A stretch of 64,000 bases of DNA, taken from the NCBI GenBank assembly GCA_021732785.1, contig JAKFUG010000037.1, positions 1 through 64,000 of the forward strand, given 5' to 3'. Shown in pieces: positions 1 to 64,000 of this stretch. The notes below the pieces were generated by a model. It worked only from the letters and a program-made list of their open reading frames with translations. It was not told the DNA's origin and searched no databases. The DNA comes from Planctomycetaceae bacterium (GTDB lineage Bacteria; Planctomycetota; Planctomycetia; Planctomycetales; Planctomycetaceae). Position 1 is the stretch's first letter. Every line of letters begins with the position of its first letter. The translations under genes were made by a program, and so were the position numbers.

Positions 1-42
1 CGCGCACATCGGGCGGCAAAGCAGCCAACTCTTCAGGACTGA

Positions 43-873
43 TCGGTCGCGACGACATCCCACAGATGTCGCCCATTTCTCAATCCGCGAGAAGCCCAAA
101 TTCCGTCCCCGCCCTGTGAACGGTTACCAGCCAACCTCGTCGACAGACCGATCAGTGCATTTCGCTGCCCTTCAGATGCTGGAGAGAACATCGTGGTCCA
201 AAGTACTGTTCTCGCTGGTGTTCCGTTCGGTCGTTCGAACTACTTCGGCGTCGCTGGTTGCAGTCCTGAAATTCCCGGTGTCAATGCAACTCCACCCGCT
301 GCCAACAATCCAGTTATGGGAAATATCGGTAATGGTGCTGGCATTGGTGTGTATGTTATTGTCCCGGCTCCGGGGGCTCCCTACTCGACTCTGTTGCCCA
401 GTAACATTTTTGTCCACCCTAACTATTACCGTGGCACTTTCGGTGCGAACAGCAAGCGTGGTTTCCGTGATATGACTGACGGCACCAGCAATATCGTCGT
501 TGTCGGCGAACGGTACACCCCGCTCAACGGTCGTTCGGGGACGGAAGGTGTCGTCGGTGATGGCGCTTGGGCGGGTATTCAAGGTTTTCAGGCGGCACTT
601 GCGACCCCAAACACTGGTGCGGGTTCGGTTCCAACGACGGGCGGTAAGATCGGAGAAGCTGCAACATTGGGTGAGTGCACATTCAGTATCAATCACAACT
701 TCACGTCGGCTTACCCACGTCCACAAACAACCGGATTTGGAAGTATGCACACCGGCGGTGCTCATTTCCTGATGGCTGATGGTGCCGTTCGCTTTATCAG
801 CCAAAACGTTGACCTGACCACCTACCGCAACCTGTCCACCATCAACGACGGTGCTGTTATCGGCGACTTCTAA
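43..873 (+). CDS. DUF1559 family (prepilin-like) protein, 5' end missing or frame-broken
   Basis: The frame is open from 43 to a TAA at 871-873 and carries the C-terminal two thirds of a planctomycete DUF1559 protein: FRCPSD (160-177), SNYFGVAG, GFRDMTDGTSNIVVVGER, GSMHTGGAHFLMADGAVRFI and a C-terminal GAVIGDF. DUF1559 proteins are normally 300-350 residues with a type IV pilin-like methylation segment; that N-terminal part is absent. The same frame has a TGA at 40-42 and no credible start before GTG 193, which would cut off the conserved CPSD motif. Either the gene is frameshifted between about 100 and 150 (another frame is open up to a TGA at 117-119) or it is a decayed copy. Family assignment is firm; integrity is doubtful. 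Confidence 0.75.
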   Translation, partial: SVATTSHRCRPFLNPREAQIPSPPCERLPANLVDRPISAFRCPSDAGENIVVQSTVLAGVPFGRSNYFGVAGCSPEIPGVNATPPAANNPVMGNIGNGAGIGVYVIVPAPGAPYSTLLPSNIFVHPNYYRGTFGANSKRGFRDMTDGTSNIVVVGERYTPLNGRSGTEGVVGDGAWAGIQGFQAALATPNTGAGSVPTTGGKIGEAATLGECTFSINHNFTSAYPRPQTTGFGSMHTGGAHFLMADGAVRFISQNVDLTTYRNLSTINDGAVIGDF

Positions 874-934
874 TAGCCACGGCGAAAGGGTGTTACGAAG
901 CGTTAAACACTCTTTTCCAATATTTAAGCAATAC

Positions 935-964
935 ATATAGCCCAGCGTATCTGCTGGGCTATAT
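935..964. terminator. Perfect 12-bp hairpin 3' of the DUF1559 gene
   Basis: ATATAGCCCAGC at 935-946 and its exact complement at 953-964 flank a 6-nt loop, about 60 nt after the stop. There is no T-tract on the plus strand, so it may act as an RNA 3'-end stabiliser or a weak terminator. Confidence 0.5.
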
Positions 965-1041
965 GAGTTCATACGCTATCACAGATTTAGCTGGTGGCTT
1001 GTTTGCCGAAACAGCAATTGATGCTGCCGTGTCGCACGATT

Positions 1042-1107
1042 CTATCCGCCGTCTCGAATTTTGTTCACCAACCGATCAAAATCACGCTCGAATTCTTCAT
1101 CGGTCAT
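1042..1107 (-). other. 21-codon ORF, possible remnant of a C-terminus
   Basis: ATG at 1107 to TAG at 1042 encodes MTDEEFERDFDRLVNKIRDG plus one Gly. The composition (acidic, amphipathic helix) looks like real protein, and the same frame reads NPDARSPQ just upstream of the ATG before an in-frame stop. It may be the tail of a larger decayed gene next to the truncated protease, or a true micro-ORF. No function is proposed. Confidence 0.25.
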
Positions 1108-1174
1108 TTGCGGAGAGCGGGCGTCCGGATTGCTTCAATTGTTCCAGAATTGTGTTGTGACGAGCATTGAACGC

Positions 1175-1453
1175 CTAAATTCCGGCGGCAACGATGGCTT
1201 TCACATCGTTTCGAGTGATCTTGAACTTGTGCCCATCTTCCAACACATGCATGTTCGTCGCGATGACCGACGGAGCTACAGCGAACCCACTTCCCATACT
1301 GACCGATTGTCCGTCGCGGTCGATCTTGTGGATTTGCACAACCGACTGTTTCACACGGTCGATCACGTCGGAAAGTTCTTCCGCTTGTGATGTGCCAGCG
1401 AAAAGAGCGGTACAAGTCGCAGCGATGATCACAGGAAAAGCCGTTCGGCACAT
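1175..1453 (-). pseudogene. Truncated trypsin-like (HtrA/DegP-type) serine protease remnant
   Basis: Starting at ATG 1453, with GCGGAG eight bases upstream, the 92-residue product has a signal peptide (MCRTAFPVIIAATCTALFAG) and then SVVQIHKIDRDGQ, GSGFAVAPSVIATNMHVLEDG. This is the first beta-barrel of a chymotrypsin-fold protease including the catalytic His (TNMHV). The frame ends at TAG soon after, before the catalytic Asp and Ser segments, which are not found in any frame of the 300 nt downstream. A full protease domain needs about 200 residues, so the protein should lack catalysis. It is probably a decayed gene; a short secreted product cannot be excluded. Confidence 0.6.
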
Positions 1454-1695
1454 TTGACGAACTCCGCGAACGATGCAAAAGCGACACATCGTCATTCTCA
1501 TGTCCCGAGAACGGTTGTCAACTCGCACTGTCGGCTCTGCTGAAGTCGCTGCGAACGTCACGTTAACGTCACAGGCGTATGTACGCCGATTTCGTCTCAA
1601 ACGGGTTTTATTGGGGCTAGTCGTGTCGATAGAATGGCTATAGGATCAAGTAAATTCAGAAGCTGACGGTATACTCGAAACAGAGAAGACGGCCG

Positions 1696-3540
1696 ATGAC
1701 CCCGATCATCATTGCCTGCCCGGCGTGTGGACGCGAATTGAAGATTCGCGACCGCAATCTGCTGGGCCGCAAGGGAAAGTGTCCCAAATGCGGACACGCA
1801 TTCCTGATGGAAGAACCCGCCGAAGTCGAGCTGGAACTGGCCGAGAACAGCCTTCCCGCCGAAGGGACCGGGGCCCGCTGGGTCGCCCCGAACAAACCCC
1901 AGCCGGTTGCTCCGGCACCGGTGGCCGCGCCGTTCACCGTGTCCGCAACCCCGCCCATTTTGTCGCCCGAACTGATCGCGGCCCCGTTGCCGGTCGTGCG
2001 CCGTCGCTCGTCCAAAGGGCAATGGGTGAAATGGGTGGTGGCCGCCGTTGTGTTGTGTGGCGTCGCCGGAGTCGGTGCGTTTGCCTGGAACAATCGCCCG
2101 CCGGAATCGCACCGGGCGAATGCCGGACCAGACCGGAAAGACAACAATCACACCGAGCATTCCGCAATCGTTGGCGGCACAACCCATGCGGAATCGCTCA
2201 CCGCCAGCCCGACGAAGGGGACGCCCATCCCGCTGGAAATGCTGCCGTCGGGTGCCCAAATCCTGATGCACATTCGCCCCGCGGAACTCTGGCAGGCCGA
2301 AAGCCAGGGCGAAGAATTCCGCTACTGTCTCGGCCCGCTCGGTGAGTTTCTTGACCAGCAGATCAAAACCGTCTGCAAGAAGCCGCCGCAGGAAATTGAA
2401 TCGGCGCTGTTCGCATGGATCGCCAACACTCGCGGCACACCGCCGAGCATGGCCGTCGTGGTCCGCTTGAAAGACGAAGCGAAGAAGAGCGAACTGCTCG
2501 ACATGTTCGGCGGCGAACGGGTCGAGACCTACGGCCGCCCGGTGTATGTCAACAACGATCAGGCCGCGCTCATTCTCGATCTGAAAACGTATGCCATCGG
2601 TCCCGCCAAATTCGCGCAGGACATGGTCGAATCGATCGGCGGCCACGCGGCCTTCTCGTCCGGCGTCGAAGAAATTATGGCCAAGACCGATCGCGATCGG
2701 CACTTCACCATCATCTTCGAACCCACCGCCGTGCTGCTCGATGAAGAGTTTCTCGCACCGACGGCGGCGCGACCGTTGCTCCGCGAGTGCATGGACTGGT
2801 TCGGTGACGACGCCGAAGCCGTGGCGTGGTCCTTCCAACTTGAACAGAATCGCTTCTTCTCCGATCTGGTCGTGCGGAACAAGACCACGGTTCGCCCCAT
2901 GGCTTTGGAAGAGCGGATGCTGGAAAAAGTCGGACAGATCCCCAAAGACCTATGGCGGCTGGTGCAACAGATGAAACCGACGGAAGTCGGCAAACGCAAA
3001 GTCATCGGCCGCTTGCCGGCGATGACCAAAGCCTTCGCGATGTCCACGGTCGGCAGCACTGGCAGTCGGCATGTCGAGTTGATCACCCCGCTGCCGGAAC
3101 GGGCCGCACCGAACTTGGCGTTGGGAGCGCTGCTCGCCTGGGACGAAGGGACACGGACGAAATTCAGCAGCAAACCCACGGGCAGCGGCAGCGATGAACC
3201 GAAGTCCAGCGTTCCGGTGGCCGAACGGTTGAAGAAGAAAATCGATATTGATTTCCGCCGGACGCCGTTGCAGGACGCCGTGGCTTACATTGCAGACGAA
3301 ACGAAAGTGAAGATCGACATCGATGGGGACGCGCTGAAGCTCGCCGGTTACACCAAGAACATGACGCAGGAATTCAAGATGGATCAGGCCACGGGACTCG
3401 CGACCTTCGAGAAGATTTTCACGGTGAAGGGTCAGGAAAAGCTCTGTCTGGTGATTGATGAGAAGAACAACCAGGCCATCGTGATGACCCATCAGGCGGC
3501 GGAAGCCAAAGGCTTGAAGCCGTATTCGTTCAAGCCGTAA
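1696..3540 (+). CDS. Zinc-ribbon, single-TM protein with C-terminal secretin/TonB short N-terminal-like domain
   Basis: The 614-residue product starts with a double-CxxC zinc ribbon (CPACGREL...GKCPKCGHAF, residues 8-35). A Pro/Ala linker and one membrane helix (GQWVKWVVAAVVLCGVAGVG, about 106-131) follow, then a large outward-facing region with no recognised catalytic motif. The last ~100 residues (IDIDFRRTPLQDAVAYIADE onward) have the STN pattern of secretins and TonB receptors, in which a small beta-alpha unit binds or senses partners. The stop codon overlaps the start of the next gene (TAATG), so the two are translationally coupled and probably act together. The exact role is unknown; an envelope-spanning regulatory or assembly protein is an inference. 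Confidence 0.8.
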   Translation: MTPIIIACPACGRELKIRDRNLLGRKGKCPKCGHAFLMEEPAEVELELAENSLPAEGTGARWVAPNKPQPVAPAPVAAPFTVSATPPILSPELIAAPLPVVRRRSSKGQWVKWVVAAVVLCGVAGVGAFAWNNRPPESHRANAGPDRKDNNHTEHSAIVGGTTHAESLTASPTKGTPIPLEMLPSGAQILMHIRPAELWQAESQGEEFRYCLGPLGEFLDQQIKTVCKKPPQEIESALFAWIANTRGTPPSMAVVVRLKDEAKKSELLDMFGGERVETYGRPVYVNNDQAALILDLKTYAIGPAKFAQDMVESIGGHAAFSSGVEEIMAKTDRDRHFTIIFEPTAVLLDEEFLAPTAARPLLRECMDWFGDDAEAVAWSFQLEQNRFFSDLVVRNKTTVRPMALEERMLEKVGQIPKDLWRLVQQMKPTEVGKRKVIGRLPAMTKAFAMSTVGSTGSRHVELITPLPERAAPNLALGALLAWDEGTRTKFSSKPTGSGSDEPKSSVPVAERLKKKIDIDFRRTPLQDAVAYIADETKVKIDIDGDALKLAGYTKNMTQEFKMDQATGLATFEKIFTVKGQEKLCLVIDEKNNQAIVMTHQAAEAKGLKPYSFKP

Positions 3541-5096
3541 TGGAAGGGGACGGGGACGTCGCGATGCCGCACGCTGCGCCGGTCGAAGGAACCACCGAGC
3601 GACCGCGCTGTCCCGCTTGCCGCGTGGAATTGCGGATCCGCGACGACAAGGGGACGGACCCCGTGTTCGCGTGCCCGGAGTGTCAAACGCCCTTGCGCCT
3701 CGACCGCAATGATGCCGGTCTGCTCATCGTTGTCTTAGCGCAATCGCCGCCTGTGCCCAAAGCGGCGGCATTGAAAAAGCCCGTTCGACGCCCCGCGCCA
3801 ACGACCGTTCCCAAAACCGAACGTCCCGATCATTCGCTGCTGCTGTTCGGTGCGGGAGCCGCGATTGTCACTCTTCTGATTTTGAGTTGGTTGATTCTGA
3901 AGGACCGGACGGAAGTCACTGTCACTCCGCCCGCCGAAGTGCCGATTACGGACGTCCCGGAGAGCACGCCTCCGGTCGCTGAACTTGACCCGCTCGAAGA
4001 ACGTCTCACGAAACTCGCCGAACAGATTCGCGCCCACTTTGCGGAGACCACGTCCTTCCCAACCACAGCCGATGCGACGAGTTCGCTCCCCGTCGCGCAA
4101 CAATTCAGTTGGCTGGCCCGTTTGGAAGCCCGCAATGAAGCCTTGCCGACGGAACGCAAACCGCTCTTCAGCAAGCCGTGGAACGATCCGGTCAACGAAC
4201 CGTTTGTAGGTCGACGCATCACGGACTATCTGAACCCGTCCCTCGGCACCATGGTCGGCGATGACGGCCGCCCCGCGACGCACTTTGCGGGAGTCGCCGG
4301 CGTGGGCCGTGACGCCGCCGACCTGCCCTCCGGTCACCCCCGCGCAGGCATGTTTGGCACGAAACGCACCACCACCGTGCAGGATGTCCGCGATGGTCTG
4401 GCGAACGTGGTGATGGTCCTCGGCGTCGAATCCCAACTCGGCTCATGGGCCGATCCCGGTCGCGCGACGGTCCGGCCCCTGACATCGCCGCCCTACTTGC
4501 ACGGCCCGGACGGCTTCGGCGGCGGAACCGGCAAGCCCTTGCCCGCACTCATGGCCGATGGGAGCGTCCGTTTGTTCGCCGCCGACACCGATCCCGCGCT
4601 ACTGCGACGTCTCGCGGCCATTGCCGATGGGCTGCCGCTCGATCTGAAAGTTCCGGGCGAACCGGGCGACGTGAGCCCCGCAACATCGCCCCCCGTACAA
4701 TCCGTCGCAGTCAACGATCCCGACAATCCCCCCGTCTCCGCGCTGACAGCCATCACCGCGGCTCAGCGGCCCGCCATCGTCCGCCCGCCAGTCGCCCCTT
4801 TGCTGCAACAACCGCTGACCTCGTTTCAGCAAACGAAACCGGTGAGTCGCCGTGAGCTGCTGACCATTGCCGCGGACCTGCTCGGTCGCCCCGTGGTGTT
4901 TGATCAGGAAAACCTCGGCCCGGTGACCGAACAATTGGACGCGAAAGTCACCTTCTCGCTGACAGACACCACCGTCGCCGGCGTGCTCGAACAACTGCTG
5001 AACGGCACCGAACTGGAATTGGCCATCGGACCGGAACAGGCCACGGTCCGGCAGCGAACCGTCGGTGCCACGTCTGCCATTCGGCTGGAACCGTGA
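3540..5096 (+). CDS. Zinc-ribbon, single-TM protein with embedded DUF1559-like core and C-terminal STN-like domain
   Basis: This 518-residue paralog-like partner of the preceding gene overlaps its stop by one base (TAATG). It has an N-terminal zinc ribbon (CPACRVEL...FACPECQTPL, about 24-51), one TM helix (LLLFGAGAAIVTLLILSWLI, about 98-120), then a region like the C-terminal half of DUF1559 proteins (DVRDGLANVVMVLGVE and LPALMADGSVRLF). It ends with an STN-like unit (RRELLTIAADLLGRPVVFDQ onward) as in its partner. The DUF1559 core without a pilin N-terminus, placed between zinc ribbon and STN, is unusual. ATG 3564 is an alternative start. No enzymatic motif is seen. Confidence 0.8.
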   Translation: MEGDGDVAMPHAAPVEGTTERPRCPACRVELRIRDDKGTDPVFACPECQTPLRLDRNDAGLLIVVLAQSPPVPKAAALKKPVRRPAPTTVPKTERPDHSLLLFGAGAAIVTLLILSWLILKDRTEVTVTPPAEVPITDVPESTPPVAELDPLEERLTKLAEQIRAHFAETTSFPTTADATSSLPVAQQFSWLARLEARNEALPTERKPLFSKPWNDPVNEPFVGRRITDYLNPSLGTMVGDDGRPATHFAGVAGVGRDAADLPSGHPRAGMFGTKRTTTVQDVRDGLANVVMVLGVESQLGSWADPGRATVRPLTSPPYLHGPDGFGGGTGKPLPALMADGSVRLFAADTDPALLRRLAAIADGLPLDLKVPGEPGDVSPATSPPVQSVAVNDPDNPPVSALTAITAAQRPAIVRPPVAPLLQQPLTSFQQTKPVSRRELLTIAADLLGRPVVFDQENLGPVTEQLDAKVTFSLTDTTVAGVLEQLLNGTELELAIGPEQATVRQRTVGATSAIRLEP

Positions 5097-5103
5097 GGAT
5101 TTT

Positions 5104-5433
5104 GTGGAACTCGACGACACAATTTGTTACTGCTTCCACATTTCGAAGCGGAAGATTTTCAATCACATCCGCGTGCATAAGCCGCGCGTGCCGAGCCAGC
5201 TCAGCGATTGCGGCGGGGCGGGCACGGGCTGCGGCTGGTGCGTGCCATTTCTGAAACGTTACTTCGCCGAAGGCCAGCCGGGAGCAACGACCGATGCGCT
5301 TTCAGCCAGCGATTACGAGCAACAACGGGCCGGTTACATCCGCGCGGGTAAAGGCCGCCCCGCCGCCGGTGCCAAGCCGCTGCCGCCGGAATCGCCGCCG
5401 TCATCATCCGATGCCCCCACGAAGGAAATTTAA
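5104..5433 (+). CDS. BFD-like [2Fe-2S]-binding protein
   Basis: The 109-residue product has the Cys pattern of the bacterioferritin-associated ferredoxin (BFD) fold: ICYCFHISKRKI near the N-terminus and DCGGAGTGCGWC about 30 residues later, giving C-x-C...C-x6-C-x2-C for one [2Fe-2S] cluster. A Pro/Ser-rich tail of about 50 residues follows. I chose GTG 5104, preceded by GAGGA; an upstream ATG at 5065 lies inside the previous gene. BFD-type domains move electrons to bacterioferritin or form part of larger oxidoreductases or nitrite reductases; here it stands alone, eight bases after the stop of a membrane-protein gene. Physiological partner unknown. Confidence 0.8.
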   Translation: MELDDTICYCFHISKRKIFNHIRVHKPRVPSQLSDCGGAGTGCGWCVPFLKRYFAEGQPGATTDALSASDYEQQRAGYIRAGKGRPAAGAKPLPPESPPSSSDAPTKEI

Positions 5434-5446
5434 TCAACGATCTGGT

Positions 5447-5516
5447 GTGTGCCACTGGCTCTGCCAGTGTCTTTCGAATGGGAGAAAAGGCAACACTGGC
5501 AGAGCCAGTGGCACAC
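5447..5516. repeat. Family A inverted repeat, copy 1
   Basis: The arm contains GTGCCACTGGCTCTGCCAGT and is repeated in inverted orientation after a ~20 nt spacer. Each arm is itself a hairpin (CACTGGC-TCT-GCCAGTG). It begins 14 nt after the stop of the BFD-like gene. Confidence 0.9.
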
Positions 5517-5635
5517 AAGAGTCAGCTCTCACCGCATGAATGGGAGCACGAACAGACAATCATCGTTCACTTTGTGTCGTGATAGAATGCGGGCATCGTC
5601 TCCACGTCATCGCCTCATCCGCGGGCCTCTCGTTC

Positions 5636-6280
5636 ATGCCGCTCCGTCTCACAGTGACATTGCCGCGCGTCTTGCTGCTCGTGACGGCGTTACTGATTGT
5701 CAAAGTGACCGGGGTGGTGATGCTGGGGTATGTCAATTACTTCCCGCCGAATTTCCAGTCCGATTTTCTGCACGGGCGTGAAAGTTATTTTTTTACGCGG
5801 TACCAGTGGGCGTTCTATCCGCACATTGTGTCCGGGCCCGTGTCGTTATTTCTCGGACTGGTGCTGCTCAGTGACCGTTTTCGAGTTCGTTTCCCGCACT
5901 GGCACCGGTGGTTGGGCCGCGTGCAGACCATTTGTGTCCTCGGGGTCATGCTGCCGAGCGGTTTGGTGATGGCGTTCGATGCCGCCGCCGGGCCGTATGC
6001 GACCGTGGGGTTCGTGATGCTCACCGCCCTGACGGCGACAAGCACGGTCCTCGGCTGGCGGGCCGCGGTCCAGCGACGGTTTCTGGTCCATCGCCGCTGG
6101 ATGCTGCGCAGTTACGTGCTGCTCTGCTCGGCAGTCGTGTTACGAATCATCGGCGGCATCGGCACCGTGCTGGAAGTCCAAGCGCTGTCGTTCGATCTGC
6201 TTGCCACCTGGGCCAGTTGGGTCGTGCCGTTGATTGTGTTGGAACTGTACGGATTGCGCACGCGCCGCACGCAGTCATAA
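5636..6280 (+). CDS. DUF2306 family integral membrane protein
   Basis: The 214-residue product from ATG 5636 begins MPLRLTVTLPRVLLLVTALL and has about six predicted membrane helices. Conserved features of DUF2306 are visible: YQWAFYPHIVSGPVSLFLG, the HWHRWLGR motif between helices, and FLVHRRWMLRSY. The positions of conserved His residues in this family suggest haem or metal binding in the membrane, but no biochemical role is established. An in-frame ATG at 5540 would add a polar 32-residue leader unlike the family, so the later start is preferred. It is convergent with the next DUF1559 gene. Confidence 0.8.
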   Translation: MPLRLTVTLPRVLLLVTALLIVKVTGVVMLGYVNYFPPNFQSDFLHGRESYFFTRYQWAFYPHIVSGPVSLFLGLVLLSDRFRVRFPHWHRWLGRVQTICVLGVMLPSGLVMAFDAAAGPYATVGFVMLTALTATSTVLGWRAAVQRRFLVHRRWMLRSYVLLCSAVVLRIIGGIGTVLEVQALSFDLLATWASWVVPLIVLELYGLRTRRTQS

Positions 6281-6300
6281 GAATCGCTTTGCGAGTGATG

Positions 6301-6383
6301 GTGTGCCACTGGCTCTGCCAGTGTCTTCTCTCGATGTGCGATGGGACGGTCATCCCAGAGCACTGGCAGAGCCAGTGGCACAC
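6301..6383. repeat. Family A inverted repeat, copy 2
   Basis: Two inverted CCACTGGCTCTGCCAGTG arms around a ~35 nt spacer, lying between the convergent stops of the DUF2306 gene (6280) and a DUF1559 gene (6408). Confidence 0.9.
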
Positions 6384-6407
6384 CGGATCGCGGACTGTTT
6401 GTTCGCT

Positions 6408-7163
6408 TCAAAACTCGCCCACGGTGTCTTTCCCGTCGATGGTCACCAGCGCGTGACGCTGTTCGGCGGGCAGGTTGATGCTGAGGAATCGCACGCTGCC
6501 GTCGGCGAGCAACGCATGCCATCCGCCGGTATGGGACATTTTCGATTTCGCACCGAAACCGAGCAGCAGTGCTTCATCCACATCGTTCGGGGACATCCAC
6601 GGCACGGCATGCTCGGCATCAACTTCGATCACCAGCAGCGTGTTGGATGTCCCGTCGGTGATGTCCTTCAGCGAACACGACGCCCCGCGACGCAGGCAAC
6701 TCTGCGGGGTCACGACGGCCATGTAAGTCGTGTGGTCTTGTTGTCCCTTCACCTCCGGACAGAGATAATAAGGATAGGGCCACGGATGATCTTTCAAGGC
6801 GGCCACATTCACCGGGTCGTCCCACGGTTTGGTGAAATCAATCCGGTTGTACAACGGCTGCTGATCCATGTACGGCAGAAGCAACGTCCGCCAACTGTGC
6901 AACGGCTTTCCGTCTGCATCCACCGTGTAAACCGGCGGAAATGCACCGTAGGTGTCGTGATAGTTGTGCAATGCCAAACCGATCTGCTTGAGATTATTCT
7001 TGCACTGCGTATGGCGGGCTGCATGACGGGCTCCTACTCCACGATGAAGTGGGGACAAGAACGCGAACAACACGCCGAGAATCGCCAGCACGACGAGGAC
7101 TTCGATCAGCGTGAACCCGCGCGGCGGCGACGTGGCTTTCACCGGACATGGAGACAGGGTCAT
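6408..7163 (-). CDS. DUF1559 prepilin-like protein
   Basis: The 251-residue product starts at ATG 7163 behind a good GGGGAGAT ribosome site. It has a classical type IV prepilin segment, [20 protein letters not shown] (cleavage after the Gly, Glu at mature +5), then [51 protein letters not shown] and [17 protein letters not shown]1559 proteins are greatly expanded in planctomycetes and are thought to be secreted or surface pseudopilins; their function is unproven. No pilus or type II secretion genes lie nearby. A 280 bp structured repeat lies upstream of its start. Confidence 0.9.
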
Positions 7164-7293
7164 GGTGCGATCTCCCCAGGGAAAAAGGGGCAACCAGAAA
7201 CGTTGACGGATGATGGGATCAATCCTTCATTCTACGTCGCGGAGGTGACTCAACAAGAGGAATCACGCGGCGGAAACCGTGCGGGGGGCGAAA

Positions 7294-7627
7294 CCGCCAG
7301 CGAGCATCCGGTGTTTGGCAGGGAATATCCGTGAACAACTCCGGACTCCGGAGCCCCAACGGGGCGTGATTCGATAGCCCAGCCCGAGGTCTTCCGAAGG
7401 GCTGGGTTCGTGATCGCGCGGAACACGCAGCCCCACCGGGGCGTGACTCTTTCAGGATAAAGCGTTGCGCCACCTTCGGGGCTTGGCAAGGTCCTCCAAT
7501 CCGTTAACCCAGGGCTGCGCGAAGACGCTGCGCCCGGGGCTTTCGAATCGCGCCCCCTTCGGGGCTGAAGGCCAACCTTTCCACATCCGCCAGCCACCCG
7601 ACCCACCCCCCGCCAGCGAGCATCCGG
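7294..7627. repeat. Structured ~280 bp repeat, copy 1, with flanking 18-bp direct repeats
   Basis: Positions about 7308-7593 are roughly three-quarters identical to about 15847-16133 in the same orientation. The unit is a chain of small palindromes: CTCCGGACTCCGGAG, CCCCAACGGGG, a CCCAGCCC/GGGCTGGG stem, and a CCCCCTTCGGGG hairpin. This copy is bounded by identical 18-mers CCGCCAGCGAGCATCCGG at 7294-7311 and 7610-7627, resembling a target duplication. There is no ORF with protein-like composition. It fills the divergent spacer between the DUF1559 gene and the HEAT gene. Confidence 0.75.
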
Positions 7628-7704
7628 GCGGTTCCTCTCGCCGTGGGGAAATGGGGTGATACAATGGTTCCGGGAACAGTCGGGGGCATTTCGTGAGAGT
7701 GGGC

Positions 7705-10491
7705 ATGCGGCAATTTTGGCTGGCGGTGATCGCGGGGGCAGGACTGTGCAGCACGGTCACGGTCGACGCTGCGCCGCCGGTGCATCAATTCCTGGACGCG
7801 TGGTGTGCCCAACCGCGGCCACCGGTCCCACAGCGGGGCGCGCGACCCCGACCTCGCCGACCCGACAACAATGACGAAGTCCGCGGGACCACCGATCCCC
7901 CTGCGGTCAAATCGTTCTGGGAACAAGCCGACACGGTTCTCACCGGCATGAAAGGCCGTCCCGGCAAAGCCCCCGAGGTGAACTACGACGATGGCCGCGT
8001 GGTGGCGATCATCGATAAAGCCGCCGTCGGGCTGTTCTACGAAGAACAGGGCCCCATGCGGTACCTCGCGTTCCACCTGCGGGTGGGCAGCACGCGGAAA
8101 AACCGGCCGTTGTCGTGGCAACGGGAAGAGATTTCCGCCACGCTCGACGGAGTGGTTCACACCATCGACGAAATCAAATCGCCCCTGGTCAACCACGGCT
8201 TTCAACTCGGCAGCGAACACATTCCGTTGCGAAACTGTCAGCCCCCGGCAACGCTCGCCCTGCCCGCTCAGGGGGTGACCGGCACGTGGCTCGTGTTCGG
8301 GAACATCGCCGTCGGGGGGGAATTGCCGAAGGTCACCATCCGGTTGCCCGTCGAAAAAGACACGTTGGAAATCGACGTGGCGGAAGTCCAGCGGGCCTTG
8401 CTGGAACTGCAGGTGGAGCGGATCGGCCCGCGGGGCAGCCTCGCGCTCATCACCATGGGGGGCATGCTCAACACGTACAACGTGTACGGTGTCGCCGGGG
8501 AACTCGATGCGCTGACGGCGCAGAAAATCTCGCGGGCCGTCATTCAATGGACGCCCGCCGCCCCCACCCCTGACGGGCAGTTGCTCAACTGGTTGCAGCA
8601 ATCGGCCCAGTCGGCGGGATCGGGCCGCGCGGTGAATGAAATGCTGCCCACCATCAGCGGCGGGTTGAAAGAACTGCACCTCGTCCAATTGAAAACGGGC
8701 GGCTTCAGCGTGGGCCTGTACCGCGGCCAGACCGGAACCGCGAAAGTGCATCCCTCGGCCGCGGACGCCGTCTCGGCGGCACTCCGCTCGGGACTGCTCA
8801 CGCTTACACGCGATGAACTGCGCGAGCAGATTCAGCGGGGCCATCCGCTGGCCCGTTCGGCCGCACTGCGTCATGGAGCACCGCAACTCGACGTCACGGA
8901 CGTGCCCTTGTTGTTGAAGCTGAGTCGTGATGAAGACCGGATCATTCGCACAGCGGCGTTGCAGGCGCTCGGCGATTTCACCGAGGTCCCCGAGGCCCTG
9001 GCACGCCTGTCGGAAGTGGCACGACAGGACGATGAAACATTGGCTGCCGTGGCGATTGCCGCGGTGATGGACTCCCGGTTCGAAGCCGGGTCCCGCACGA
9101 TCAAGGACTGGCTCACCGTTCCCGAAGTGAAATTGCAAAACCGCGTGCTGAGCGTGCTGGCCGAGCATCCCCGCCCGGAATGGGGCGATTCGCTGTTCTC
9201 CCACGCGCACAGCCCCGATGGTCGCCTGCGTGTGGAAGTCCTGCGGGCGCTGGTGCCCCTCGATCATCCAGGGTTGGTGAGCTTGCTCGAAGAGGCGCTC
9301 AAGAGTCCCGATCAATCGCTGCGGGATTTTGCCTTCCCGATTCTGTCACTGCGAACCGATGAGCGCTGCGAGTTGCTGGCGAGCCGGTATGCGCTGTCTT
9401 CGCTCGATCAGTTTCCGCCCGACTCCGCGATGATGGAGTTCTTCACGCGGACGAAAGATCAACGGGCGCTTCCCGCATTATTGCGACATCTCGACAGCGC
9501 GCCCGATCGCAGCGGACTGATCAATCTCCTCGGTCAAATGGGCGATCATCGCACGGGGGACTACCTCGCCCAACGGTTTCCCAAATTCAAACCGCACGAA
9601 CAATCCGCCATTCTGCATGCGCTGCGCTCCTTGCGGCACGAACAGTTTCCGACGCTCGCCGCCCAGGCGCTCACATCCACCGATGGTTCGCTGCTCTCCG
9701 CCGCCACGAACGGATTGCAGCAGGATGGGAGCAACGCCGCGGTCGATGCGCTGGTGCGCGGATTGGAAAAGCAGACGCAGCCGTATGGGATTTCGATGAT
9801 CTGCAATGCGCTGTCGAGCATCGGCACGCCCGCGGCGCGAACGGCGTTACTCGCACAGCGGGGTTCAAAAGAACTGCCACGCCGCAATGCGGGGCTGCAG
9901 GGATTGCAGAATCTGCAAATGCGGTCGCCGGGGTATGCGTATATCCATCAGGCCCGGGCCCATCGGCTGAATCGACAAGACACGGAAGCGATGGATCTTT
10001 ACACGCTCGCCATTCAAATTGACCCGGAGCTTGCGGACGCGTATTCCGGTCGTGGTGAGTTGAAGTTGAAGTTGGAGAAGTGGGCGGAGGCTTCGGCCGA
10101 TCTCTCCAAAGCCGCGGAATTGGACCCCTACAATGGTCTCGCGTGCAGCGGTTGGGCCATCGCGCTGGTGATGCAGGGCCGCTACGAAGACGGTGTCCGC
10201 ACCGTGGAAGCCGCCCGCGAGCGACTGACCGGCGACGTGAATTACTCGTACAACGCCGCGTGTGTCTATGGCCGATTGGTCGAGGCGACGCTCAAGCAGC
10301 CGGAATCGACCGAACGGGAAACGCGCGTCAAGCAATACCGCCAGCAAGCCCTCGCGGATCTCGCGGCGGCGATCAAACAGAATTTCCGCGACTTCAACTG
10401 GATGCGCGAAGACCCCGATCTCAAGCCGCTGCACGACCTGCCGGAATTCCACGACCTGATCAAAGCCGCGGAAGCCAAACAACCGGAGTGA
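7705..10491 (+). CDS. Secreted HEAT-repeat / TPR protein
   Basis: The 928-residue product has a signal peptide (MRQFWLAVIAGAGLCSTVTV). An N-terminal region of about 300 residues is unrecognised. HEAT-like helical repeats follow from about residue 370 to 720 (for example LLKLSRDEDRIIRTAALQAL). At least two TPR units are at about 740-850 (LYTLAIQIDPELADAYSGRG, ADLSKAAELDPYNGLACSGW). Such repeats are protein-binding scaffolds; no catalytic motif is seen. GTG 7693 is an alternative start four codons upstream. The TGA stop at 10489-10491 coincides with the first bases of a family D palindrome. The partner protein is unknown. Confidence 0.8.
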   Translation: MRQFWLAVIAGAGLCSTVTVDAAPPVHQFLDAWCAQPRPPVPQRGARPRPRRPDNNDEVRGTTDPPAVKSFWEQADTVLTGMKGRPGKAPEVNYDDGRVVAIIDKAAVGLFYEEQGPMRYLAFHLRVGSTRKNRPLSWQREEISATLDGVVHTIDEIKSPLVNHGFQLGSEHIPLRNCQPPATLALPAQGVTGTWLVFGNIAVGGELPKVTIRLPVEKDTLEIDVAEVQRALLELQVERIGPRGSLALITMGGMLNTYNVYGVAGELDALTAQKISRAVIQWTPAAPTPDGQLLNWLQQSAQSAGSGRAVNEMLPTISGGLKELHLVQLKTGGFSVGLYRGQTGTAKVHPSAADAVSAALRSGLLTLTRDELREQIQRGHPLARSAALRHGAPQLDVTDVPLLLKLSRDEDRIIRTAALQALGDFTEVPEALARLSEVARQDDETLAAVAIAAVMDSRFEAGSRTIKDWLTVPEVKLQNRVLSVLAEHPRPEWGDSLFSHAHSPDGRLRVEVLRALVPLDHPGLVSLLEEALKSPDQSLRDFAFPILSLRTDERCELLASRYALSSLDQFPPDSAMMEFFTRTKDQRALPALLRHLDSAPDRSGLINLLGQMGDHRTGDYLAQRFPKFKPHEQSAILHALRSLRHEQFPTLAAQALTSTDGSLLSAATNGLQQDGSNAAVDALVRGLEKQTQPYGISMICNALSSIGTPAARTALLAQRGSKELPRRNAGLQGLQNLQMRSPGYAYIHQARAHRLNRQDTEAMDLYTLAIQIDPELADAYSGRGELKLKLEKWAEASADLSKAAELDPYNGLACSGWAIALVMQGRYEDGVRTVEAARERLTGDVNYSYNAACVYGRLVEATLKQPESTERETRVKQYRQQALADLAAAIKQNFRDFNWMREDPDLKPLHDLPEFHDLIKAAEAKQPE

Positions 10492-10552
10492 GCGGCACGG
10501 CGCTAGCCGCCGGTGTGTTGTGCCTAACCGGCGGCTAGCGCCGTGCCGCTCA
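10489..10552. repeat. Family D inverted repeat, copy 1
   Basis: The arm GAGCGGCACGGCGCTAGCCG plus CCGGT is repeated inverted after ~12 nt. The element starts with the TGA stop codon of the HEAT/TPR gene. A second copy is at 22333-22405. Confidence 0.85.
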
Positions 10553-10602
10553 CGAAGATGCCATAGACATCCTCCTGATCTCTGTAGCGATAAGCCCCCT
10601 TC

Positions 10603-11184
10603 ATGGTCTACCTCAACCGCATCTACACGAAAACCGGCGACGCTGGCGAAACCGCGCTCGGCGATGGCACGCGGGTGATGAAAACGCATCCTCGCATCGC
10701 GGCTTACGGCGGGGTGGATGAACTCAATGCCGTGCTGGGATTCGTCATCGTTCAAGGCGTTCCCGAGGCGATGTCCGGGCTGCTCACGCATATTCAGAAC
10801 GATCTGTTCGATGTCGGGGCGGACCTCTGCCTGCCGGAGTCCGACGCGCCGCCGCCGTATCCCCCATTACGGGTGACCAGCAGCCAGGTGGACCAACTGG
10901 AGCAATGGATCGACCGGTTCAATGAACCGTTAACGCCGCTGCACAGTTTCGTGCTGCCGGGGGGTTCGATGGCCGCGGCGACGCTGCACATCGCGCGCAC
11001 GGTCTGCCGCCGGGTGGAGATCGGCGTGCTGGAACTGGCCGCGACGGAACCGATCAACCCGCAGATCGCGATTTATCTCAACCGGCTCTCGGACCTGCTG
11101 TTCGTGCTGTCGCGCGCGGCCAATCAGAATGGTGCCGGTGACGTGTTATGGATTCCCGGCAAGCACCGCCAGCCGCCGGCTTGA
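10603..11184 (+). CDS. ATP:cob(I)alamin adenosyltransferase, PduO type
   Basis: The 193-residue product transfers adenosyl from ATP to cob(I)alamin, making adenosylcobalamin. It shows the diagnostic N-terminal motif (IYTKTGDAGETALGDGTRVMK, residues 7-27, the ATP-binding segment), GGVDELNAVLGF, and the helical-bundle signatures LPGGSMAAATLHIARTVCRR and IYLNRLSDLLFVLSRAAN. Length matches the family (180-200). Other cobalamin genes are not in the window, so it probably serves salvage or a distant B12 enzyme. It is convergent with the RraA-like gene; a family A palindrome sits between them. PduO-type is preferred over the unrelated CobA/CobO type. Confidence 0.92.
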   Translation: MVYLNRIYTKTGDAGETALGDGTRVMKTHPRIAAYGGVDELNAVLGFVIVQGVPEAMSGLLTHIQNDLFDVGADLCLPESDAPPPYPPLRVTSSQVDQLEQWIDRFNEPLTPLHSFVLPGGSMAAATLHIARTVCRRVEIGVLELAATEPINPQIAIYLNRLSDLLFVLSRAANQNGAGDVLWIPGKHRQPPA

Positions 11185-11237
11185 TCGTTTGGTGATCGAG
11201 CCGGCGACACCAATTCGCGGTGACTTCGCTATTTCTT

Positions 11238-11314
11238 GTGTGCCACTGGCTCTGCCAGTGTCTTCTCTGAATGAACGCATCGCTTCTATTGCGCTGGCAG
11301 AGCCAGTGGCACAC
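11238..11314. repeat. Family A inverted repeat, copy 3
   Basis: Inverted CCACTGGCTCTGCCAGTG arms (one arm has G for A at the inner edge) between the convergent stops of the adenosyltransferase and RraA-like genes. Confidence 0.9.
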
Positions 11315-11345
11315 GACTCGAATTCGTCGTCGCGACGTCAAGGAC

Positions 11346-12074
11346 CTACTTCGTCAGCCGCTTTTCAATGGCCTTGATCTGATCGCCGCAGGCTTTGCGG
11401 GCGTCGTTGAAACCGGCGACTGTGACGCTGGCTTGCTTCAGATAATTCAGCACGATGGCCTCGGCGACGGCGATCTCTTCGCACACCCCGGCGACTTCAC
11501 TGGCGATGGCATGCGGAATCGTGGTGATCCCGTTCAAATCGCCGTGGAGCAAATCGCCGTGGTAAATGGGCATGCCGCCAATCGTGACGGGCACGCCGAC
11601 CGCGAGGATGTGACAGTAACCGTGAGCGGCGATGGTGCCGTTCGTGAATGCCGGAAAATCGAGGGCATCGACCTGGGCGAGATCGCGACCGGCTCCCGAG
11701 GTGATCAGGCCCTTCGCACCGAAGCGCTTGTAGGTGGAACACATGACTTCGCCGAACGTCGCGGAGGCACACGGTTCGTCCAGATCCTGGAACGCGATCA
11801 CCGGCGGTCCGGGCAGCGTGCCGAACGCATCGAGTTGTGCTCCGATGCCACTGTAGGCATCGCCCGAGCGGGGCGGCGACATGCTGCGGAACGTCGACGT
11901 CAGGGCATATCCCACCATCGGAGCCAGCCGCGGGAAGCATGCCTTGATCGAACCGTTCATGTAACCGCGGTTGCGCGGATAGAGGTTCCACAATTCCACG
12001 GCATTGCACACCGTGGGCGAATCGTATTTGGCGAGTTCCGCCAGTTGCGCGGTTGTCAGACCGGGACCAGTCAT
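11346..12074 (-). CDS. RraA-like protein (demethylmenaquinone methyltransferase-like/HMG aldolase fold)
   Basis: The 242-residue product from ATG 12074 has the RraA-fold signature: [14 protein letters not shown] with the conserved Arg-Asp pair, then [20 protein letters not shown] followed by NGITTIP. Members include the RNase E regulator RraA and class II aldolases such as 4-hydroxy-4-methyl-2-oxoglutarate aldolase. At 242 residues it is longer than E. coli RraA (about 160), and RNase E inhibition cannot be assumed. A lyase or aldolase acting on a keto acid is the likelier role, but the substrate is not visible from context. An upstream ATG at 12122 is possible; 12074 has AGGA about ten bases ahead. 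Confidence 0.8.
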
Positions 12075-12190
12075 GAATCCATTCCTGCACGAAAAGAGGG
12101 ACCAGCGGGATCGATTTTCCATCAGTGACCGCGGATGATAAGGGAACAGCGTTCGGTGCGAAAGCGGTTGAGTCAGCAAGGTTCCGGGAC

Positions 12191-12637
12191 ATGGCAGATC
12201 TGGCTAAAGCGTTTCCCAAACTGGCGGAGTTCATCGCCGAGTTTCAGGATCTGGACGATGGGGAACGGCTGCAAACGCTGGTGGAACTCGCCGATGAGTT
12301 ACCGCCCGTGTCTGCGGACCGGGCAGCGGCCCCTTTTCCCACCACGTGTCGCGTGCAGGAATGCCAGACACCCGTTCACATCTGGGTCGATTGGCGGGGT
12401 GACCGCATGCATTTGGAAGCCGATGTGCCGGTCAAATCGCCCACGGTGCGGGGTTTATTGACGGTGGTTGTGTCCAGTCTGGAGGGGGCGACCGCGGCGC
12501 AAGTGCTGTCGCTGCCGGATGATTGGTTGCCGATGCTGGGGTTGGAAGCCGCCCTGGGGATGACACGTCAGCAAGGTTTGCGGGGAGTGATTCGTCGGAT
12601 TAAACAGGAAAGTCACCGCCAGCTTGCCCCGTCGTGA
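12191..12637 (+). CDS. sufE: SufE-family Fe-S cluster assembly protein
   Basis: The 148-residue product accepts persulfide sulfur from a cysteine desulfurase and activates it for Fe-S assembly. The family pattern is clear: [11 protein letters not shown], then the active Cys in [36 protein letters not shown], and [17 protein letters not shown] at the C-terminus. ATG 12191 is chosen; an upstream ATG at 12125 would give a non-homologous 22-residue leader. It is divergent from the RraA-like gene. The natural partner, a cysteine desulfurase, is 8.5 kb away at 21189 rather than in an operon. No sufBCD genes are in the window. Confidence 0.88.
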
Positions 12638-12948
12638 GCAACTTTGAAGATTTCTGCACGAAGCGGAAAGTCCCTGCTCCCATTTGTCAAAAAACCGGTT
12701 ATTCTAGGGCGATTGGTGCTCTACGACGATAGCCAAGATCGCGTGAGCGGGTTTCGTTGCTTGGTATGTTGTCCTGCCCCCACGCCGTTTCCTACGGGTT
12801 TCGGCCCTTGCCTGAGTCGGTTCCTTCGCTTTTTTTCTGATCAATCCCCGTGAGATTCACGTCGAGTCGCAAGCCTCGACGGTGCGCTGGGATTGTCGAC
12901 TTGCAGGCGGTGGCGTGTGGGACGGTGAATTTGGTGTTGGAGAAGTGG

Positions 12949-13518
12949 ATGAAAATGTTGACCCCCGCGTCGATGGAAGCCAGCCGGCTGTTGCCTTCCA
13001 CAGAATTGCCGGCGTACACCTTCGTGCCCGGGTGCGACACCCCGCATCCGTATCGCGATCCGCGCGGGCATAGCTACCAACGCAAGCATCCCACGCCGCG
13101 GGCGCTCACACCATTCACCTGGGCCGAAAACCGCAGCTATCTGCTTGCGCTCGACTACTTCAACTTTGGTTTCTACTGGGAATCGCACGAAGAGTGGGAA
13201 CGCCTGCTGCGGGCCACCGGAAACGAATGTTTGTCCGGCAAGTTTCTCAAAGGCTTGGTGAAGTTGTCCGCCGCCGGGCAGAAAGTTCGTGAGAACAGCA
13301 TCCACGGTGTCCGTCGACATGCGGCATCAGCGGGCGAAGTCTTCGCGGACATCGCTGCGGAAGTCGGCGAAGAGCACTTCTGCGGGCTCGAATTCACGCT
13401 GCTGCAATTCGCCGCGGACCGGGCCGCCCAGTTGACGTACAAAGAACGCTTCACGAACGGCAACCCCGTTCGCGTTTTCCCATTCGTGATCATGCCGATC
13501 CCGCTGCCTTTGGCATAA
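12949..13518 (+). CDS. DUF309 domain protein
   Basis: The 189-residue product from ATG 12949 (GGAGAAG upstream) carries the DUF309 core: [20 protein letters not shown] followed by [15 protein letters not shown]. The family is a small helical bundle whose conserved E-x-HE-x-WE positions could bind a metal; its function is unknown. The N-terminal ~70 residues ([15 protein letters not shown]) are an extension rich in basic and aromatic residues. In-frame ATG 12955 is also possible. It is convergent with ribokinase. The preceding ~300 nt from 12638 hold no recognisable gene. Confidence 0.75.
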
Positions 13519-13627
13519 ACGCGACCGTAACAGACAACCATTGATCAGCCGTTGGGCATTCGCCGATGGCTTTTTTCCAAGCCACCGGATGCGAGCGCGT
13601 TCCGGCTGATGATTGGTTGTCCGTAGC

Positions 13628-13705
13628 GTGTGCCACTGGCCCTGCCAGTGCGATATAAATTGTGTGATCTTTTGAAGATCGACACTGGCAGAGCCAGTGG
13701 CACAC
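13628..13705. repeat. Family A inverted repeat, copy 4
   Basis: Inverted arms around a ~30 nt spacer. The left arm has CCC where other copies have CTC (GGCCCTGCC), so its internal hairpin keeps the stem and changes only the loop. It lies between the convergent DUF309 and ribokinase stops. Confidence 0.9.
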
Positions 13706-13739
13706 CGCCCGAATTCCTCGCCGTAACAAAGCGGCTGGT

Positions 13740-14675
13740 TTACTCTGCAGGCGATAACAGCGTTTCCACTTTCTCGCGCGACGGCATCGCCGGTTGCGCA
13801 CCGAGATGCTGTGCCGCACAAGCCCCGGCCGCGCACGCAAACCGGGCGGCATCGGATAAAGATGCTCCTTCCGCCCACGCCACGGCCAACGCTGCGGTGA
13901 ACGCATCCCCGGCGGCGGTCGTGTCGATGGCATCAATCTCGAACGCCGGGACACAAATCGCCGTTCCACCCGGCTCGTGAATCAGTGCGCCCAGTTTCCC
14001 GAGCTTCAACACAACCGTCCGCGCTCCCATCTGATGCAGCGCCAAAGCGACCGCTTCCGCCGCCGCCCAGGAATCGACCGGCAGCCCCGTCAGTTGCTCC
14101 GCTTCGGACTGGTTGGGGGAAAAAATATCCGCCTGCCAGCACACGGCGGGCAACGGCTCGGCAGGCACCGGGGCGACATCGAATACGCTCCGCACTCCGG
14201 CACGCTGGGCTTGTGCCAAAACCGCTTCAATCGCGGGCAGCGGAATTTCCCCCTGCACGATCACCACATCGGCTTGCCGGATGAGATCGTCCCAATGCTG
14301 CACATCGTCGACGGTGACGCAGCCGTTGGCCCCGGCGATGACCGTGATGCAATTCAAACCCGCGTCATCGACACCAATCCAGGCGACACCGCTCGATTCA
14401 CCGGGCGATGTCCGAACCGAACTCGCATCCACCCCGGCGGTGGCCAACGATTCCCGCAACACCGCCGCAAACGCATCGTCGCCGAGTCGGCCACACATCG
14501 TGACCTGCGCCCCGAGTCGTGCCGCGGCAACCGCTTGATTGGCTCCTTTTCCGCCGGGAATGTACGCCAGGGCGTTGCCGAAGACGGTTTCCCCCGGTTT
14601 CGGAAGTCGCGACACTCGGGCCACGAGGTCCATGTTCATGGAACCGACAACAACAATCCGCGGCGGCGTATCCAT
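13740..14675 (-). CDS. rbsK: Ribokinase (PfkB family)
   Basis: The 311-residue product phosphorylates D-ribose with ATP to ribose-5-phosphate. Seen: VVVGSMNMDLVARVSRLPKP at the N-terminus, the sugar-binding GGKGANQAVAAARLG, and the C-terminal ATP and catalytic motif DTTAAGDAFTAALA with the catalytic Asp. Length is normal (about 305). The next gene on the same strand upstream (14730-15740) is a nucleoside hydrolase, which releases ribose from nucleosides, so the pair fits a salvage pathway. The 55 nt spacing allows co-transcription. No ribose transporter is present nearby. Confidence 0.9.
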   Translation of the reverse strand: MDTPPRIVVVGSMNMDLVARVSRLPKPGETVFGNALAYIPGGKGANQAVAAARLGAQVTMCGRLGDDAFAAVLRESLATAGVDASSVRTSPGESSGVAWIGVDDAGLNCITVIAGANGCVTVDDVQHWDDLIRQADVVIVQGEIPLPAIEAVLAQAQRAGVRSVFDVAPVPAEPLPAVCWQADIFSPNQSEAEQLTGLPVDSWAAAEAVALALHQMGARTVVLKLGKLGALIHEPGGTAICVPAFEIDAIDTTAAGDAFTAALAVAWAEGASLSDAARFACAAGACAAQHLGAQPAMPSREKVETLLSPAE

Positions 14676-14729
14676 GCCTCTGATTCCTCTTTCACGCAGC
14701 AGCCAAGAAACAGCCGTTCCGGCGATGTT

Positions 14730-15740
14730 TTATTTCTGATGCGGCGGTTCGCTGCTGAGTTGTACGAGCGCTTCCAGCACGCGCGGCTTTTGCTCGGCGG
14801 ACAACATCAAATACCGATGTTTACCGTTCTCTTCGGCTTTGAAAGCCGTAAACCCGTCGTCCTCCACGGTGACCGTTCCCGCGGGTGACAGACCAAAATA
14901 ACCACGGTTCGGGAACACGCCGTACAGGACCGAAGTGAGATCCCACGTCGGGCGATCATGCGGCGGCGGCGAATAGAGCGTGTACGCTTCCGCCAACGGA
15001 TGATGCTTCACGTAACCGTAGTCTTGCAGAATGCTTTGATGCGGATAGGGCAGCGCAATCCCGATCTCGAACCCGCTCCACACGATCGGAGTCGGCCAGC
15101 CCGCCACGAGCGCTTTCGCCGAGGGAATGTCTTCCTTCACGTTGTATTCGCGATACCGCTGTTCGTTGCCAATGGCGGTAAATGCCCCAGCCATGATCGA
15201 TAGCACCTTCACTTTCTTCGCTGCGAGTTCCTTCCCGGATAGCGGGCTGATGTCGTCTCCCGGCGTTTCCAGCAACCGCACCAGGTTCGTCGAAAATCCG
15301 ACTTGTGCGATCACCACGGACCCGTCCGGTTGCGATGCGAGCGTCTTCCGCAACAACGTCACCGCATCGGGCGCGTCTTTGCCATCCATGAGTTTGTGCG
15401 GATAGCGCAACGCACCGTTAGCTTGGGCTTCGGCCAGCGGCAGGAACTTGCTGTCCCCCGGCGTTTTGCCGTTCTTCACGACACCAATCGGAACATCGCC
15501 ATGACCGTAGAACGTATTGACGGCATCCACATACGGCCCGGCGAGCCGATGATCTTTCGTCAACGTGACGGCGAGCAACCGGCATTGCTGCCGCGTGTGC
15601 AACGCATGCAGCATCCCCAGCGCGAGCGCATCATCGACATCGTTTCCCATGTCGGTATCAAAGATGATCCCCACCGGTTCCGCCGCCGCGGTGAGAGTTG
15701 CACACAAGGACATGATCAGTGCCCAACACAGATGTCGCAT
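14730..15740 (-). CDS. Secreted nucleoside hydrolase (IUNH family)
   Basis: The 336-residue product from ATG 15740 (GAGGAAG upstream) has a signal peptide (MRHLCWALIMSLCATLTAAA) and then IIFDTDMGNDVDDALAL, the calcium-binding D-x-D-x(3)-DD motif of inosine/uridine-preferring nucleoside hydrolases. Further family landmarks are KVLSIMAGAF and WSGFEIGIALPY. It hydrolyses the N-glycosidic bond of nucleosides to free base and ribose, here probably in the periplasm. The downstream ribokinase would phosphorylate the ribose after uptake. The nucleoside preference cannot be read from sequence. Confidence 0.88.
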   Translation of the reverse strand: MRHLCWALIMSLCATLTAAAEPVGIIFDTDMGNDVDDALALGMLHALHTRQQCRLLAVTLTKDHRLAGPYVDAVNTFYGHGDVPIGVVKNGKTPGDSKFLPLAEAQANGALRYPHKLMDGKDAPDAVTLLRKTLASQPDGSVVIAQVGFSTNLVRLLETPGDDISPLSGKELAAKKVKVLSIMAGAFTAIGNEQRYREYNVKEDIPSAKALVAGWPTPIVWSGFEIGIALPYPHQSILQDYGYVKHHPLAEAYTLYSPPPHDRPTWDLTSVLYGVFPNRGYFGLSPAGTVTVEDDGFTAFKAEENGKHRYLMLSAEQKPRVLEALVQLSSEPPHQK

Positions 15741-15846
15741 CGTTGCTTCCTCGGAAGTGCGTCGTGATGTTTCAATCCGTGATGATATGGCGACGATGAT
15801 CCGAGTGACAAGCCGCATGGGATCATCCGTGTGACACCGGGTGGGT

Positions 15847-16133
15847 CCGGCGTTTGGTGGGGAACATCCGTGAACAATTCCGGACTCCGGAGCCCCAACG
15901 GGGTGAGATTCGATCGCCCAGCCCGAAGGTCTTCCGGAGGGCTGGGTTTGTGATCGCACGGCACATGCAGCCCTGCCGGGGCGTGACTCTTTCCGGACAA
16001 TACCGTCACGCCCCGGTGGGGCTTGGTTTCATGTTCCGATCCGCAACCCAGGGCTCCGCGGGTACGCTGCGCCGCTGGGCTATCGAATCACGCCCCCTTC
16101 GGGGCTGAAGGCCAGCCTTTCCGCGACCACCAG
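15847..16133. repeat. Structured ~280 bp repeat, copy 2
   Basis: Same order of small palindromes as 7308-7593: TCCGGACTCCGGA, CCCCAACGGGG, CCCAGCCCGAAGG...GGGCTGGG, CCCTGCCGGGG and CCCCCTTCGGGG. No matching 18-bp flanking direct repeat is evident here. It lies upstream of the nucleoside hydrolase start and abuts a family A element. Confidence 0.75.
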
Positions 16134-16169
16134 TCACCGGATGCACCATGTGACAACCATCACCCCGCC

Positions 16170-16252
16170 GTGTGCCACTGGCTCTGCCAGTGTCTTTTGA
16201 TTCTGCTGAGTGACGAAATCTAAAGAAGACACTGGCGGAGCCAGTGGCACAC
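16170..16252. repeat. Family A inverted repeat, copy 5
   Basis: Inverted CCACTGGC(T/G)...GCCAGTG arms; the right arm has GGCGGAGCC (one change). It lies 13 nt beyond the stop of the minus-strand DUF1559 variant. Confidence 0.9.
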
Positions 16253-16265
16253 AGAATGAAGTCTA

Positions 16266-17354
16266 TTACCAAGCATCGCCTGGAAGCTGTTCTCCCCCGT
16301 CAACGGTGAGCAATCCCGATAACACGGCGGAATCGATCTTCGTATTGAAGAACCGGACAGCACCGTCGGTCATCAGTACATGGCCGCCGCCAGAATGGCA
16401 ACTGGAGATCAGTCCCCGCGACGTTCCCAGTTTCGGGCCTGGTTGATTCACGCCAATCGTGATCTCATCCTGCGGCAGATCGCGCGGTTCGGACCAGATG
16501 ATTTGCGCCCCGCAGGCTTCGACAATGGCGATGGTATTCGACATTCCATCGGTCACATCTTTGATCGTTCGCGGGCTTCCGTTCGCCCCAAAAAATGTGT
16601 GCGAACCGACCACACCGGCGTACGTCGTGTAATACCGTCCTTGCGAATCACGCGAACGGTAGTTGGCAGGACAAAACAGTTGGTCGATTTTCATTTCAGC
16701 GAATGCCGCATTCGGTGCGGCATCCCACGCCATCGTCACATCATAAGTGTTCCGCAGCGGGGCTTGATCGAGATATGGTAACACTTCGACCCGCCAACTC
16801 CGTGCGATGTCATCCGTCCTCACGACCGACGAAGGAAATACAGCATATTGATCGTGGTAGTTGTGCAACGCCAACGCAATGTGTTTGAGATTGTTGCGGC
16901 ATCGCGTGCGATCAAACACATAGTCGGGATGTCCAAGAGCAGGCATCGACAACCACACTATCGGGATGAAATAAACCAGAAATGTCCTGAGACCTTGGTA
17001 TCTCTGAATCCCATACGACAGCAACCAGGCAAAATGCACACTGCCACTGAACACGGCAATACCCTGAACCATTTCCCATCCGTGAGACCGCAAAACACGT
17101 CTTGTAGCGGCGGCATCGGAGTTCAACTCGGACTGTAGAATCACGCTCAAAATGAGACTGCTGAGAAACGGCGCGATCAGGCAAACAGCCAGACTCGTCG
17201 CACCGATTCCAAGGTCCGTGCGGTTCATCGGTCCGCCTCGAATCGCCTCGCGCACCACCGGGACGAAGAATATCACCGCGACCGGAATCAACACGATCCA
17301 GCTAATCGCGCTCACCCATGCGAACGTCTCTGGATAGGTGTATTCAGGATTCAT
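16266..17354 (-). CDS. DUF1559-type protein with multi-pass membrane N-terminus
   Basis: The 362-residue product from ATG 17354 has about four predicted membrane helices in the first ~150 residues (for example FAWVSAISWIVLIPVAVIFF, LAVCLIAPFLSSLILSVIL, FLVYFIPIVWLSMPAL). Then comes the DUF1559 core without a pilin segment: [69 protein letters not shown]. Ordinary DUF1559 proteins have one N-terminal methylated helix; replacing it with a multi-pass module fixes the domain in the inner membrane. Function unknown. It shares the 3'-adjacent palindrome pattern with its neighbours. Confidence 0.8.
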   Translation of the reverse strand: MNPEYTYPETFAWVSAISWIVLIPVAVIFFVPVVREAIRGGPMNRTDLGIGATSLAVCLIAPFLSSLILSVILQSELNSDAAATRRVLRSHGWEMVQGIAVFSGSVHFAWLLSYGIQRYQGLRTFLVYFIPIVWLSMPALGHPDYVFDRTRCRNNLKHIALALHNYHDQYAVFPSSVVRTDDIARSWRVEVLPYLDQAPLRNTYDVTMAWDAAPNAAFAEMKIDQLFCPANYRSRDSQGRYYTTYAGVVGSHTFFGANGSPRTIKDVTDGMSNTIAIVEACGAQIIWSEPRDLPQDEITIGVNQPGPKLGTSRGLISSCHSGGGHVLMTDGAVRFFNTKIDSAVLSGLLTVDGGEQLPGDAW

Positions 17355-17380
17355 CGGCGGCGCTCCGACATCAGCATATC

Positions 17381-17458
17381 GTAGGGTTTGCCGAGTCCGC
17401 GAGGCGAACCAATTCTTGCACACTCAAAGGTTCGCCTCGCGGACTCGGCAAACCCTAC
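17381..17458. repeat. Family C inverted repeat, copy 1
   Basis: The arm GTAGGGTTTGCCGAGTCCGC plus GAGGCGAACC is present twice, inverted, around ~18 nt. Each arm can fold on itself (GGTTTGCC with GGCGAACC). It lies 14 nt beyond the stop of the glycosyltransferase. Confidence 0.9.
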
Positions 17459-17472
17459 GTGCTCTGTGCATC

Positions 17473-18393
17473 CTATCCCGCTGCGAGGTTCATGCCGATG
17501 CGTTCCTTGCGAGTCCGCCACAGGACCCAGTAGAGGAAGAACCGTGACCACCACGTGGGGCGATAGTGCAGCGCACCCATCGTAGCCCGCAAGGTTAACG
17601 GAATGTTGTGCTCGGCCCACGACAATCGCGCCGCTTCTTCGCACAACAAACCGAGTGCCCGGTACGCACGGCGGCTGTCGAGACGTTCGTCCCCCCCCTG
17701 GTCTTCAAAGAACCGATGCAACATCTCGGCCGTCTCGCGGATCTGTGCCGCATGCTCCACAATCGAAGGTGCGACCGCCGGACGAAAAATTTCGGTTAAT
17801 GCTTCCGGAATCACGGCGAAGCGATGCGCCCGTGCGGCACGAAGATAAAAATTCTGCCCGGAGGTTACGGTCAACGCTTCATCAAACCCCCCCTGCCGTT
17901 CCCACACCGTCTTGCGGAAGACCACGGTGGCGTCGGCGATCCACGGTTCTTCAAACAGTTCGTCGAGAATCCAACCGTATGGCAGTAATTCGGGCGAAGG
18001 CGGCGTGTGACGGGTGCCATCGGGGTCGACGAAAATCGCCGGGGTATAGACGAGATCATCCTGCGGAGCATGCTTCAGGGTGGCGACGCAGCGGGCCAGT
18101 TTGACGGGATTCCAAATGGCGTGCGCATCGAGCAGGGCGATGAGCTCACCGCGGCAGTGCCGAAGGGCGGTGTTGCGCTGGACGGCGACATGGGTGGACG
18201 CGGTCTCCAGCCACAGCACCCGGTCACCGAATTCACCGGCCATGACCCGGTCGGCCGCCTCGCCCGTGGGGCCGACCACGAGAATCTCCGTCGCCGGTTC
18301 GGTCTGTGCGATCGCACTCCGCAGCGAAGGAATCGGATCACGATTCCCTTCCGCAGTGGTGAGCACCACGCTGACTTGCGGTTGTGCGCTCAT
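17473..18393 (-). CDS. Family 2 (GT-A) glycosyltransferase-like protein
   Basis: The 306-residue product has the GT2 nucleotide-sugar fold: VSVVLTTAEGNRDPIPSLRSA, EILVVGP, then VAVQRNTALRHCRGELIALL ending in DAHAIWNPVKLARC. The usual metal-binding D-x-D reads D-A-H here, which may weaken classical metal-dependent catalysis. GGFDEALTVTSGQNFYLRAA corresponds to the acceptor-site ED-x-D region. It sits 21 nt downstream of holA on the same strand and may be co-transcribed. The sugar and acceptor cannot be inferred; cell-envelope polysaccharide is a guess. Confidence 0.78.
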   Translation of the reverse strand: MSAQPQVSVVLTTAEGNRDPIPSLRSAIAQTEPATEILVVGPTGEAADRVMAGEFGDRVLWLETASTHVAVQRNTALRHCRGELIALLDAHAIWNPVKLARCVATLKHAPQDDLVYTPAIFVDPDGTRHTPPSPELLPYGWILDELFEEPWIADATVVFRKTVWERQGGFDEALTVTSGQNFYLRAARAHRFAVIPEALTEIFRPAVAPSIVEHAAQIRETAEMLHRFFEDQGGDERLDSRRAYRALGLLCEEAARLSWAEHNIPLTLRATMGALHYRPTWWSRFFLYWVLWRTRKERIGMNLAAG

Positions 18394-18414
18394 CGCTTTT
18401 CGTTCCCTCGTAAG

Positions 18415-19404
18415 TTAAACCGCGCCGGACAAGCGGAACAGCAGATGCTCCATCTGCACGCGGTCGGGCAGCGGATTGGACCCTTTCAGCCCAGAGTCGA
18501 TCGACACCAGCATGTGCAGCAACCGTTCGGCTTTCACGCGGCCCATTCGACGCAGGTATTGCTCCGCGGCGGTCACATCCCGCGGGAAGACACCCGCCTC
18601 TTTCAGTGCTTGAGGCAACGGCTGACTACGTGACAGTTCCGTCGCATACGCCAGCTTGCGGAACACGAAACCGATCCCGCCGAGCAGTTTGAGCGGAGCT
18701 TCACCGGCGTCGAGCAATTGATCGAGGGCATGCAGCGCTTCCGCAAGATGACCGTCGCGCACGCCATCGGTCATCGCCCACGTTGTTTCCGTCCGCCAGC
18801 CGCCGACGAGACCGCGGACGGCTTCCGCCGTGATGCTTTGTTTCGGACCGACGAACGTTGCGAGTTTGTCCAACTCCTGCGCGAGCATGCCGAGTTCTTC
18901 GCCGATGAGTTCGATCAGCAACCCTGCCGCGTCACGTTGCAACGTGACATGGTGCGTCTCCCTGGCGGTCTCGATGAGCCATTTCGATAACGCCGCGCCT
19001 TTGAGTTCGCTGCATTCGATATCGAGTCCCGACTGCGCCAGTTGCTTCGCCAGCCGCGTGGTCTTCGGCCACGATTTCACCTGCAGCACGAGGACCGATT
19101 TCTTCGCGGGGGCTTCCACATATTTTTCGAGAGCCGCCCGGTGATCGGACACGAAATCGTCGGCGTCATCGACCATGACCAACCGGCGATCGCCCCACAT
19201 CGAGACCGTTCGCAATTCGTCGATCACCGTTTTGAATTCGGTGTCTTTCCCCGCAAACCGCGTGAGTCCGGCATCGTCATCAGCGATCACGGTTTCACGC
19301 AGCCGGACCAGCACCGCATGCTGGAAGTGCGCCTGTTGCCCCGCCAGCACCACGACCGCCGGGATCGCAGGGGATTCGTTCTTCAGGAAATCAATGGCGT
19401 GCAT
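18415..19404 (-). CDS. holA: DNA polymerase III subunit delta
   Basis: The 329-residue product is the delta subunit of the clamp loader, which opens the beta clamp and binds the delta'/gamma complex. The match rests on overall layout: an AAA+-like N-domain without Walker A (VVVLAGQQAHFQHAVLVRLR), RLVMVDDADDF, a middle helical region (LIELIGEELGMLAQELDKLA) and a C-terminal collar domain (HALDQLLDAGEAPLKLLGGI, EQYLRRMGRVKAERLLHMLV). Length is typical (330-340). It lies about 5 kb from the dnaA/oriC region. The GT2 gene follows after 21 nt. Confidence 0.88.
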   Translation of the reverse strand: MHAIDFLKNESPAIPAVVVLAGQQAHFQHAVLVRLRETVIADDDAGLTRFAGKDTEFKTVIDELRTVSMWGDRRLVMVDDADDFVSDHRAALEKYVEAPAKKSVLVLQVKSWPKTTRLAKQLAQSGLDIECSELKGAALSKWLIETARETHHVTLQRDAAGLLIELIGEELGMLAQELDKLATFVGPKQSITAEAVRGLVGGWRTETTWAMTDGVRDGHLAEALHALDQLLDAGEAPLKLLGGIGFVFRKLAYATELSRSQPLPQALKEAGVFPRDVTAAEQYLRRMGRVKAERLLHMLVSIDSGLKGSNPLPDRVQMEHLLFRLSGAV

Positions 19405-19417
19405 GGAAGAGCCTTCA

Positions 19418-19492
19418 GTGCGGAGTGATGAAGGATCAGTGCTGATTCAGACAACCATCATCACTCATAGTTCATCACTCATCACTTCCTTG
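19418..19492. repeat. Family M inverted repeat
   Basis: GAGTGATGAA near the left edge pairs with TTCATCACTC near the right, with further GTGATG/CATCAC pairing around. The right arm contains the stop codon of the HAD gene (19482-19484). Confidence 0.65.
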
Positions 19493-20072
19493 GCGTCACT
19501 CGTCGCACAGTATACAGCGTCCGCACGTCGACCACCTGCATGCCGGCGCGAAGGCCCGCTTCGAGACCCGGGTCGGTGTCTTCGTAGACCACACACCGTG
19601 CCGGATCGACGTTGAGCAGCTTCGCGGCTTCGAGATAGGTGTCCGGAAACGGCTTGTGGAACTCGACGTCCTCGCAGGTGACGATCGCCTGAAACCAATC
19701 GGCGATCCCGATGTGCTCGAGGGTCTCCACGACCAGATGTTTGAAGCCGCCGGAACCAACCGCCATCGGGATCACGCCCTTGTGTTTCGCGGCGATTTCC
19801 ACCACCGGCGCGATGGGTTGAATCGACGCCAGCATCCCTTCGAAGAGGGCTTCCTTCTCGTCGACAATCCGCTGCGCCGGCATGGACACCTGGGCTCGCT
19901 CCAACAGATGGGTCGCGACTTTCAACGTCGGCCACCCGCCCATTGCGTAGAACAAGTCTTCCTCGAGATCGACGCCGTAACGGCGGAGCGTCGCCACCCA
20001 GGCTTCGTAATGGGCGGGCATGGTATCGGCGAGGGTGCCATCACAATCAAAAATCAAAGCGGCAGGCGGCAT
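19482..20072 (-). CDS. HAD-superfamily hydrolase, beta-phosphoglucomutase-like
   Basis: The 196-residue product from ATG 20072 shows the HAD motifs in order: FDCDGTLADTMPAHYEAW (nucleophile Asp and acid Asp), AVGSGGFKHLVVETLEHIG (motif II Ser), KPFPDTYLEAA (motif III Lys) and VVYEDTDPGLEAGLRAGMQV (motif IV acidic pair). The small alpha-helical cap between motifs I and II makes it subfamily IA, like beta-phosphoglucomutase and sugar-phosphate phosphatases. Substrate unknown. The TGA stop lies inside the arm of an adjacent inverted repeat. Confidence 0.82.
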   Translation of the reverse strand: MPPAALIFDCDGTLADTMPAHYEAWVATLRRYGVDLEEDLFYAMGGWPTLKVATHLLERAQVSMPAQRIVDEKEALFEGMLASIQPIAPVVEIAAKHKGVIPMAVGSGGFKHLVVETLEHIGIADWFQAIVTCEDVEFHKPFPDTYLEAAKLLNVDPARCVVYEDTDPGLEAGLRAGMQVVDVRTLYTVRRVTPRK

Positions 20073-20174
20073 AGCGGCGGGGGCTCGATGAGGCAGGCGG
20101 GATGAAGGCGAGCGACATCTAATGTAGCCCTGTCGCTCCACGACAGGCAAGCCGACAAGACGGTAAGGAGGCCG

Positions 20175-20270
20175 ATGTGCCACTGCTTCGTCCGCGAAGC
20201 AGTGTCTTCGAACGCTTCTCAAAACGTCCGAAGACACTGCTTCTCCGAAGACTCCGAAGCAGTGGCACAT
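20175..20270. repeat. Family E inverted repeat
   Basis: Outer palindrome ATGTGCCACTGCTTCG (20175-20190) with its complement at 20255-20270. Each half is itself a hairpin (CACTGCTTCG facing CGAAGCAGTG). The ends GTGCCACTG match families A and B. It lies 10 nt beyond the stop of the secreted protein at 20280. Confidence 0.85.
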
Positions 20271-20279
20271 TCAACCGAA

Positions 20280-21128
20280 CTACTCCTTGACCCGCACCGC
20301 ATGAAAGCCGAACTTGCGGTTGGTCATCATCACCGTTCCGGCGATTTGCGATTTGTCTTTCGTCCACAAATAACCATCGACCTGCATCTGCGCATTGGCC
20401 AGAAAGACTTCCACGCGCAGATTGTTCGGCGACGATCCGAATTGCCCGGTGATGTCGTAGCGGTTCTGCAATTCATCGGACACGAACACGCCGGTGATCT
20501 TGCCGTTATCGGTCACGGTGAGGTCCCATTCGCCTTTCCAGCGGCCATCGACGTCGACCTTCCATGCCCCAGCGAAGTCCTGCGCGACCACCGCTTCGTT
20601 CGCCGCCGGGTCATACTTGTCGCTCTTCTCCGCGGGCAGCAAAGCCGAACCATTCAGCGCGACCATCACGGCGTCGCCCACCGATTTGACCGCTTGCTCG
20701 GCAGTGAATTCGATGTCCGCCCCCTGACCCGCGGGCACCACCTGGCCGATATCAAAATTGAAACCGAACCCCGGAAACAGCATCACATCTTTGCCCGCGG
20801 CACTGGTCAGATCGGAACGATCGCCGCGGTAAGTCACAAAGCGTTCGATGAGCAGTACCGGTGTCGGTTTGTCGGCCCCTTTCCGCAATCCCCAACCGAT
20901 GAGCGACTTCGCATAGTTCCCTTCGTCGGTCTTCACGACAATGCAGGGACTGCTGACCGTCGGGGCCAGCCGTTTCAGCTTGGCGGAATCATTCAGCGAC
21001 AATTCCTTGAGCGGCGGTTGTTCGAGCGCCCGCTTCAAATCTTTCGAGATATGCCGGTCAAACACGTCCGCGGCGAACAGACTGGTGGTCGTCACCAGAA
21101 CCAGGGCGATCGAGAACATCCACTGCAT
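20280..21128 (-). CDS. Secreted protein of unknown function
   Basis: The 282-residue product starts at ATG 21128, with GGAGAAGC seven bases upstream. It has a signal peptide (MQWMFSIALVLVTTTSLFA). The mature part has no motif I recognise. It holds a C-terminal beta-rich stretch with regular Trp/Gly spacing (GAWKVDVDGRWKGEWDLTVT, ITGVFVSDELQNRYDITG, KFGFHAVRV), suggesting a small beta-barrel or sandwich. It is divergent from the cysteine desulfurase gene by 60 nt, so the two promoters share that spacer. A periplasmic or surface location is inferred from the signal peptide only. Confidence 0.65.
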   Translation of the reverse strand: MQWMFSIALVLVTTTSLFAADVFDRHISKDLKRALEQPPLKELSLNDSAKLKRLAPTVSSPCIVVKTDEGNYAKSLIGWGLRKGADKPTPVLLIERFVTYRGDRSDLTSAAGKDVMLFPGFGFNFDIGQVVPAGQGADIEFTAEQAVKSVGDAVMVALNGSALLPAEKSDKYDPAANEAVVAQDFAGAWKVDVDGRWKGEWDLTVTDNGKITGVFVSDELQNRYDITGQFGSSPNNLRVEVFLANAQMQVDGYLWTKDKSQIAGTVMMTNRKFGFHAVRVKE

Positions 21129-21188
21129 CACGCTTCTCCATTAAGATCAGCGAAGTGTACCGCACACGGAACCCGGAACGGTATAGTG

Positions 21189-22391
21189 ATGGGATTCGAA
21201 AGGGTCTGTTTCGTGGATGTGATCGATCTCGATGCCAATGCAACAACGCGGCCGTGGCCCGAAGTCGCGGAGTGCGTGGCCCGGCATCTGCGTGAGACCT
21301 GGGGCAACCCCGGCAGCCGCCATGCCCTCGGTCGGCGGGCCCGGCAAGTACTCGAATCGAGTCGCGAAACCATCGCCGGCATTCTCGGTGCCGAACCGGA
21401 CGAAGTCCTCTTCACGAGCGGCGGTACGGAAGCGAACAACCTTGCCGTGTTTGGACTGCCCCGCGGAAATCGCGGGACGTTGGCCATTTCTCCCGGCGAA
21501 CATCCGTCGCTGCATGAAGCCTGCACGGTCATGCAACAACGCGGCTGGAATCTGCACAAGTTTCCGGTGGATCGGAATGGGTTGATCACGACGGATGCGG
21601 GACATCAGGCACCGTGGGCCGAGATCAAACTCGCCGCGGTTTTGCTGGCCCACAATGAAACCGGCGTGATTCAGGATGTCGTGCCAATTTCCGATTTGTG
21701 TCGGCAGCACGGCGTGCCTCTTCATCTGGATGGGGTGCAAGCCGTCGGTAAAATTCCCGTTGATTTTCACTCGCTGAAGGCCACGTCTTTGAGTTTCGGT
21801 GGCCACAAATTCCACGGGCCGCGCGGTGTGGGCGGATTGCTGTTGCGGCGGGGGACGAAACTCACGCCGGAGTTCGTCGGCGGTCATCAGGAACAAGGCC
21901 GCCGGGCAGGGACCGAACCGGTGGCGCTCGTCGCGGGGATGGCCCTGGCATTGGAACTCTGGCAACGCGATCAGTCACAACGAGTGACGAGATTGACCGA
22001 ATTGCGCGACCGCTTGCAGGCGGGGCTACTCGAACGCTGTCCCTTTGCCATCGTGCATGCGGCTGATGTGGCCCGGTTGCCGAACACACTCAACATTGCG
22101 TTTCCGGGCATCGACGGCGAAGCCTTGCTGGTCGCGCTGGATTTAGCGGGTGTCTGCGGTTCGCTGGGGAGCGCGTGTGCCAGCGGATCGACCGAACCCT
22201 CGCCGATTCTCGTGGCGATGGGTTGCGACCCCGCGGTGTATCGATCTTCGTTGCGATTGACGGTCAGCGCGATGAATACCGTGGAAGAAATTGATCACGC
22301 CGTGCAGCGAATTATCGCGACGGTCGCGCATTTGAGCGGCACGGCGCTAGCCGCCGGTTCTTCTTCAATTCGTGGACACACCGGCGGCTAG
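21189..22391 (+). CDS. Cysteine desulfurase (IscS/NifS family)
   Basis: The 400-residue PLP enzyme removes sulfur from cysteine, giving alanine and an enzyme persulfide for Fe-S assembly. Seen: IDLDANATTRPWPEV, FTSGGTEANNLAVFG, HNETGVIQDV, HLDGVQAVGKIP, the PLP-binding Lys in SFGGHKFHGPRGVGG, and the catalytic Cys in SLGSACASGSTEPSPILVAMG. Homologs begin near IDLDANATT, so GTG 21213 or 21219 may be the true start instead of ATG 21189. The last ~19 codons (LSGTALAAGSSSIRGHTGG) are read entirely from a family D palindrome, which also provides the stop. SufE at 12191 is a plausible partner. Confidence 0.92.
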   Translation: MGFERVCFVDVIDLDANATTRPWPEVAECVARHLRETWGNPGSRHALGRRARQVLESSRETIAGILGAEPDEVLFTSGGTEANNLAVFGLPRGNRGTLAISPGEHPSLHEACTVMQQRGWNLHKFPVDRNGLITTDAGHQAPWAEIKLAAVLLAHNETGVIQDVVPISDLCRQHGVPLHLDGVQAVGKIPVDFHSLKATSLSFGGHKFHGPRGVGGLLLRRGTKLTPEFVGGHQEQGRRAGTEPVALVAGMALALELWQRDQSQRVTRLTELRDRLQAGLLERCPFAIVHAADVARLPNTLNIAFPGIDGEALLVALDLAGVCGSLGSACASGSTEPSPILVAMGCDPAVYRSSLRLTVSAMNTVEEIDHAVQRIIATVAHLSGTALAAGSSSIRGHTGG

Positions 22392-22405
22392 CGCCGTGCC
22401 GCTCA
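22333..22405. repeat. Family D inverted repeat, copy 2, inside two gene ends
   Basis: Same arms as 10489-10552. It encodes the last residues and TAG stop of the cysteine desulfurase, and its right edge (GCTCA) contains the TGA stop of the convergent YhcH gene at 22403-22405. Confidence 0.85.
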
Positions 22406-22861
22406 GTTCTCGATCACGACCTTCATCACGACCTTCATCACGTCACGCGATTCGCCATCGGCGAGACTCGGGGCGTGGATGTCTTCGGGATAGAAAATCG
22501 CGAACTGCCCGGCCCGCAGCGTGAACGTGTCGCGGCCCGGTTCGTAGAACATCACGTCCTTCGCTTCGCTGTAGGCCATCTGCACGGCCGGGGCGTTTTC
22601 CAGCGGGACATAACCGATCCGCTCTTCCCCGGTGACAACGTATTGCACATCGATGTATTTTCGGTGCGATTCCCACACCGCTTGTTCGGGCAGCTTGGTG
22701 CGATACCGCATGACATTCGCGATCAACCGCGGACCGTCGATTTCCATTTTGCCATCCGGCAACTGGGTGAAATCGACCGATCGCAAATACCGCAACGCCG
22801 CCGCGATGCCGGGGGACAACGAGTCACAACGATCCGCGCGGCTGAGCAATTCCAAAATCAT
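22403..22861 (-). CDS. YhcH/YjgK/YiaL (DUF386) family protein
   Basis: The 152-residue product belongs to a cupin-fold family linked with sugar metabolism (E. coli YhcH sits in the sialic-acid cluster; TabA is another member). Seen: the family signature ESHRKYIDVQYVVTGEERIG, then MFYEPGRDTFTLRAGQFAIF and YPEDIHAPSL, which hold the metal-binding Glu and His positions. The C-terminus VMKVVMKVVIEN contains a short tandem duplication visible in DNA as repeated ATCACGACCTTC. The stop codon is supplied by a family D palindrome shared with the convergent cysteine desulfurase. Enzymatic activity is not settled for the family. Confidence 0.85.
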   Translation of the reverse strand: MILELLSRADRCDSLSPGIAAALRYLRSVDFTQLPDGKMEIDGPRLIANVMRYRTKLPEQAVWESHRKYIDVQYVVTGEERIGYVPLENAPAVQMAYSEAKDVMFYEPGRDTFTLRAGQFAIFYPEDIHAPSLADGESRDVMKVVMKVVIEN

Positions 22862-22877
22862 ATGAAGTCAGTAGTCC

Positions 22878-22958
22878 GTAGGGTTTGCCGAGTCTTCGAG
22901 GCGAACCAATGATTGTCACAACGCCTGTGGTTCGCCTCGAAGACTCGGCAAACCCTAC
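22878..22958. repeat. Family C inverted repeat, copy 2
   Basis: Arms GTAGGGTTTGCCGAGTCTTC plus GAGGCGAACC, inverted around ~20 nt. It ends 10 nt before the stop (minus strand) of the secretin-N-like gene. Confidence 0.9.
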
Positions 22959-22967
22959 TACTAGCTG

Positions 22968-23717
22968 TCAGAATGACGGTGCCAAAGATTGATACGGACG
23001 TGCGAACTCGGCTTCTGCGGTTCGCAGAATTTGCAGCAGTGCTTCAATCTCTTCATGGGTTTGTTGAGAGTGCCGAATCACCAGCGACCGGGACTTGGTG
23101 AGGCTGGTGATGCTCCCCTTCACCTTGACGATCGGGGCTGCACCACCTGCTGGCGTCGCCGCAGACGGAGCTTTTTGAGTGGGAGTGCTGTCCGGTCGGT
23201 CTTTCTTCCAGTGTCCCGCCGCGGCGTTATTTTGAATCGCCTGGATGACGGAAGCCAGATCATCGGCATCGCTGGCGAGATCATGCACCGGATAAACGCG
23301 CGTCACAAAGTTTTCATCTGCCTTCGCCTGCGTCGTCACCTTCAGCACTTCGTCTTCAATGACATACGTCAATTGCAGCGGTCGCAACAGGAGTCGCAAC
23401 GCGCTCCGGAATGTGATCCCGGACAATTCCAGATTCACCGGCGAATTCGGATCGACCCCTTCGTCCTGCAACGCGGCGGTATCGATCAGGATCGTGATCT
23501 GATGCACGTCCCTCAGGAAGTCGAGCGCATCGGTCAGTGGCGTATCGGTAAACGCGAGTTCCGTCCGTTCTTCGAGGGCATCACGGATCTTGCCTTCGAT
23601 GGGTGACAGAACCGGATAGGAAACGATCTTGATCGTCTCGGAACGGTCCGCCGCTTCGGAGGGAACGGCCGTCAAGCCGAAAAGGCAGATGATCGACAAT
23701 AGCCGGATGCGCGACAT
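22968..23717 (-). CDS. Secreted protein with secretin N-domain-like region
   Basis: The 249-residue product from ATG 23717 has a signal peptide (MSRIRLLSIICLFGLTAVPS). A first STN-like unit follows (TELAFTDTPLTDALDFLRDV ... ITILIDTAAL), then VNLELSGITFRSALRLLLRP and YVIEDEVLKVTT, the pattern of secretin N0 and planctomycete DUF4974-like proteins. A later NRYPVH-like segment (TRVYPVHDLASDADDLASVI) resembles an N1 domain. The secretin beta-barrel is absent, so this is not a pore protein. It could bind a pilus or secretion component; none is encoded nearby. Confidence 0.72.
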   Translation of the reverse strand: MSRIRLLSIICLFGLTAVPSEAADRSETIKIVSYPVLSPIEGKIRDALEERTELAFTDTPLTDALDFLRDVHQITILIDTAALQDEGVDPNSPVNLELSGITFRSALRLLLRPLQLTYVIEDEVLKVTTQAKADENFVTRVYPVHDLASDADDLASVIQAIQNNAAAGHWKKDRPDSTPTQKAPSAATPAGGAAPIVKVKGSITSLTKSRSLVIRHSQQTHEEIEALLQILRTAEAEFARPYQSLAPSF

Positions 23718-23859
23718 CGAATTGCTCCTGACACGGCGTCGGGAAGAAATGAGCGGGGATTCACAGCTTGCGATGCTAGGCCGTACGGGAGTGATCGTCA
23801 AATGGTTTTTCGCTGGGCTGCCACGGATTTGATGGGTGGCTGACCCGGCCGATAATCCA

Positions 23860-24290
23860 CACGTCTGCCTCGTGTCTTCTTCTCTGATAGAGAATCTTTA
23901 AGATTTCTAGAAGCAGTCGTAGTAGGGGAGAACGGATTGTGGATAACTCGACCCGATGACGACGCAAATCCGCTTGCGCTTCGCATTAACGACCCGCTCT
24001 CCACATCGGTCGCGTGTGGAAAATCTGTGGACCCGCGGGAGGTCACGTGTGCATCGCGCGTGGGGAACCGTGTGGGTTGTGAACGGTCATGGGAGCGCGA
24101 CCGTTGCCGTTGTGGATAACCCCGCGAGTTGTTGTGGACTTCTCCACAAGTTATCCACAACGTTGCCGCAGGGTTTAAGTTGTAGGGTTTGCCGAGTCCG
24201 GGAGGCGAACCATTTTGCCACCAACATGTGGTTCGCCTCGAAGATTCGGCAAACCCTACGAAGGCCGATTACCCAATTCATCCACAACGT
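23860..24290. other. oriC: Candidate chromosomal replication origin (oriC) with DnaA-box cluster
   Basis: Three perfect DnaA boxes (TTATCCACA or complement) are at 23938-23946, 24111-24119 and 24151-24159. One-mismatch boxes are at 24015-24023, 24140-24148 and 24278-24286, the last overlapping the dnaA stop codon. An AT-rich stretch at about 23880-23925 (GAATCTTTAAGATTTCTAG) could be the unwinding element. The cluster lies directly 3' of dnaA, and no gene is present from 23718 to 24277. Box density and the dnaA context make this a strong candidate; function is inferred. Confidence 0.75.
24182..24259. repeat. Family C inverted repeat, copy 3, within the origin region
   Basis: Inverted GTAGGGTTTGCCGAG...GGCGAACC arms around ~20 nt. 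It is bracketed by an 18-bp direct repeat ATCCACAACGTTGCCGCA at 24153-24170 and 24280-24297, both copies including DnaA-box sequence. Confidence 0.9.
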
Positions 24291-25327
24291 TGCCGCAACC
24301 GTTCGGTCAACCGCTGAACTTGTTCCCGCAGCGTTGGCGACCGTTCCACGAGTTCTTTCAGGCGCTTGCAACTGTGCGACACGCTGGTATGCGTGCGGTG
24401 ACCGAAGTAATCGCCGATCGATTCCAGCGGCCACCGGGCGACTTCGCGGGCCAGAAACATCGCACATTGCCGGGGCAGCAACAAGACTTGTTGGCGGGAC
24501 GCGGAGCGCAGCCCGGTCAACGTGACTTGAAAAGCATCGGCGACTTCGTGGGCGATCACCGCGAGCGACAGCGCCTGCGAATCGGGAGCGGTCTGCAACC
24601 AGCGCTCGAGGTTGGCAACCGTGGGAGCCGCATTTCCCCGCTGGAAACCGTGCTCGATCCGTTGCATGGCCGTGGCAAGTCCGCGGACGGTCGGTTCATG
24701 TTGCGCGATCAGCCCATCCAACAATTCCGACGAAATCGGCAAGGCTTTCGCCAAGGCCCATTGCTGCAGAAAATCCAAACGACTGGCGTGACACCAGGGG
24801 GCGAGCCGGGCCGTCAGTCCGCTGTGAATCCGGCTGATGAGCCGCGGGGGCAAATGGTCCAGTTGTCCGGTCGATTGGCTCGATGTCATCAGAATGCGGA
24901 CATCGCGGGAACGGAGCGCGTCGAGCCAGCCCACGAGCATTTCACCGGTCTGCGGATCGTCGATGGCCCGGTCCAGGTCTTCGCACACGACGAGCTGCAA
25001 GCGGCCGCATTCGTGCAGAAATTCGGGTAGATGTTGCTCGCGAGTGGCTTCGAAAAGGGCGTCCCGCCAATCTGTCGCGGTGAGCCAACCCCACCGTAAC
25101 TTGGGTTGTTGCTGGACGGCTTGCTGGACGGCATACCGTGCCAGATGCGATTTCCCCGAACCGCGCGGCCCCATTAAACACGTGAGTTGGCCGCAGCGTT
25201 CGGCGTCGCGCCGGGCGTGCGCCAGCCGTTGTGCCGCGGCAAGCGGAAACTGCATTTCCGGGACGACGAACGTCGGTTCGTCACGGAGAATTTGTGGACG
25301 GTATTCGGCCAGTCGCGAAGACAGCAA
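24278..25327 (-). CDS. dnaA: DnaA-type replication initiator, short form
   Basis: The 349-residue product contains AAA+ domain III: Walker A GPRGSGKSHLARYA, Walker B LVVCEDLDRA, sensor MTSSQSTGQLDHLPPRLISR. DNA-binding domain IV follows: RQQVLLLPRQCAMFLAREVA and the DnaA signature GHRTHTSVSHSCKRLKEL. Domains I and II (DnaB and DiaA contacts) are missing; typical DnaA is about 450 residues. An in-frame stop at 25340-25342 forces a start at TTG 25327 (GAAGG upstream) or later. The adjacent DnaA-box cluster supports a real initiator role. Some planctomycetes are reported to have unusual DnaA proteins; whether a second full-length one exists elsewhere cannot be seen. Confidence 0.85.
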   Translation of the reverse strand: MLSSRLAEYRPQILRDEPTFVVPEMQFPLAAAQRLAHARRDAERCGQLTCLMGPRGSGKSHLARYAVQQAVQQQPKLRWGWLTATDWRDALFEATREQHLPEFLHECGRLQLVVCEDLDRAIDDPQTGEMLVGWLDALRSRDVRILMTSSQSTGQLDHLPPRLISRIHSGLTARLAPWCHASRLDFLQQWALAKALPISSELLDGLIAQHEPTVRGLATAMQRIEHGFQRGNAAPTVANLERWLQTAPDSQALSLAVIAHEVADAFQVTLTGLRSASRQQVLLLPRQCAMFLAREVARWPLESIGDYFGHRTHTSVSHSCKRLKELVERSPTLREQVQRLTERLRQRCG

Positions 25328-25467
25328 GCGAATCGACCTTCATGAGTCGAGTTCGGCAGCTTCCGTGTGCGTGGCACCGTCCTTGGGAGTTGTCGTCAGA
25401 GATGATAACGAGGTTGATGGTTAAGGGTCGAGGGTTGAGAGTCAGAAAAGATGTTCATTCATCCGCT

Positions 25468-25550
25468 TGCGGTTTCGCGCCCCGCGCTGATCGCTTCGCA
25501 GTGATGTCGGTGAACACGGAGACAGACTCAGCGCGAGGCGCGAAACCGCA
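25468..25550. repeat. Family H inverted repeat
   Basis: Arm TGCGGTTTCGCGCCCCGCGC plus TGA (25468-25490), inverted at 25528-25550 with one mismatch. A solo, partly degraded arm is at 58013-58035. It lies 32 nt beyond the stop of the DUF1080-esterase gene. Confidence 0.85.
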
Positions 25551-25582
25551 CAGCGGGGTGGGTTTCCGGATTGAAACGGATA

Positions 25583-27064
25583 TTACTTTTTGATTCGGTC
25601 GGAGAGTTTGTGTTTCAGCAACCATGTGTAGACTTCGGGGTTGTCGTAAGTCTGCGTCCAACTGTCGTGAGATACGCCGTCGTAAACGGTGAACAGCGGT
25701 TTGCCGCCCCGTTTGCGGACCGCGCGGACAAGTTCCAGCGAACGTTCCAAGGGGACCGCTTCGTCATCGGTGCCGTGGAAGATCCACATCGGCGTTTGCG
25801 ACAGCGGTTCGGCATAGTTGGTCCAGCCGCCGCCGCAAATGGGAATCGCTGCCGCGAATTTCTTGGGATAGTGCGCTACGAGCCGGAAGGTTCCGTAACC
25901 CCCCATGCTCAACCCGGTGACATACAACCGATCGGGATCGGCGTTGTACTTCGCCGCGACCTGATCGACCAATTCGGCGAGCAGCCGTGGGTCCCAGCGA
26001 TCGATGATCGGCACATCGTTAATGGGGGCCTGCGGCGACACCACGATGAACGGGAAATCGCCCGGCTTCTTTTCCACCAGTTTCGGCGGCCCGTGAATCT
26101 TCACCAGATTGAGATCGACGCCGCATTCACCGGCACCGTGCAGGAACAACAGCAACGGACGCTTGGTGTCGTCGGCTTTGTAATCGGTCGGCAGGGCCAA
26201 CAGGTATGGCAGCGAGTCGCCGGGAATCTTTTTCGATTCGAACTTCTGCCAGACTTCTTTCCCAGCGGTGGGTTCAACGCCGCCGAACGTCTTCACTTTC
26301 ACATTGCGGTAGCGGACGAACTGTTTGGTGAAATCGCCGCCGCCGTGAACTTGCAACGCGATCATGCCGCCGGGGGTGGTGCGGACCTGGTTGTCCTGAA
26401 ACTGCATGAATTTCACGCCGTTGATCCACGTGGTGATCTGCGGCGGATTGCCGACGATGCGAGCGCGGAGTTGGTTCCATTCGCCGTGTTTCCACAGTTG
26501 CTGCCATTGCTCGGCGTTGACCGGGCTGCCGTACGCCGCGGCGCGGGGATCGGACTTGCGATCGAGCACGGTGAAGTCCGTTGGTTCCTTGCCGAGTTCG
26601 TAATTGCGGAAGTGCAAACCGCCCGGCAAGCCTTCGCCGTAGATGCCCGCGACGTTGCCGTTGTCGTGATAATCGACCATGTACTGATACGCCTGACCTT
26701 TGTCGTTGCTGCGGAGAAACAGGCCGCTGTCGGGGCCGTAATCGTTCTTCATGTCGACGAGGACTTCGAAATCGGTGTACGACTGGTTGGTGAGAATGAT
26801 GCCGCCGTTGCCGGGAAGATCCTGCGACCCGGTAATGGCTCCGTCTTCGATGACCCACTTGCCGCCGGATTTGTTTTCACTCGTACGGCTATGGCCGGTT
26901 TGCGCGCTGACATGCCAGCCTTCGAGCGAGGTGCCATCGAAGAGGGTGACGAACCCGGTGTCATCGAGGTTGGCGTCTTTGGGAAGTTCCGCGGCGGGGC
27001 AGAGCGTCGCTGTGAGCAGCACGACACCCAGCGACAAAAAATCGAATCGGCGGGCAGGCAGCAT
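25583..27064 (-). CDS. Secreted DUF1080 domain fused to alpha/beta-hydrolase esterase
   Basis: The 493-residue product has a signal peptide (MLPARRFDFLSLGVVLLTAT). A DUF1080 (3-keto-disaccharide hydrolase/LamG-like) domain follows at about 35-250: FVTLFDGTSLEGWHV, GGIILTNQSYTDFEVLVDMK, GPDSGLFLRSNDKGQAYQYM. An esterase domain at about 265-490 has PLLLFLHGAGE, nucleophile GLSMGGYGTF, Asp in HGTDDEAVPLE and the catalytic His in GVSHDSW. DUF1080 domains bind or cleave carbohydrates. The fusion suggests a surface or periplasmic enzyme removing ester groups from a bound polysaccharide, which is an inference. The order of modules is the reverse of many planctomycete esterases. Confidence 0.87.
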   Translation of the reverse strand: MLPARRFDFLSLGVVLLTATLCPAAELPKDANLDDTGFVTLFDGTSLEGWHVSAQTGHSRTSENKSGGKWVIEDGAITGSQDLPGNGGIILTNQSYTDFEVLVDMKNDYGPDSGLFLRSNDKGQAYQYMVDYHDNGNVAGIYGEGLPGGLHFRNYELGKEPTDFTVLDRKSDPRAAAYGSPVNAEQWQQLWKHGEWNQLRARIVGNPPQITTWINGVKFMQFQDNQVRTTPGGMIALQVHGGGDFTKQFVRYRNVKVKTFGGVEPTAGKEVWQKFESKKIPGDSLPYLLALPTDYKADDTKRPLLLFLHGAGECGVDLNLVKIHGPPKLVEKKPGDFPFIVVSPQAPINDVPIIDRWDPRLLAELVDQVAAKYNADPDRLYVTGLSMGGYGTFRLVAHYPKKFAAAIPICGGGWTNYAEPLSQTPMWIFHGTDDEAVPLERSLELVRAVRKRGGKPLFTVYDGVSHDSWTQTYDNPEVYTWLLKHKLSDRIKK

Positions 27065-27321
27065 GCGGTGAATCCTTCATCTCAAACCGAAGCGCAGAAG
27101 AAGTGTCGGCGAATGTGGAGTGTAGCGTACCGGATGACCGTGCGGGGGCACAGTGTGGCGTACGATACAGCAACCGACGGCATGGCGATCGCGGAAAAAT
27201 CATCGGTGACGACTGGTCGACCTGACTACAACCTTGATGCAGCCCACCGGTGAATCATGCCTGCACAAACTGACCCCGTTCACACTGACATCGCGGCGAC
27301 CCCGCCGCGGAAAGGTTCGGA

Positions 27322-27804
27322 ATGCGCATCAATTCCCTGTTCGCAGCGACACTCATCGTCGCCACCTCCACCGCGGCTTTCGCGGCGGAGCCCGTGAAGA
27401 AAGACATCGTTGACACGGCGGTAGGCGCGGGAAGTTTCAAGACCCTTGCCGCCGCACTGACGGCTGCCGGTCTGGTGGACACATTGAAAGGTCCCGGTCC
27501 GTTTACCGTCTTTGCACCCACCGACGAGGCCTTTGCCAAGTTGCCCGCCGGAACGGTGGAAGACTTGTTAAAGCCCGAGAACAAGAAGAAGCTCACCGAC
27601 ATCCTCACCTATCACGTCGTTGCCGGAAAAGTGATGGCCGCGGACGTGGTGAAATTGAAAGACGCGAAGACCGTGCAAGGCAAAGCGGTCAAGATCACGG
27701 TCAAGGATGGCAAGGTCCTGGTCGATGCAGCGAATGTCACGAAGACCGACATCGCGTGCAGCAACGGCGTCATTCACGTGATCGACGCGGTGATCATGCC
27801 GTAA
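27322..27804 (+). CDS. Secreted fasciclin (FAS1) domain protein
   Basis: The 160-residue product has a signal peptide ([20 protein letters not shown]) and one complete FAS1 domain: [20 protein letters not shown], the H1 motif [35 protein letters not shown] and the C-terminal [16 protein letters not shown]1 domains mediate adhesion or matrix contacts and are common as single-domain secreted proteins in planctomycetes. The start is well supported by GGAAAGG upstream. A strong hairpin follows at 27829-27866. It is divergent from the DUF1080 gene; the 257 nt between them hold no gene. Confidence 0.9.
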
Positions 27805-27828
27805 TCGGGAATCATTGTTGACGAATGG

Positions 27829-27870
27829 AATGAGGCGAGTTTCCCGATGGGATGGCTCGCCTCATTTTCG
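27829..27870 (+). terminator. Intrinsic terminator-like hairpin after the fasciclin gene
   Basis: AATGAGGCGAG (27829-27839) pairs perfectly with CTCGCCTCATT (27856-27866), followed by TTCGTT, 25 nt after the stop. It lies between this gene and the convergent 27908 gene and could serve both. Confidence 0.7.
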
Positions 27871-27907
27871 TTGATCGTTGCTGCCGTGCTGAGATTCCGA
27901 TCGTCTG

Positions 27908-29422
27908 CTACTGGAACAAACCGCCAAACAGCGCCATGAACGGGCCGCTGTCCAACGGGCTTCCCGCCGCCCAGACCGTACGGAGCAAGTCGACGCCAAC
28001 CATTGCCCCCACGGTGAGTGCCAGCGTGGATGCGGCGACCAACGTCATATCCAGGCCGGTCCATTCCCGCTCGGTCACGGCAATCTTGCCGAGCCCGCGC
28101 GGCGAGAAATCCGCGGCGCTGGCCCCTTCCGAAAACGAATCGCTGAAATCGGAGTCTTCCGTGTCGAAGACTTCCATCTCTTCCAGTTCGTCGTCTTCGC
28201 CGAGGATGTCGTCGGAGACTTCGAGCTCGTCTTCGTCCGAGTAATCCTCGACGGTTTCCACGTCGGACGAAGAATCATCAAAATTGACGCCGCTCAGACC
28301 AGCGGCTTTCTTCTTGATCTGCGTCGCCGCGACCTGATCGAGATCTTCGTCATCATCGAACATGATGACGCTGGTTTCCGCGTGCGTATCGCCCCTGCCC
28401 CGGCTTTTGGGCATCAGGTCGTCATCGTCATCGGAAGACAACATAGGGACTTCGGGGTCGGTCCCGCTCATGTCGTCCCGTGGTTCGAGTAACATCGGGG
28501 ACGTCATGTCGAGATCATCGGCGGGTCGGTTTCCGCGGCCTGATTTCACACCCGATCGCGGACCCGCGAGGTTGAGTCCGCTGCCCAGCCCCAACCCCAG
28601 TCCGAGCCCGCTGGCCCCTGTGGACTGTAATTTGATGCCGCTGTCGGCGGGACCTTCGAGCAGAATGCCGCTGTCGGCCGGGCTTTTCAGGCGGATGCCG
28701 CTGTCAGCGGTGAGCCGCAAGCTGCTTCCGCCGGTGAGCTTGACGCTGCTTCCTTCGGGCAAATGAATGCCGCTGTCATGTTCGAGCAACACCGATTCAC
28801 CGGCGTCGAGATCGAACACGCCGGGTCCTTCGTCGCCGCTGCCCGGTCGCAGGCCTGCGGGTGACGAGACGAGTTTCACATCGCTGTCGCTCCCCTTGCC
28901 GGGCGAGGCCAGCCGCACATCGCTGTCCGAATCGCTCAACCGAATGCCGCTGTCCGACGACTTCGGCTTCAACAATTTGACGTCGGAATCGCTGCCCATC
29001 GCAAAGGCACCGCCGGGATTACCGACGAGCCGCACATCGCTGTCCGAACCGGGTCCCTTCATAATCGGGAGTTCGGCACTGCTGCCGGCGAGCGGTTTTG
29101 TCCGCAGGTTATCGTCGAGGATCAATCGCACATCGCTGTCGGAAGCGCCGCCCCCGCCGCCGCGGACCATTGTGGCTTGCGTGCCGAGATCTTCCTCTTC
29201 GTCGAGAATGCTGGATTCATCGTCCATCAGCGGGACGTCGGGATTGGAATCGGGCTGGCGACGGCGTTTCGCCTCTTCCACGTCGTCGGCTTTGAATTTC
29301 CAGGTCCCGCGATCGGCAAAGCCGCGCAGGTCTCCCCGTTCGCGCATGCGGATGACTTCGTCGCTCCGCAGCTTCAGAACTTGTGCCGCTTCTTCGAGGC
29401 TGAGATATTTTTTGGCGGCCAT
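27908..29422 (-). CDS. HTH/excisionase-like protein with S-D-S-D-V-[RK]-L repeats and C-terminal membrane segment
   Basis: The 504-residue product from ATG 29422 begins with a MerR/excisionase-type HTH (KYLSLEEAAQVLKLRSDEVI, RGTWKFKADDVEEAKRRR, about 4-60). A very acidic central region of ~350 residues follows. It carries about twelve copies of a short motif, S-D-S-D-V-[RK]-L or D-S-G-I-[RHKL]-L (for example SDSDVRLI, SDSGIRLS, DSGIKLQ), and Asp/Glu-rich runs. The C-terminal ~60 residues contain two hydrophobic stretches (MTLVAASTLALTVGAMVGVD and PFMALFGGLFQ). It looks like a membrane-tethered adaptor with repeated peptide ligands; this is inference. Confidence 0.72.
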   Translation of the reverse strand: MAAKKYLSLEEAAQVLKLRSDEVIRMRERGDLRGFADRGTWKFKADDVEEAKRRRQPDSNPDVPLMDDESSILDEEEDLGTQATMVRGGGGGASDSDVRLILDDNLRTKPLAGSSAELPIMKGPGSDSDVRLVGNPGGAFAMGSDSDVKLLKPKSSDSGIRLSDSDSDVRLASPGKGSDSDVKLVSSPAGLRPGSGDEGPGVFDLDAGESVLLEHDSGIHLPEGSSVKLTGGSSLRLTADSGIRLKSPADSGILLEGPADSGIKLQSTGASGLGLGLGLGSGLNLAGPRSGVKSGRGNRPADDLDMTSPMLLEPRDDMSGTDPEVPMLSSDDDDDLMPKSRGRGDTHAETSVIMFDDDEDLDQVAATQIKKKAAGLSGVNFDDSSSDVETVEDYSDEDELEVSDDILGEDDELEEMEVFDTEDSDFSDSFSEGASAADFSPRGLGKIAVTEREWTGLDMTLVAASTLALTVGAMVGVDLLRTVWAAGSPLDSGPFMALFGGLFQ

Positions 29423-30000
29423 AAGTTCTCGACTCCCGTTTCCGGTCAACAGGCCCGGCGGTCAGGACGAATGTCTGGTGAACGATCTGCGGAGAAGGTT
29501 CGTCTCGTTCCCATCGGCAAGCGGTGTGGACCAACATCGCTTTCAACCCGGCCGAAGGCAGGATCGTTAGCGTCCGTAGCGATGGATCGACCGCACCACT
29601 CCCCGGGAATGAAATCGCTGCCCGAATCATTCGGTGCAGGTGATTTCATGATCACAGATTGTGCCACTTCCCGAAATTCTAAGCCCGCGAGTGGGGCCGC
29701 GACAAGAGGCGTTCCGCAGACACCGGGGCCATTCCCGATGATTTGACGCCGCCGCACCGATATCGGATCGGTTCGTGTTTCCGCAGAGACTCGGTGTGAT
29801 CGTTAGGTTCGTTACGATCGCTCTCACTGTCGCGCGGGGACAAATGCTTTTCATCGCTTGAAAATCCGCGGCTTCGATGGCAATATGTCCAGCAGTGCCA
29901 GCGCAAGCCAAGTCCACTTCCGTTTTCCACTTGGCAGGGACGATGCGCAGCCGCCGAAGGGACGTCATCACCACGGCTTGTTTCTTGAGGAATCCTCACG
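29423..30000. other. 578-nt gene-free spacer
   Basis: This is the divergent spacer between the 27908-29422 gene and the small secreted protein at 30001. No ORF with protein-like composition, no strong hairpin and none of the palindrome families was found. Both promoters must lie here. Confidence 0.5.
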
Positions 30001-30417
30001 ATGCAACGAATGACATTGGGTCTGGCAGCGCTTTTGATCGCGTTCACTTCCGTGTTGGCCTGGACGCAGGAAAGCGGAACTTCGTCCACCCCCAAAAAGG
30101 GGACCGAAAAGCCGAGTGCCGCCGCGGACGAAGAAAAGGCGGCCGGCCGGTTGCCCAATAACTACGGCAAGCTGGGCTTGAGTGAAAAGCAGAAGACATC
30201 CGTGTATGCCGCACAAACGAAATATGCGACGGAAATCAGCGCGCTCATCAAGCAGGTGGAAGACCTGCGGGCGAAGCGTGATGCCGAAGTGGAGGCCGTG
30301 CTGACCGCGGAGCAAAAAGTGAAGCTGCAGGAGTTGCAAGGCGAGACCGCGAAACGGACCGCCGCCAAGAAAGCCGCCGCCAAAGCCCCCGCGGAAACGG
30401 ATGCCCCGAAGAAATAG
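30001..30417 (+). CDS. Small secreted LTXXQ/Spy-like helical protein
   Basis: The 138-residue product has a signal peptide (MQRMTLGLAALLIAFTSVLA) and two LTXXQ-like helices, GLSEKQKTSVYAAQTKYATE and VLTAEQKVKLQELQGETAK, as in Spy/CpxP-type periplasmic chaperone and sensor proteins. The C-terminus is Lys/Ala-rich (AAKKAAAKAPAETDAPKK). AGGAAT lies nine bases before the ATG. It stops three nt before the convergent aldo-keto reductase stop. A chaperone or stress-adaptor role is suggested by the family only. Confidence 0.65.
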   Translation: MQRMTLGLAALLIAFTSVLAWTQESGTSSTPKKGTEKPSAAADEEKAAGRLPNNYGKLGLSEKQKTSVYAAQTKYATEISALIKQVEDLRAKRDAEVEAVLTAEQKVKLQELQGETAKRTAAKKAAAKAPAETDAPKK

Positions 30418-30420
30418 ACT

Positions 30421-31419
30421 TCATGCACTCGGAGCGTGATTCAGGCTGGCCAATGCCGCAGCGAGTTGGGCTTGCTCGATATCGTTCAAGGGACCGCGTT
30501 CACTGGTCCGAATCGCGGCGTCGATTTGCCCGGTCGTTGCCAGACCGAGCAGACACGTCGACACGTCGCGCTGGGTGAGCACAAATCGCAGTGCCCATTG
30601 CGACATCGGGGCGTCGTCGCCGAGCCGGTGCGCTAAGGTTCGGGCATGGGTCCGATCGCGCTCATACAAATCGAGCGGGAAAAACGGGGTTTTCAACGTG
30701 TGTGCGCTCGGCGGGGCCTCCAATAGCGCCCCGCCGGCGTAGACACGGATCGCCAGAATTCCCATTCCCACCGCGGCGGCATCCCGCAGAAAACCTGCAC
30801 CGTCGGGTTGGCCCTTCAACGGCGAGGAAACCAGTGCCGTCGGATTCAACACATGCAACGGAGCTTGAATGGTCGCGAAGCATTTCGAGTGAATGACGGT
30901 CCGCAACGATTCCGGATGCCCGATGCCCGTCAGACCGAAGTGATCAACCAATCCTTCGGCCCGCAGTTCTTCCATCGCGGCCAGCATACCGTGCGGTCCG
31001 AGCACATCGTCGGGCGTAATCGATGTGGGCTCATCGTCGCGATTCCGTGTGATCGCGTTGTGAACCTGCAACAGCGTGACTTTCGACAGTTGCAGCCGTT
31101 CGAGACTTTCGCGGAACGACTGGATCACCAACGGCCGCAGGTCGGTTTCGCCGTGGAGCAGCAGCCGGACTTTCGTCGCCACATGCACCGGTTGGGAAGC
31201 GTTCCCTGCCTGCAATGCCCGGCCGAGATGCGTTTCCGATCGCCCGGCCCCATACCCCGCCGCGGTATCGAACCAGTTGATGCCGGATCGAATCGCGTGC
31301 GCGATGACCGCCCGTTGATCCTCGGCGGTTCCCTCGGTCATCAACCCGGAGACCGGCCCGGCTCCGAACGATATCTCGGACACCATCAACCCGGTCGATC
31401 CCAGCGGTCGATAACGCAT
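30421..31419 (-). CDS. Aldo/keto reductase
   Basis: The 332-residue NAD(P)H-dependent oxidoreductase has the TIM-barrel signature: MRYRPLGSTGLMVSEISFGA, WFDTAAGYGAGRSETHLGRA (catalytic Asp and Tyr), VHVATKVRLL (catalytic Lys) and LLQVHNAI (His). RFVLTQRDVSTCLLGLATTG corresponds to the cofactor-binding C-terminal part. It is the last gene of an apparent operon with the dehydrogenase (15 nt upstream) and the MFS transporter. Substrate unknown; context suggests processing of an imported hydroxy-acid or sugar derivative. Confidence 0.88.
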   Translation of the reverse strand: MRYRPLGSTGLMVSEISFGAGPVSGLMTEGTAEDQRAVIAHAIRSGINWFDTAAGYGAGRSETHLGRALQAGNASQPVHVATKVRLLLHGETDLRPLVIQSFRESLERLQLSKVTLLQVHNAITRNRDDEPTSITPDDVLGPHGMLAAMEELRAEGLVDHFGLTGIGHPESLRTVIHSKCFATIQAPLHVLNPTALVSSPLKGQPDGAGFLRDAAAVGMGILAIRVYAGGALLEAPPSAHTLKTPFFPLDLYERDRTHARTLAHRLGDDAPMSQWALRFVLTQRDVSTCLLGLATTGQIDAAIRTSERGPLNDIEQAQLAAALASLNHAPSA

Positions 31420-31434
31420 GCGGCTTCCCCATCC

Positions 31435-32310
31435 TCAAAGTGATGGACTTCGTGTCGGTTCGAAGGCGCGGATGACGGCGCTGTTATCGAGATCGCCGTC
31501 CCCCGCCGCTTCGCGTTCGGCGAGCAACTCGGCGTGCAATTGCGACAGGGGCAGCCGCGCTCCGGCGGCTTCTCCGGCGGCCAGAATCAGCCGCACATCT
31601 TTATAATGTTGGGACAAGCGCGCCTGCGGTGAAAAATCTCCGGTGAGCATCTTTGTCCCCTTGGTGTCCATCACGCGAGAAGAAGCCGGACTGGCCCGCA
31701 GCACTTCGAGCGCCCGCTGTGGATCAATGCCCCGTTGTCGCGCGAACGACAATCCTTCGGCGAGGACTGCCCGGTTCAAACCGAGCACCAAATTCACCAC
31801 GAGCTTCATCTCCGCCCCGGCCCCCCACGGCCCAACGTGCATCGTCTGCGCCGCGAAGGCCGCAAACACATCCGCACATTCGGCGACCGTCTCGGCCTCC
31901 CCTCCCACCATCACCAGAACTTCGCCGGTCCGAATCTGAGCACTCGATCCGGCGATCGTTCCATCCAGATAACGGACCCCTTTTTCCGACAGGCAACGGC
32001 CCATCGCCGCCATCTCGTCCGGTTCGCCGGTCGTGGTGTCGATGATCACTTTCCCTTTCATCACAGGAGCGTAATCATCGAGAATGACCGAGGAAACCGT
32101 CGAGTTCGGCAAACTCAGCACCACTATCGGTGCCGCGGTCATGACTTCGGCGATGCTGTTCGCCGCAGTGCCGCCGCAGGGTTCGAGACGGGATCGAAAG
32201 TCGGGATCGATGTCGTATCCGACAACCGACCAGCCAGCGCGTTGCCAGCGTTCGGCCAGGGCGCTGCCCACGAGTCCGACGCCGATGAGTCCGATGGTGC
32301 GTGTTGCCAT
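31435..32310 (-). CDS. 3-hydroxyisobutyrate dehydrogenase-family oxidoreductase
   Basis: The 291-residue product has the N-terminal Rossmann motif TIGLIGVGLVGSALAERWQR, the substrate-binding DGTIAGSSAQIRTGEVLVMV and the catalytic Lys region GAEMKLVVNLVLGLNRAV. These place it with beta-hydroxyacid dehydrogenases (3-hydroxyisobutyrate, tartronate semialdehyde, 6-phosphogluconate-like). It begins two nt after the stop of the MFS gene, so the genes are tightly coupled; the aldo/keto reductase follows after 15 nt. The precise hydroxyacid is not predictable. Confidence 0.88.
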   Translation of the reverse strand: MATRTIGLIGVGLVGSALAERWQRAGWSVVGYDIDPDFRSRLEPCGGTAANSIAEVMTAAPIVVLSLPNSTVSSVILDDYAPVMKGKVIIDTTTGEPDEMAAMGRCLSEKGVRYLDGTIAGSSAQIRTGEVLVMVGGEAETVAECADVFAAFAAQTMHVGPWGAGAEMKLVVNLVLGLNRAVLAEGLSFARQRGIDPQRALEVLRASPASSRVMDTKGTKMLTGDFSPQARLSQHYKDVRLILAAGEAAGARLPLSQLHAELLAEREAAGDGDLDNSAVIRAFEPTRSPSL

Positions 32311-32311
32311 G

Positions 32312-33634
32312 TCAGTCCTTCAAACCGGCGGCATCGGTCCGCGGGGCGAACAGAATGATCACCATCCCCGCGAGATAAATCGCACTCGTCCACAGACCGA
32401 TCTGGGGATAGTTTCCGCCGCACCATTGCACGAGCACGCCGGTTCCCAGCACGACGAATGCCGCGAGCGCCCGACCGGAGTTGAAGGAAATGCCCGTCCC
32501 GGTGGCGCGGACGTGTGTGGGAAAAAGCTCCGGAAGATACAGCGGCAGCCAGCCGAAGTAGATGACACCGACGAGTCCGAAGACAAACGTCGCGGTATAA
32601 AACCACGGATCGCCGGGCCGCAGCAGACCGAAGACGGTTAAGCTCGCGGCGAGGGACAGCAGGCTGATCACAAAATAGGTCGTACGGCGGCCCAGCAGGG
32701 TGGCAAGCAGTCCGCCGATGAGACTGCCGATCATCGCCCCGCTGGAACGGGAGATCAGCGCGCGGGCTTTGGATTTGGGATCCGCTTTGGCCGGTGCCTT
32801 TGCAGTGCCATCTTCGGTGGTCGCGCGTTGCACCAGTTTTTGCGCAGCGACTTGATCGGTCCACGGGACGATCCATTGGGCGTTCGCCGCGGTTCCCATC
32901 ACCGGGACGGCTCCGAGCAGGATGCCGATCAAAGTGCGACTGCGCAGCGGGGGTCGGAACAGTTCGCGCAGCGGATGGGCTTGCGATTTGCTCGACGATC
33001 CGCGGCTGGCGAGCCATTTGCGCGATTCCGGCACGCCGCGCCAGCACCACAATCCGAGCAGTCCCGGCAGTGCGCCGACCAGCAAGACCCACCGCCATGC
33101 TGCGGGCGTGACATCCCAATTGAGTCCGATCACCCCCATGAGCACCTGTCCGACATTCGCCGCGGTTCCTAAAAGCCCGGCGAGAAAGGGACGCGATGCG
33201 GCGGGCCAGGCCTCGGCGACCAGTGCGACGGTATTCGGCCAGGCCCCGCCGATGCCGTGACAGGCGAGAAACCGCCACACCAGCAGTTCTTGCGGTGACG
33301 AAGCCCAGTAACTGACGCCGGTGAAGACGGAGTAACACAGGATGCTGAGCGAGAGCGACCGGGTGCGACCGTAGCGGTCCCCCATCACGCCGAACCACCA
33401 GCCCCCCGCTGCGGCTCCGAAGAGGAATGCCGCTTGATACCACGCAAACCATTGGGTGATTGCCCCTTCATCGATCACCGTGGCCCCGCCGGCGGTCATC
33501 AGGCTGACCATCGCCGGTCGGTGAATGAGCACGAAGAGCGCGATTTCCAGCCCGGCGAACATCCACCCGAGAAACGCCGCCGCGAGGACCAGATACCGCT
33601 GCGGTCCGGTGAGATCGGCGGCGGTCGCGCTCAT
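32312..33634 (-). CDS. MFS transporter (sugar/metabolite-type)
   Basis: The 440-residue product is predicted to have twelve membrane helices, with the MFS loop motif GVMGDRYGRTRSLSLSI between helices 2 and 3 and GSLIGGLLATLLGRRTTYFV at the corresponding position of the second half. LPLYLPELFPTHVRATGTGI is typical of the metabolite:H+ symporter group. It heads an operon with a hydroxyacid dehydrogenase and an aldo/keto reductase, so it probably imports their substrate or its precursor. An insertion of about 50 residues lies between the two six-helix halves. Confidence 0.88.
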   Translation of the reverse strand: MSATAADLTGPQRYLVLAAAFLGWMFAGLEIALFVLIHRPAMVSLMTAGGATVIDEGAITQWFAWYQAAFLFGAAAGGWWFGVMGDRYGRTRSLSLSILCYSVFTGVSYWASSPQELLVWRFLACHGIGGAWPNTVALVAEAWPAASRPFLAGLLGTAANVGQVLMGVIGLNWDVTPAAWRWVLLVGALPGLLGLWCWRGVPESRKWLASRGSSSKSQAHPLRELFRPPLRSRTLIGILLGAVPVMGTAANAQWIVPWTDQVAAQKLVQRATTEDGTAKAPAKADPKSKARALISRSSGAMIGSLIGGLLATLLGRRTTYFVISLLSLAASLTVFGLLRPGDPWFYTATFVFGLVGVIYFGWLPLYLPELFPTHVRATGTGISFNSGRALAAFVVLGTGVLVQWCGGNYPQIGLWTSAIYLAGMVIILFAPRTDAAGLKD

Positions 33635-33700
33635 GGATCAGGCTCGCTGCAGGGGTTCATCACGGAAGGTGACCGCATGGTAGCGAATTCCGCTGGAAGA

Positions 33701-33771
33701 GTCGGGGCAGGGGCCCCGACCTATGGATGTGAAATGAACTGAAAATCGTAGGTCGGGGCCCCCGCCCCGAC
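33701..33771. repeat. Family F inverted repeat
   Basis: Arm GTCGGGGCAGGGGCCCCGAC plus CTA, inverted around ~22 nt as TAGGTCGGGGC...GCCCCGAC. Each arm is a hairpin (GTCGGGGC with GCCCCGAC). It lies about 40 nt beyond the stop of the esterase gene at 33812. Confidence 0.9.
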
Positions 33772-33811
33772 GTTTGGAACGGAACGGACCTCGATTCGAT
33801 TCCGCAACTCA

Positions 33812-34987
33812 TCACCTGGCCAACGACACTTCCAGCCATTCGAACACGCGGGGGATGAGGTCCGCAGGAAGCGAATGACCGCTGCGGTGATTGAGGATGC
33901 CGAGCGCCGGCGGGCTCGTCTCCAGGGCGTAAACCGGGCGGGCGGCTTGCAGATAGGGCCAACTCCGGTCGCCATCTGCGGCCCCGTTCCCTTCTTCACC
34001 GGCAATGACGAGGAACGGACGCGGGGCAATCAGGGCGATCAGTTCATGATGATTTCGCGCAAAGCCCGGTTCGCGGATTTCCGGGCCGAGATACCACGGC
34101 GCGTCCCAGTTGGTCGAGGTCAGCCCGAGCCCGCCTTCGCTCGCCACGGCGGCCTGCACCCGGTCGTCGAGCGCGGTGAGATACAGCGCTTCCTTCGCGC
34201 CGAGCGAATGCCCGATGGCACCGATGCGGGATGGGTCGACATCGGGTTGAGCGAGCAGAATGTCGAGCGCTCGCTGGGCGTCATAGAGCATCTTGTGCAT
34301 CCCTTTGGTCCGGGGGTGCCGTTGTCGAAACCGGTTGACGGCGTCCTGATAGTTCGTCACGTCCTGCCAGAGAAAACAGCGCGGACAGATCACGACGAAG
34401 CCCCGTTGGGCGAGCTTCAAGCCGAGCTGCCGCACCGGTTCTCCGACCACGCCGGCGATCGGTTCGATGGTTTCCGTCGTCGTGGGATGCAGGGCGACAA
34501 TCCCCGCGCGCGATCGGGCGGCGGCGGGGCCTTTCGGTCGCAGCAGATACGCCTGCACTTGGAGACCGGGCTCGGATTCGTACTCGATCAATTCCCGCGT
34601 GACGTCCGGCAGGTCGTCGGTGCGCAACACGCGGACGGCGGTCGATTCCGGTCGCGGCGGCATCGGGCCGAGGGTGTCGAGCCACAGATTTCGTAACACC
34701 GTTCGGCGGGCGGACCAGATTTCTTGGGTGAGGACGTCGGTTCCGGTCCACAGCGGCGCGAGGGGTGTTTCCGGCGCGGTTGCCGGAGGGGTTTGCACTT
34801 CCGCGAGCCACGAAACGCGCTTTTCCGCCGCCCGGACTGTGGGAATTCCGGCCGCCGTCACCGCCAGCACAACGGCGGTCACCGTGGAAAATGTGAAACA
34901 GCCGTGGCGTAGCGAGGCCGTCTGCGTAGAATGGCCGTGAGGACCGAAATCCAGCACCCCGGCGTCGAGAAAGTGACGGAGGATCAT
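33812..34987 (-). CDS. Secreted alpha/beta hydrolase (dienelactone hydrolase/acetyl xylan esterase-like)
   Basis: The product is up to 391 residues. It shows RAGIVALHPTTTET (oxyanion region), RIGAIGHSLGAKEALYLTAL (nucleophile G-H-S-L-G), RPFLVIAGEEGNGAADGD (Asp) and NHRSGHSLPADLIPR (catalytic His). A leader with a hydrophobic run (TFSTVTAVVLAVTAAG) indicates export. The ATG at 34985-34987 overlaps the yqgE ATG head to head (CATG), which would put each gene's ribosome site inside the other. The true start may therefore be further in; a signal peptide from about 34880 would fit. Substrate unknown. Confidence 0.8.
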   Translation of the reverse strand: MILRHFLDAGVLDFGPHGHSTQTASLRHGCFTFSTVTAVVLAVTAAGIPTVRAAEKRVSWLAEVQTPPATAPETPLAPLWTGTDVLTQEIWSARRTVLRNLWLDTLGPMPPRPESTAVRVLRTDDLPDVTRELIEYESEPGLQVQAYLLRPKGPAAARSRAGIVALHPTTTETIEPIAGVVGEPVRQLGLKLAQRGFVVICPRCFLWQDVTNYQDAVNRFRQRHPRTKGMHKMLYDAQRALDILLAQPDVDPSRIGAIGHSLGAKEALYLTALDDRVQAAVASEGGLGLTSTNWDAPWYLGPEIREPGFARNHHELIALIAPRPFLVIAGEEGNGAADGDRSWPYLQAARPVYALETSPPALGILNHRSGHSLPADLIPRVFEWLEVSLAR

Positions 34988-35552
34988 GACGAAATCCTTA
35001 GCGGGGCAATGTCTGGTGGCGTCGAAACAACTTCGTGACCCCAATTTTCACAAGTCGGCCGTGTTGATTGTGGAGCACGGCAGTCACGGGGCGATGGGGT
35101 TGATCATCAACCGGCCGTCGTCGGTCCTGGTGCGGCATGCCCTCTCCGAATTCTTCGATCTGCAATCGGTGAAACAGCCAGTTTACATGGGCGGCCCCGT
35201 TGAACCCCGGGCGTTGCTGATTCTGCACAATCTCCGGGAACTCTCTTCCACCGAACGGCCCATCGTTCCCGGAGTGTACATCGGGAACAGCGAAAATGCG
35301 TTCAAGGAAGTGATGCAGCGGGCGGCGAACGAAGAACAGGATCTCTCGTTCCGCATCTTCTCCGGTTGTGCCGGGTGGGCTCCCGAGCAACTGGAAGGGG
35401 AACTCGCGCGGGGCGACTGGCATACCGCGCCGGCTTGCCGCGAACTCGTGTTTCACGACGATCCGTACGAAGTCTACGACAGCGTGATGCAGAAGGTCTA
35501 CGAAGCCCACCGCCTCATGCCGCACAACTGCCGGAATCCGTCCTGGAATTGA
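34986..35552 (+). CDS. YqgE/AlgH family protein
   Basis: The 188-residue product matches YqgE/AlgH along its length: LAGQCLVASKQLRDPNFHKS, VLIVEHGSHGAMGLIINRPS, VYMGGPVEPRALLILHN, RIFSGCAGWAPEQLEGELAR and GDWHTAPACRELVFHDDPYE. GGAGG sits four bases before ATG 34986, so the start is firm. The family is conserved in many bacteria, with reported effects on alginate or oxidative phenotypes in some, but no agreed biochemical role. It is divergent from the esterase and convergent with the HD-GYP-like gene. Confidence 0.9.
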   Translation: MTKSLAGQCLVASKQLRDPNFHKSAVLIVEHGSHGAMGLIINRPSSVLVRHALSEFFDLQSVKQPVYMGGPVEPRALLILHNLRELSSTERPIVPGVYIGNSENAFKEVMQRAANEEQDLSFRIFSGCAGWAPEQLEGELARGDWHTAPACRELVFHDDPYEVYDSVMQKVYEAHRLMPHNCRNPSWN

Positions 35553-35606
35553 ACGAACGCGGGTCGCCGCTCTCGTCGCATCACACTAACAGCGTGCGGA
35601 CGGATA

Positions 35607-35684
35607 GTGTGCCACGGCCGTGTCGGCCGTGAGAATTGGCCAAACGCACCGCAAAACTGCACGGCCGACACGGCCGTGGCACAC
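35607..35684. repeat. Family B inverted repeat, copy 1
   Basis: Inverted GCCACGGCCGTGTCGGCCGT arms (each a hairpin, CACGGCCG with CGGCCGTG) around ~30 nt, with GTG/CAC ends as in family A. It ends five nt before the HD-GYP-like stop. Confidence 0.9.
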
Positions 35685-35688
35685 AGAG

Positions 35689-37143
35689 TTACGGCTGAGT
35701 CGTCTCGTCCTGATAAACCGGGCGGCGACTGCGGGCGGTCTGTCCGGCCAGCCACTTCGGTGTCGGCACCGCGGCGCTGGACGTGTCGAGGCGGTACGTG
35801 ACGCTGGGGTCGGGGATGGACCGCAGTTCTTCTTCGCCGGACGTTTCCAGTGCCGCGCGGATCTCCAGATCGCCCTCCGCCAGGTTGAGAATCGCGTCGG
35901 GGCTGGTTTCGGGAATCGTCTTGCCATCGGCATCGCAGGTCCGGCGGACAATCGGCTTCGTGTACCGATCGCCGTTGCTACGGATCACCACGGCTTCGCT
36001 GCCGTCGCTCAACTGCACCGCGCTGCCAATCGGAAAGAGGGACATCACCCGCAGCAAGGCGCGGAGCACCATCGCATCGGCCGCGCGGCCATGCACCTGT
36101 TGCAGCATCCCGGCAATGGCGGCATACGGCATCACCGCCGGTCGCCAACCCGTCGGGGTGGTCAGCGCCACGTAATCGTCGGCGACGTGCAGAATCCGTG
36201 CGAAGAGATGGATATTGGTTTCCCCCTTCCGCCGGGGATAGCCCGTGCCGTTCAGTTTTTCGTGGACCTGGTACGAAATCAACGGGACCACGCTCGGCAA
36301 ACCATCGATCCGTTCCAGCATGTCCGCGGTGTAAGAGACGTGCCGTTCGAGTTCCATGCGCTCCCAGCGATTGGGGGGATTCTCGCTGTTGCGAATGGCT
36401 TCGGGAACGCGGAGCATGCCCCAGTCGTGCAGCAGCGCGGTGATGCCGATTTTCTGGACGTTTTCGACATTCAGCTCCATCTCCATCGCCATCGCCATCG
36501 ACAGTTGCGCCATGCGGAGACTTTGGCACGCCAACTGGCTGTCCGGGCAACCGGTGATGTGCTGGGCCATCAGTCCGTCGATGTCTGCCGACATGAATTT
36601 GATCGAGGATTGCACGGCGGTGAACGCCGACGCCGAAACCTGGGTCATCCGCCCGGATTTGACCTGATTCATCATCATCGTCAGCGAGGCCGTCGTCCGC
36701 AGGTTCTGCTGGCGCGCCTCGGAGGCGAGTTCCGGGAGATAATCGGTGGTCCCATGCCGCGCGACCCGTTGCCGCAAGGCCGCGCCGCGGTTGGCCCCGG
36801 CGGAGACCCAGCGGTTAATGGCGTCCTGCATCTGTTGCGACGCGCTGGAGTCGAAGGCCGGTTTGAACGGGGCTTTCGGCAGAGCCACGGCCTCGCGGCC
36901 GCGCTCGAAGGCGGCGGCATCCTCGGCACCCACCTGCACGGTCGCCATCTGCCGGGCTTCGAGCAGGCGTTTGAACTCCGGCGTGATGACGGAGCCTTCC
37001 GCGAGGAGCAGCAATCCCTGCGGATCGTGCATCGGGAACTGCAGCGCCCGGCCCACCAGCAGTTGCGACACGGCGATGGTCACTTCCACGGGCGTTGCCG
37101 CAGCCGTGACTTCGCGAGCAAGAATTTCCGCCGTTGCCACCAC
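35689..37143 (-). CDS. HD-GYP-like metal-dependent phosphohydrolase domain protein
   Basis: The 484-residue product has an N-terminal ~170-residue region without recognised motifs, then an HD-GYP-type domain: ITALLHDWGMLRVPEAIRNS (HD pair), RHVSYTADMLERIDG, VPLISYQVHEKLNGTGYPRR (the H-E-K-x-x-G-x-GYP segment) and ILHVADDYVALTTP. HD-GYP enzymes degrade cyclic di-GMP; here the HD-GYP signature residue pattern is close to canonical except that the first His of the usual HHE is Val. Activity is therefore plausible, not certain. The start is GTG 37143 with AAGGA upstream. No receiver domain is evident. Confidence 0.8.
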   Translation of the reverse strand: MVATAEILAREVTAAATPVEVTIAVSQLLVGRALQFPMHDPQGLLLLAEGSVITPEFKRLLEARQMATVQVGAEDAAAFERGREAVALPKAPFKPAFDSSASQQMQDAINRWVSAGANRGAALRQRVARHGTTDYLPELASEARQQNLRTTASLTMMMNQVKSGRMTQVSASAFTAVQSSIKFMSADIDGLMAQHITGCPDSQLACQSLRMAQLSMAMAMEMELNVENVQKIGITALLHDWGMLRVPEAIRNSENPPNRWERMELERHVSYTADMLERIDGLPSVVPLISYQVHEKLNGTGYPRRKGETNIHLFARILHVADDYVALTTPTGWRPAVMPYAAIAGMLQQVHGRAADAMVLRALLRVMSLFPIGSAVQLSDGSEAVVIRSNGDRYTKPIVRRTCDADGKTIPETSPDAILNLAEGDLEIRAALETSGEEELRSIPDPSVTYRLDTSSAAVPTPKWLAGQTARSRRPVYQDETTQP

Positions 37144-37334
37144 GTGAGCTTTCCTTGAAGCCGGTCCGGAGCGAGTTCACGCAGCCAGTGCTCCCGGCGC
37201 GTTGCCGAAAATCTACGTTGCGTTTCGGCAGCACGTCGGCGGAAGCCGGCGCGCGATTTCGCGCACGGTGACCGAAGAGACCGGCTGTGGCGGTTATGCG
37301 GATGAGGAAGGCTTGAAGGCGAAGAACAAACGCG

Positions 37335-37543
37335 GTCCACAGATTTCCCAGCGCGGGTTTGACCCGCAACCCATCCATCACGATTGAAGTGCCAAATTCC
37401 AAATTCCAAGCGGGGAGCGGTCACTCTTCGTTTGGAATTTCTGTCTTCATTGGAGCTTGTTTGGAACTTGGAATTTGGAGCTTGGAATTTCATTCTGTCG
37501 GCATAGGGTCGGGGCGCAACCCGCGCTGGGAAATCTGTGGACC
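37335..37543. repeat. Nested inverted repeat (family K), two levels
   Basis: Outer arms GGTCCACAGATTTCCCAGCG... (37335-37361) and its inverse (37517-37543) enclose an inner AT-rich pair: CCAAATTCCAAATTCCAAGC at the left and AACTTGGAATTTGGAGCTTG at the right. It lies in the divergent spacer 37144-37621, unlike most other families. No gene is present in that spacer. Confidence 0.75.
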
Positions 37544-37621
37544 GGTCATTACTTCGGCTTTGAAATCGGACTGGTTCCCGCGGGGGGTGTGGCTTACGAT
37601 GATGGCTTACCGGGAGGTCGG

Positions 37622-38137
37622 ATGGCGATTCGGTCAAACCACTACGATGCGGCATTTGAAGCGTTCCTGCGGAATGGCCGGACGCCGTATGTCGCCGTCA
37701 ACGAGGCCCGGCGGGCGCTGTGGGGCGATTCCTCGCTGAAATCGCTCGATTTCGTGGTCTATTCGCCGACGCTCGGGAACCTGTTGATCGACGTGAAAGG
37801 CCGCCTCGACGCCGGTCCGGGGTGTGCCGCACGACGCTGGGAAAACTGGGCCACGACCGACGACTTGGAGTGCCTGCAGCAATGGCAGCAGATTTTCGGG
37901 ACGACGTTTCGAGCGTTGCTCGTCTTTGCCTATCAGTTGCCGACGCCGGCGGTGCCGACATCCCTTCCGGAGATGCTCCGCTTTCGTGACCGGAGTTACG
38001 CCTTCTACGGTGTCTGGGCCGACGATTACCGCCGCGCGATGAAACTCCGTTCGCCGAAGTGGGAAACCGTCTGGCTGCCGAGTGCGCCGTATCGGGAGTT
38101 GCGCTTTTCGCTGGATCATCTCGGCGTGGCGACATAG
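37622..38137 (+). CDS. Conserved planctomycete-type protein, possible PD-(D/E)xK nuclease fold
   Basis: The 171-residue product from ATG 37622 (GGGAGG upstream) begins HYDAAFEAFLRNGRTPYVAV and contains LKSLDFVVYSPTLGNLLIDV followed by KGR, the spacing D-x(n)-D-V-K seen in PD-(D/E)xK nucleases. The later FRALLVFAYQL strand fits the same fold. A catalytic Glu/Asp before the first Asp is plausible (NEARRAL). No partner methylase or toxin-antitoxin gene is adjacent, so restriction-like function is not supported by context. It could be a repair nuclease or only a structural relative. Confidence 0.6.
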   Translation: MAIRSNHYDAAFEAFLRNGRTPYVAVNEARRALWGDSSLKSLDFVVYSPTLGNLLIDVKGRLDAGPGCAARRWENWATTDDLECLQQWQQIFGTTFRALLVFAYQLPTPAVPTSLPEMLRFRDRSYAFYGVWADDYRRAMKLRSPKWETVWLPSAPYRELRFSLDHLGVAT

Positions 38138-38163
38138 TCCGCCAAGGCAGTGCCAAGTGGCCC

Positions 38164-38275
38164 ATGCAAAATGAAAAGTGCAAAGTGAAAGAGTCGCTTC
38201 GACACCGTCCGCCGTGTCGTTTGCGGCTCTGAAAACACTTTGCACTTTTCATTTTTCACTCCTCACTTTGCACTT
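38164..38275. repeat. Family J inverted repeat, copy 1
   Basis: AT-rich arms built of near-tandem AAAGTGCAAAGTG words on the left and CACTTTGCACTTTTCA words on the right. It follows the nuclease-like gene by 26 nt. Confidence 0.75.
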
Positions 38276-38415
38276 CCTGCTGATTCATGCGCAACGGTTC
38301 GCTTACATGTTCCTCAGGGGAATCATCTTGCCCGCGCTGGGGAGACGGCCTAGGATAATGGGGGACGCTCGTTCGTGAATGGTCGCGGCGAGGGGACGGA
38401 TCATGGGAACCGATC

Positions 38416-38988
38416 GTGGCGCTGACCGATCTGGATCGTCGCTTGCTCGACCGCTGTCTGGCACAGGATCCCGGCGGCTGGCGGGATTTCGTCGACCGCT
38501 TTACCGGTTTATTTGTGCATGTCGTCCAGCACACGGCTCATTGCCGCAGTGTCCCCTTGACCCCCGATGACCTCGACGATTTGTGTTCCGAAGTCTTCCT
38601 GGCGGTGCTGTCGAACGACATGGCCGTGCTGCGGCACTTCCGGGGGCAATCCCAACTGTCCACCTACCTCGGCGTGATTTCCCGCCGCGTGGTGGTGAAG
38701 GAATTGACCCGCCGGCGGATGGCCGAAGCGCTGGGACATGTTCCGGTGCATCAGGAGGCCCTCGACCATGCCGGGGCCGATCACGAACGGATCGAGAATC
38801 GCGAGATCGTGCAGATGATGCTGTCCGGCCTCTCCGACAAGGAAGCCGCCGTCATTCGGCACTATCACATTGAAGGCCGGACTTACCCGGAAATCAGTGC
38901 CCGCGTCGGCATCCCGGAAAACTCGATCGGCCCCCTGCTGGCCCGCGCCCGCGAAAAACTCCGTCACAGCGGTCAAGCCGCTTCGTGA
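38416..38988 (+). CDS. RNA polymerase sigma factor, ECF-like
   Basis: The 190-residue product has sigma region 2 (DLDDLCSEVFLAVLSNDMAV, LRHFRGQSQLSTYLGVISRR), a linker, and region 4 (LSGLSDKEAAVIRHYHIEGR, TYPEISARVGIPENSIGPLL). It starts at GTG 38416; the nearby ATG 38403 is in another frame. No anti-sigma gene is adjacent. Planctomycetes have many ECF sigmas with unknown promoters. The MoxR gene follows after about 450 nt with a family J repeat in between. Target genes unknown. Confidence 0.88.
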   Translation: MALTDLDRRLLDRCLAQDPGGWRDFVDRFTGLFVHVVQHTAHCRSVPLTPDDLDDLCSEVFLAVLSNDMAVLRHFRGQSQLSTYLGVISRRVVVKELTRRRMAEALGHVPVHQEALDHAGADHERIENREIVQMMLSGLSDKEAAVIRHYHIEGRTYPEISARVGIPENSIGPLLARAREKLRHSGQAAS

Positions 38989-39142
38989 ACCGCGGCGGCG
39001 GCTCTTCTCCTCTGACTTGGGGGAGGAGGTCCGCTTGAATGCCGATGTGTCGGGGCGGATCTCCCACGCTTCCCATCGGACTCGCGCCCGTACGCCGATC
39101 CGCGCGAACTGGGTGTGCGTTTCGATTCTGGGTGGAATCCGA

Positions 39143-39281
39143 GGAAGTGCAAAATGAAGCGTGAAAAATGCAAAGTGCAAAGTGGAAGGATCGGACGGGA
39201 ACGTCTTCCGTTCCACGAACCGGCCAGCGTGCGCTGCGACGTCTTCCCACTGTTCACTTTGCACTGTTCACTTTGCACTGT
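39143..39281. repeat. Family J inverted repeat, copy 2
   Basis: Left arm with AAATGCAAAGTGCAAAGTGG, right arm with CACTGTTCACTTTGCACTGT, about 60 nt apart. It lies in the 452-nt spacer 38989-39440 between the sigma factor and MoxR genes, which holds no gene. Confidence 0.75.
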
Positions 39282-39440
39282 TCTCCCAGCGAAGACACGA
39301 AGTCTATGGATTGACCCAGAATTGAGACGCACACCCGCGCGAATTCTGTCGGACGGGGCGGGTTTGACAAGGCTTCACGGAACGGACGATGATGCGCGGC
39401 TTCGTGAGAATGGTCTGTTTCGCCGCCGGGAGCCTGCCGC

Positions 39441-40493
39441 GTGGATGCTGTGAATCCTGAAAACGATCTCGCTGCCGTCGAGCGATTGACCGCCGCGTAT
39501 CGCCGCATCACCGCGCAGTTGGGCCAGGTGATTGTCGGTCAACGGGCGGTCGTCGAAGAACTGCTGATTGCCATGCTCGCCGGGGGGCATGCGCTGCTGG
39601 TGGGGGTGCCGGGGCTCGCGAAGACGCTCATGGTCCGCACGCTCGCGGAAACGCTGGAACTCAGCTTCAACCGCGTGCAATTCACGCCCGATCTGATGCC
39701 CGCCGATATCACCGGCACCGAAGTGATTCAGGAAGACAAAGCGACCGGCGTGCGGGCCTTTCGCTTTCTCCCCGGGCCGGTCTTCGCGAATGTGGTTCTC
39801 GCCGACGAAATCAATCGGACGCCCCCCAAGACACAGGCCGCGTTGCTCGAAGCGATGCAGGAACGGCAGGTCACCGTCGGCGGGCAACGCCACCGTCTGC
39901 CCGACCCGTTCTTCGTCCTCGCGACACAGAACCCCATCGAGCAGGAAGGAACCTACCCCCTGCCCGAAGCGCAGTTGGACCGCTTCCTGTTCGAGATTCT
40001 CGTCGACTATCCCACCGAAGACGAAGAATTTCAGATTGTCCGGCAGACGACGCTGGGGGAAACGCGACTGGTGGAGCGCGTCCTTTCCTGCGAAGAATGG
40101 CAGGAGTTGCAACATGTGGTGCGCCGCGTGCCGGTGGACGACGCCGTGGTGCGGTATGCGTTGCAGTTTGCCCGGTTGACGCGAAAGTCGCCGCAAGCGC
40201 CGGACTTCGTGCAGAAATACATCAGTTGGGGAGCCGGCCCGCGGGCGAGTCAAAACCTGATTCTCGGTGCGAAAGCCCGCGCGCTGCTGCAAGGCCGGGC
40301 TTACGTTAGCACGGAAGACATCCGCGCGGTCGCCGCCCCGGTGTTGCGACATCGGCTGGTCCTGAACTTCAACGCCGAAGCCGACGGGATCACGCCGGAC
40401 GCCATCGTCAAGAAGCTCATCGACCTCATCCCCGAGCACGCCCCGCTGCCCAGCGGAATGCCGAACGTGTTCAAGGTCGCCAAAACGTCTTAG
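39441..40493 (+). CDS. MoxR-family AAA+ ATPase
   Basis: The 350-residue chaperone-like ATPase shows Walker A in [40 protein letters not shown], Walker [21 protein letters not shown], and the MoxR sensor [20 protein letters not shown] with the Arg finger in LDRFLFEI. MoxR proteins usually work with a DUF58 and VWA-domain protein on the same operon to mature or insert metal into a target. Neither partner is adjacent here, so the substrate is unknown. The GTG start at 39441 is supported by context; GTG 39450 is an alternative. Confidence 0.92.
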
Positions 40494-40545
40494 CCCCCGG
40501 TCAATGACCGGGGGAAAACGGCGTGAAATATTGAAATGACGCTCC

Positions 40546-40622
40546 GTGTGCCACTGGCTCTGCCAGTGTCTTCTCTTCGCAAGTCATGGTGACAATTCAC
40601 ACTGGCAGAGCCAGTGGCACAC
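40546..40622. repeat. Family A inverted repeat, copy 6
   Basis: Inverted CCACTGGCTCTGCCAGTG arms. The spacer TTCTCTTCGCAAGTCATGGT is nearly the same as in the copy at 63677, showing a subfamily. It follows MoxR and precedes a small membrane-protein gene. Confidence 0.9.
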
Positions 40623-40669
40623 AGCAAATGTGGCCTGGTCTTGCCGGCTGACAAGCAAGGACTTTTGCA

Positions 40670-41023
40670 ATGACATCCAACTCCGATCTGTTGCCGATGG
40701 TGCTGCATTGGCTGATGTATGCCGGGCCCTCGCTGCTCATGTATACCGTCGGCATCATCATCGCCTCCACGCAATTGACGCGGTATCCCAAGCCGGCGCT
40801 GTTCGCATTGGCGGGATGCGGAATTCATGCGTTGTCGACGGGAATGAGCCTGATGAGCTTCGTGTTCATCCGGTCCAGCGGATGGGCGGGTTCGCAAATC
40901 GGAACCCTCATGACCGCGTTGAGCCTCTTGAGCAGCCTGATGCACATGGTCGGATTCGGCCTGCTGTTCGCCGCCGTCTTCGTAAGCCGACAGGCGCCGG
41001 AACCGCCGCCGGAACTCGAGTAA
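40670..41023 (+). CDS. Small integral membrane protein, unknown function
   Basis: The 117-residue product has three predicted membrane helices (LHWLMYAGPSLLMYTVGIII, LFALAGCGIHALSTGMSLMS, LSSLMHMVGFGLLFAAVFVS) and a Pro/Glu-rich cytoplasmic tail. AAGGA lies ten bases upstream of ATG 40670. No homologous domain is recognised. It precedes scpA by 133 nt on the same strand, so they may share a transcript. Confidence 0.65.
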   Translation: MTSNSDLLPMVLHWLMYAGPSLLMYTVGIIIASTQLTRYPKPALFALAGCGIHALSTGMSLMSFVFIRSSGWAGSQIGTLMTALSLLSSLMHMVGFGLLFAAVFVSRQAPEPPPELE

Positions 41024-41156
41024 CCGTCGCGCCCCCTTTCGCAGTCGCTGATGGACTCCCGGCGTATCCGTTCTGAAACTTTCATTGCGGTTCCGCCGCC
41101 GGAACATTCGATACCAACGGTAAAGTCTGCGCTCACACTCCGCGCTGGATGGAACG

Positions 41157-41939
41157 ATGTTGCTGTACCGCGTGGAACTCGAACGCTTTTCCGGGCCGAT
41201 GGACCTGTTGCTCTATCTCGTCCGGCGGAACGAACTTTCGGCGACGAATCTTCCCATCGCCACCATCGCACACCAGTACCTCGAATTCCTCGAAGTGCTG
41301 GAATTGCTCGATCTCGATGCGATCGGCGATTTTATCGTGCTGGCGAGCACGCTGCTGGAGATCAAAAGCCGGAACGTCTTGCCGCAGCCCGAAGAAGTGG
41401 TGGAGGAAACCGCGCAGGCGGACGACGATCCGCGCGGCGAACTGATCACCCGGTTGCTGGAATACAAACGGTATCGTGACGCCGCGGTGGCGTTGGAGGA
41501 ACGGGCCACGGAATGGCAGCAACGCTTCCCGCGACTCGCCGACGATCACCCGCATGTGGGACGCGATCACGCCGCCGATCCGATCCGGGAGGTCGAACTG
41601 TGGGACCTCGTCAGCGCGCTTTCGCGCGTGTTGCACAAGAAAGTGGGCGAATCGGCGTCGTCCATCCGGTACGACGAAACGCCACAAAGTGTTTACATGG
41701 ATAGAATTGCGGCCCGTGTTCGCGAACAGGGGACGGTGCCATTCAGCAGCTTTTTTGAGGGATCCCACCGCAAGGAAAAGATCGTCGGTCTGTTCCTCGC
41801 GATTCTCGAACTCCTTCGGCACCACGGCTTTCGGGCGGAACAACCGGAAGCGTATGGCGAGATTCTCATTCTTCCGCCCGCCGCGGAGTCCGACGAAGAA
41901 ATCAGCACCGGGGAATCCAACGCCATCGATTTGCCGTAA
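41157..41939 (+). CDS. scpA: Segregation and condensation protein A
   Basis: The 260-residue kleisin links the two SMC heads in the bacterial condensin. The N-terminal SMC-neck-binding region is intact: LERFSGPMDLLLYLVRRNEL, IPIA-like NLPIATIAHQYLEFLEVLEL, and FIVLASTLLEIKSRNVLPQP. The C-terminal winged-helix end (GTVPFSSFFEGSHRKEKIVG, FLAILELLRHHGFRAEQPEA) is also present. Length is typical. Its partner smc is in the same window at 54213, about 12 kb away; scpB is not found here. The preceding small membrane gene is on the same strand. Confidence 0.92.
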   Translation: MLLYRVELERFSGPMDLLLYLVRRNELSATNLPIATIAHQYLEFLEVLELLDLDAIGDFIVLASTLLEIKSRNVLPQPEEVVEETAQADDDPRGELITRLLEYKRYRDAAVALEERATEWQQRFPRLADDHPHVGRDHAADPIREVELWDLVSALSRVLHKKVGESASSIRYDETPQSVYMDRIAARVREQGTVPFSSFFEGSHRKEKIVGLFLAILELLRHHGFRAEQPEAYGEILILPPAAESDEEISTGESNAIDLP

Positions 41940-42151
41940 CCATTTTTCAGAGCGGGAGTTGCGGCTGTGCAACTCCACGAAAGAGATCGTGTAGTGCCCC
42001 TACCGACGGCAAAATCGGTTCAAGTGATACCTTCGGCAATTCCGATAGGCCACGAATGATAGTAACGATCTCGCTCTGGCTGCGCTGGCTGGTTTCGGGG
42101 GGTGAGGGTCGCGGTTCAGTGTGTGTGGGCGACCGGTCTGGGAGACCCGTC

Positions 42152-43696
42152 ATGCGATTGGGGATGTGCGGCGTTCTAGCATTGATGACGGTTTGCGTCG
42201 CACTGCCGCCGGTGTCCGCACGCGCTGCGGGTCCTGCGAAGCCGGTGGTCACGAATAAGCAGCGCTTTCGGATTCCCTTCAAATTCGACGCCGAAGCGCT
42301 GGCCAGTATGAAAGCGCAAGAGCTGCAATTGCTCGTCTCCCGCAACCGGGGCGGCACTTGGGAAATGGCTCAATCGATTCCGGCCCGCGCGGGCAAGTTC
42401 GAATTTCAGGCTCCGGCCGACGGCGAATTCTGGTTCGTCGTCAAAACCATTGATGGCCAGGGGCGGGCGCATCCCCCCGGTCCGCAATACGATCCCGGAC
42501 TGATGGTCGTCGTCGACACGCAACCCCCCCGGTTTGAACTCAAGCTCGAATCCTCGACCGCTGGCAAGGTGCAACTCGGTTGGCAGGCGAACGATCCCAA
42601 TCTCGACCCGGCATCGCTGCGGCTGGAATACATGCAGCCGGGTTCGGTCGATTGGCAAGCCGTCAGCGTGATTCCGCGCAACGTCGGCCAAACCTCGTGG
42701 ACGTGTCCGCAAGCCGGGCTGGTGTCGGTGCGCGGTTCGATTTCCGACCTCGCGAGCAACACGACCACCGCCGACAGCCGGTTGCAAGTGGCGGGCGGGG
42801 GCGAAGCCGTCCCCAAACCGCAGATTCCCGATCTCCGGCAACCCATCGCCACGAACCCGATTCCCGCGTTCGCCGGGAACGAGAGCCCGTCGGTCCCCGA
42901 AATCCAGCCCGCCATTCCGATGCCACGGCCGGTCCAAACCATTCCGCCCGGCAAGTTCATCACCACCTCACCAGCCCAGCAACCCGAGATCACGCAAGAC
43001 CGCTGGCCTGCTGCGACGACACCCGCGCCGGCGTACAACTCCAGTGTTAACGGGATTGCCACCTCCCGCCAACGCGTGGTCAGCACCCGGCAATTTCAAC
43101 TCGGCTATAAGGTGGATGACGTCGGACCGTCGGGCGTCGGTTCCGTCGAGATGTTCATCACGCAGGACAACGGCCGGAAATGGTTCCGCTACGGCGAAGA
43201 TGCCGATCGCACCAGCCCGTTTGACGTGAAGGTCAATCAGGACGGCGAGTACGGCTTTTCGATTCGCGTCCGCAGCGGTGCGGGTCTGTCGAACGATCCG
43301 CCATCACCCGGCGAGTTGCCGTCGATCAGCGTGGTGGTCGATCAGACGCCGCCGACGCTGGAATTGATTTCCGCACAGCAGGGCCAGGGGGCGGAACTGA
43401 ATCAGATTCTGATTCGCTGGCGGACGCAGGACGTGCATCCGGCGGACAAGCCGATCGCGCTGTATTATTCCGCGAATCCCAACGGACCGTGGGAACCGAT
43501 CAGCACGTGGCGGCAGGACACCGGTTCCTTCGCCTGGGGCGTCGGTCCCGGTGTGCCCGCTCAAATCTTCATCCGCGTGATGGCCCGCGACGCCGCCGGG
43601 AACGTCGCCAAGGTCGACACCACGCAACCATTGCTCGTCGACCTCACCCGGCCCACGGCACGGATTGTCGACGTGGAAGTGATGACGCCGCGGTAA
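42152..43696 (+). CDS. Secreted Ig-like/fibronectin-type repeat protein
   Basis: The 514-residue product from ATG 42152 (GGGAG upstream) has a signal peptide (MRLGMCGVLALMTVCVALPP). Repeated beta-sandwich-like units follow with the pattern V-D-T/Q-T-P-P-x-x-E-L (LMVVVDTQPPRFELKLES, VVVDQTPPTLELISAQQG, PLLVDLTRPTARIVDVEV), separated by a Pro-rich linker (about 240-310). The pattern resembles Ig-like or fibronectin type III domains used for surface attachment. No enzyme motif is seen. An upstream ATG at 42056 would add an unlikely leader. It is convergent with the tatA cluster. Confidence 0.7.
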   Translation: MRLGMCGVLALMTVCVALPPVSARAAGPAKPVVTNKQRFRIPFKFDAEALASMKAQELQLLVSRNRGGTWEMAQSIPARAGKFEFQAPADGEFWFVVKTIDGQGRAHPPGPQYDPGLMVVVDTQPPRFELKLESSTAGKVQLGWQANDPNLDPASLRLEYMQPGSVDWQAVSVIPRNVGQTSWTCPQAGLVSVRGSISDLASNTTTADSRLQVAGGGEAVPKPQIPDLRQPIATNPIPAFAGNESPSVPEIQPAIPMPRPVQTIPPGKFITTSPAQQPEITQDRWPAATTPAPAYNSSVNGIATSRQRVVSTRQFQLGYKVDDVGPSGVGSVEMFITQDNGRKWFRYGEDADRTSPFDVKVNQDGEYGFSIRVRSGAGLSNDPPSPGELPSISVVVDQTPPTLELISAQQGQGAELNQILIRWRTQDVHPADKPIALYYSANPNGPWEPISTWRQDTGSFAWGVGPGVPAQIFIRVMARDAAGNVAKVDTTQPLLVDLTRPTARIVDVEVMTPR

Positions 43697-43703
43697 GCGG
43701 ACC

Positions 43704-43789
43704 GTGGGCAGGGAACAGCGGACAGCCAGAGCGGGTCCTTTTCCGACTTTCTCTGGCTGCCCACTGTCCCCTCATCCCTGTCCACTCCT
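43704..43789. repeat. Family N inverted repeat
   Basis: GTGGGCAG and AGCCAGAG at the left pair with CTCTGGCT and CTGCCCAC at the right, with a central TTTTCCGAC loop. It lies between the convergent stops at 43696 and 43792. Confidence 0.6.
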
Positions 43790-43791
43790 CT

Positions 43792-44082
43792 TCACGACGG
43801 TTCCGATCGCGGCGGTTCGAACTTCGGCGCGGTGGTTTCGACCCGTTCATCCGGCGGGGGCGGACGGTGGCCCGAACCGCTGTCGTTGCGGTCGTAGCTG
43901 GAGTTCGTCACTTCGCTGCTGACGTCGTTCAAGCCCTTCTTGAATTCGACGATTCCCTTGCCGAGACCGCGGGCCACTTCCGGCAGACGCTTGCCGAACA
44001 GCAACAGGGCGATGATCCCGAAGATGATCATTTCCATCGGGCCGGGCATCGGGAAAAACGCGAGGACGGTCATGTCGGACAT
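43792..44082 (-). CDS. tatA: TatA/E-like twin-arginine translocase subunit, copy 1
   Basis: The 96-residue product has the TatA layout: one N-terminal membrane helix (PMEMIIFGIIALLLFGKRLP) with the FGKRLPEVARGLG hinge, an amphipathic helix (KGIVEFKKGLNDVSSEV) and a variable tail rich in Pro and charged residues. TatA oligomers form the Tat pore for folded proteins. The nearly identical neighbour at 44170 shares the first ~45 residues with this one, so recent duplication is likely. The start is ATG 44082 (CAGGAA, seven bases). No tatC is adjacent. Confidence 0.9.
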   Translation of the reverse strand: MSDMTVLAFFPMPGPMEMIIFGIIALLLFGKRLPEVARGLGKGIVEFKKGLNDVSSEVTNSSYDRNDSGSGHRPPPPDERVETTAPKFEPPRSEPS

Positions 44083-44169
44083 GGTCAGTTCCTGAAAGTC
44101 GCCCCGCGGTTCAGTCGGAGCGGTTCGTCATTGTAACGGTGTGGGGAATGCGGCGACGCTGTCGACCGC

Positions 44170-44349
44170 TTAATCTTTGTGATCGTAACCGGCGTTCTGG
44201 ACTTCGCTGCTGACGTCGTTCAAGCCTTTCTTGAATTCGACGATGCTTTTGCCGACACCGCGGGCCACATCGGGCAAGCGCTTGCCGAACAGCAACAGGG
44301 CGATAATCCCGAAGATAATCATTTCCATCGGACCGGGCATGGGAAACAT
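44170..44349 (-). CDS. tatA: TatA/E-like subunit, copy 2
   Basis: The 59-residue product (MFPMPGPMEMIIFGIIALLL onward) is almost identical to copy 1 through the amphipathic helix (VARGVGKSIVEFKKGLNDVS), then ends in a short tail. AGGAG lies six bases before ATG 44349, which fits better than ATG 44355. Loss or gain of the Pro-rich tail is the main difference from copy 1. It is in the same orientation as its neighbours, so the three may be one transcription unit. Confidence 0.9.
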   Translation of the reverse strand: MFPMPGPMEMIIFGIIALLLFGKRLPDVARGVGKSIVEFKKGLNDVSSEVQNAGYDHKD

Positions 44350-44436
44350 GGCCATCTCCTGAAAATGGCTCCGTTTTCTGCGGAGCCGGTGGTGAGGAAG
44401 GTGAGTCCGGCATGCTCAGCACATCCGGCATACGGC

Positions 44437-44604
44437 TTAATCTTTACGGGGGCCGTTCGACTTGAGTTCGTCCTCGGCGTCGCGGGCCCCTTTTTTGAAT
44501 TCGGTAATGCTCTGCCCCATCGACCGCATCACGGACGGCAACCGCGTGCCGAAGAGCAGCAGCACAATCACGGCAAAAATGATGATTTCCAGGTAACCCG
44601 GCAT
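44437..44604 (-). CDS. tatA: TatA/E-like subunit, copy 3 (diverged)
   Basis: The 55-residue product (MPGYLEIIIFAVIVLLLFGT onward) has a TatA helix and hinge (FGTRLPSVMRSMG) and a charged amphipathic helix (QSITEFKKGARDAEDELKSN). It is clearly diverged from copies 1 and 2 and may be the ancestral or a specialised member (TatA versus TatE). ATG 44604 is preceded by AAAGG. The 359 nt upstream (44605-44963) hold no gene. Whether all three function in one Tat system cannot be read from sequence. Confidence 0.88.
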   Translation of the reverse strand: MPGYLEIIIFAVIVLLLFGTRLPSVMRSMGQSITEFKKGARDAEDELKSNGPRKD

Positions 44605-44963
44605 GATGGCGGACCTTTCGAGGAAGGCTTCACACACGCCCACAACACGGCGGGGACGGCATGCAATCGATTTCAATTATGCCAGCGGCGAAGATCGATT
44701 GCACGGAGACAAATACAGGGGGGACAGCAGGACTTCCACGCGGACCAAGCCGAAACGTCGGAAATCGTGCGGATCAAGCAGGCGGGCGAACCGCGGCGGG
44801 CAGTTCGTATCCACTCGGTGTTTCGCGAGGAGCGCGAAAGCCACAGGAGCGGTCATCTCTTATTCTACCGTAGCGGCAAGGAGTGTCAACTCCTGTCAGA
44901 AAACGGGGACTGGGGTCATAGCGTGGGTCATTTTTTTGACGGCCTGCGCGAGTGGCACGGCAG

Positions 44964-45236
44964 CTACATGGTGACAAAGAACGCGAGATACCAGTGCAGC
45001 AGGTTAGCCAACGATTCGCTGACATAACCGAGCGTGAGTAAAGGCAGGTAGAAGTATTCCAGCGCTTGTGCGACCGGATGCGGTAGCACATTCCGCTCGA
45101 CAACCCAGAAGACCGGGCCAAGGCTTAGCGGATACCCCACGACCAACAATAGCCCCGACAGCACCCACCATCGCCGTTTCCATGTCCACGGAGCGAACCA
45201 CGCGATGCGCTTCGGTAGGGGTGGCTGGTCGGTCAT
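44964..45236 (-). CDS. Small membrane protein, unknown function
   Basis: The 90-residue product has two predicted membrane helices (WVLSGLLLVVGYPLSLGPVF and YFYLPLLTLGYVSESLANLL) between a basic N-terminus (PKRIAWFAPWTWKRRWW) and a short hydrophobic tail. It starts four bases inside the stop of the preceding gene (ATGA overlap at 45233-45236), indicating translational coupling with the Cys-motif protein. No family is recognised. Confidence 0.6.
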   Translation of the reverse strand: MTDQPPLPKRIAWFAPWTWKRRWWVLSGLLLVVGYPLSLGPVFWVVERNVLPHPVAQALEYFYLPLLTLGYVSESLANLLHWYLAFFVTM

Positions 45237-45451
45237 CGGGCCTCGCGCATCCCTTCGTCAAAGAGAATCGCTGCGAGCTTTTCTTGCCGCGATGGTTGCG
45301 ATTTGAGGGCGCGGCAGTGCTCGCATCGGCGGGGGCATCCCATCGCCGTCCGTCCCTTACGAAATCGCCCGGGCGCAAGTTGAGCGTCGAGCGGCAGACG
45401 TGACTTCCACTCGTGAATCGTCCGCAGTCTCTCGATCGCTGCGCGTCTCAT
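45233..45451 (-). CDS. Small C-x3-C-x2-C protein, unknown function
   Basis: The 72-residue product has a basic N-terminal helix (RRAAIERLRTIHEWKSRLPL), a FRKGRTAMG segment and a C-x(3)-C-x(2)-C cluster (CPRRCEHCRALKSQPSRQEK) that could bind zinc. The arrangement (FRKG, then clustered Cys, then R-Q-E) is similar to short conserved proteins of unknown function in other bacteria. It overlaps the next gene by ATGA. No partner is obvious. Confidence 0.55.
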   Translation of the reverse strand: MRRAAIERLRTIHEWKSRLPLDAQLAPGRFRKGRTAMGCPRRCEHCRALKSQPSRQEKLAAILFDEGMREAR

Positions 45452-45552
45452 CGTGAATCTCCATCCCCGCCACGCTACGCGGTGGAGGCGGATGGGTCAA
45501 TTGCAAAACGAAAACGTCCCCTTCGCCTCGGCGGCGCGGCTATGATTGCGGC

Positions 45553-46131
45553 ATGGACGATTCGACCGCGATGTCTGACGCGCCTGTCCCGAGGGAATCG
45601 GCAACCGCCCCGGAGGCGACCGAGGCGAAGCTGCGCGCGACGATTGCCCGGCTGCAAACGGAAGGGCATGTGTCCGATGAAGAAGCCGAGCGGATGCAAC
45701 GCGATCTGCCCGACACGCTGAAAAACTCCGCGTATGTTTTGCGGCATCTCACCGCGCATTGGGCGATCGGGGCGGTCTTCGCGTTCGACATCGTGCCGTT
45801 GCCGCTGGGAACCATTGCACGGGTCTGCTGGGTCATTGGCAGCCGGACAGTGGAAACGTGCCGCGGGCGGTGGGACCGGGCGTCGGTCCATTCCTTGCCG
45901 GTGCTGGGGATTTCCGCGATTCCGGTCGCCGGGTACTTTGCATATCTGATCCCGTTGAAGTCCCGCAGTGCCGACGCCGCATTTCTGTACGCGAACCATT
46001 TCACCTACACCCGCAGCAACTGCGCGCTGCCGGAGTATCTCGCGCGGAAGCCGAAATGGATTGCGTGGATGGTGCGCAAAGCGGTGATGCCGCCTGCGAA
46101 AGCGCCGGAGGAAAAGACGATTGGCAATTAG
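45553..46131 (+). CDS. Membrane protein of unknown function
   Basis: The 192-residue product has an acidic helical N-terminus (EATEAKLRATIARLQTEGHV), a GAVFAFDIVPLPLGTIARVC helix and further hydrophobic segments (SLPVLGISAIPVAGYFAYLI) with polar loops. The last codons T-I-G-N and the stop (ATTGGCAATTAG) lie inside the arm of an AT-rich inverted repeat. The convergent gene also ends I-G-N from the same palindrome. No domain is recognised. Confidence 0.65.
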   Translation: MDDSTAMSDAPVPRESATAPEATEAKLRATIARLQTEGHVSDEEAERMQRDLPDTLKNSAYVLRHLTAHWAIGAVFAFDIVPLPLGTIARVCWVIGSRTVETCRGRWDRASVHSLPVLGISAIPVAGYFAYLIPLKSRSADAAFLYANHFTYTRSNCALPEYLARKPKWIAWMVRKAVMPPAKAPEEKTIGN

Positions 46132-46252
46132 AAAATAGGAATTGAAATTGCGAATGGGAAGATGTGAATTCGTACAGTGTTGATTCTGCAAAGCGGCAAG
46201 CGAAGAGAATTCTTAATTTGCAATTTTCATTTCCTAATTTTCAATTGCCAAT
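46120..46252. repeat. Family L inverted repeat supplying two stop codons
   Basis: Left arm ATTGGCAATTAGAAAATAGG and right arm with CCTAATTTTCAATTGCCAAT are inverted copies. The left arm ends the plus-strand gene at 46131, and the right arm ends the minus-strand gene at 46241. Both proteins therefore finish with Ile-Gly-Asn. Confidence 0.8.
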
Positions 46253-47629
46253 CTCCTTGGCCCTCTTCAGTCGTGGATCATCGAGATCCAGCCGGTACAG
46301 CATCTGGTTGTAATCGTACCGCGGGGTGGGATGCGGGCGGTTGGCGAAGTCTTGCGTGTAGGTTCCTTCGAAGAGCAGGAAGTCGGCTTTCTCGGGCAGC
46401 AGTTCGGTTTGAATCCGCGGGTTGTAGAACGAGTAGTTGTCGTGCGTCAGAATCTGCACCGCCGGACCCCAGTCGCCGAGCGGGTCCTTTGCCTCGGCAT
46501 ACCACAGTTCGCCGAACGGGGAGGCCTTGCCGAAGTGCTGCATGAAGACCGTCACCCAGCGTTGGCGATGCGCATTCCAAGCGATCGATCCTGAATGGAG
46601 TTTGACCGGCTTGCCATCATCCGCTGACGGAAGCGTGGAGGGCGGCGTGAGCGGTTCCCACTGCTGCGGATCCTGCCAGGCGGCGAACGTGTCGGGACAC
46701 CGCAACGTCGGCAGCGGGTTGCCAAACAGTAACCACCGTTTACCATGGGCGTCGGTCCACCGCGCGGGATGACCGTCCGGCACCTGCTTCGGGTCGGGTT
46801 CGCCCGACTCTTTCTTCCACAGCGTCTGCGAGGGGCGAAACTCGGCGGTGGCGTCATCCCACAGGCAGAGACCGATTTCATACGTTTCCAGCGGCGGCTT
46901 GATCTTGCGGTACGTCGCACACAGCCGCTCCTGCCCGTCGGCCTCTTTCAGCGTGAAGTAGGCCGAGAGCCATGTCGGTCCTTGTCCGGGGACATTCGCC
47001 ACGCCGCGCGGAGCCCCTTCCGGTGTGCGAAAATAAGTGAACGGCAACTTCAACGGCGGCGCGAAGGTTTTCAGCGGTTGCAGGGACGTTGTGGCGCTCG
47101 ACGTATTGAAGATGCCGAGCGGATACTTGGACAACGTGGTGTCGCCCCAGGCCCACATCAGCCGGCCGCGATATTCGGCGAGTTGCACGCTGTCGGAACC
47201 GACGATCGGGCCATCGGTCCAGTCCCGCAGGTCGCCGAGCTTTTGACTTTCGGCGAAGAGTCCGCCGCCGGTGAGTCGCCCCAGCCGTTTCGCAATGTTT
47301 TTCCTTTCGACTTTCACCGAGAGCGTGGCTCCCGGTTGCGGGGTGAGCCGCACGCCGCGGTAAGCAAACGCATCGGCGGGGACTTCATAGCCGTGGCCAT
47401 GCACGCCGAACCACGTTTCGCGGCCCATCAGTTCCGGCGCATCGCAGGCAATCACCCCGGCGTTGTCGGTGACGAACCGCATCTGGTGCGTCGTCCGCAA
47501 CTCGATCAGCGGCACCGGCCAGCCATTTTCGGCATCCGTCACCACAATCCGGCACATCGGAGTGGCGGGTGTCTCGCCGGAAACATTCCCCGAAAGACAA
47601 AGACCGAAGATCGCCCAAGTCAGTTTCAT
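46241..47629 (-). CDS. Secreted protein, possible glycoside hydrolase family-43-like/5-blade fold
   Basis: The 462-residue product from ATG 47629 has a signal peptide (MKLTWAIFGLCLSGNVSG). An N-terminal beta domain is followed by a C-terminal region with repeated Trp/Asp motifs (GRLMWAWGDTTLSKYPLGIF, KRWLLFGNPLPTLRCPDTFA, LWYAEAKDPLGDWGPAVQIL, NYSFYNPRIQTELLPEKADF) resembling five-bladed propeller enzymes of sugar cleavage. The catalytic residues are not certain, so it is recorded as a propeller-like secreted protein. The stop lies in a shared palindrome arm. Confidence 0.6.
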   Translation of the reverse strand: MKLTWAIFGLCLSGNVSGETPATPMCRIVVTDAENGWPVPLIELRTTHQMRFVTDNAGVIACDAPELMGRETWFGVHGHGYEVPADAFAYRGVRLTPQPGATLSVKVERKNIAKRLGRLTGGGLFAESQKLGDLRDWTDGPIVGSDSVQLAEYRGRLMWAWGDTTLSKYPLGIFNTSSATTSLQPLKTFAPPLKLPFTYFRTPEGAPRGVANVPGQGPTWLSAYFTLKEADGQERLCATYRKIKPPLETYEIGLCLWDDATAEFRPSQTLWKKESGEPDPKQVPDGHPARWTDAHGKRWLLFGNPLPTLRCPDTFAAWQDPQQWEPLTPPSTLPSADDGKPVKLHSGSIAWNAHRQRWVTVFMQHFGKASPFGELWYAEAKDPLGDWGPAVQILTHDNYSFYNPRIQTELLPEKADFLLFEGTYTQDFANRPHPTPRYDYNQMLYRLDLDDPRLKRAKEIGN

Positions 47630-47736
47630 CACAGTTCCTCGGCGCACGGAAGGAAAGACGGGATCGCCGACTATCGTGCCAGCCGACCGGCCCGGAGAAA
47701 AGGACGATGGCGAAGATCTCTGTGCGTGGATGGATG

Positions 47737-47814
47737 GTGTGCCACGGCCGCGTCGGCCGTGCGAATTGGCAAATCGCTCTGCAAAATTGCACGGCCGACA
47801 CGGCCGTGGCACAC
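47737..47814. repeat. Family B inverted repeat, copy 2
   Basis: Inverted GCCACGGCCG(T/C)GTCGGCCGT arms. Its ~30 nt spacer (GAATTGGCAAATCGCTCTGC) is related to that of copy 1. It lies in the divergent spacer 47630-47969, 108 nt upstream of the gene at 47629. Confidence 0.9.
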
Positions 47815-47969
47815 AGAAGAGAATCGATCCACAGACGGTTAAACTCAACTGGACCCACGACCCGGACGGCAAAACTCTCGCGGCGGGTTCTGCGGATTGC
47901 CACGACATTTGCTATACTCGGTGATTCTGCGGTCCGAGCGGGAGCGCGATCTAGGGGAGGACGGGGCGG

Positions 47970-48677
47970 ATGACGGCGACGAACCAGGGATTGAAAGCAC
48001 TCCACGAAGTACACCAGCGCCTGCAAGCGGTTCAGGAAGATCTCGCCCGCGGTCCGCGGCAGATTCAAGCGAAGAAGCTCGCGGTGGATCGCAAAAAAAC
48101 GGAACTCGAAGCGTTCCGGCAAGCGCTGAAACAAGCGCGGCTCACCGCCGATCAGAAGAATCTGCAACTGAAGACCAACGAAAACAAAATCAGCGAGTTG
48201 AAAGCCAAGCTCAACGCCATCGGGACGAACCGGGAATATGAGATTCTGACCGGTCAAATCGCCGCCGATACGATGGCGAACAGCGTTCTCGAAGATGAAA
48301 TTCTCGAAGCGCTGACGAAAATTGATCAGGTGCAGATCGAGTTGAAGCAGAGCGAAGCCGAAGTCGCCGCCTTTGAAGCCGACCTGGCGAAAGTCACCGC
48401 CGAAGTCGCCGCGCGGGAAGCCGGATTGAAGCAGCAGTCCGAAGTGTTTCAGGTGCAAGTTGCCGCGGCGGAGAAATTCCTGCCGAACGACATCGTGCCG
48501 CAGTATCGCCGGGCGGTGCAGGCGTTCGGGGCGGATGCGCTGGCGTCGGTCCAGAACCGCTTCTGTTCGCATTGCAATCTGCAGCTCACGTCGCAGCGGA
48601 TGCTGGAACTAAAAGGCGGCAAGTGGATGTTCTGCAGTTGCGGCCGGTTGATGTACGCCGTCGCGGATGATCACTGA
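47970..48677 (+). CDS. CT398-like coiled-coil/C4 zinc-ribbon protein
   Basis: The 235-residue product has a long antiparallel coiled coil (residues 1-165, heptads such as KKLAVDRKKTELEAFRQALK) and then a C4 zinc ribbon: FCSHCNLQLTSQRMLELKGG and WMFCSCGRLMYAV, giving C-x2-C...C-x-C. CT398/YbeD-like family members pair with sigma-54 or ribosome factors in other bacteria; the role here is unknown. GGGGAGG lies ten bases upstream. The permease gene follows by 21 nt in the same direction, so the two may be one transcript. Confidence 0.8.
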   Translation: MTATNQGLKALHEVHQRLQAVQEDLARGPRQIQAKKLAVDRKKTELEAFRQALKQARLTADQKNLQLKTNENKISELKAKLNAIGTNREYEILTGQIAADTMANSVLEDEILEALTKIDQVQIELKQSEAEVAAFEADLAKVTAEVAAREAGLKQQSEVFQVQVAAAEKFLPNDIVPQYRRAVQAFGADALASVQNRFCSHCNLQLTSQRMLELKGGKWMFCSCGRLMYAVADDH

Positions 48678-48698
48678 GTTCACGGAGTCGAAACGCTG

Positions 48699-50318
48699 AT
48701 GGCGGAAATCTTCCGGTCCATTGTGTGGGTCTATCTGCACCCGCAGGAAACCTTGCTGGGGCTCATCTCCGGCTGCGCGGTTTGCCTGGCGCTGTTGTTT
48801 CTGATCAATCGCGTGCCGGTGAGCTACAACGTGCTCAACCTGATGGTGCGATGGAAGAACACGGCGATGACCGCGCTCGCGTTCATGATGGTCATCGGCC
48901 TGCTGACGGTGATGCTCGGGTTCGTCAACGGCATGTACGCGCTCACGCAGAACAGCGGGCAACCGGGCAATCTGCTGATTCTCGCCGAAGGGGCCACTGA
49001 CGAAAGTTTCAGCAATCTCGGCTTCGCCGATTTGAGCGATCTCGAAAGTCAGCGTGGCATCAAGAAGGACGTTGACGGTCAGCCGTTAACCAGCCGTGAG
49101 ACCTATCTGGTCGCCAGTCAGCCCCTGAAAGACCCGCCGCCGGGACGTCCGAAGCGTCGCTTCCTGCAAGTGCGCGGTGTGGATGATCCCGAACGTTCGG
49201 CCCGCGTGCATGCGATGTCGTTGCACGACGGCAGCCACTGGTTCTCCGACGCCGGGGTGCGCGAGATCGAAGGCCGCAGCGGTATGTCGCTCGTGGAAGT
49301 CGTGTTGGGGAATGGCATCGCGGGGGAACTCGGGGCCGACCGGTCTCCGGAAGAGATGGCCCGGACGAAGAATCCCGAACGATTGGATACGGGCGACATC
49401 TTCCATGTCGGCGATCGCGAATGGATCGTCGCCGGCGTCATGAAACCGAGCGGGTCGACCTACGATTCCGAAGTCTGGGCGAAGCAATCGCTCATCGGCC
49501 CAATGTTCGGCAAATCGGGCTGCACAACGCTGGTGGCTCGCACGTTCGTGGATAAATCGCTGGTGGAAGAGGCACTCGCCGGGAAGCTCGTCAAGGTCGT
49601 CAAAGCCCCCACGAAAGAAGTCGATGGCAAGACGGTCACAGTTGGAAACGATACCGAAGTGCCGCTCGTCTGGCTGACTGAGGAACATAAGAAGTTGCTG
49701 GCGGATCGCGTGAAAGAACTTCCCGCGGATAATCCCGAAGCGGAAGTTTCACTCGCCGGTTTGCCGCGCGGAACCGCAAAAGCGCTGCATGACGCCGCGG
49801 CGACCCGGTTGAAAACATTCTTCACCACCGAGTACGAAAAGTCGGCGGTCGCGCCGCAGGTGGAGTCGGAATACTTCGCCAACCTGTCGTCCACGAACAT
49901 TCAATTTCTGGTCGCCATCGCCGTGGTGACGTGCATCATGTCGCTCGGGGGCATCTTCGGCGTGATGAACACCATGTTCGCGGCCATCAGCCAGCGAACG
50001 AAAGACATCGGCGTGCTGCGGCTGCTCGGCTACAAGCGCTGGCAGATTCTCGTGTCGTTCCTGCTGGAATCGCTGGTGCTCGCTGTCTTCGGTGGCATCA
50101 TCGGTTGCCTGCTCGGTTCCCTCGCCGACGGTTTCACCGCCAACAGCATCGTCACCGGTGGACCGGGCGGCGGCGGCAAATTTGTCGTGCTCCGCATCAC
50201 CGTCGATTCGGTCATCCTCGGTTCCGGCTTGCTCCTCTCGATCGGCATGGGCTTTCTCGGCGGTCTCATCCCCGCGTTCACCGCGATGCGGCTGACGGCG
50301 CTGGAAGCCCTGCGGTAG
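48699..50318 (+). CDS. FtsX/MacB-like ABC transporter permease
   Basis: The 539-residue product has an N-terminal TM region (LISGCAVCLALLFLINRVPV, MVRWKNTAMTALAFMMVIGL), a periplasmic MacB-like domain of ~250 residues, and three C-terminal TM helices with the FtsX core (FLVAIAVVTCIMSLGGIFGV, RTKDIGVLRLLGYKRWQILV, GLIPAFTAMRLTALEALR). MacB/FtsX permeases couple an ATPase to envelope proteins. No ATP-binding subunit is adjacent, so the partner is encoded elsewhere or absent. It lies 21 nt after the zinc-ribbon gene. Confidence 0.87.
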   Translation: MAEIFRSIVWVYLHPQETLLGLISGCAVCLALLFLINRVPVSYNVLNLMVRWKNTAMTALAFMMVIGLLTVMLGFVNGMYALTQNSGQPGNLLILAEGATDESFSNLGFADLSDLESQRGIKKDVDGQPLTSRETYLVASQPLKDPPPGRPKRRFLQVRGVDDPERSARVHAMSLHDGSHWFSDAGVREIEGRSGMSLVEVVLGNGIAGELGADRSPEEMARTKNPERLDTGDIFHVGDREWIVAGVMKPSGSTYDSEVWAKQSLIGPMFGKSGCTTLVARTFVDKSLVEEALAGKLVKVVKAPTKEVDGKTVTVGNDTEVPLVWLTEEHKKLLADRVKELPADNPEAEVSLAGLPRGTAKALHDAAATRLKTFFTTEYEKSAVAPQVESEYFANLSSTNIQFLVAIAVVTCIMSLGGIFGVMNTMFAAISQRTKDIGVLRLLGYKRWQILVSFLLESLVLAVFGGIIGCLLGSLADGFTANSIVTGGPGGGGKFVVLRITVDSVILGSGLLLSIGMGFLGGLIPAFTAMRLTALEALR

Positions 50319-50327
50319 ATCAACGCC

Positions 50328-50395
50328 AACCAGCCGGAAGCGCCAGCGCCCGGTTTCTACATCGAAGAACCGGGCGCTGGCGCTTCCGACTGGTT
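50328..50395. repeat. Family G inverted repeat
   Basis: Arms AACCAGCCGGAAGCGCCAGC plus GCCCGGTT, inverted around ~12 nt. It starts 9 nt after the permease stop and is followed by the metK terminator. Confidence 0.85.
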
Positions 50396-50402
50396 ATTAA
50401 TG

Positions 50403-50434
50403 AAAAAAGCCCAGGGAACGCATTCCCTGGGCTT
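50403..50434 (-). terminator. Intrinsic terminator of metK
   Basis: AAGCCCAGGGAA (50407-50418) and TTCCCTGGGCTT (50423-50434) form a perfect 12-bp stem with a 4-nt loop, followed on the minus strand by a T-run (TTTTTT at 50408-50403). It is 28 nt beyond the metK stop. Confidence 0.85.
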
Positions 50435-50461
50435 CTGTTCTTCAATCCATGAGCGGCGCGA

Positions 50462-51607
<1,146 letters not shown>

Positions 51608-51748
51608 CACCTGCCTGCTTTGTTGCGGGGGTCTGCCCGAAAAAGACGCCGCGGCGCGTCCGTCGCCCGGCCGCCGGAGACCCGGAACCGCCCCGCATTG
51701 TAAAAGGGAGCGCGAATTCTCACAACGGCACAGGAATTGTTTGGTCTC

Positions 51749-51780
51749 GGAAGCCCAGGGTTTCTGAACCCTGAGTCTCC
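51749..51780. repeat. AGCCCAGGG hairpin, copy 1
   Basis: GAAGCCCAGGGTTTCTGAAC plus CCTGAGTCTCC; the AGGGTT...AACCCT stem is perfect, the outer arm imperfect. It lies upstream of metK. Confidence 0.6.
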
Positions 51781-51796
51781 AGACTGGGGGAGAATG

Positions 51797-51915
51797 CAGT
51801 GCAAAGTGATCAGTGAAAAATGCAAAGTGCAAAATGGCGAGGATGCTCGTTCCGTCATGATTGCCGCATTCTAACCACTTTGCATTTTTCACTTTGCACT
51901 GGCCACTTTGCACTG
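51797..51915. repeat. Family J inverted repeat, copy 3
   Basis: Left arm with GTGAAAAATGCAAAGTGCAA, right arm with CTTTGCATTTTTCACTTTGC. It sits between metK and the FlgI-like gene in the divergent spacer 51608-52132, which holds no gene. Confidence 0.75.
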
Positions 51916-51923
51916 AAAGGCGC

Positions 51924-51955
51924 GGAAGCCCAGGGATCGGAATCCCTGGGCTTCC
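51924..51955. repeat. AGCCCAGGG hairpin, copy 2
   Basis: GGAAGCCCAGGGAT pairs perfectly with ATCCCTGGGCTTCC around a short loop. Same core as the metK terminator and the hairpins at 51749 and 54148. Confidence 0.7.
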
Positions 51956-52132
51956 GGGGGGCTTCAAATCTTGTCTTGACCGTTTTTGCCGGTTGACATA
52001 ACGTCCCGGCCTCCACTTTTCCCAATTGATTTTCCCTGCGCTGCGTGTTCGCCGCGGCGGCGTCCTTCCGATGACGCTCGCCGGTGACCGCTGCGGCTGT
52101 TCGTCCCTTGTCGACCCCGTTCGAGGTGACCT

Positions 52133-54142
52133 ATGCGCAATTCCTGGCGTTGGTGGCTCGCAATGAGCTTCGTCGCGGTCGTCGGCTGGACGGTCCTGCA
52201 AACCGGTGCGATCGCCCCCAAAACGATGCAAGCCGCGGCGAAAGCGGACAGCGATGAAGATGAAGAAGCTGACGACAAATCCAAAGACAAATATCAGACG
52301 GAACTGAAAACCCCGCTGGTCGGCGATTACACCAACTTCGCGGGGTTAGAGCCGACGCCGCTGGAAGGCGTGGGGCTGGTGGTGGGTCTGGCAGGCACCG
52401 GGGGTGACCCGGCCCCGTCGCAATATCGCACGGCGATGATGGAAGAAATGAAACGCCGCGGGGTCAAAAACCCCAATGCGCTTCTGCAATCTCCCGACAC
52501 CGCCTTAGTTGTGGTTCGGGCCTATCTGCCGCCGCTGCTCAAGAAAGGGGAAGCGCTCGACGTGGAAGTCGTGGCTCCCGAGAGTTCGGAAATCACCAGC
52601 CTGGCCGGCGGATGGCTGCTGGAAACGTATCTCACAGAACAGGCGTTTGTGCCCGGTCGCGGAATGTTGAAGGGCCACAATTACGCCAAGGCGGAAGGCC
52701 CCGTGTTAGTTGCCGGGGTGGGTACCGGCGGGTCCAGCCGCACCGTCGACAAAACCAACGCCGCTTTATTTCAACGCGGACGCATTCTCGGCGGTGCCAC
52801 CGTCTTGAGAGAACGAGAGCTCGTCCTCCAGCTCCGTCATGAATTCCGCAGTGTTCGTAACTCCGCCCGTATCGCCACCGCGATTGGACAGCGGTTCCAT
52901 CATTTTGACGAACACGGCATCAAGAAGCCGATGGCGGAAGCCAAGACCGATCAGAAACTCATTCTCGACGTCCATCCGCGTTACAAGAACAATTACCCGC
53001 GGTATCTGCAGGTGATCCGCAACATTGCGTTCCGCGAGACGCAAATCGCGCAGCGGGTCCGCATGCAGAAACTGCACGACGAACTGCTCACCCCGGAAAC
53101 CAGCGACCGCGCCGCCTTGCAATTGGAGGCCATCGGCAAGGACGCCATTCCGTTGTTGAAGGTGGGCTTGAAGTCGCCGTTGATCGAAGTCCGGTTCCAC
53201 TCCGCGATTGCCTTGGCATATCTGGAAGATCCCGACGGACTGAAGACGTTGGCGGAAGCCGCTCGCGACGAACGGGCCTTCCGGGTGTTTGCCCTCGCGG
53301 CAATGTCGACCGTAGACGAAGCCGAATCGCATCTCCTGCTGCGGGACTTGATGAACGAGAACAGCGCGGAGACGCGCTACGGATCGTTCCGCTCGCTATG
53401 GACGCTCGACAAGCGCGACCCGTTCATCGGGGGCGAACGGATGAGCCAGCCGGAGTCGGAAAAGACCGAATTGACCAAGCACGAAAAGCGGGCCACCTGG
53501 ATGCTGCACGTCCTGCAGACCAAGGGGGAACCAATGGTCCACACGACGTTCCGCACCCGTCCTGAAATTGTGCTCTTTGGTGCCGATCAGAAATTGGTTC
53601 CGCCGCTGATTCTTTCCGCCGGGCGAAATGTGATGATCACCGCGCAAGCCGGGGATACCAAAGCCTCGCTGGTCCGGTTCGAGCCGAACAAGCCCGATGA
53701 ACGCCGCGAAATCTCGTTGAGTGTGGCGGAAGTCATTCGCGCCTGTGACGAACTCGGTACCACCTATCCCGATGTGGTTTCGATGTTGATGCAGGCCTCG
53801 GATCAGAAGAATCTGGAAGGCCGGCTGGAAAGCGATGCCCTGCCGCAATCGGGCCGCGTGTATCTCCGCCCGGCCCAGAATTCGAAGCCGGCCAGCAAGA
53901 CGAAGGTGGGCCGCGAACACCTGTCGCCGAACATTTATCCTCGCGCCGAAGAAGAGTCGCAGTTCAAAGGCGGCGACGGTTTGGAAGCCAAGGCCCTGGG
54001 ATCGCCGACGGAGGCGATGGCGAACATCACCGAAGCCAAAGAGAAGCCCTCGAAAAATAAAGACAAAGAAACTCCCGCCCCAGAGCCGGAAAAAGAAGAA
54101 AAGAAGAGCTTCTGGAATTTCTGGAGCCGCTCGAAGAAGTAA
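52133..54142 (+). CDS. FlgI-domain/HEAT-repeat secreted protein
   Basis: The 669-residue product has a signal sequence ([20 protein letters not shown]). An N-terminal domain matches flagellar P-ring Flg[61 protein letters not shown] and [18 protein letters not shown]-like helical region (about 320-430) and a charged C-terminal tail ([19 protein letters not shown]) follow. No other flagellar gene is present, so a non-flagellar envelope ring or scaffold is more likely. GAGGTG precedes the ATG. A hairpin at 54148 separates it from smc. Confidence 0.78.
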
Positions 54143-54147
54143 TCCCC

Positions 54148-54184
54148 CCGAAGCCCACGGTTTCTGAACCGTGGGTCTCTTCGG
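54148..54184. repeat. AGCCCA-type hairpin between the FlgI-like gene and smc
   Basis: CCGAAGCCCACGG (54148-54160) pairs with CCGTGGGTCTCTTCGG (54169-54184) around TTTCTGAA, six nt after the FlgI-like stop. The TTTCTGAA loop is identical to that at 51749. Confidence 0.65.
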
Positions 54185-54212
54185 TTGTGTCGCATGGTGT
54201 TGAGGTTCGGCA

Positions 54213-57200
54213 ATGCTCAAGTCGTTGGAACTGTACGGCTTCAAGAGCTTTGCCGACCGCACGCACTTCGACTTTGCAGCGGGCATCACCGGCGTCGTCG
54301 GGCCCAACGGCAGCGGCAAAAGCAACGTTGTCGACGCGCTGAAGTGGATCCTCGGCGATCAATCGGCGAAAAGTCTCCGCGGTGCCGAGATGACCGACGT
54401 CATCTTCAACGGGTCCGCGTCGCGCAAGCCGACGAACTACACCGAAGCGTTTCTCACGATCGATAACAGCCGCGGCTTTCTCGCCATCGAAGCCGCCGAG
54501 ATCACGATCGGCCGCCGTTTGTACCGCAGCGGTGATGCCGAATATCTCATCAATCGCGCTCCCGCCCGGCTGAAAGATATTCGCGATTTGCTCCTCGGGA
54601 CCGGTGCCGGGAACGCGGCGTACTGCATCATCGAGCAAGGCCGCGTCGACCAGATTCTGCAAGCCAATCCGACGGCCCGGCGGATGGTCTTCGAGGAAGC
54701 CGCTGGGGTCAGCCGCTTCAAATCCCGCCGGGTGGAAGCCCAGCGGAAGCTCGACCGCGTCGCCCAGAATCTGCAACGGCTGTCGGACATCGTTGATGAA
54801 GTCGAAGCGCAGCTCAACGCCGTGCGCGGCCAAGCGGCCAAGGCGATCAAGTACCGCGAAGTCAGTGAAGAGTTGAAAGCGTGGTGGCTGGGTCTCGCCG
54901 CGGATGATTACCGCGCCGTCACCGTCGAGTTGGAGTCGATCAGCGCGCGATTGGCGGAATCGTCCGCACGATTGGAAGAACTCGCGAACGAGCAGCGGAC
55001 CAGCGATGGGGCCGAAGCGGAATTTGAGCGCGATCTCGCCGCCGTGGAAGACCGGTTGCGCGAAGCCGAACGGCGCGCCGCACAGAATCGCGAACAGATT
55101 GCCAGTCAGGAAGCGAGCCTCAAGTTTCAAACGGCCCGGCTGACCGAAATGGAGACCGAACTGTCGCGCATGCGCCCGCAGCAGATCGAGCTGTCGCGGC
55201 GCGTTGCCGATGCCGAAACGGAACTCACGACTCAACAAAAAATCTTGAGCGATATTGAAGCGGAGTCCGGTCGCCTGCACGACCGCTTGCGATCGCAGGA
55301 CAAACAATTGCAGGCGTCGTCGACGAAGTGGGAACAGGCGCGCACGGCGCTCGACCATGCCCGGCGGCAACAGCAGGAAGCCGCCAAACGGCTCGCCGCC
55401 GCCGAGCAAGCCACCGCCGCCACCGATGTCCAGCAGGCGGCGGTCGACGATTCGTTATCGCGTTTGCTCGGCCGCTGGGAAGACCTGCAGCGTGAGCAGG
55501 ATGAAGCCGAACAGCATCGAAATGGGCTTCGACAGGAATACGAACGCTGGCAACAAGAGTTCGACACCGCGCAAGCAGCGCAGCGCCTCGGGACAGCCCG
55601 CGTGCAGGAACTCGCCGCGCAGGTGCAGGGACGGCGCGATCAACTCGGTGAACTGCGCGAAGCCCGCAGTGCGGCGATTGCCCGCCGCGGAATTCTGGAA
55701 GATCTCGAACTCCGCCAGGAAGGTCTCGGCCTCGGCGTGAAGGAATTGCTGCATCGCGCGCGGCACTCCGACACCTCGCCGTGGAACACGATTGTCGGCA
55801 GCGTCTCCGAACTGCTCGACGTCGACCTCGAACACGCCGGGCTGTTGGAAGTTGCCCTCGGCACCCGCGCCCAACTGCTCGTGCTGCGCGAGTATCAACC
55901 GCTGCTCGATTATTTCGCCGGCGGTCATGCGACGCTTACCGGCCGCGTCGGTTTTGTCGCGGTGCCCGATCGCTCCGCCTCCCAACCGTGGCCCGACTTC
56001 CGCCCGCAGGGACGCCTCGTTCATTTGCACGTCGCGCAGCCGCCGCCGCTGGATTTGACGGGTCACCCCGGCGTCGTCGCGCGGGCCGATCAACTGGTCA
56101 CGTCCGAGCACGGCATCACCGGTCTGGCGGAAACGCTGCTGACCGACACGTGGGTCGTCGAAACGCTCGATGTCGCCGTGCAACTCGCGTCGACATTCGG
56201 TCGCGGGGCGCGGTTTGTCACTCGACAGGGTGAACTCCTCGACGAAACGGGATCGTTGCAACTCGGCACGGTCCGCAGCGAGACTTCGCTCCTGTCGCGC
56301 AAGAGTGAATTGCGACGCATTCGCAATGATCTCGCGCGACAGGAGCGAGAACTCAGCCTGCGCGATACCGAATTGCAACAGGCGCAAACTGCACTGGCTG
56401 TCGAAGACGCTGCCTTAGCCGCCGCGCAGGCCGAGGTCAACCGCCTCAATCAATTCGTCAGCGAAGCGCTCGCCGTGTGGCGGACCGCTGATCAATCGGC
56501 CGAGCATCTGCGCCGTGAAATGGAGATGATCGGCGGGCAGATGGAAGGGGCCCGCAATGAAGCGGCCCGGCTGGAACAAGTGCAGCGGGAAACGCAAACG
56601 CGCTGGACAACGGCCCGCGATGACACCGCCGCTCGCGACGCGGCACTGGTGGACGCCGAGCGAATCTTTGCGGAAGCTTTGCAGGCCAACCAGTCGCTCG
56701 AACAGCAGAAATCCGCCGAGCAGATTGATCTCGTCAAGCAAGCGGAACGGCTCACCTCCGCCCGGTCGGCGATTGAACGGCTCACCCTGGAGCGAACACA
56801 ACGGCAAGCGCAGGCCGAAGACATGGAACGCCGCGTGCATGCCGCTGAGCAGAAGCGCAGCCAACAGGCGTTGCAGTTGCTTCAAGCTCGCGCCAACCTC
56901 GCGGAAATCTATAGCGCGGGGGATGGTTTCCAGAACGAAGTCCTCCGTATTCAGGGCGAAAAGACCGAATTGCGGCAGCGCCGCTCCGCGTTTCTCGATC
57001 TCGAAATGCGGTTGCGGCGCGAACGCCGGGCCATTCAGGAACAACGGCACGCCGATGAAATCCGCGATCGCGAATTGCGTCACAATCTCGGCACGCTCGC
57101 CGAGCGGATTCACGAGGAATATCAAATCCCGCTGGAAGACGTCGCGGCCGGAGAAGCCTCCGCGTGGAAGCTCTTTCAGGACGAACGAAGCCGAGGGGGC

Positions 57201-57974
57201 AAGTCCGTCGACCGCGATGACGACGATGCCCCGCCACCGGCGTTGTCTCCCGATGAAGGGGCGAGCTTCCTGGAAACGCGGTCCGAGTTGGAAGCCCGCG
57301 TCGGTCGGTTGCGCCGCAAGTTAAAACTCCTCGGCCATATCAACACCGACAGCCTGAAAGACCTCGAAACGCTCGAACGCCGCTTCGAATTGCTGAGCGG
57401 CCAATTGCAGGATCTCGTCGAAGCGAAATCGACGCTCGAAGACATTATTCGCCGTATCAATCAGGAAAGCCGCCGGTTGTTTGCGGACACGTTTCAAACC
57501 GTCCGCACGCACTTTCAACATCTCTTCCGCAAAGTCTTCGGCGGGGGGGAAGGGGACATCGTTCTCGAAGACCCGAATGACATCCTCGAATGCGGGATCG
57601 AGATCACCGCCCGTCCGCCGGGGAAAGATTTGCGCAGCCTGTCGCTCCTCAGCGGCGGCGAAAAGACGATGACCGCGATCGCGCTCATCATGGCGATCTT
57701 CCAGGCGAAACCGAGTCCGTTCTGTATCCTCGACGAAGTGGACGCCGCGCTCGATGAGGCCAACGTGGACCGCTTCGCCGCGGTGCTGAAAGAGTTTCAG
57801 ACGACGACGCAGTTCATCATGATCACGCACCATAAGCGGAGCATGATCGTCGCGGACGTGCTCTACGGCGTGACGATGGAAGAATCCGGCGTGTCCAAGC
57901 GGATGTCTGTGCGCTTCGACGACATCGCCGAGAATGGCGAAGTCCGCAAGCCCCCCACCAGCGCCGCCGCGTAA
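54213..57974 (+). CDS. smc: Chromosome segregation protein SMC
   Basis: The 1253-residue ATPase is the core of bacterial condensin and partners with ScpA (41157). The N-terminal Walker [21 protein letters not shown] is followed by the first coiled coil, a hinge near 520-680 ([40 protein letters not shown]), a second coiled coil, and a C-terminal signature/Walker B ([60 protein letters not shown]). GAGG lies before ATG 54213. Length is within the usual 1150-1250. It lies 29 nt after the hairpin. Confidence 0.96.
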
Positions 57975-58012
57975 AGGCGTTCATCCCGTCACATCGTCCA
58001 CTCTCATCGCTG

Positions 58013-58035
58013 TGCGGTTTCGCGCCCCGTGCAGA
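58013..58035 (+). repeat. Solo, degraded family H arm
   Basis: TGCGGTTTCGCGCCCCGTGC plus AGA matches the left arm of the 25468 element, without an inverted partner. It lies between the convergent stops of smc and the sigma factor. Confidence 0.6.
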
Positions 58036-58054
58036 TCGACCGCGTGATCGCCAT

Positions 58055-58666
58055 TCACGCCGGTTGGAAATGATGTTCCAGCAGTGTCCGCAGGGCCTGA
58101 CGGGCGCGGTGCAGCCGGGTTTTGATGAGGTCCACGCTCACGGCCAGTAATGCCGCGGTCTCCGCCGTGCTGAGGTCTTCCAGATCGCGCAGCACCAGCA
58201 CCGTGCGATACGATTCCGGCAAACGGTCGATGCACTGTCGAACGAATTGACGCGTTTCCGCCTGCTGCATGACTTCTTCAGCGCTCGCACTCCAGTCGGT
58301 CGCAACGTCGGCACGATGACCATCGCTTTTGAAGCACGGTAGCAAATCTTCGATGGACGATTCCGGTTTGCGCTGACGCGAACGGAGTTTCATCAACGCC
58401 GCGTTGATCACAATCCGATGCAGCCAGGTCGACAGCAGCGACTGCCCCGAAAACTGCGGCAGGGCTTTGAACGCGGAGAGAAACGCTTCCTGCACAATGT
58501 CCTGCGCGTCGGTTTCGTTCCGCATCATCCGCAGCGCGACCGACATCATGCGGCCGCCGTGTGTCCGCACGAGGACTTCAAAGGCCGCCGCATCCCCCTG
58601 GCGGAGACGGGCGAGCAACCCGGAGTCTTCGGAAGTGGCAGTGTCGTCCATCGCAACCGCGGACAT
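58055..58666 (-). CDS. RNA polymerase sigma factor, ECF subfamily
   Basis: The 203-residue product has sigma region 2 (DAAAFEVLVRTHGGRMMSVA, NETDAQDIVQEAFLSAFKAL, FSGQSLLSTWLHRIVINAAL) and region 4 (CIDRLPESYRTVLVLRDLED, LSTAETAALLAVSVDLIKTR, LHRARQALRTLLEHHF). It lies downstream of, and 47 nt from, a gene for a small zinc-binding anti-sigma-like protein (58714-59001) on the same strand, the usual operon of an ECF sigma and its regulator, although the order is reversed. The trigger signal is unknown. Confidence 0.92.
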   Translation of the reverse strand: MSAVAMDDTATSEDSGLLARLRQGDAAAFEVLVRTHGGRMMSVALRMMRNETDAQDIVQEAFLSAFKALPQFSGQSLLSTWLHRIVINAALMKLRSRQRKPESSIEDLLPCFKSDGHRADVATDWSASAEEVMQQAETRQFVRQCIDRLPESYRTVLVLRDLEDLSTAETAALLAVSVDLIKTRLHRARQALRTLLEHHFQPA

Positions 58667-58713
58667 AGGACCGATTCCATCGTTTTAAGACAGGCGGAGA
58701 GAAGTCGGCGGCG

Positions 58714-59001
58714 TTACTCGGCGGCCGTTGACGAGGTCGGCGTCTCGGGCACCGCTGCCAGAATCCGGCGGATCATCTCTTCCGATAACGTTTCACTCTG
58801 CTCGACTCCGGATTCTTCCTTGAGCGAGCGCACCAGATCAGTGGTGGTGCGATACGTCTGGCGGTAATCGCGACAGTGGCGGCAGAGGTGCAAGTGCAAA
58901 CGCAAGGCGAGATTTCGCCCCGCCGGTAATGTGCCGTCGAGATCATCGCCCAGCACATCGAGAGCATTCCGGCAGGAAAAGAGAATTTGGAACGCACTCA
59001 T
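58714..59001 (-). CDS. Zinc-finger anti-sigma-like protein
   Basis: The 95-residue product from ATG 59001 has the zf-HC2/ZAS motif H-x3-C-x2-C (LRLHLHLCRHCRDYRQTYRT), which binds zinc in redox- or metal-responsive anti-sigma factors. No membrane helix is present, so it would be a cytoplasmic ZAS-type regulator. It is followed on the same strand by an ECF sigma factor (58666) after 47 nt, the likely partner. The C-terminus ESGVEQSETLSEEMIRRILA is a helix. Annotation as an anti-sigma is inferred. Confidence 0.72.
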   Translation of the reverse strand: MSAFQILFSCRNALDVLGDDLDGTLPAGRNLALRLHLHLCRHCRDYRQTYRTTTDLVRSLKEESGVEQSETLSEEMIRRILAAVPETPTSSTAAE

Positions 59002-59231
59002 GGGGCCACCTGCTGTTTTCGTCGTCGAAGCGGTCACTACCAACTTTCCGCAAGACTGGGATGCCGGAAGTTGGTTGAGGTTACAGAATTCCTCAAGGAA
59101 ACTCTCCGCGTGAATTTTTGGATTTTTGTTGCCATCCGTAGGCAACGGTGTGAGAATTTTGTTGACCCCGGATGAGGCGGGCTCGTTGTCGTCCGGCGGC
59201 AGTCAGCCACTTCTCTCAGTGAGAATCTGTC

Positions 59232-59567
59232 ATGCGCCGTTTCTTCGCTTTCGCGATCCTCTCGACACTGGGTCTCGCCGGATGCAGCTTTGCCGAAGCC
59301 GACTGTGAATGCTTCAATCCCCCCACGGCGGAACAACCGGACTCCATTTTTGCGTCGGCATCGGTTTTTGGCACCAATGGGCAGGCCCAGGACGATGCCT
59401 GCGAGAATGCGGAGGAAAAAGCGCAGAACATCTGCCGCGTACGAGGTGGCTCTCCCGGTGATTGCACCTGCGAACAGATTAACCCGTTCCGCAAATCGGC
59501 CCCCGCGACGGCGGTGTCACTGAAGCCCATACCGGATCACACGGTTCCCCAGGCCCGCGCCCTCTGA
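59232..59567 (+). CDS. Small lipoprotein
   Basis: The 111-residue product has a lipoprotein signal peptide ending in a lipobox (MRRFFAFAILSTLGLAGC, Cys at residue 18) and six further Cys in the mature part (DCECFN, DDACEN, NICRVR, GDCTCE), which may form disulfides. No domain is recognised. It is divergent from the anti-sigma gene; the 230 nt between them include the shared promoters. It lies 113 nt before the FG-GAP gene on the same strand. Confidence 0.7.
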   Translation: MRRFFAFAILSTLGLAGCSFAEADCECFNPPTAEQPDSIFASASVFGTNGQAQDDACENAEEKAQNICRVRGGSPGDCTCEQINPFRKSAPATAVSLKPIPDHTVPQARAL

Positions 59568-59679
59568 GCGAAGGATTGTGCCTCGGCCGAACGTCGGCAA
59601 GAATGACTCCCACGGTGAGCATCACCGCCCCTTCGGTTGTTCCAGACCGAGGGGGCTTGCATCTCCGAGGGGACTTTCC

Positions 59680-61602
59680 ATGCGGCTCGGTCTGTGGCTT
59701 TTGATCGGCATCTCTTCACCATTGATCGCGGCGGAACCCACACTCGCGCCGTTGCTTTATCGTCATCCCGGTTTGAAAGTCGATTTGAGCGTCGGATTAT
59801 GGGCTTTTCCGGTCGCCTATGATCAAGACGGAGATAGTGATCTCGATCTCATCGTCGGCTGCCCGGACAAACCGCAGAACGGTGTCTGGATCTTCGAGAA
59901 TCCCGGCCCGCAAGGGGAAAAGCATCCGGTCTTCAAACCGCCGCGGAAATGGGGCGGCCCGGCCCCGGCGTATCTCACGTTGTCCTGGGTGAACGGTCAG
60001 CCACGAATGCTCGGCAGTCAGCGCGAATACCCAAACTTCGCGACCGGCGATTGGAAGACCACGCGCGAGTTGCATTCGCGCGACCGGGTCGCGCCGATCA
60101 AGTATTTGCGGTCCAACACGTGGCACATTGTCGATTACAACGGCGACGGCCAGCACGACCTTATCGTCGGTCACGATAGCTGGGACCACTTCGGTTCCTT
60201 TGACACCAACGACTGGTGGAAGAAGTACGACTCCGAAGGACATTGGCACGGCGGCGAACTGCGCGGGCAAGTCTACTGGTTGAAGAACGACGGCACCGAG
60301 GATGCCCCGAAGTATGCCAACGCGGTTCCCATCACCGCGGGAAGTGTGGCCATCGAAACCTACGGAGCGCCAACACCGCAGTTTGCGGACTTCGACAGCG
60401 ACGGCGATCTCGATCTCGTCTGCGGCGAGTTCCTGGACTGCTTCACTTACTTCCAGAACATCGGTTTCCGTACCGAACCGAAGTATGCGGATGGCGTGCG
60501 ATTGCCGCACCGCATGGACTTGCAGATGATCGTGCCGCATGCCGTCGATTGGGACAGCGATGGCGATGTCGACCTGCTCGTCGGTGATGAAGACGGCCGT
60601 GTCGCACTGATGGAACACACGGGCAAAATTGACGACGGCGTGCCGGTGTTTCTACCGCCGTTCTATCTACAGCAGGAAGCCGATCAGATTGATGCGGGAG
60701 CGCTGGCGACACCCATTGGTTGCGATTGGGACGGTGACGGCGATGAGGACATCATCTGCGGCAACACCGCGGGGTATTTCCTGTTCTACGAGAATCTCAG
60801 CGGGCCGAACGTCGCCGAGCCAAAGTGGGCCGCCGCGGTGAAACTCGAAGTCGACGGCCAACCGTTCCGCATCACGGCCGGACCCAACGGGTCGATTCAA
60901 GGCCCGGCGGAAGCGAAGTGGGGGTACACCACGTTGAGCGTGGCGGATTGGGATGTCGACGGCGATCTCGACATCGTCTTCAACAGTATCTGGGGCCGTG
61001 TCGAATGGTTGCAGAACATCGGCACGAAAACGAAACCGAAACTGAGCGGGCCGACGAATGTGATCGTCGAATGGAATGGCCTGCCGCCCAAACCCGCGTG
61101 GACATGGTGGACGCCGCATCCGGAAGAACTCGCGACGCAATGGCGGACGACACCGGTCGTCGTCGACTGGAACAACGACACGCGGCCCGACCTGATCATG
61201 CAGGATCACGAAGGGTTTCTCACCTATTGGGAACGCCGCAAAGACGGAAGGCTGTCACCGCCGCAGCGCGTGTTGATGAATGAGGCAAGTGAACCGCTAC
61301 GCTTCAATGCCGGTGTGGGCGGCCGCAGCGGTCGCCGCAAATTGTGCGTCTTCGATTGGGACGGCGACGGCAAGCTCGACATCCTCGCGAACAGCCAGAA
61401 CTCCGCGTTCCATCGGCAAGTCGAACATCGCGATGGAAAATGGAGATTCGCCGCTCCGGTCAACGTCAGCGACCGCAACATCGAAGGCCACGACACCAGC
61501 CCCACCACCGTCGACTGGGACGGCGACGGCATCCGCGATCTGCTCATCGGTGCCGAAGACGGCCGATTGTATTTCCTGCGAAATCCGCGCACGGGGAAGT
61601 AA
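59680..61602 (+). CDS. Secreted FG-GAP/VCBS-repeat protein
   Basis: The 640-residue product from ATG 59680 (GAGGGG upstream) has a signal peptide (MRLGLWLLIGISSPLIAAEP). At least seven Ca-binding D-x-D-x-D-G-D-x-D-L repeats follow: DQDGDSDLDLIVG, DYNGDGQHDLIVG, DFDSDGDLDLVCG, DWDSDGDVDLLVG, DWDGDGDEDIICG, DWDVDGDLDIVF and DWDGDGKLDILAN. These form a beta-propeller as in integrin alpha subunits and many planctomycete surface proteins. A binding or adhesion role is likely; no catalytic domain is attached. Confidence 0.88.
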   Translation: MRLGLWLLIGISSPLIAAEPTLAPLLYRHPGLKVDLSVGLWAFPVAYDQDGDSDLDLIVGCPDKPQNGVWIFENPGPQGEKHPVFKPPRKWGGPAPAYLTLSWVNGQPRMLGSQREYPNFATGDWKTTRELHSRDRVAPIKYLRSNTWHIVDYNGDGQHDLIVGHDSWDHFGSFDTNDWWKKYDSEGHWHGGELRGQVYWLKNDGTEDAPKYANAVPITAGSVAIETYGAPTPQFADFDSDGDLDLVCGEFLDCFTYFQNIGFRTEPKYADGVRLPHRMDLQMIVPHAVDWDSDGDVDLLVGDEDGRVALMEHTGKIDDGVPVFLPPFYLQQEADQIDAGALATPIGCDWDGDGDEDIICGNTAGYFLFYENLSGPNVAEPKWAAAVKLEVDGQPFRITAGPNGSIQGPAEAKWGYTTLSVADWDVDGDLDIVFNSIWGRVEWLQNIGTKTKPKLSGPTNVIVEWNGLPPKPAWTWWTPHPEELATQWRTTPVVVDWNNDTRPDLIMQDHEGFLTYWERRKDGRLSPPQRVLMNEASEPLRFNAGVGGRSGRRKLCVFDWDGDGKLDILANSQNSAFHRQVEHRDGKWRFAAPVNVSDRNIEGHDTSPTTVDWDGDGIRDLLIGAEDGRLYFLRNPRTGK

Positions 61603-61628
61603 GTTCGCAGAGATAGGAACGGATTCCT

Positions 61629-61696
61629 GTGTGCCACTGGCTCTGCCAGTGCTGCCTTTTTCCATTCCGAAGACACTGGCAGAGCCAGTGGCACAC
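61629..61696. repeat. Family A inverted repeat, copy 7
   Basis: Inverted CCACTGGCTCTGCCAGTG arms around ~22 nt, between the convergent stops of the FG-GAP gene (61602) and the DUF420 gene (61717). Confidence 0.9.
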
Positions 61697-61716
61697 CAGC
61701 CGGTTGAAAGGGCATG

Positions 61717-62169
61717 CTAGGGCCCGGCGACCGGCCAGTGGTAGAGCATGGCATAAATCACGACACCAGTGATCGACACGTACACCCAGATCGGGAACGT
61801 GATCACCGCGATGCGTTTATGTCCCACCCAGTTTTGCTTCCACGCCCGGTAAATCGTCATCAACGCCAGCACCGGCACCGCGGCGGCGAGAATGACGTGC
61901 GTGATCAGAATCGTGAAGTAGACCGGGCGAATGAAACCGACACCCGGAAACTTCTTTCCCGCTTCTCCGGTCAGACTGTGCAAGGCCCAGTGATAGGTGA
62001 GGTAGCAACCGAGAAAGAGGATCGATGTCGCAAACGCGGATAACATCAGCGTCTGATGCACGCCGATTTGGCGACGCTTGATCGCCACATAACCGCTCAG
62101 CAACAACAGCGTCGCCAGCCCGTTCAGCGACGCATTCACTGCCGGTAACCATTGCACCAACTCCGTCAT
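61717..62169 (-). CDS. DUF420 family membrane protein
   Basis: The 150-residue product has four predicted membrane helices with DUF420 family features: VNASLNGLATLLLLSGYVAI, RRQIGVHQTLMLSAFATSIL, YFTILITHVILAAAVPVLAL and AVITFPIWVYVSITGVVIYA, with the conserved His of VHQTLM and TYHWAL. DUF420 members are often found near cytochrome oxidase or haem-copper assembly genes; none is nearby here. It is convergent with the FG-GAP gene. Confidence 0.82.
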   Translation of the reverse strand: MTELVQWLPAVNASLNGLATLLLLSGYVAIKRRQIGVHQTLMLSAFATSILFLGCYLTYHWALHSLTGEAGKKFPGVGFIRPVYFTILITHVILAAAVPVLALMTIYRAWKQNWVGHKRIAVITFPIWVYVSITGVVIYAMLYHWPVAGP

Positions 62170-62235
62170 TCCATTTTCTTTCCTGGGCCGATCGCAGGCC
62201 CCGTAGTATCGACAACCCAGACGAATCGATCATGA

Positions 62236-63477
62236 TTACGACGACTTCGCCCGCTTCTTTTTCTTCCTGGGCTTCGAATCGTTGGACATCTCGTCCGAAG
62301 TTTCCGGCTCCGATTCCATCGCTTTGGATTCTTCGTCCATCACTGGTTCGGCCGGTTTTGCAGGCTTCGATTCGACCGGCGAAGATTCGCTGGGTACCGA
62401 CCGATCCGGCTTCACGACGACGCGGAATTCCCCGGTGAACAACCCGCGACTGCCGTCGGGATGAAGCTTTCCCTGCAAGGTAAACGATTTCAGTTTCGCC
62501 GGCAGCAGGAAATACAGACTGCCGTCCGCTTGTTCATACACGCAGGGATAGACCGTGCGACCGACAACCGCGGCGGTGTGAGCGCCCAGCCCGTGGACCA
62601 GCGCGTTGAGGGCCAGCGTGTCGCGGTACGGGGTGATCTCGGAAGCGTCGGCTTCTTTCTTGCGGACCTTTTGATAGTCACGGATGAATGCCGGCGCGGC
62701 TTGATCCAATTGTTTCACACGGGGGGCGTTGAGCGCCTTCTCATGCTCGGCGGCGAACTTGGCCAGACCGGGGTGACTCTTCGCATCGACCCGATACCAC
62801 CGCGTGTGCGTTCCCGGTTCGATCGTGATGACCAAACCCTCTTTGCTGCCGCCGATGCGGATATCCATCAGTTCGCTGACCAGCGGGACCGGTTGCGCTT
62901 CGAGGTCCGACAGCAACGGATCGAGCGCCGAGGAAATGAGTCCCAATGCGGCTCGCGGAACGGTGGCCGGGGGGAGGTGCGGGTCTTCGAGGGTCGTACC
63001 GATCAATTCGCCGTCGAGTCGTCCGCCGAGGACTTGTTGCCAGACGACATACCCCGCACCGATCGATAACCCGAATCCCAGCAGGCTCGCCACCAGCCAC
63101 ATCACCTGCGGGCGTTTGCGGCCCGTCTTTCGTTTCTTCACCACCCGCCGACCGAGCGGCGCAATCACCGGTACCAGGTTTGTCGGCAACGCCGTGGGGG
63201 CCGCTTCAAACGGAGCCGTCGGCGGATCATCAACCGATGCAAATTGCACATCGGGCACGTCGGCATCGTTCTCTTCCAGCAACACCGGTTCGTCATCGGG
63301 AACGGACGGAGCCGGAATGCCCGCGAAGTCGCCGGACAAGGTGGGGGGCAACGCCGCGGACGGCTGGGGCACGATCATTTTCGTATTGCACTTCGGGCAC
63401 TTCCCGACGCGGCCGGGTGCCGAATCCGCGACACGAATGGTCGCGGTGCAATACGGACAGCGAAACTCAATGGCCAT
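62236..63477 (-). CDS. Zinc-ribbon, single-TM protein of unknown function
   Basis: The 413-residue product starts with a double-CxxC zinc ribbon (FRCPYCTATIRV...GKCPKCNTKMIV, about 6-37), an acidic linker (DDEPVLLEENDADVPDVQFA), one TM helix (VMWLVASLLGFGLSIGAGYV, about 125-145), a ~230-residue outer domain with no recognised motif, and a Lys-rich C-terminal tail (KPRKKKKRAKSS). It resembles the 1696 and 3540 proteins in its ribbon-helix layout but has no STN domain. Function unknown; the ribbon may sense a cytoplasmic partner. The Lys-rich tail may contact nucleic acid or membrane. Confidence 0.75.
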   Translation of the reverse strand: MAIEFRCPYCTATIRVADSAPGRVGKCPKCNTKMIVPQPSAALPPTLSGDFAGIPAPSVPDDEPVLLEENDADVPDVQFASVDDPPTAPFEAAPTALPTNLVPVIAPLGRRVVKKRKTGRKRPQVMWLVASLLGFGLSIGAGYVVWQQVLGGRLDGELIGTTLEDPHLPPATVPRAALGLISSALDPLLSDLEAQPVPLVSELMDIRIGGSKEGLVITIEPGTHTRWYRVDAKSHPGLAKFAAEHEKALNAPRVKQLDQAAPAFIRDYQKVRKKEADASEITPYRDTLALNALVHGLGAHTAAVVGRTVYPCVYEQADGSLYFLLPAKLKSFTLQGKLHPDGSRGLFTGEFRVVVKPDRSVPSESSPVESKPAKPAEPVMDEESKAMESEPETSDEMSNDSKPRKKKKRAKSS

Positions 63478-63676
63478 GGGGACGGTCGTTTGTCAGGCGG
63501 GAAAAAATACGGGGCGGGACGAATCCGGATGTGCTTTTATCATCGCGATCACAACCACGACGGACAAGGCAGCGCTCATTCCGAGACGCGGTCATTTCAT
63601 TTTTGAAGATTGTCATCGGGACCGCGAAGCCGGGCCGATCGCTTGCGACAGCATCCGAAGCCACAGCTTTTCCGCC

Positions 63677-63753
63677 GTGTGCCACTGGCTCTGCCAGTGT
63701 CTTCTCTTCGCAAATGATTGTGACAATTCACACTGGCAGAGCCAGTGGCATAC
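63677..63753. repeat. Family A inverted repeat, copy 8
   Basis: Inverted CCACTGGCTCTGCCAGTG arms with a spacer (TTCTCTTCGCAAATGATTGT) nearly identical to the copy at 40546. It lies 3' of the partial gene at 63828. Confidence 0.9.
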
Positions 63754-63827
63754 AGGAAGGAACTCTTGCAATTGAACTGACGCACCCCAATGCAATACGT
63801 TGTCGCGCTTCGGGCTGGTGACGTGGG

Positions 63828-64000
63828 TTAATCGATGACCCCCATGCGGCGGCCGAGTTCCTGCAGGATGTCGCGGTCGCTGTCGGGACGGCGGAAGCCT
63901 TGGGGATGCGGGGCGTCGCACGTCATCCATTCACGTAGTTTCAGGAACTGAGCCGCCGAGTGTTTGTACGCCGCGGACGGACTGCGGAAGGTGAGATAAC
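63828..64000 (-). CDS. 3' end of an unidentified gene, cut by the window edge
   Basis: Only the last 57 codons are visible, ending at TAA 63828-63830. The visible residues (YLTFRSPSAAYKHSAAQFLK, LREWMTCDAPHPQGFRRPDS, DRDILQELGRRMGVID) have protein-like composition and end in a helix, but the family is not recognised from this fragment. A family A palindrome lies 75 nt 3' of it, consistent with the pattern at other gene ends. Confidence 0.5.
   Translation of the reverse strand, partial: YLTFRSPSAAYKHSAAQFLKLREWMTCDAPHPQGFRRPDSDRDILQELGRRMGVID

Follow-up and report, generated by a model that had tools for sequence, protein, structure and literature searches.

The closest described relatives of the element reported here are the REPINs or BIMEs (Bertels and Rainey 2011, PMC3116915), in which conserved units in inverted orientation enclose a less conserved spacer, form hairpins, and are dispersed at mostly extragenic positions. 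GTAG defines the head of most REPs. The GTAG- and CGTC-tagged REPs have been reported in Planctomycetes and their relatives, where most of them adjoin convergent or unidirectional gene ends, frequently at less than 20 bp from the 3' end (PMC3733652). The termini of these REPs supply stop codons, and some REPs at ORF ends encode residues (PMC3733652). In E. coli, REPs located 15 nt or less from a stop codon have been linked to reduced translation (PMC12306157). The class 3 TnpA_REP or RAYT proteins are found mainly in Planctomycetes, Acidobacteria and Proteobacteria (PMC6006769). The Rickettsia palindromic elements, as cited in PMC3733652, are likewise palindromic repeats through which host proteins gain amino acids.

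The present study concerns a palindrome located where two convergent genes meet within a 64,000-nucleotide stretch of a Planctomycetaceae genome, referred to here as the window. The repeat family to which the palindrome belongs, family D, shares all of the REPIN/BIME features listed above and differs from them in its TGAG head, its perfect long arms, and the fact that no cognate RAYT was found beside a copy. Since its outer end reads TGAG, family D falls outside the GTAG REP superfamily and the stop codon it supplies is TGA rather than the TAG of the GTAG-tagged REPs (PMC3733652). Compared to the Rickettsia elements as cited there, the addition is at the C-terminus only and the stop is read from the element. 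REPs are already known to sit at gene ends, to supply stops and to encode residues, and the site is a clear but not unusual case of a known kind of repeat, one that is present in bacteria in dozens of copies.

Anatomy of the palindrome and the flanking genes

The palindrome occupies 73 bases (22333-22405) and is composed of two perfect 26-nt arms, 22333-22358 and 22380-22405, that are 100% complementary and separated by a 21-nt loop. The left arm, on the plus strand, begins with the TGAG head and continues with the hairpin-capable CGGC-AC-GGC-GCTA-GCC-GCCG, and the right arm, on the minus strand, is its exact reverse complement. The spacer (22359-22379, without assigned strand) reads TCTTCTTCAATTCGTGGACAC and nearly matches the loop of another copy, L054. 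The palindrome is therefore REPIN-like in the sense that it presents two inverted REP units and a variable spacer. An RNA fold of positions 22320-22420 has a calculated energy of -70.9 kcal/mol (z = -10.3 versus shuffles), and none of 200 shuffled sequences was equally stable. A single D arm folds into 4 bp, a 2-nt bulge, 3 bp and a 4-nt loop and is no better than shuffles (z = -0.87). An Rfam scan of the window returned no match, nor did a plasmid search with the element and its flanks as the query.

The gene to the left encodes a cysteine desulfurase-like protein (Aminotran_5; 21189-22391, plus strand, with a putative start codon), and the gene to the right encodes a YhcH/YjgK/YiaL protein (DUF386; 22403-22861, minus strand). 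Both family assignments were confirmed by Pfam. The desulfurase ORF proceeds from TVAHL into the tail SGTALAAGSSSIRGHTGG, crosses the left arm and the loop, and ends within the right arm at a TAG (22389-22391). From the ORF translation, the tail and its TAG span 22335-22391 on the plus strand, and the predicted C-terminal peptide of the protein is SGTALAAGSSSIR. On the opposite strand, the TGA stop of YhcH (22405-22403) is made up of the final three bases of the palindrome, at the outer end of its right arm. The repeat, the fold and the ORFs together confirm the arrangement seen in the first-pass annotation, in which the palindrome holds the desulfurase end with its TAG and the YhcH stop lies in the right edge. 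Its estimate of about 19 desulfurase codons in the palindrome needs a small correction: 18 codons are fully inside, and the first codon of the tail, TTG (Leu), straddles the left edge. A second, GTAG-headed palindrome (family B) is located at 22878-22958, just upstream of the YhcH start, such that YhcH is bracketed by two doublet families.

When 36 desulfurase homologues were compared, the SGTALAAG tail was present in none of them. Beyond the same point, the homologues carry tails of 1 to 17 residues that vary freely, versus 18 residues here. The tail had been described at first as unlike that of normal desulfurases; this holds for its sequence, but its length makes it less odd than supposed. 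The predicted new tail of the desulfurase and its stop derive from the element.

Family D across the window and the genome

Four copies of the 25-nt arm, making up two doublets, are present in the window, where 0.00 are expected. The second doublet is located at 10489-10552 (no strand assigned), and the gene on its left side terminates at the TGA of the doublet's left edge. In the 6.69-Mb assembly, a 20-nt core of the arm has 99 matches (49 forward, 50 reverse) versus 2 for a reversed control. From genome stretches around the copies, 47 complete inverted doublets were analysed, which places the genome total at 47 or more. In these doublets the layout is TGAGCGGCACGGCGCTAGCCGCCGGT, a spacer, and the reverse complement of the first arm; the arms are conserved and the spacers differ widely in length and sequence. 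Some copies nonetheless have a spacer in common, namely the focal copy and L054, and also L040, L041 and L053. The same variant is often present on both arms of one copy. Nearly all doublets are TGAG-headed, with 84 of 94 outer edges reading TGA, and the bases immediately outside the edges show a weak bias towards TT(C/T)G.

With a simple, home-made gene finder, 46 of the 47 doublets were found to be intergenic or located at the end of a predicted gene, 37 of the 51 gene 3' ends that face a copy either overlap it or lie within 20 bp of it, and the TGA edge serves as a stop codon in 8 of the 47 copies; these counts are approximate because the finder misses the desulfurase itself. One further gene, Ham1-like, likewise extends into a D arm (L045:2109-2180) and has a C-terminus of SGTALAAGS; its homologues are 5 to 10 residues shorter at this end.

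The window holds at least four further families of inverted doublets, A (GTGTGCCACTGGC), B (GTAGGGTTTGCC), C (GTGTGCCACGGCC) and E (AGCCGGAAGCGCC), with example sites of such families at 5446-5517, 17380-17459, 35607-35684 and 50328-50395. At L003, L048, L051 and L062, arms of families D and A are found joined or facing each other, and the families appear to mix.

The same junction in a congener

A syntenic site lacking the element was found in one relative, G002, a member of the same genus. In G002 the two genes are also convergent, the desulfurase is 81% identical, and there is no palindrome at the junction, which reads GTGAAACGCTTGCGGG-TCA-ATCCTCGATC. The junction was compared by codons; an automatic global alignment misplaces part of the flank within the element. 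Read in this way, the G002 junction is CGC TTG CGG G TCA ATC CTC GATC and that of the window is CAT T[TGA...TCA]GTT CTC GATC. The G002 desulfurase ends in VKRLRVNPRSAPSSPL and runs into the 3' end of YhcH. Its RLR ending was found again in many of the 36 homologues. Since RLR is common among the homologues and the SGTALAAG tail occurs in none, a gain in the window is favored over a loss in G002.

The YhcH protein of G002 ends in VLIED followed by TGA and has the same length as in the window. Since both genes use TGA at an identical codon position, the TGA edge of the element coincides with an ancestral stop; as judged from this comparison, the YhcH stop position is the presumed ancestral one and the terminal TGA of the element falls on it. 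The first-pass annotation had credited the element with both stop codons and with repair of the reading frames. The first part applies to the desulfurase and is not supported for YhcH, and no repair is needed since the desulfurase simply reads to the first stop and YhcH keeps its end. Its proposal of an insertion at a gene end, with the tail and stop of the desulfurase encoded by the element, is borne out by the empty site in G002 and by the absence of the tail from all homologues, the two comparisons that it had put forward as a check.

Thus, it is very probable that a REPIN-like element inserted in this lineage at a convergent gene junction, whereby the desulfurase gained a tail and YhcH kept its stop. 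With the insertion, the desulfurase gene lost its last bases to the element and acquired 18 new codons and the TAG. Such elements may persist because insertions at gene 3' ends would do little harm. In the mRNA, the long hairpin would be expected to protect 3' ends and might slow termination.

It could be argued from the very stable hairpin and the preference of the family for gene 3' ends that the palindrome is under selection as a bidirectional terminator or mRNA stabilizer between the convergent genes. The full stem is not followed by a long T run, however, and the terminator-like match is a short internal stem. Furthermore, the congener lives without the palindrome and near-identical copies are found in other gene contexts, making this explanation unlikely. 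A second alternative, that the element is ancestral and was lost in G002 through a deletion between its arms that left TTGCGGGTCA as a scar, is given a somewhat lower probability still. Large palindromes are prone to deletion, and the four bases (CGGG) between TTG and TCA in the G002 junction can be read as remnants of the arms. Against this, the CGG codon is the arginine of the RLR ending, which recurs in homologues from other genera, and G002 therefore looks ancestral. An insertion in the lineage of the window remains the preferred explanation.

Other family D sites in the congener

Eleven orthologous D sites could be compared between the two species, bearing in mind that about 6 of the 25 chosen loci were missing from the first DNA query and that a second query added five loci. 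The D copy is absent from G002 at eight of these sites (the focal site, L008, L034, L040, L041, L049, L055 and L056) and is common to both species at the other three (L015, L019 and L031), a pattern in keeping with a mobile element. At L031:2568-2632 and its counterpart L173, the two arms carry whichever variant is commoner in the respective genome (GCACGG here, GCAAGG in G002), which suggests either concerted change or re-insertion. At another shared copy, L019:1498-1564 versus L164, the spacer looks reverse-complemented in G002, as if it had been flipped between the arms.

Of seven genes with a TGA edge that were comparable with the relative, four have their stop at the same codon (YhcH, a P450, the L040 gene and GlgC). 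The peptide deformylase gene is one codon off, and the other two terminate about 6 to 8 codons sooner. One reading is that existing TGA stops form part of the target, such that the element slots in flush and the stop is preserved; we consider a preference of this kind improbable.

A candidate mobilizer and its linked family

Nine Y1_Tnp loci were identified in G000, the genome to which the window belongs. One of these (G000:C22:38675-39124) matches PF01797 with E = 1.3e-9 and has the motifs NHVH and YVNERQ; from a comparison with the motif table in PMC6006769, its product is a predicted class-3-like RAYT. The class-3-like RAYT of G000 (L117, L152) is bracketed by two complete family E REPINs, and its homologue in G002, at 83% identity, is likewise flanked by E REPINs. 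A related RAYT gene in G001 is flanked by related repeats. With their NHVH and YV--Q motifs and their REPIN flanks, the Y1_Tnp proteins of G000 and G002 resemble the class 3 proteins (PMC6006769), the difference being that the flanks belong to family E and not to family D.

The D and E arms have the same fold layout (an outer stem, a 2-nt 5' bulge, a 3-bp inner stem and a 4-nt loop) and have a TTCTTC inner edge in common, suggesting that the two are sister REP families. Family D may be mobilized in trans by a RAYT-type HUH (Y1) transposase. No D copy was found within about 1.5 kb of a Y1_Tnp gene among the loci found in G000, G002, G008 and G016, and the expectation that a class-3-like RAYT would adjoin a D copy in other D-bearing genomes failed. 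A class-3-like RAYT is present in G001, which has no family D; G012 and G016 have family D and no class-3-like RAYT, both being assemblies that are less than 80% complete. Since no D copy lies beside a Y1_Tnp gene and the two co-occur inconsistently, mobilization of family D by the class-3-like RAYT is something that we only infer. For want of a cognate RAYT flanked by D, the element is called REPIN-like and not a proven REPIN.

That the element is instead a MITE of a DDE-type insertion sequence, with terminal inverted repeats around a non-coding core, is very improbable, since its inverted terminal arms, dispersed copies and absence at eight of eleven G002 sites would fit, but no direct target duplication is apparent by eye beside the 47 doublets (the comparison being with a single close relative, about 80% identical at the DNA level), the D cores lack the conservation expected of a MITE core, and each arm has a REP-like layout that is also seen in the RAYT-flanking REP.

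Significance

To what has been described for REPs, this insertion of a REPIN-like element adds a TGAG-headed REP family alongside a sister family that is linked to a RAYT, together with a relative that lacks the element at the site. It provides a planctomycete case in which a mobile palindrome rewrites the C-terminus and stop of a metabolic gene while leaving the end of the convergent neighbor intact. The sister species without the element makes it possible to separate what such elements add from the prior state. Should further genomes bear out the coincidence with ancestral TGA stops, the choice of target by these elements would become testable.
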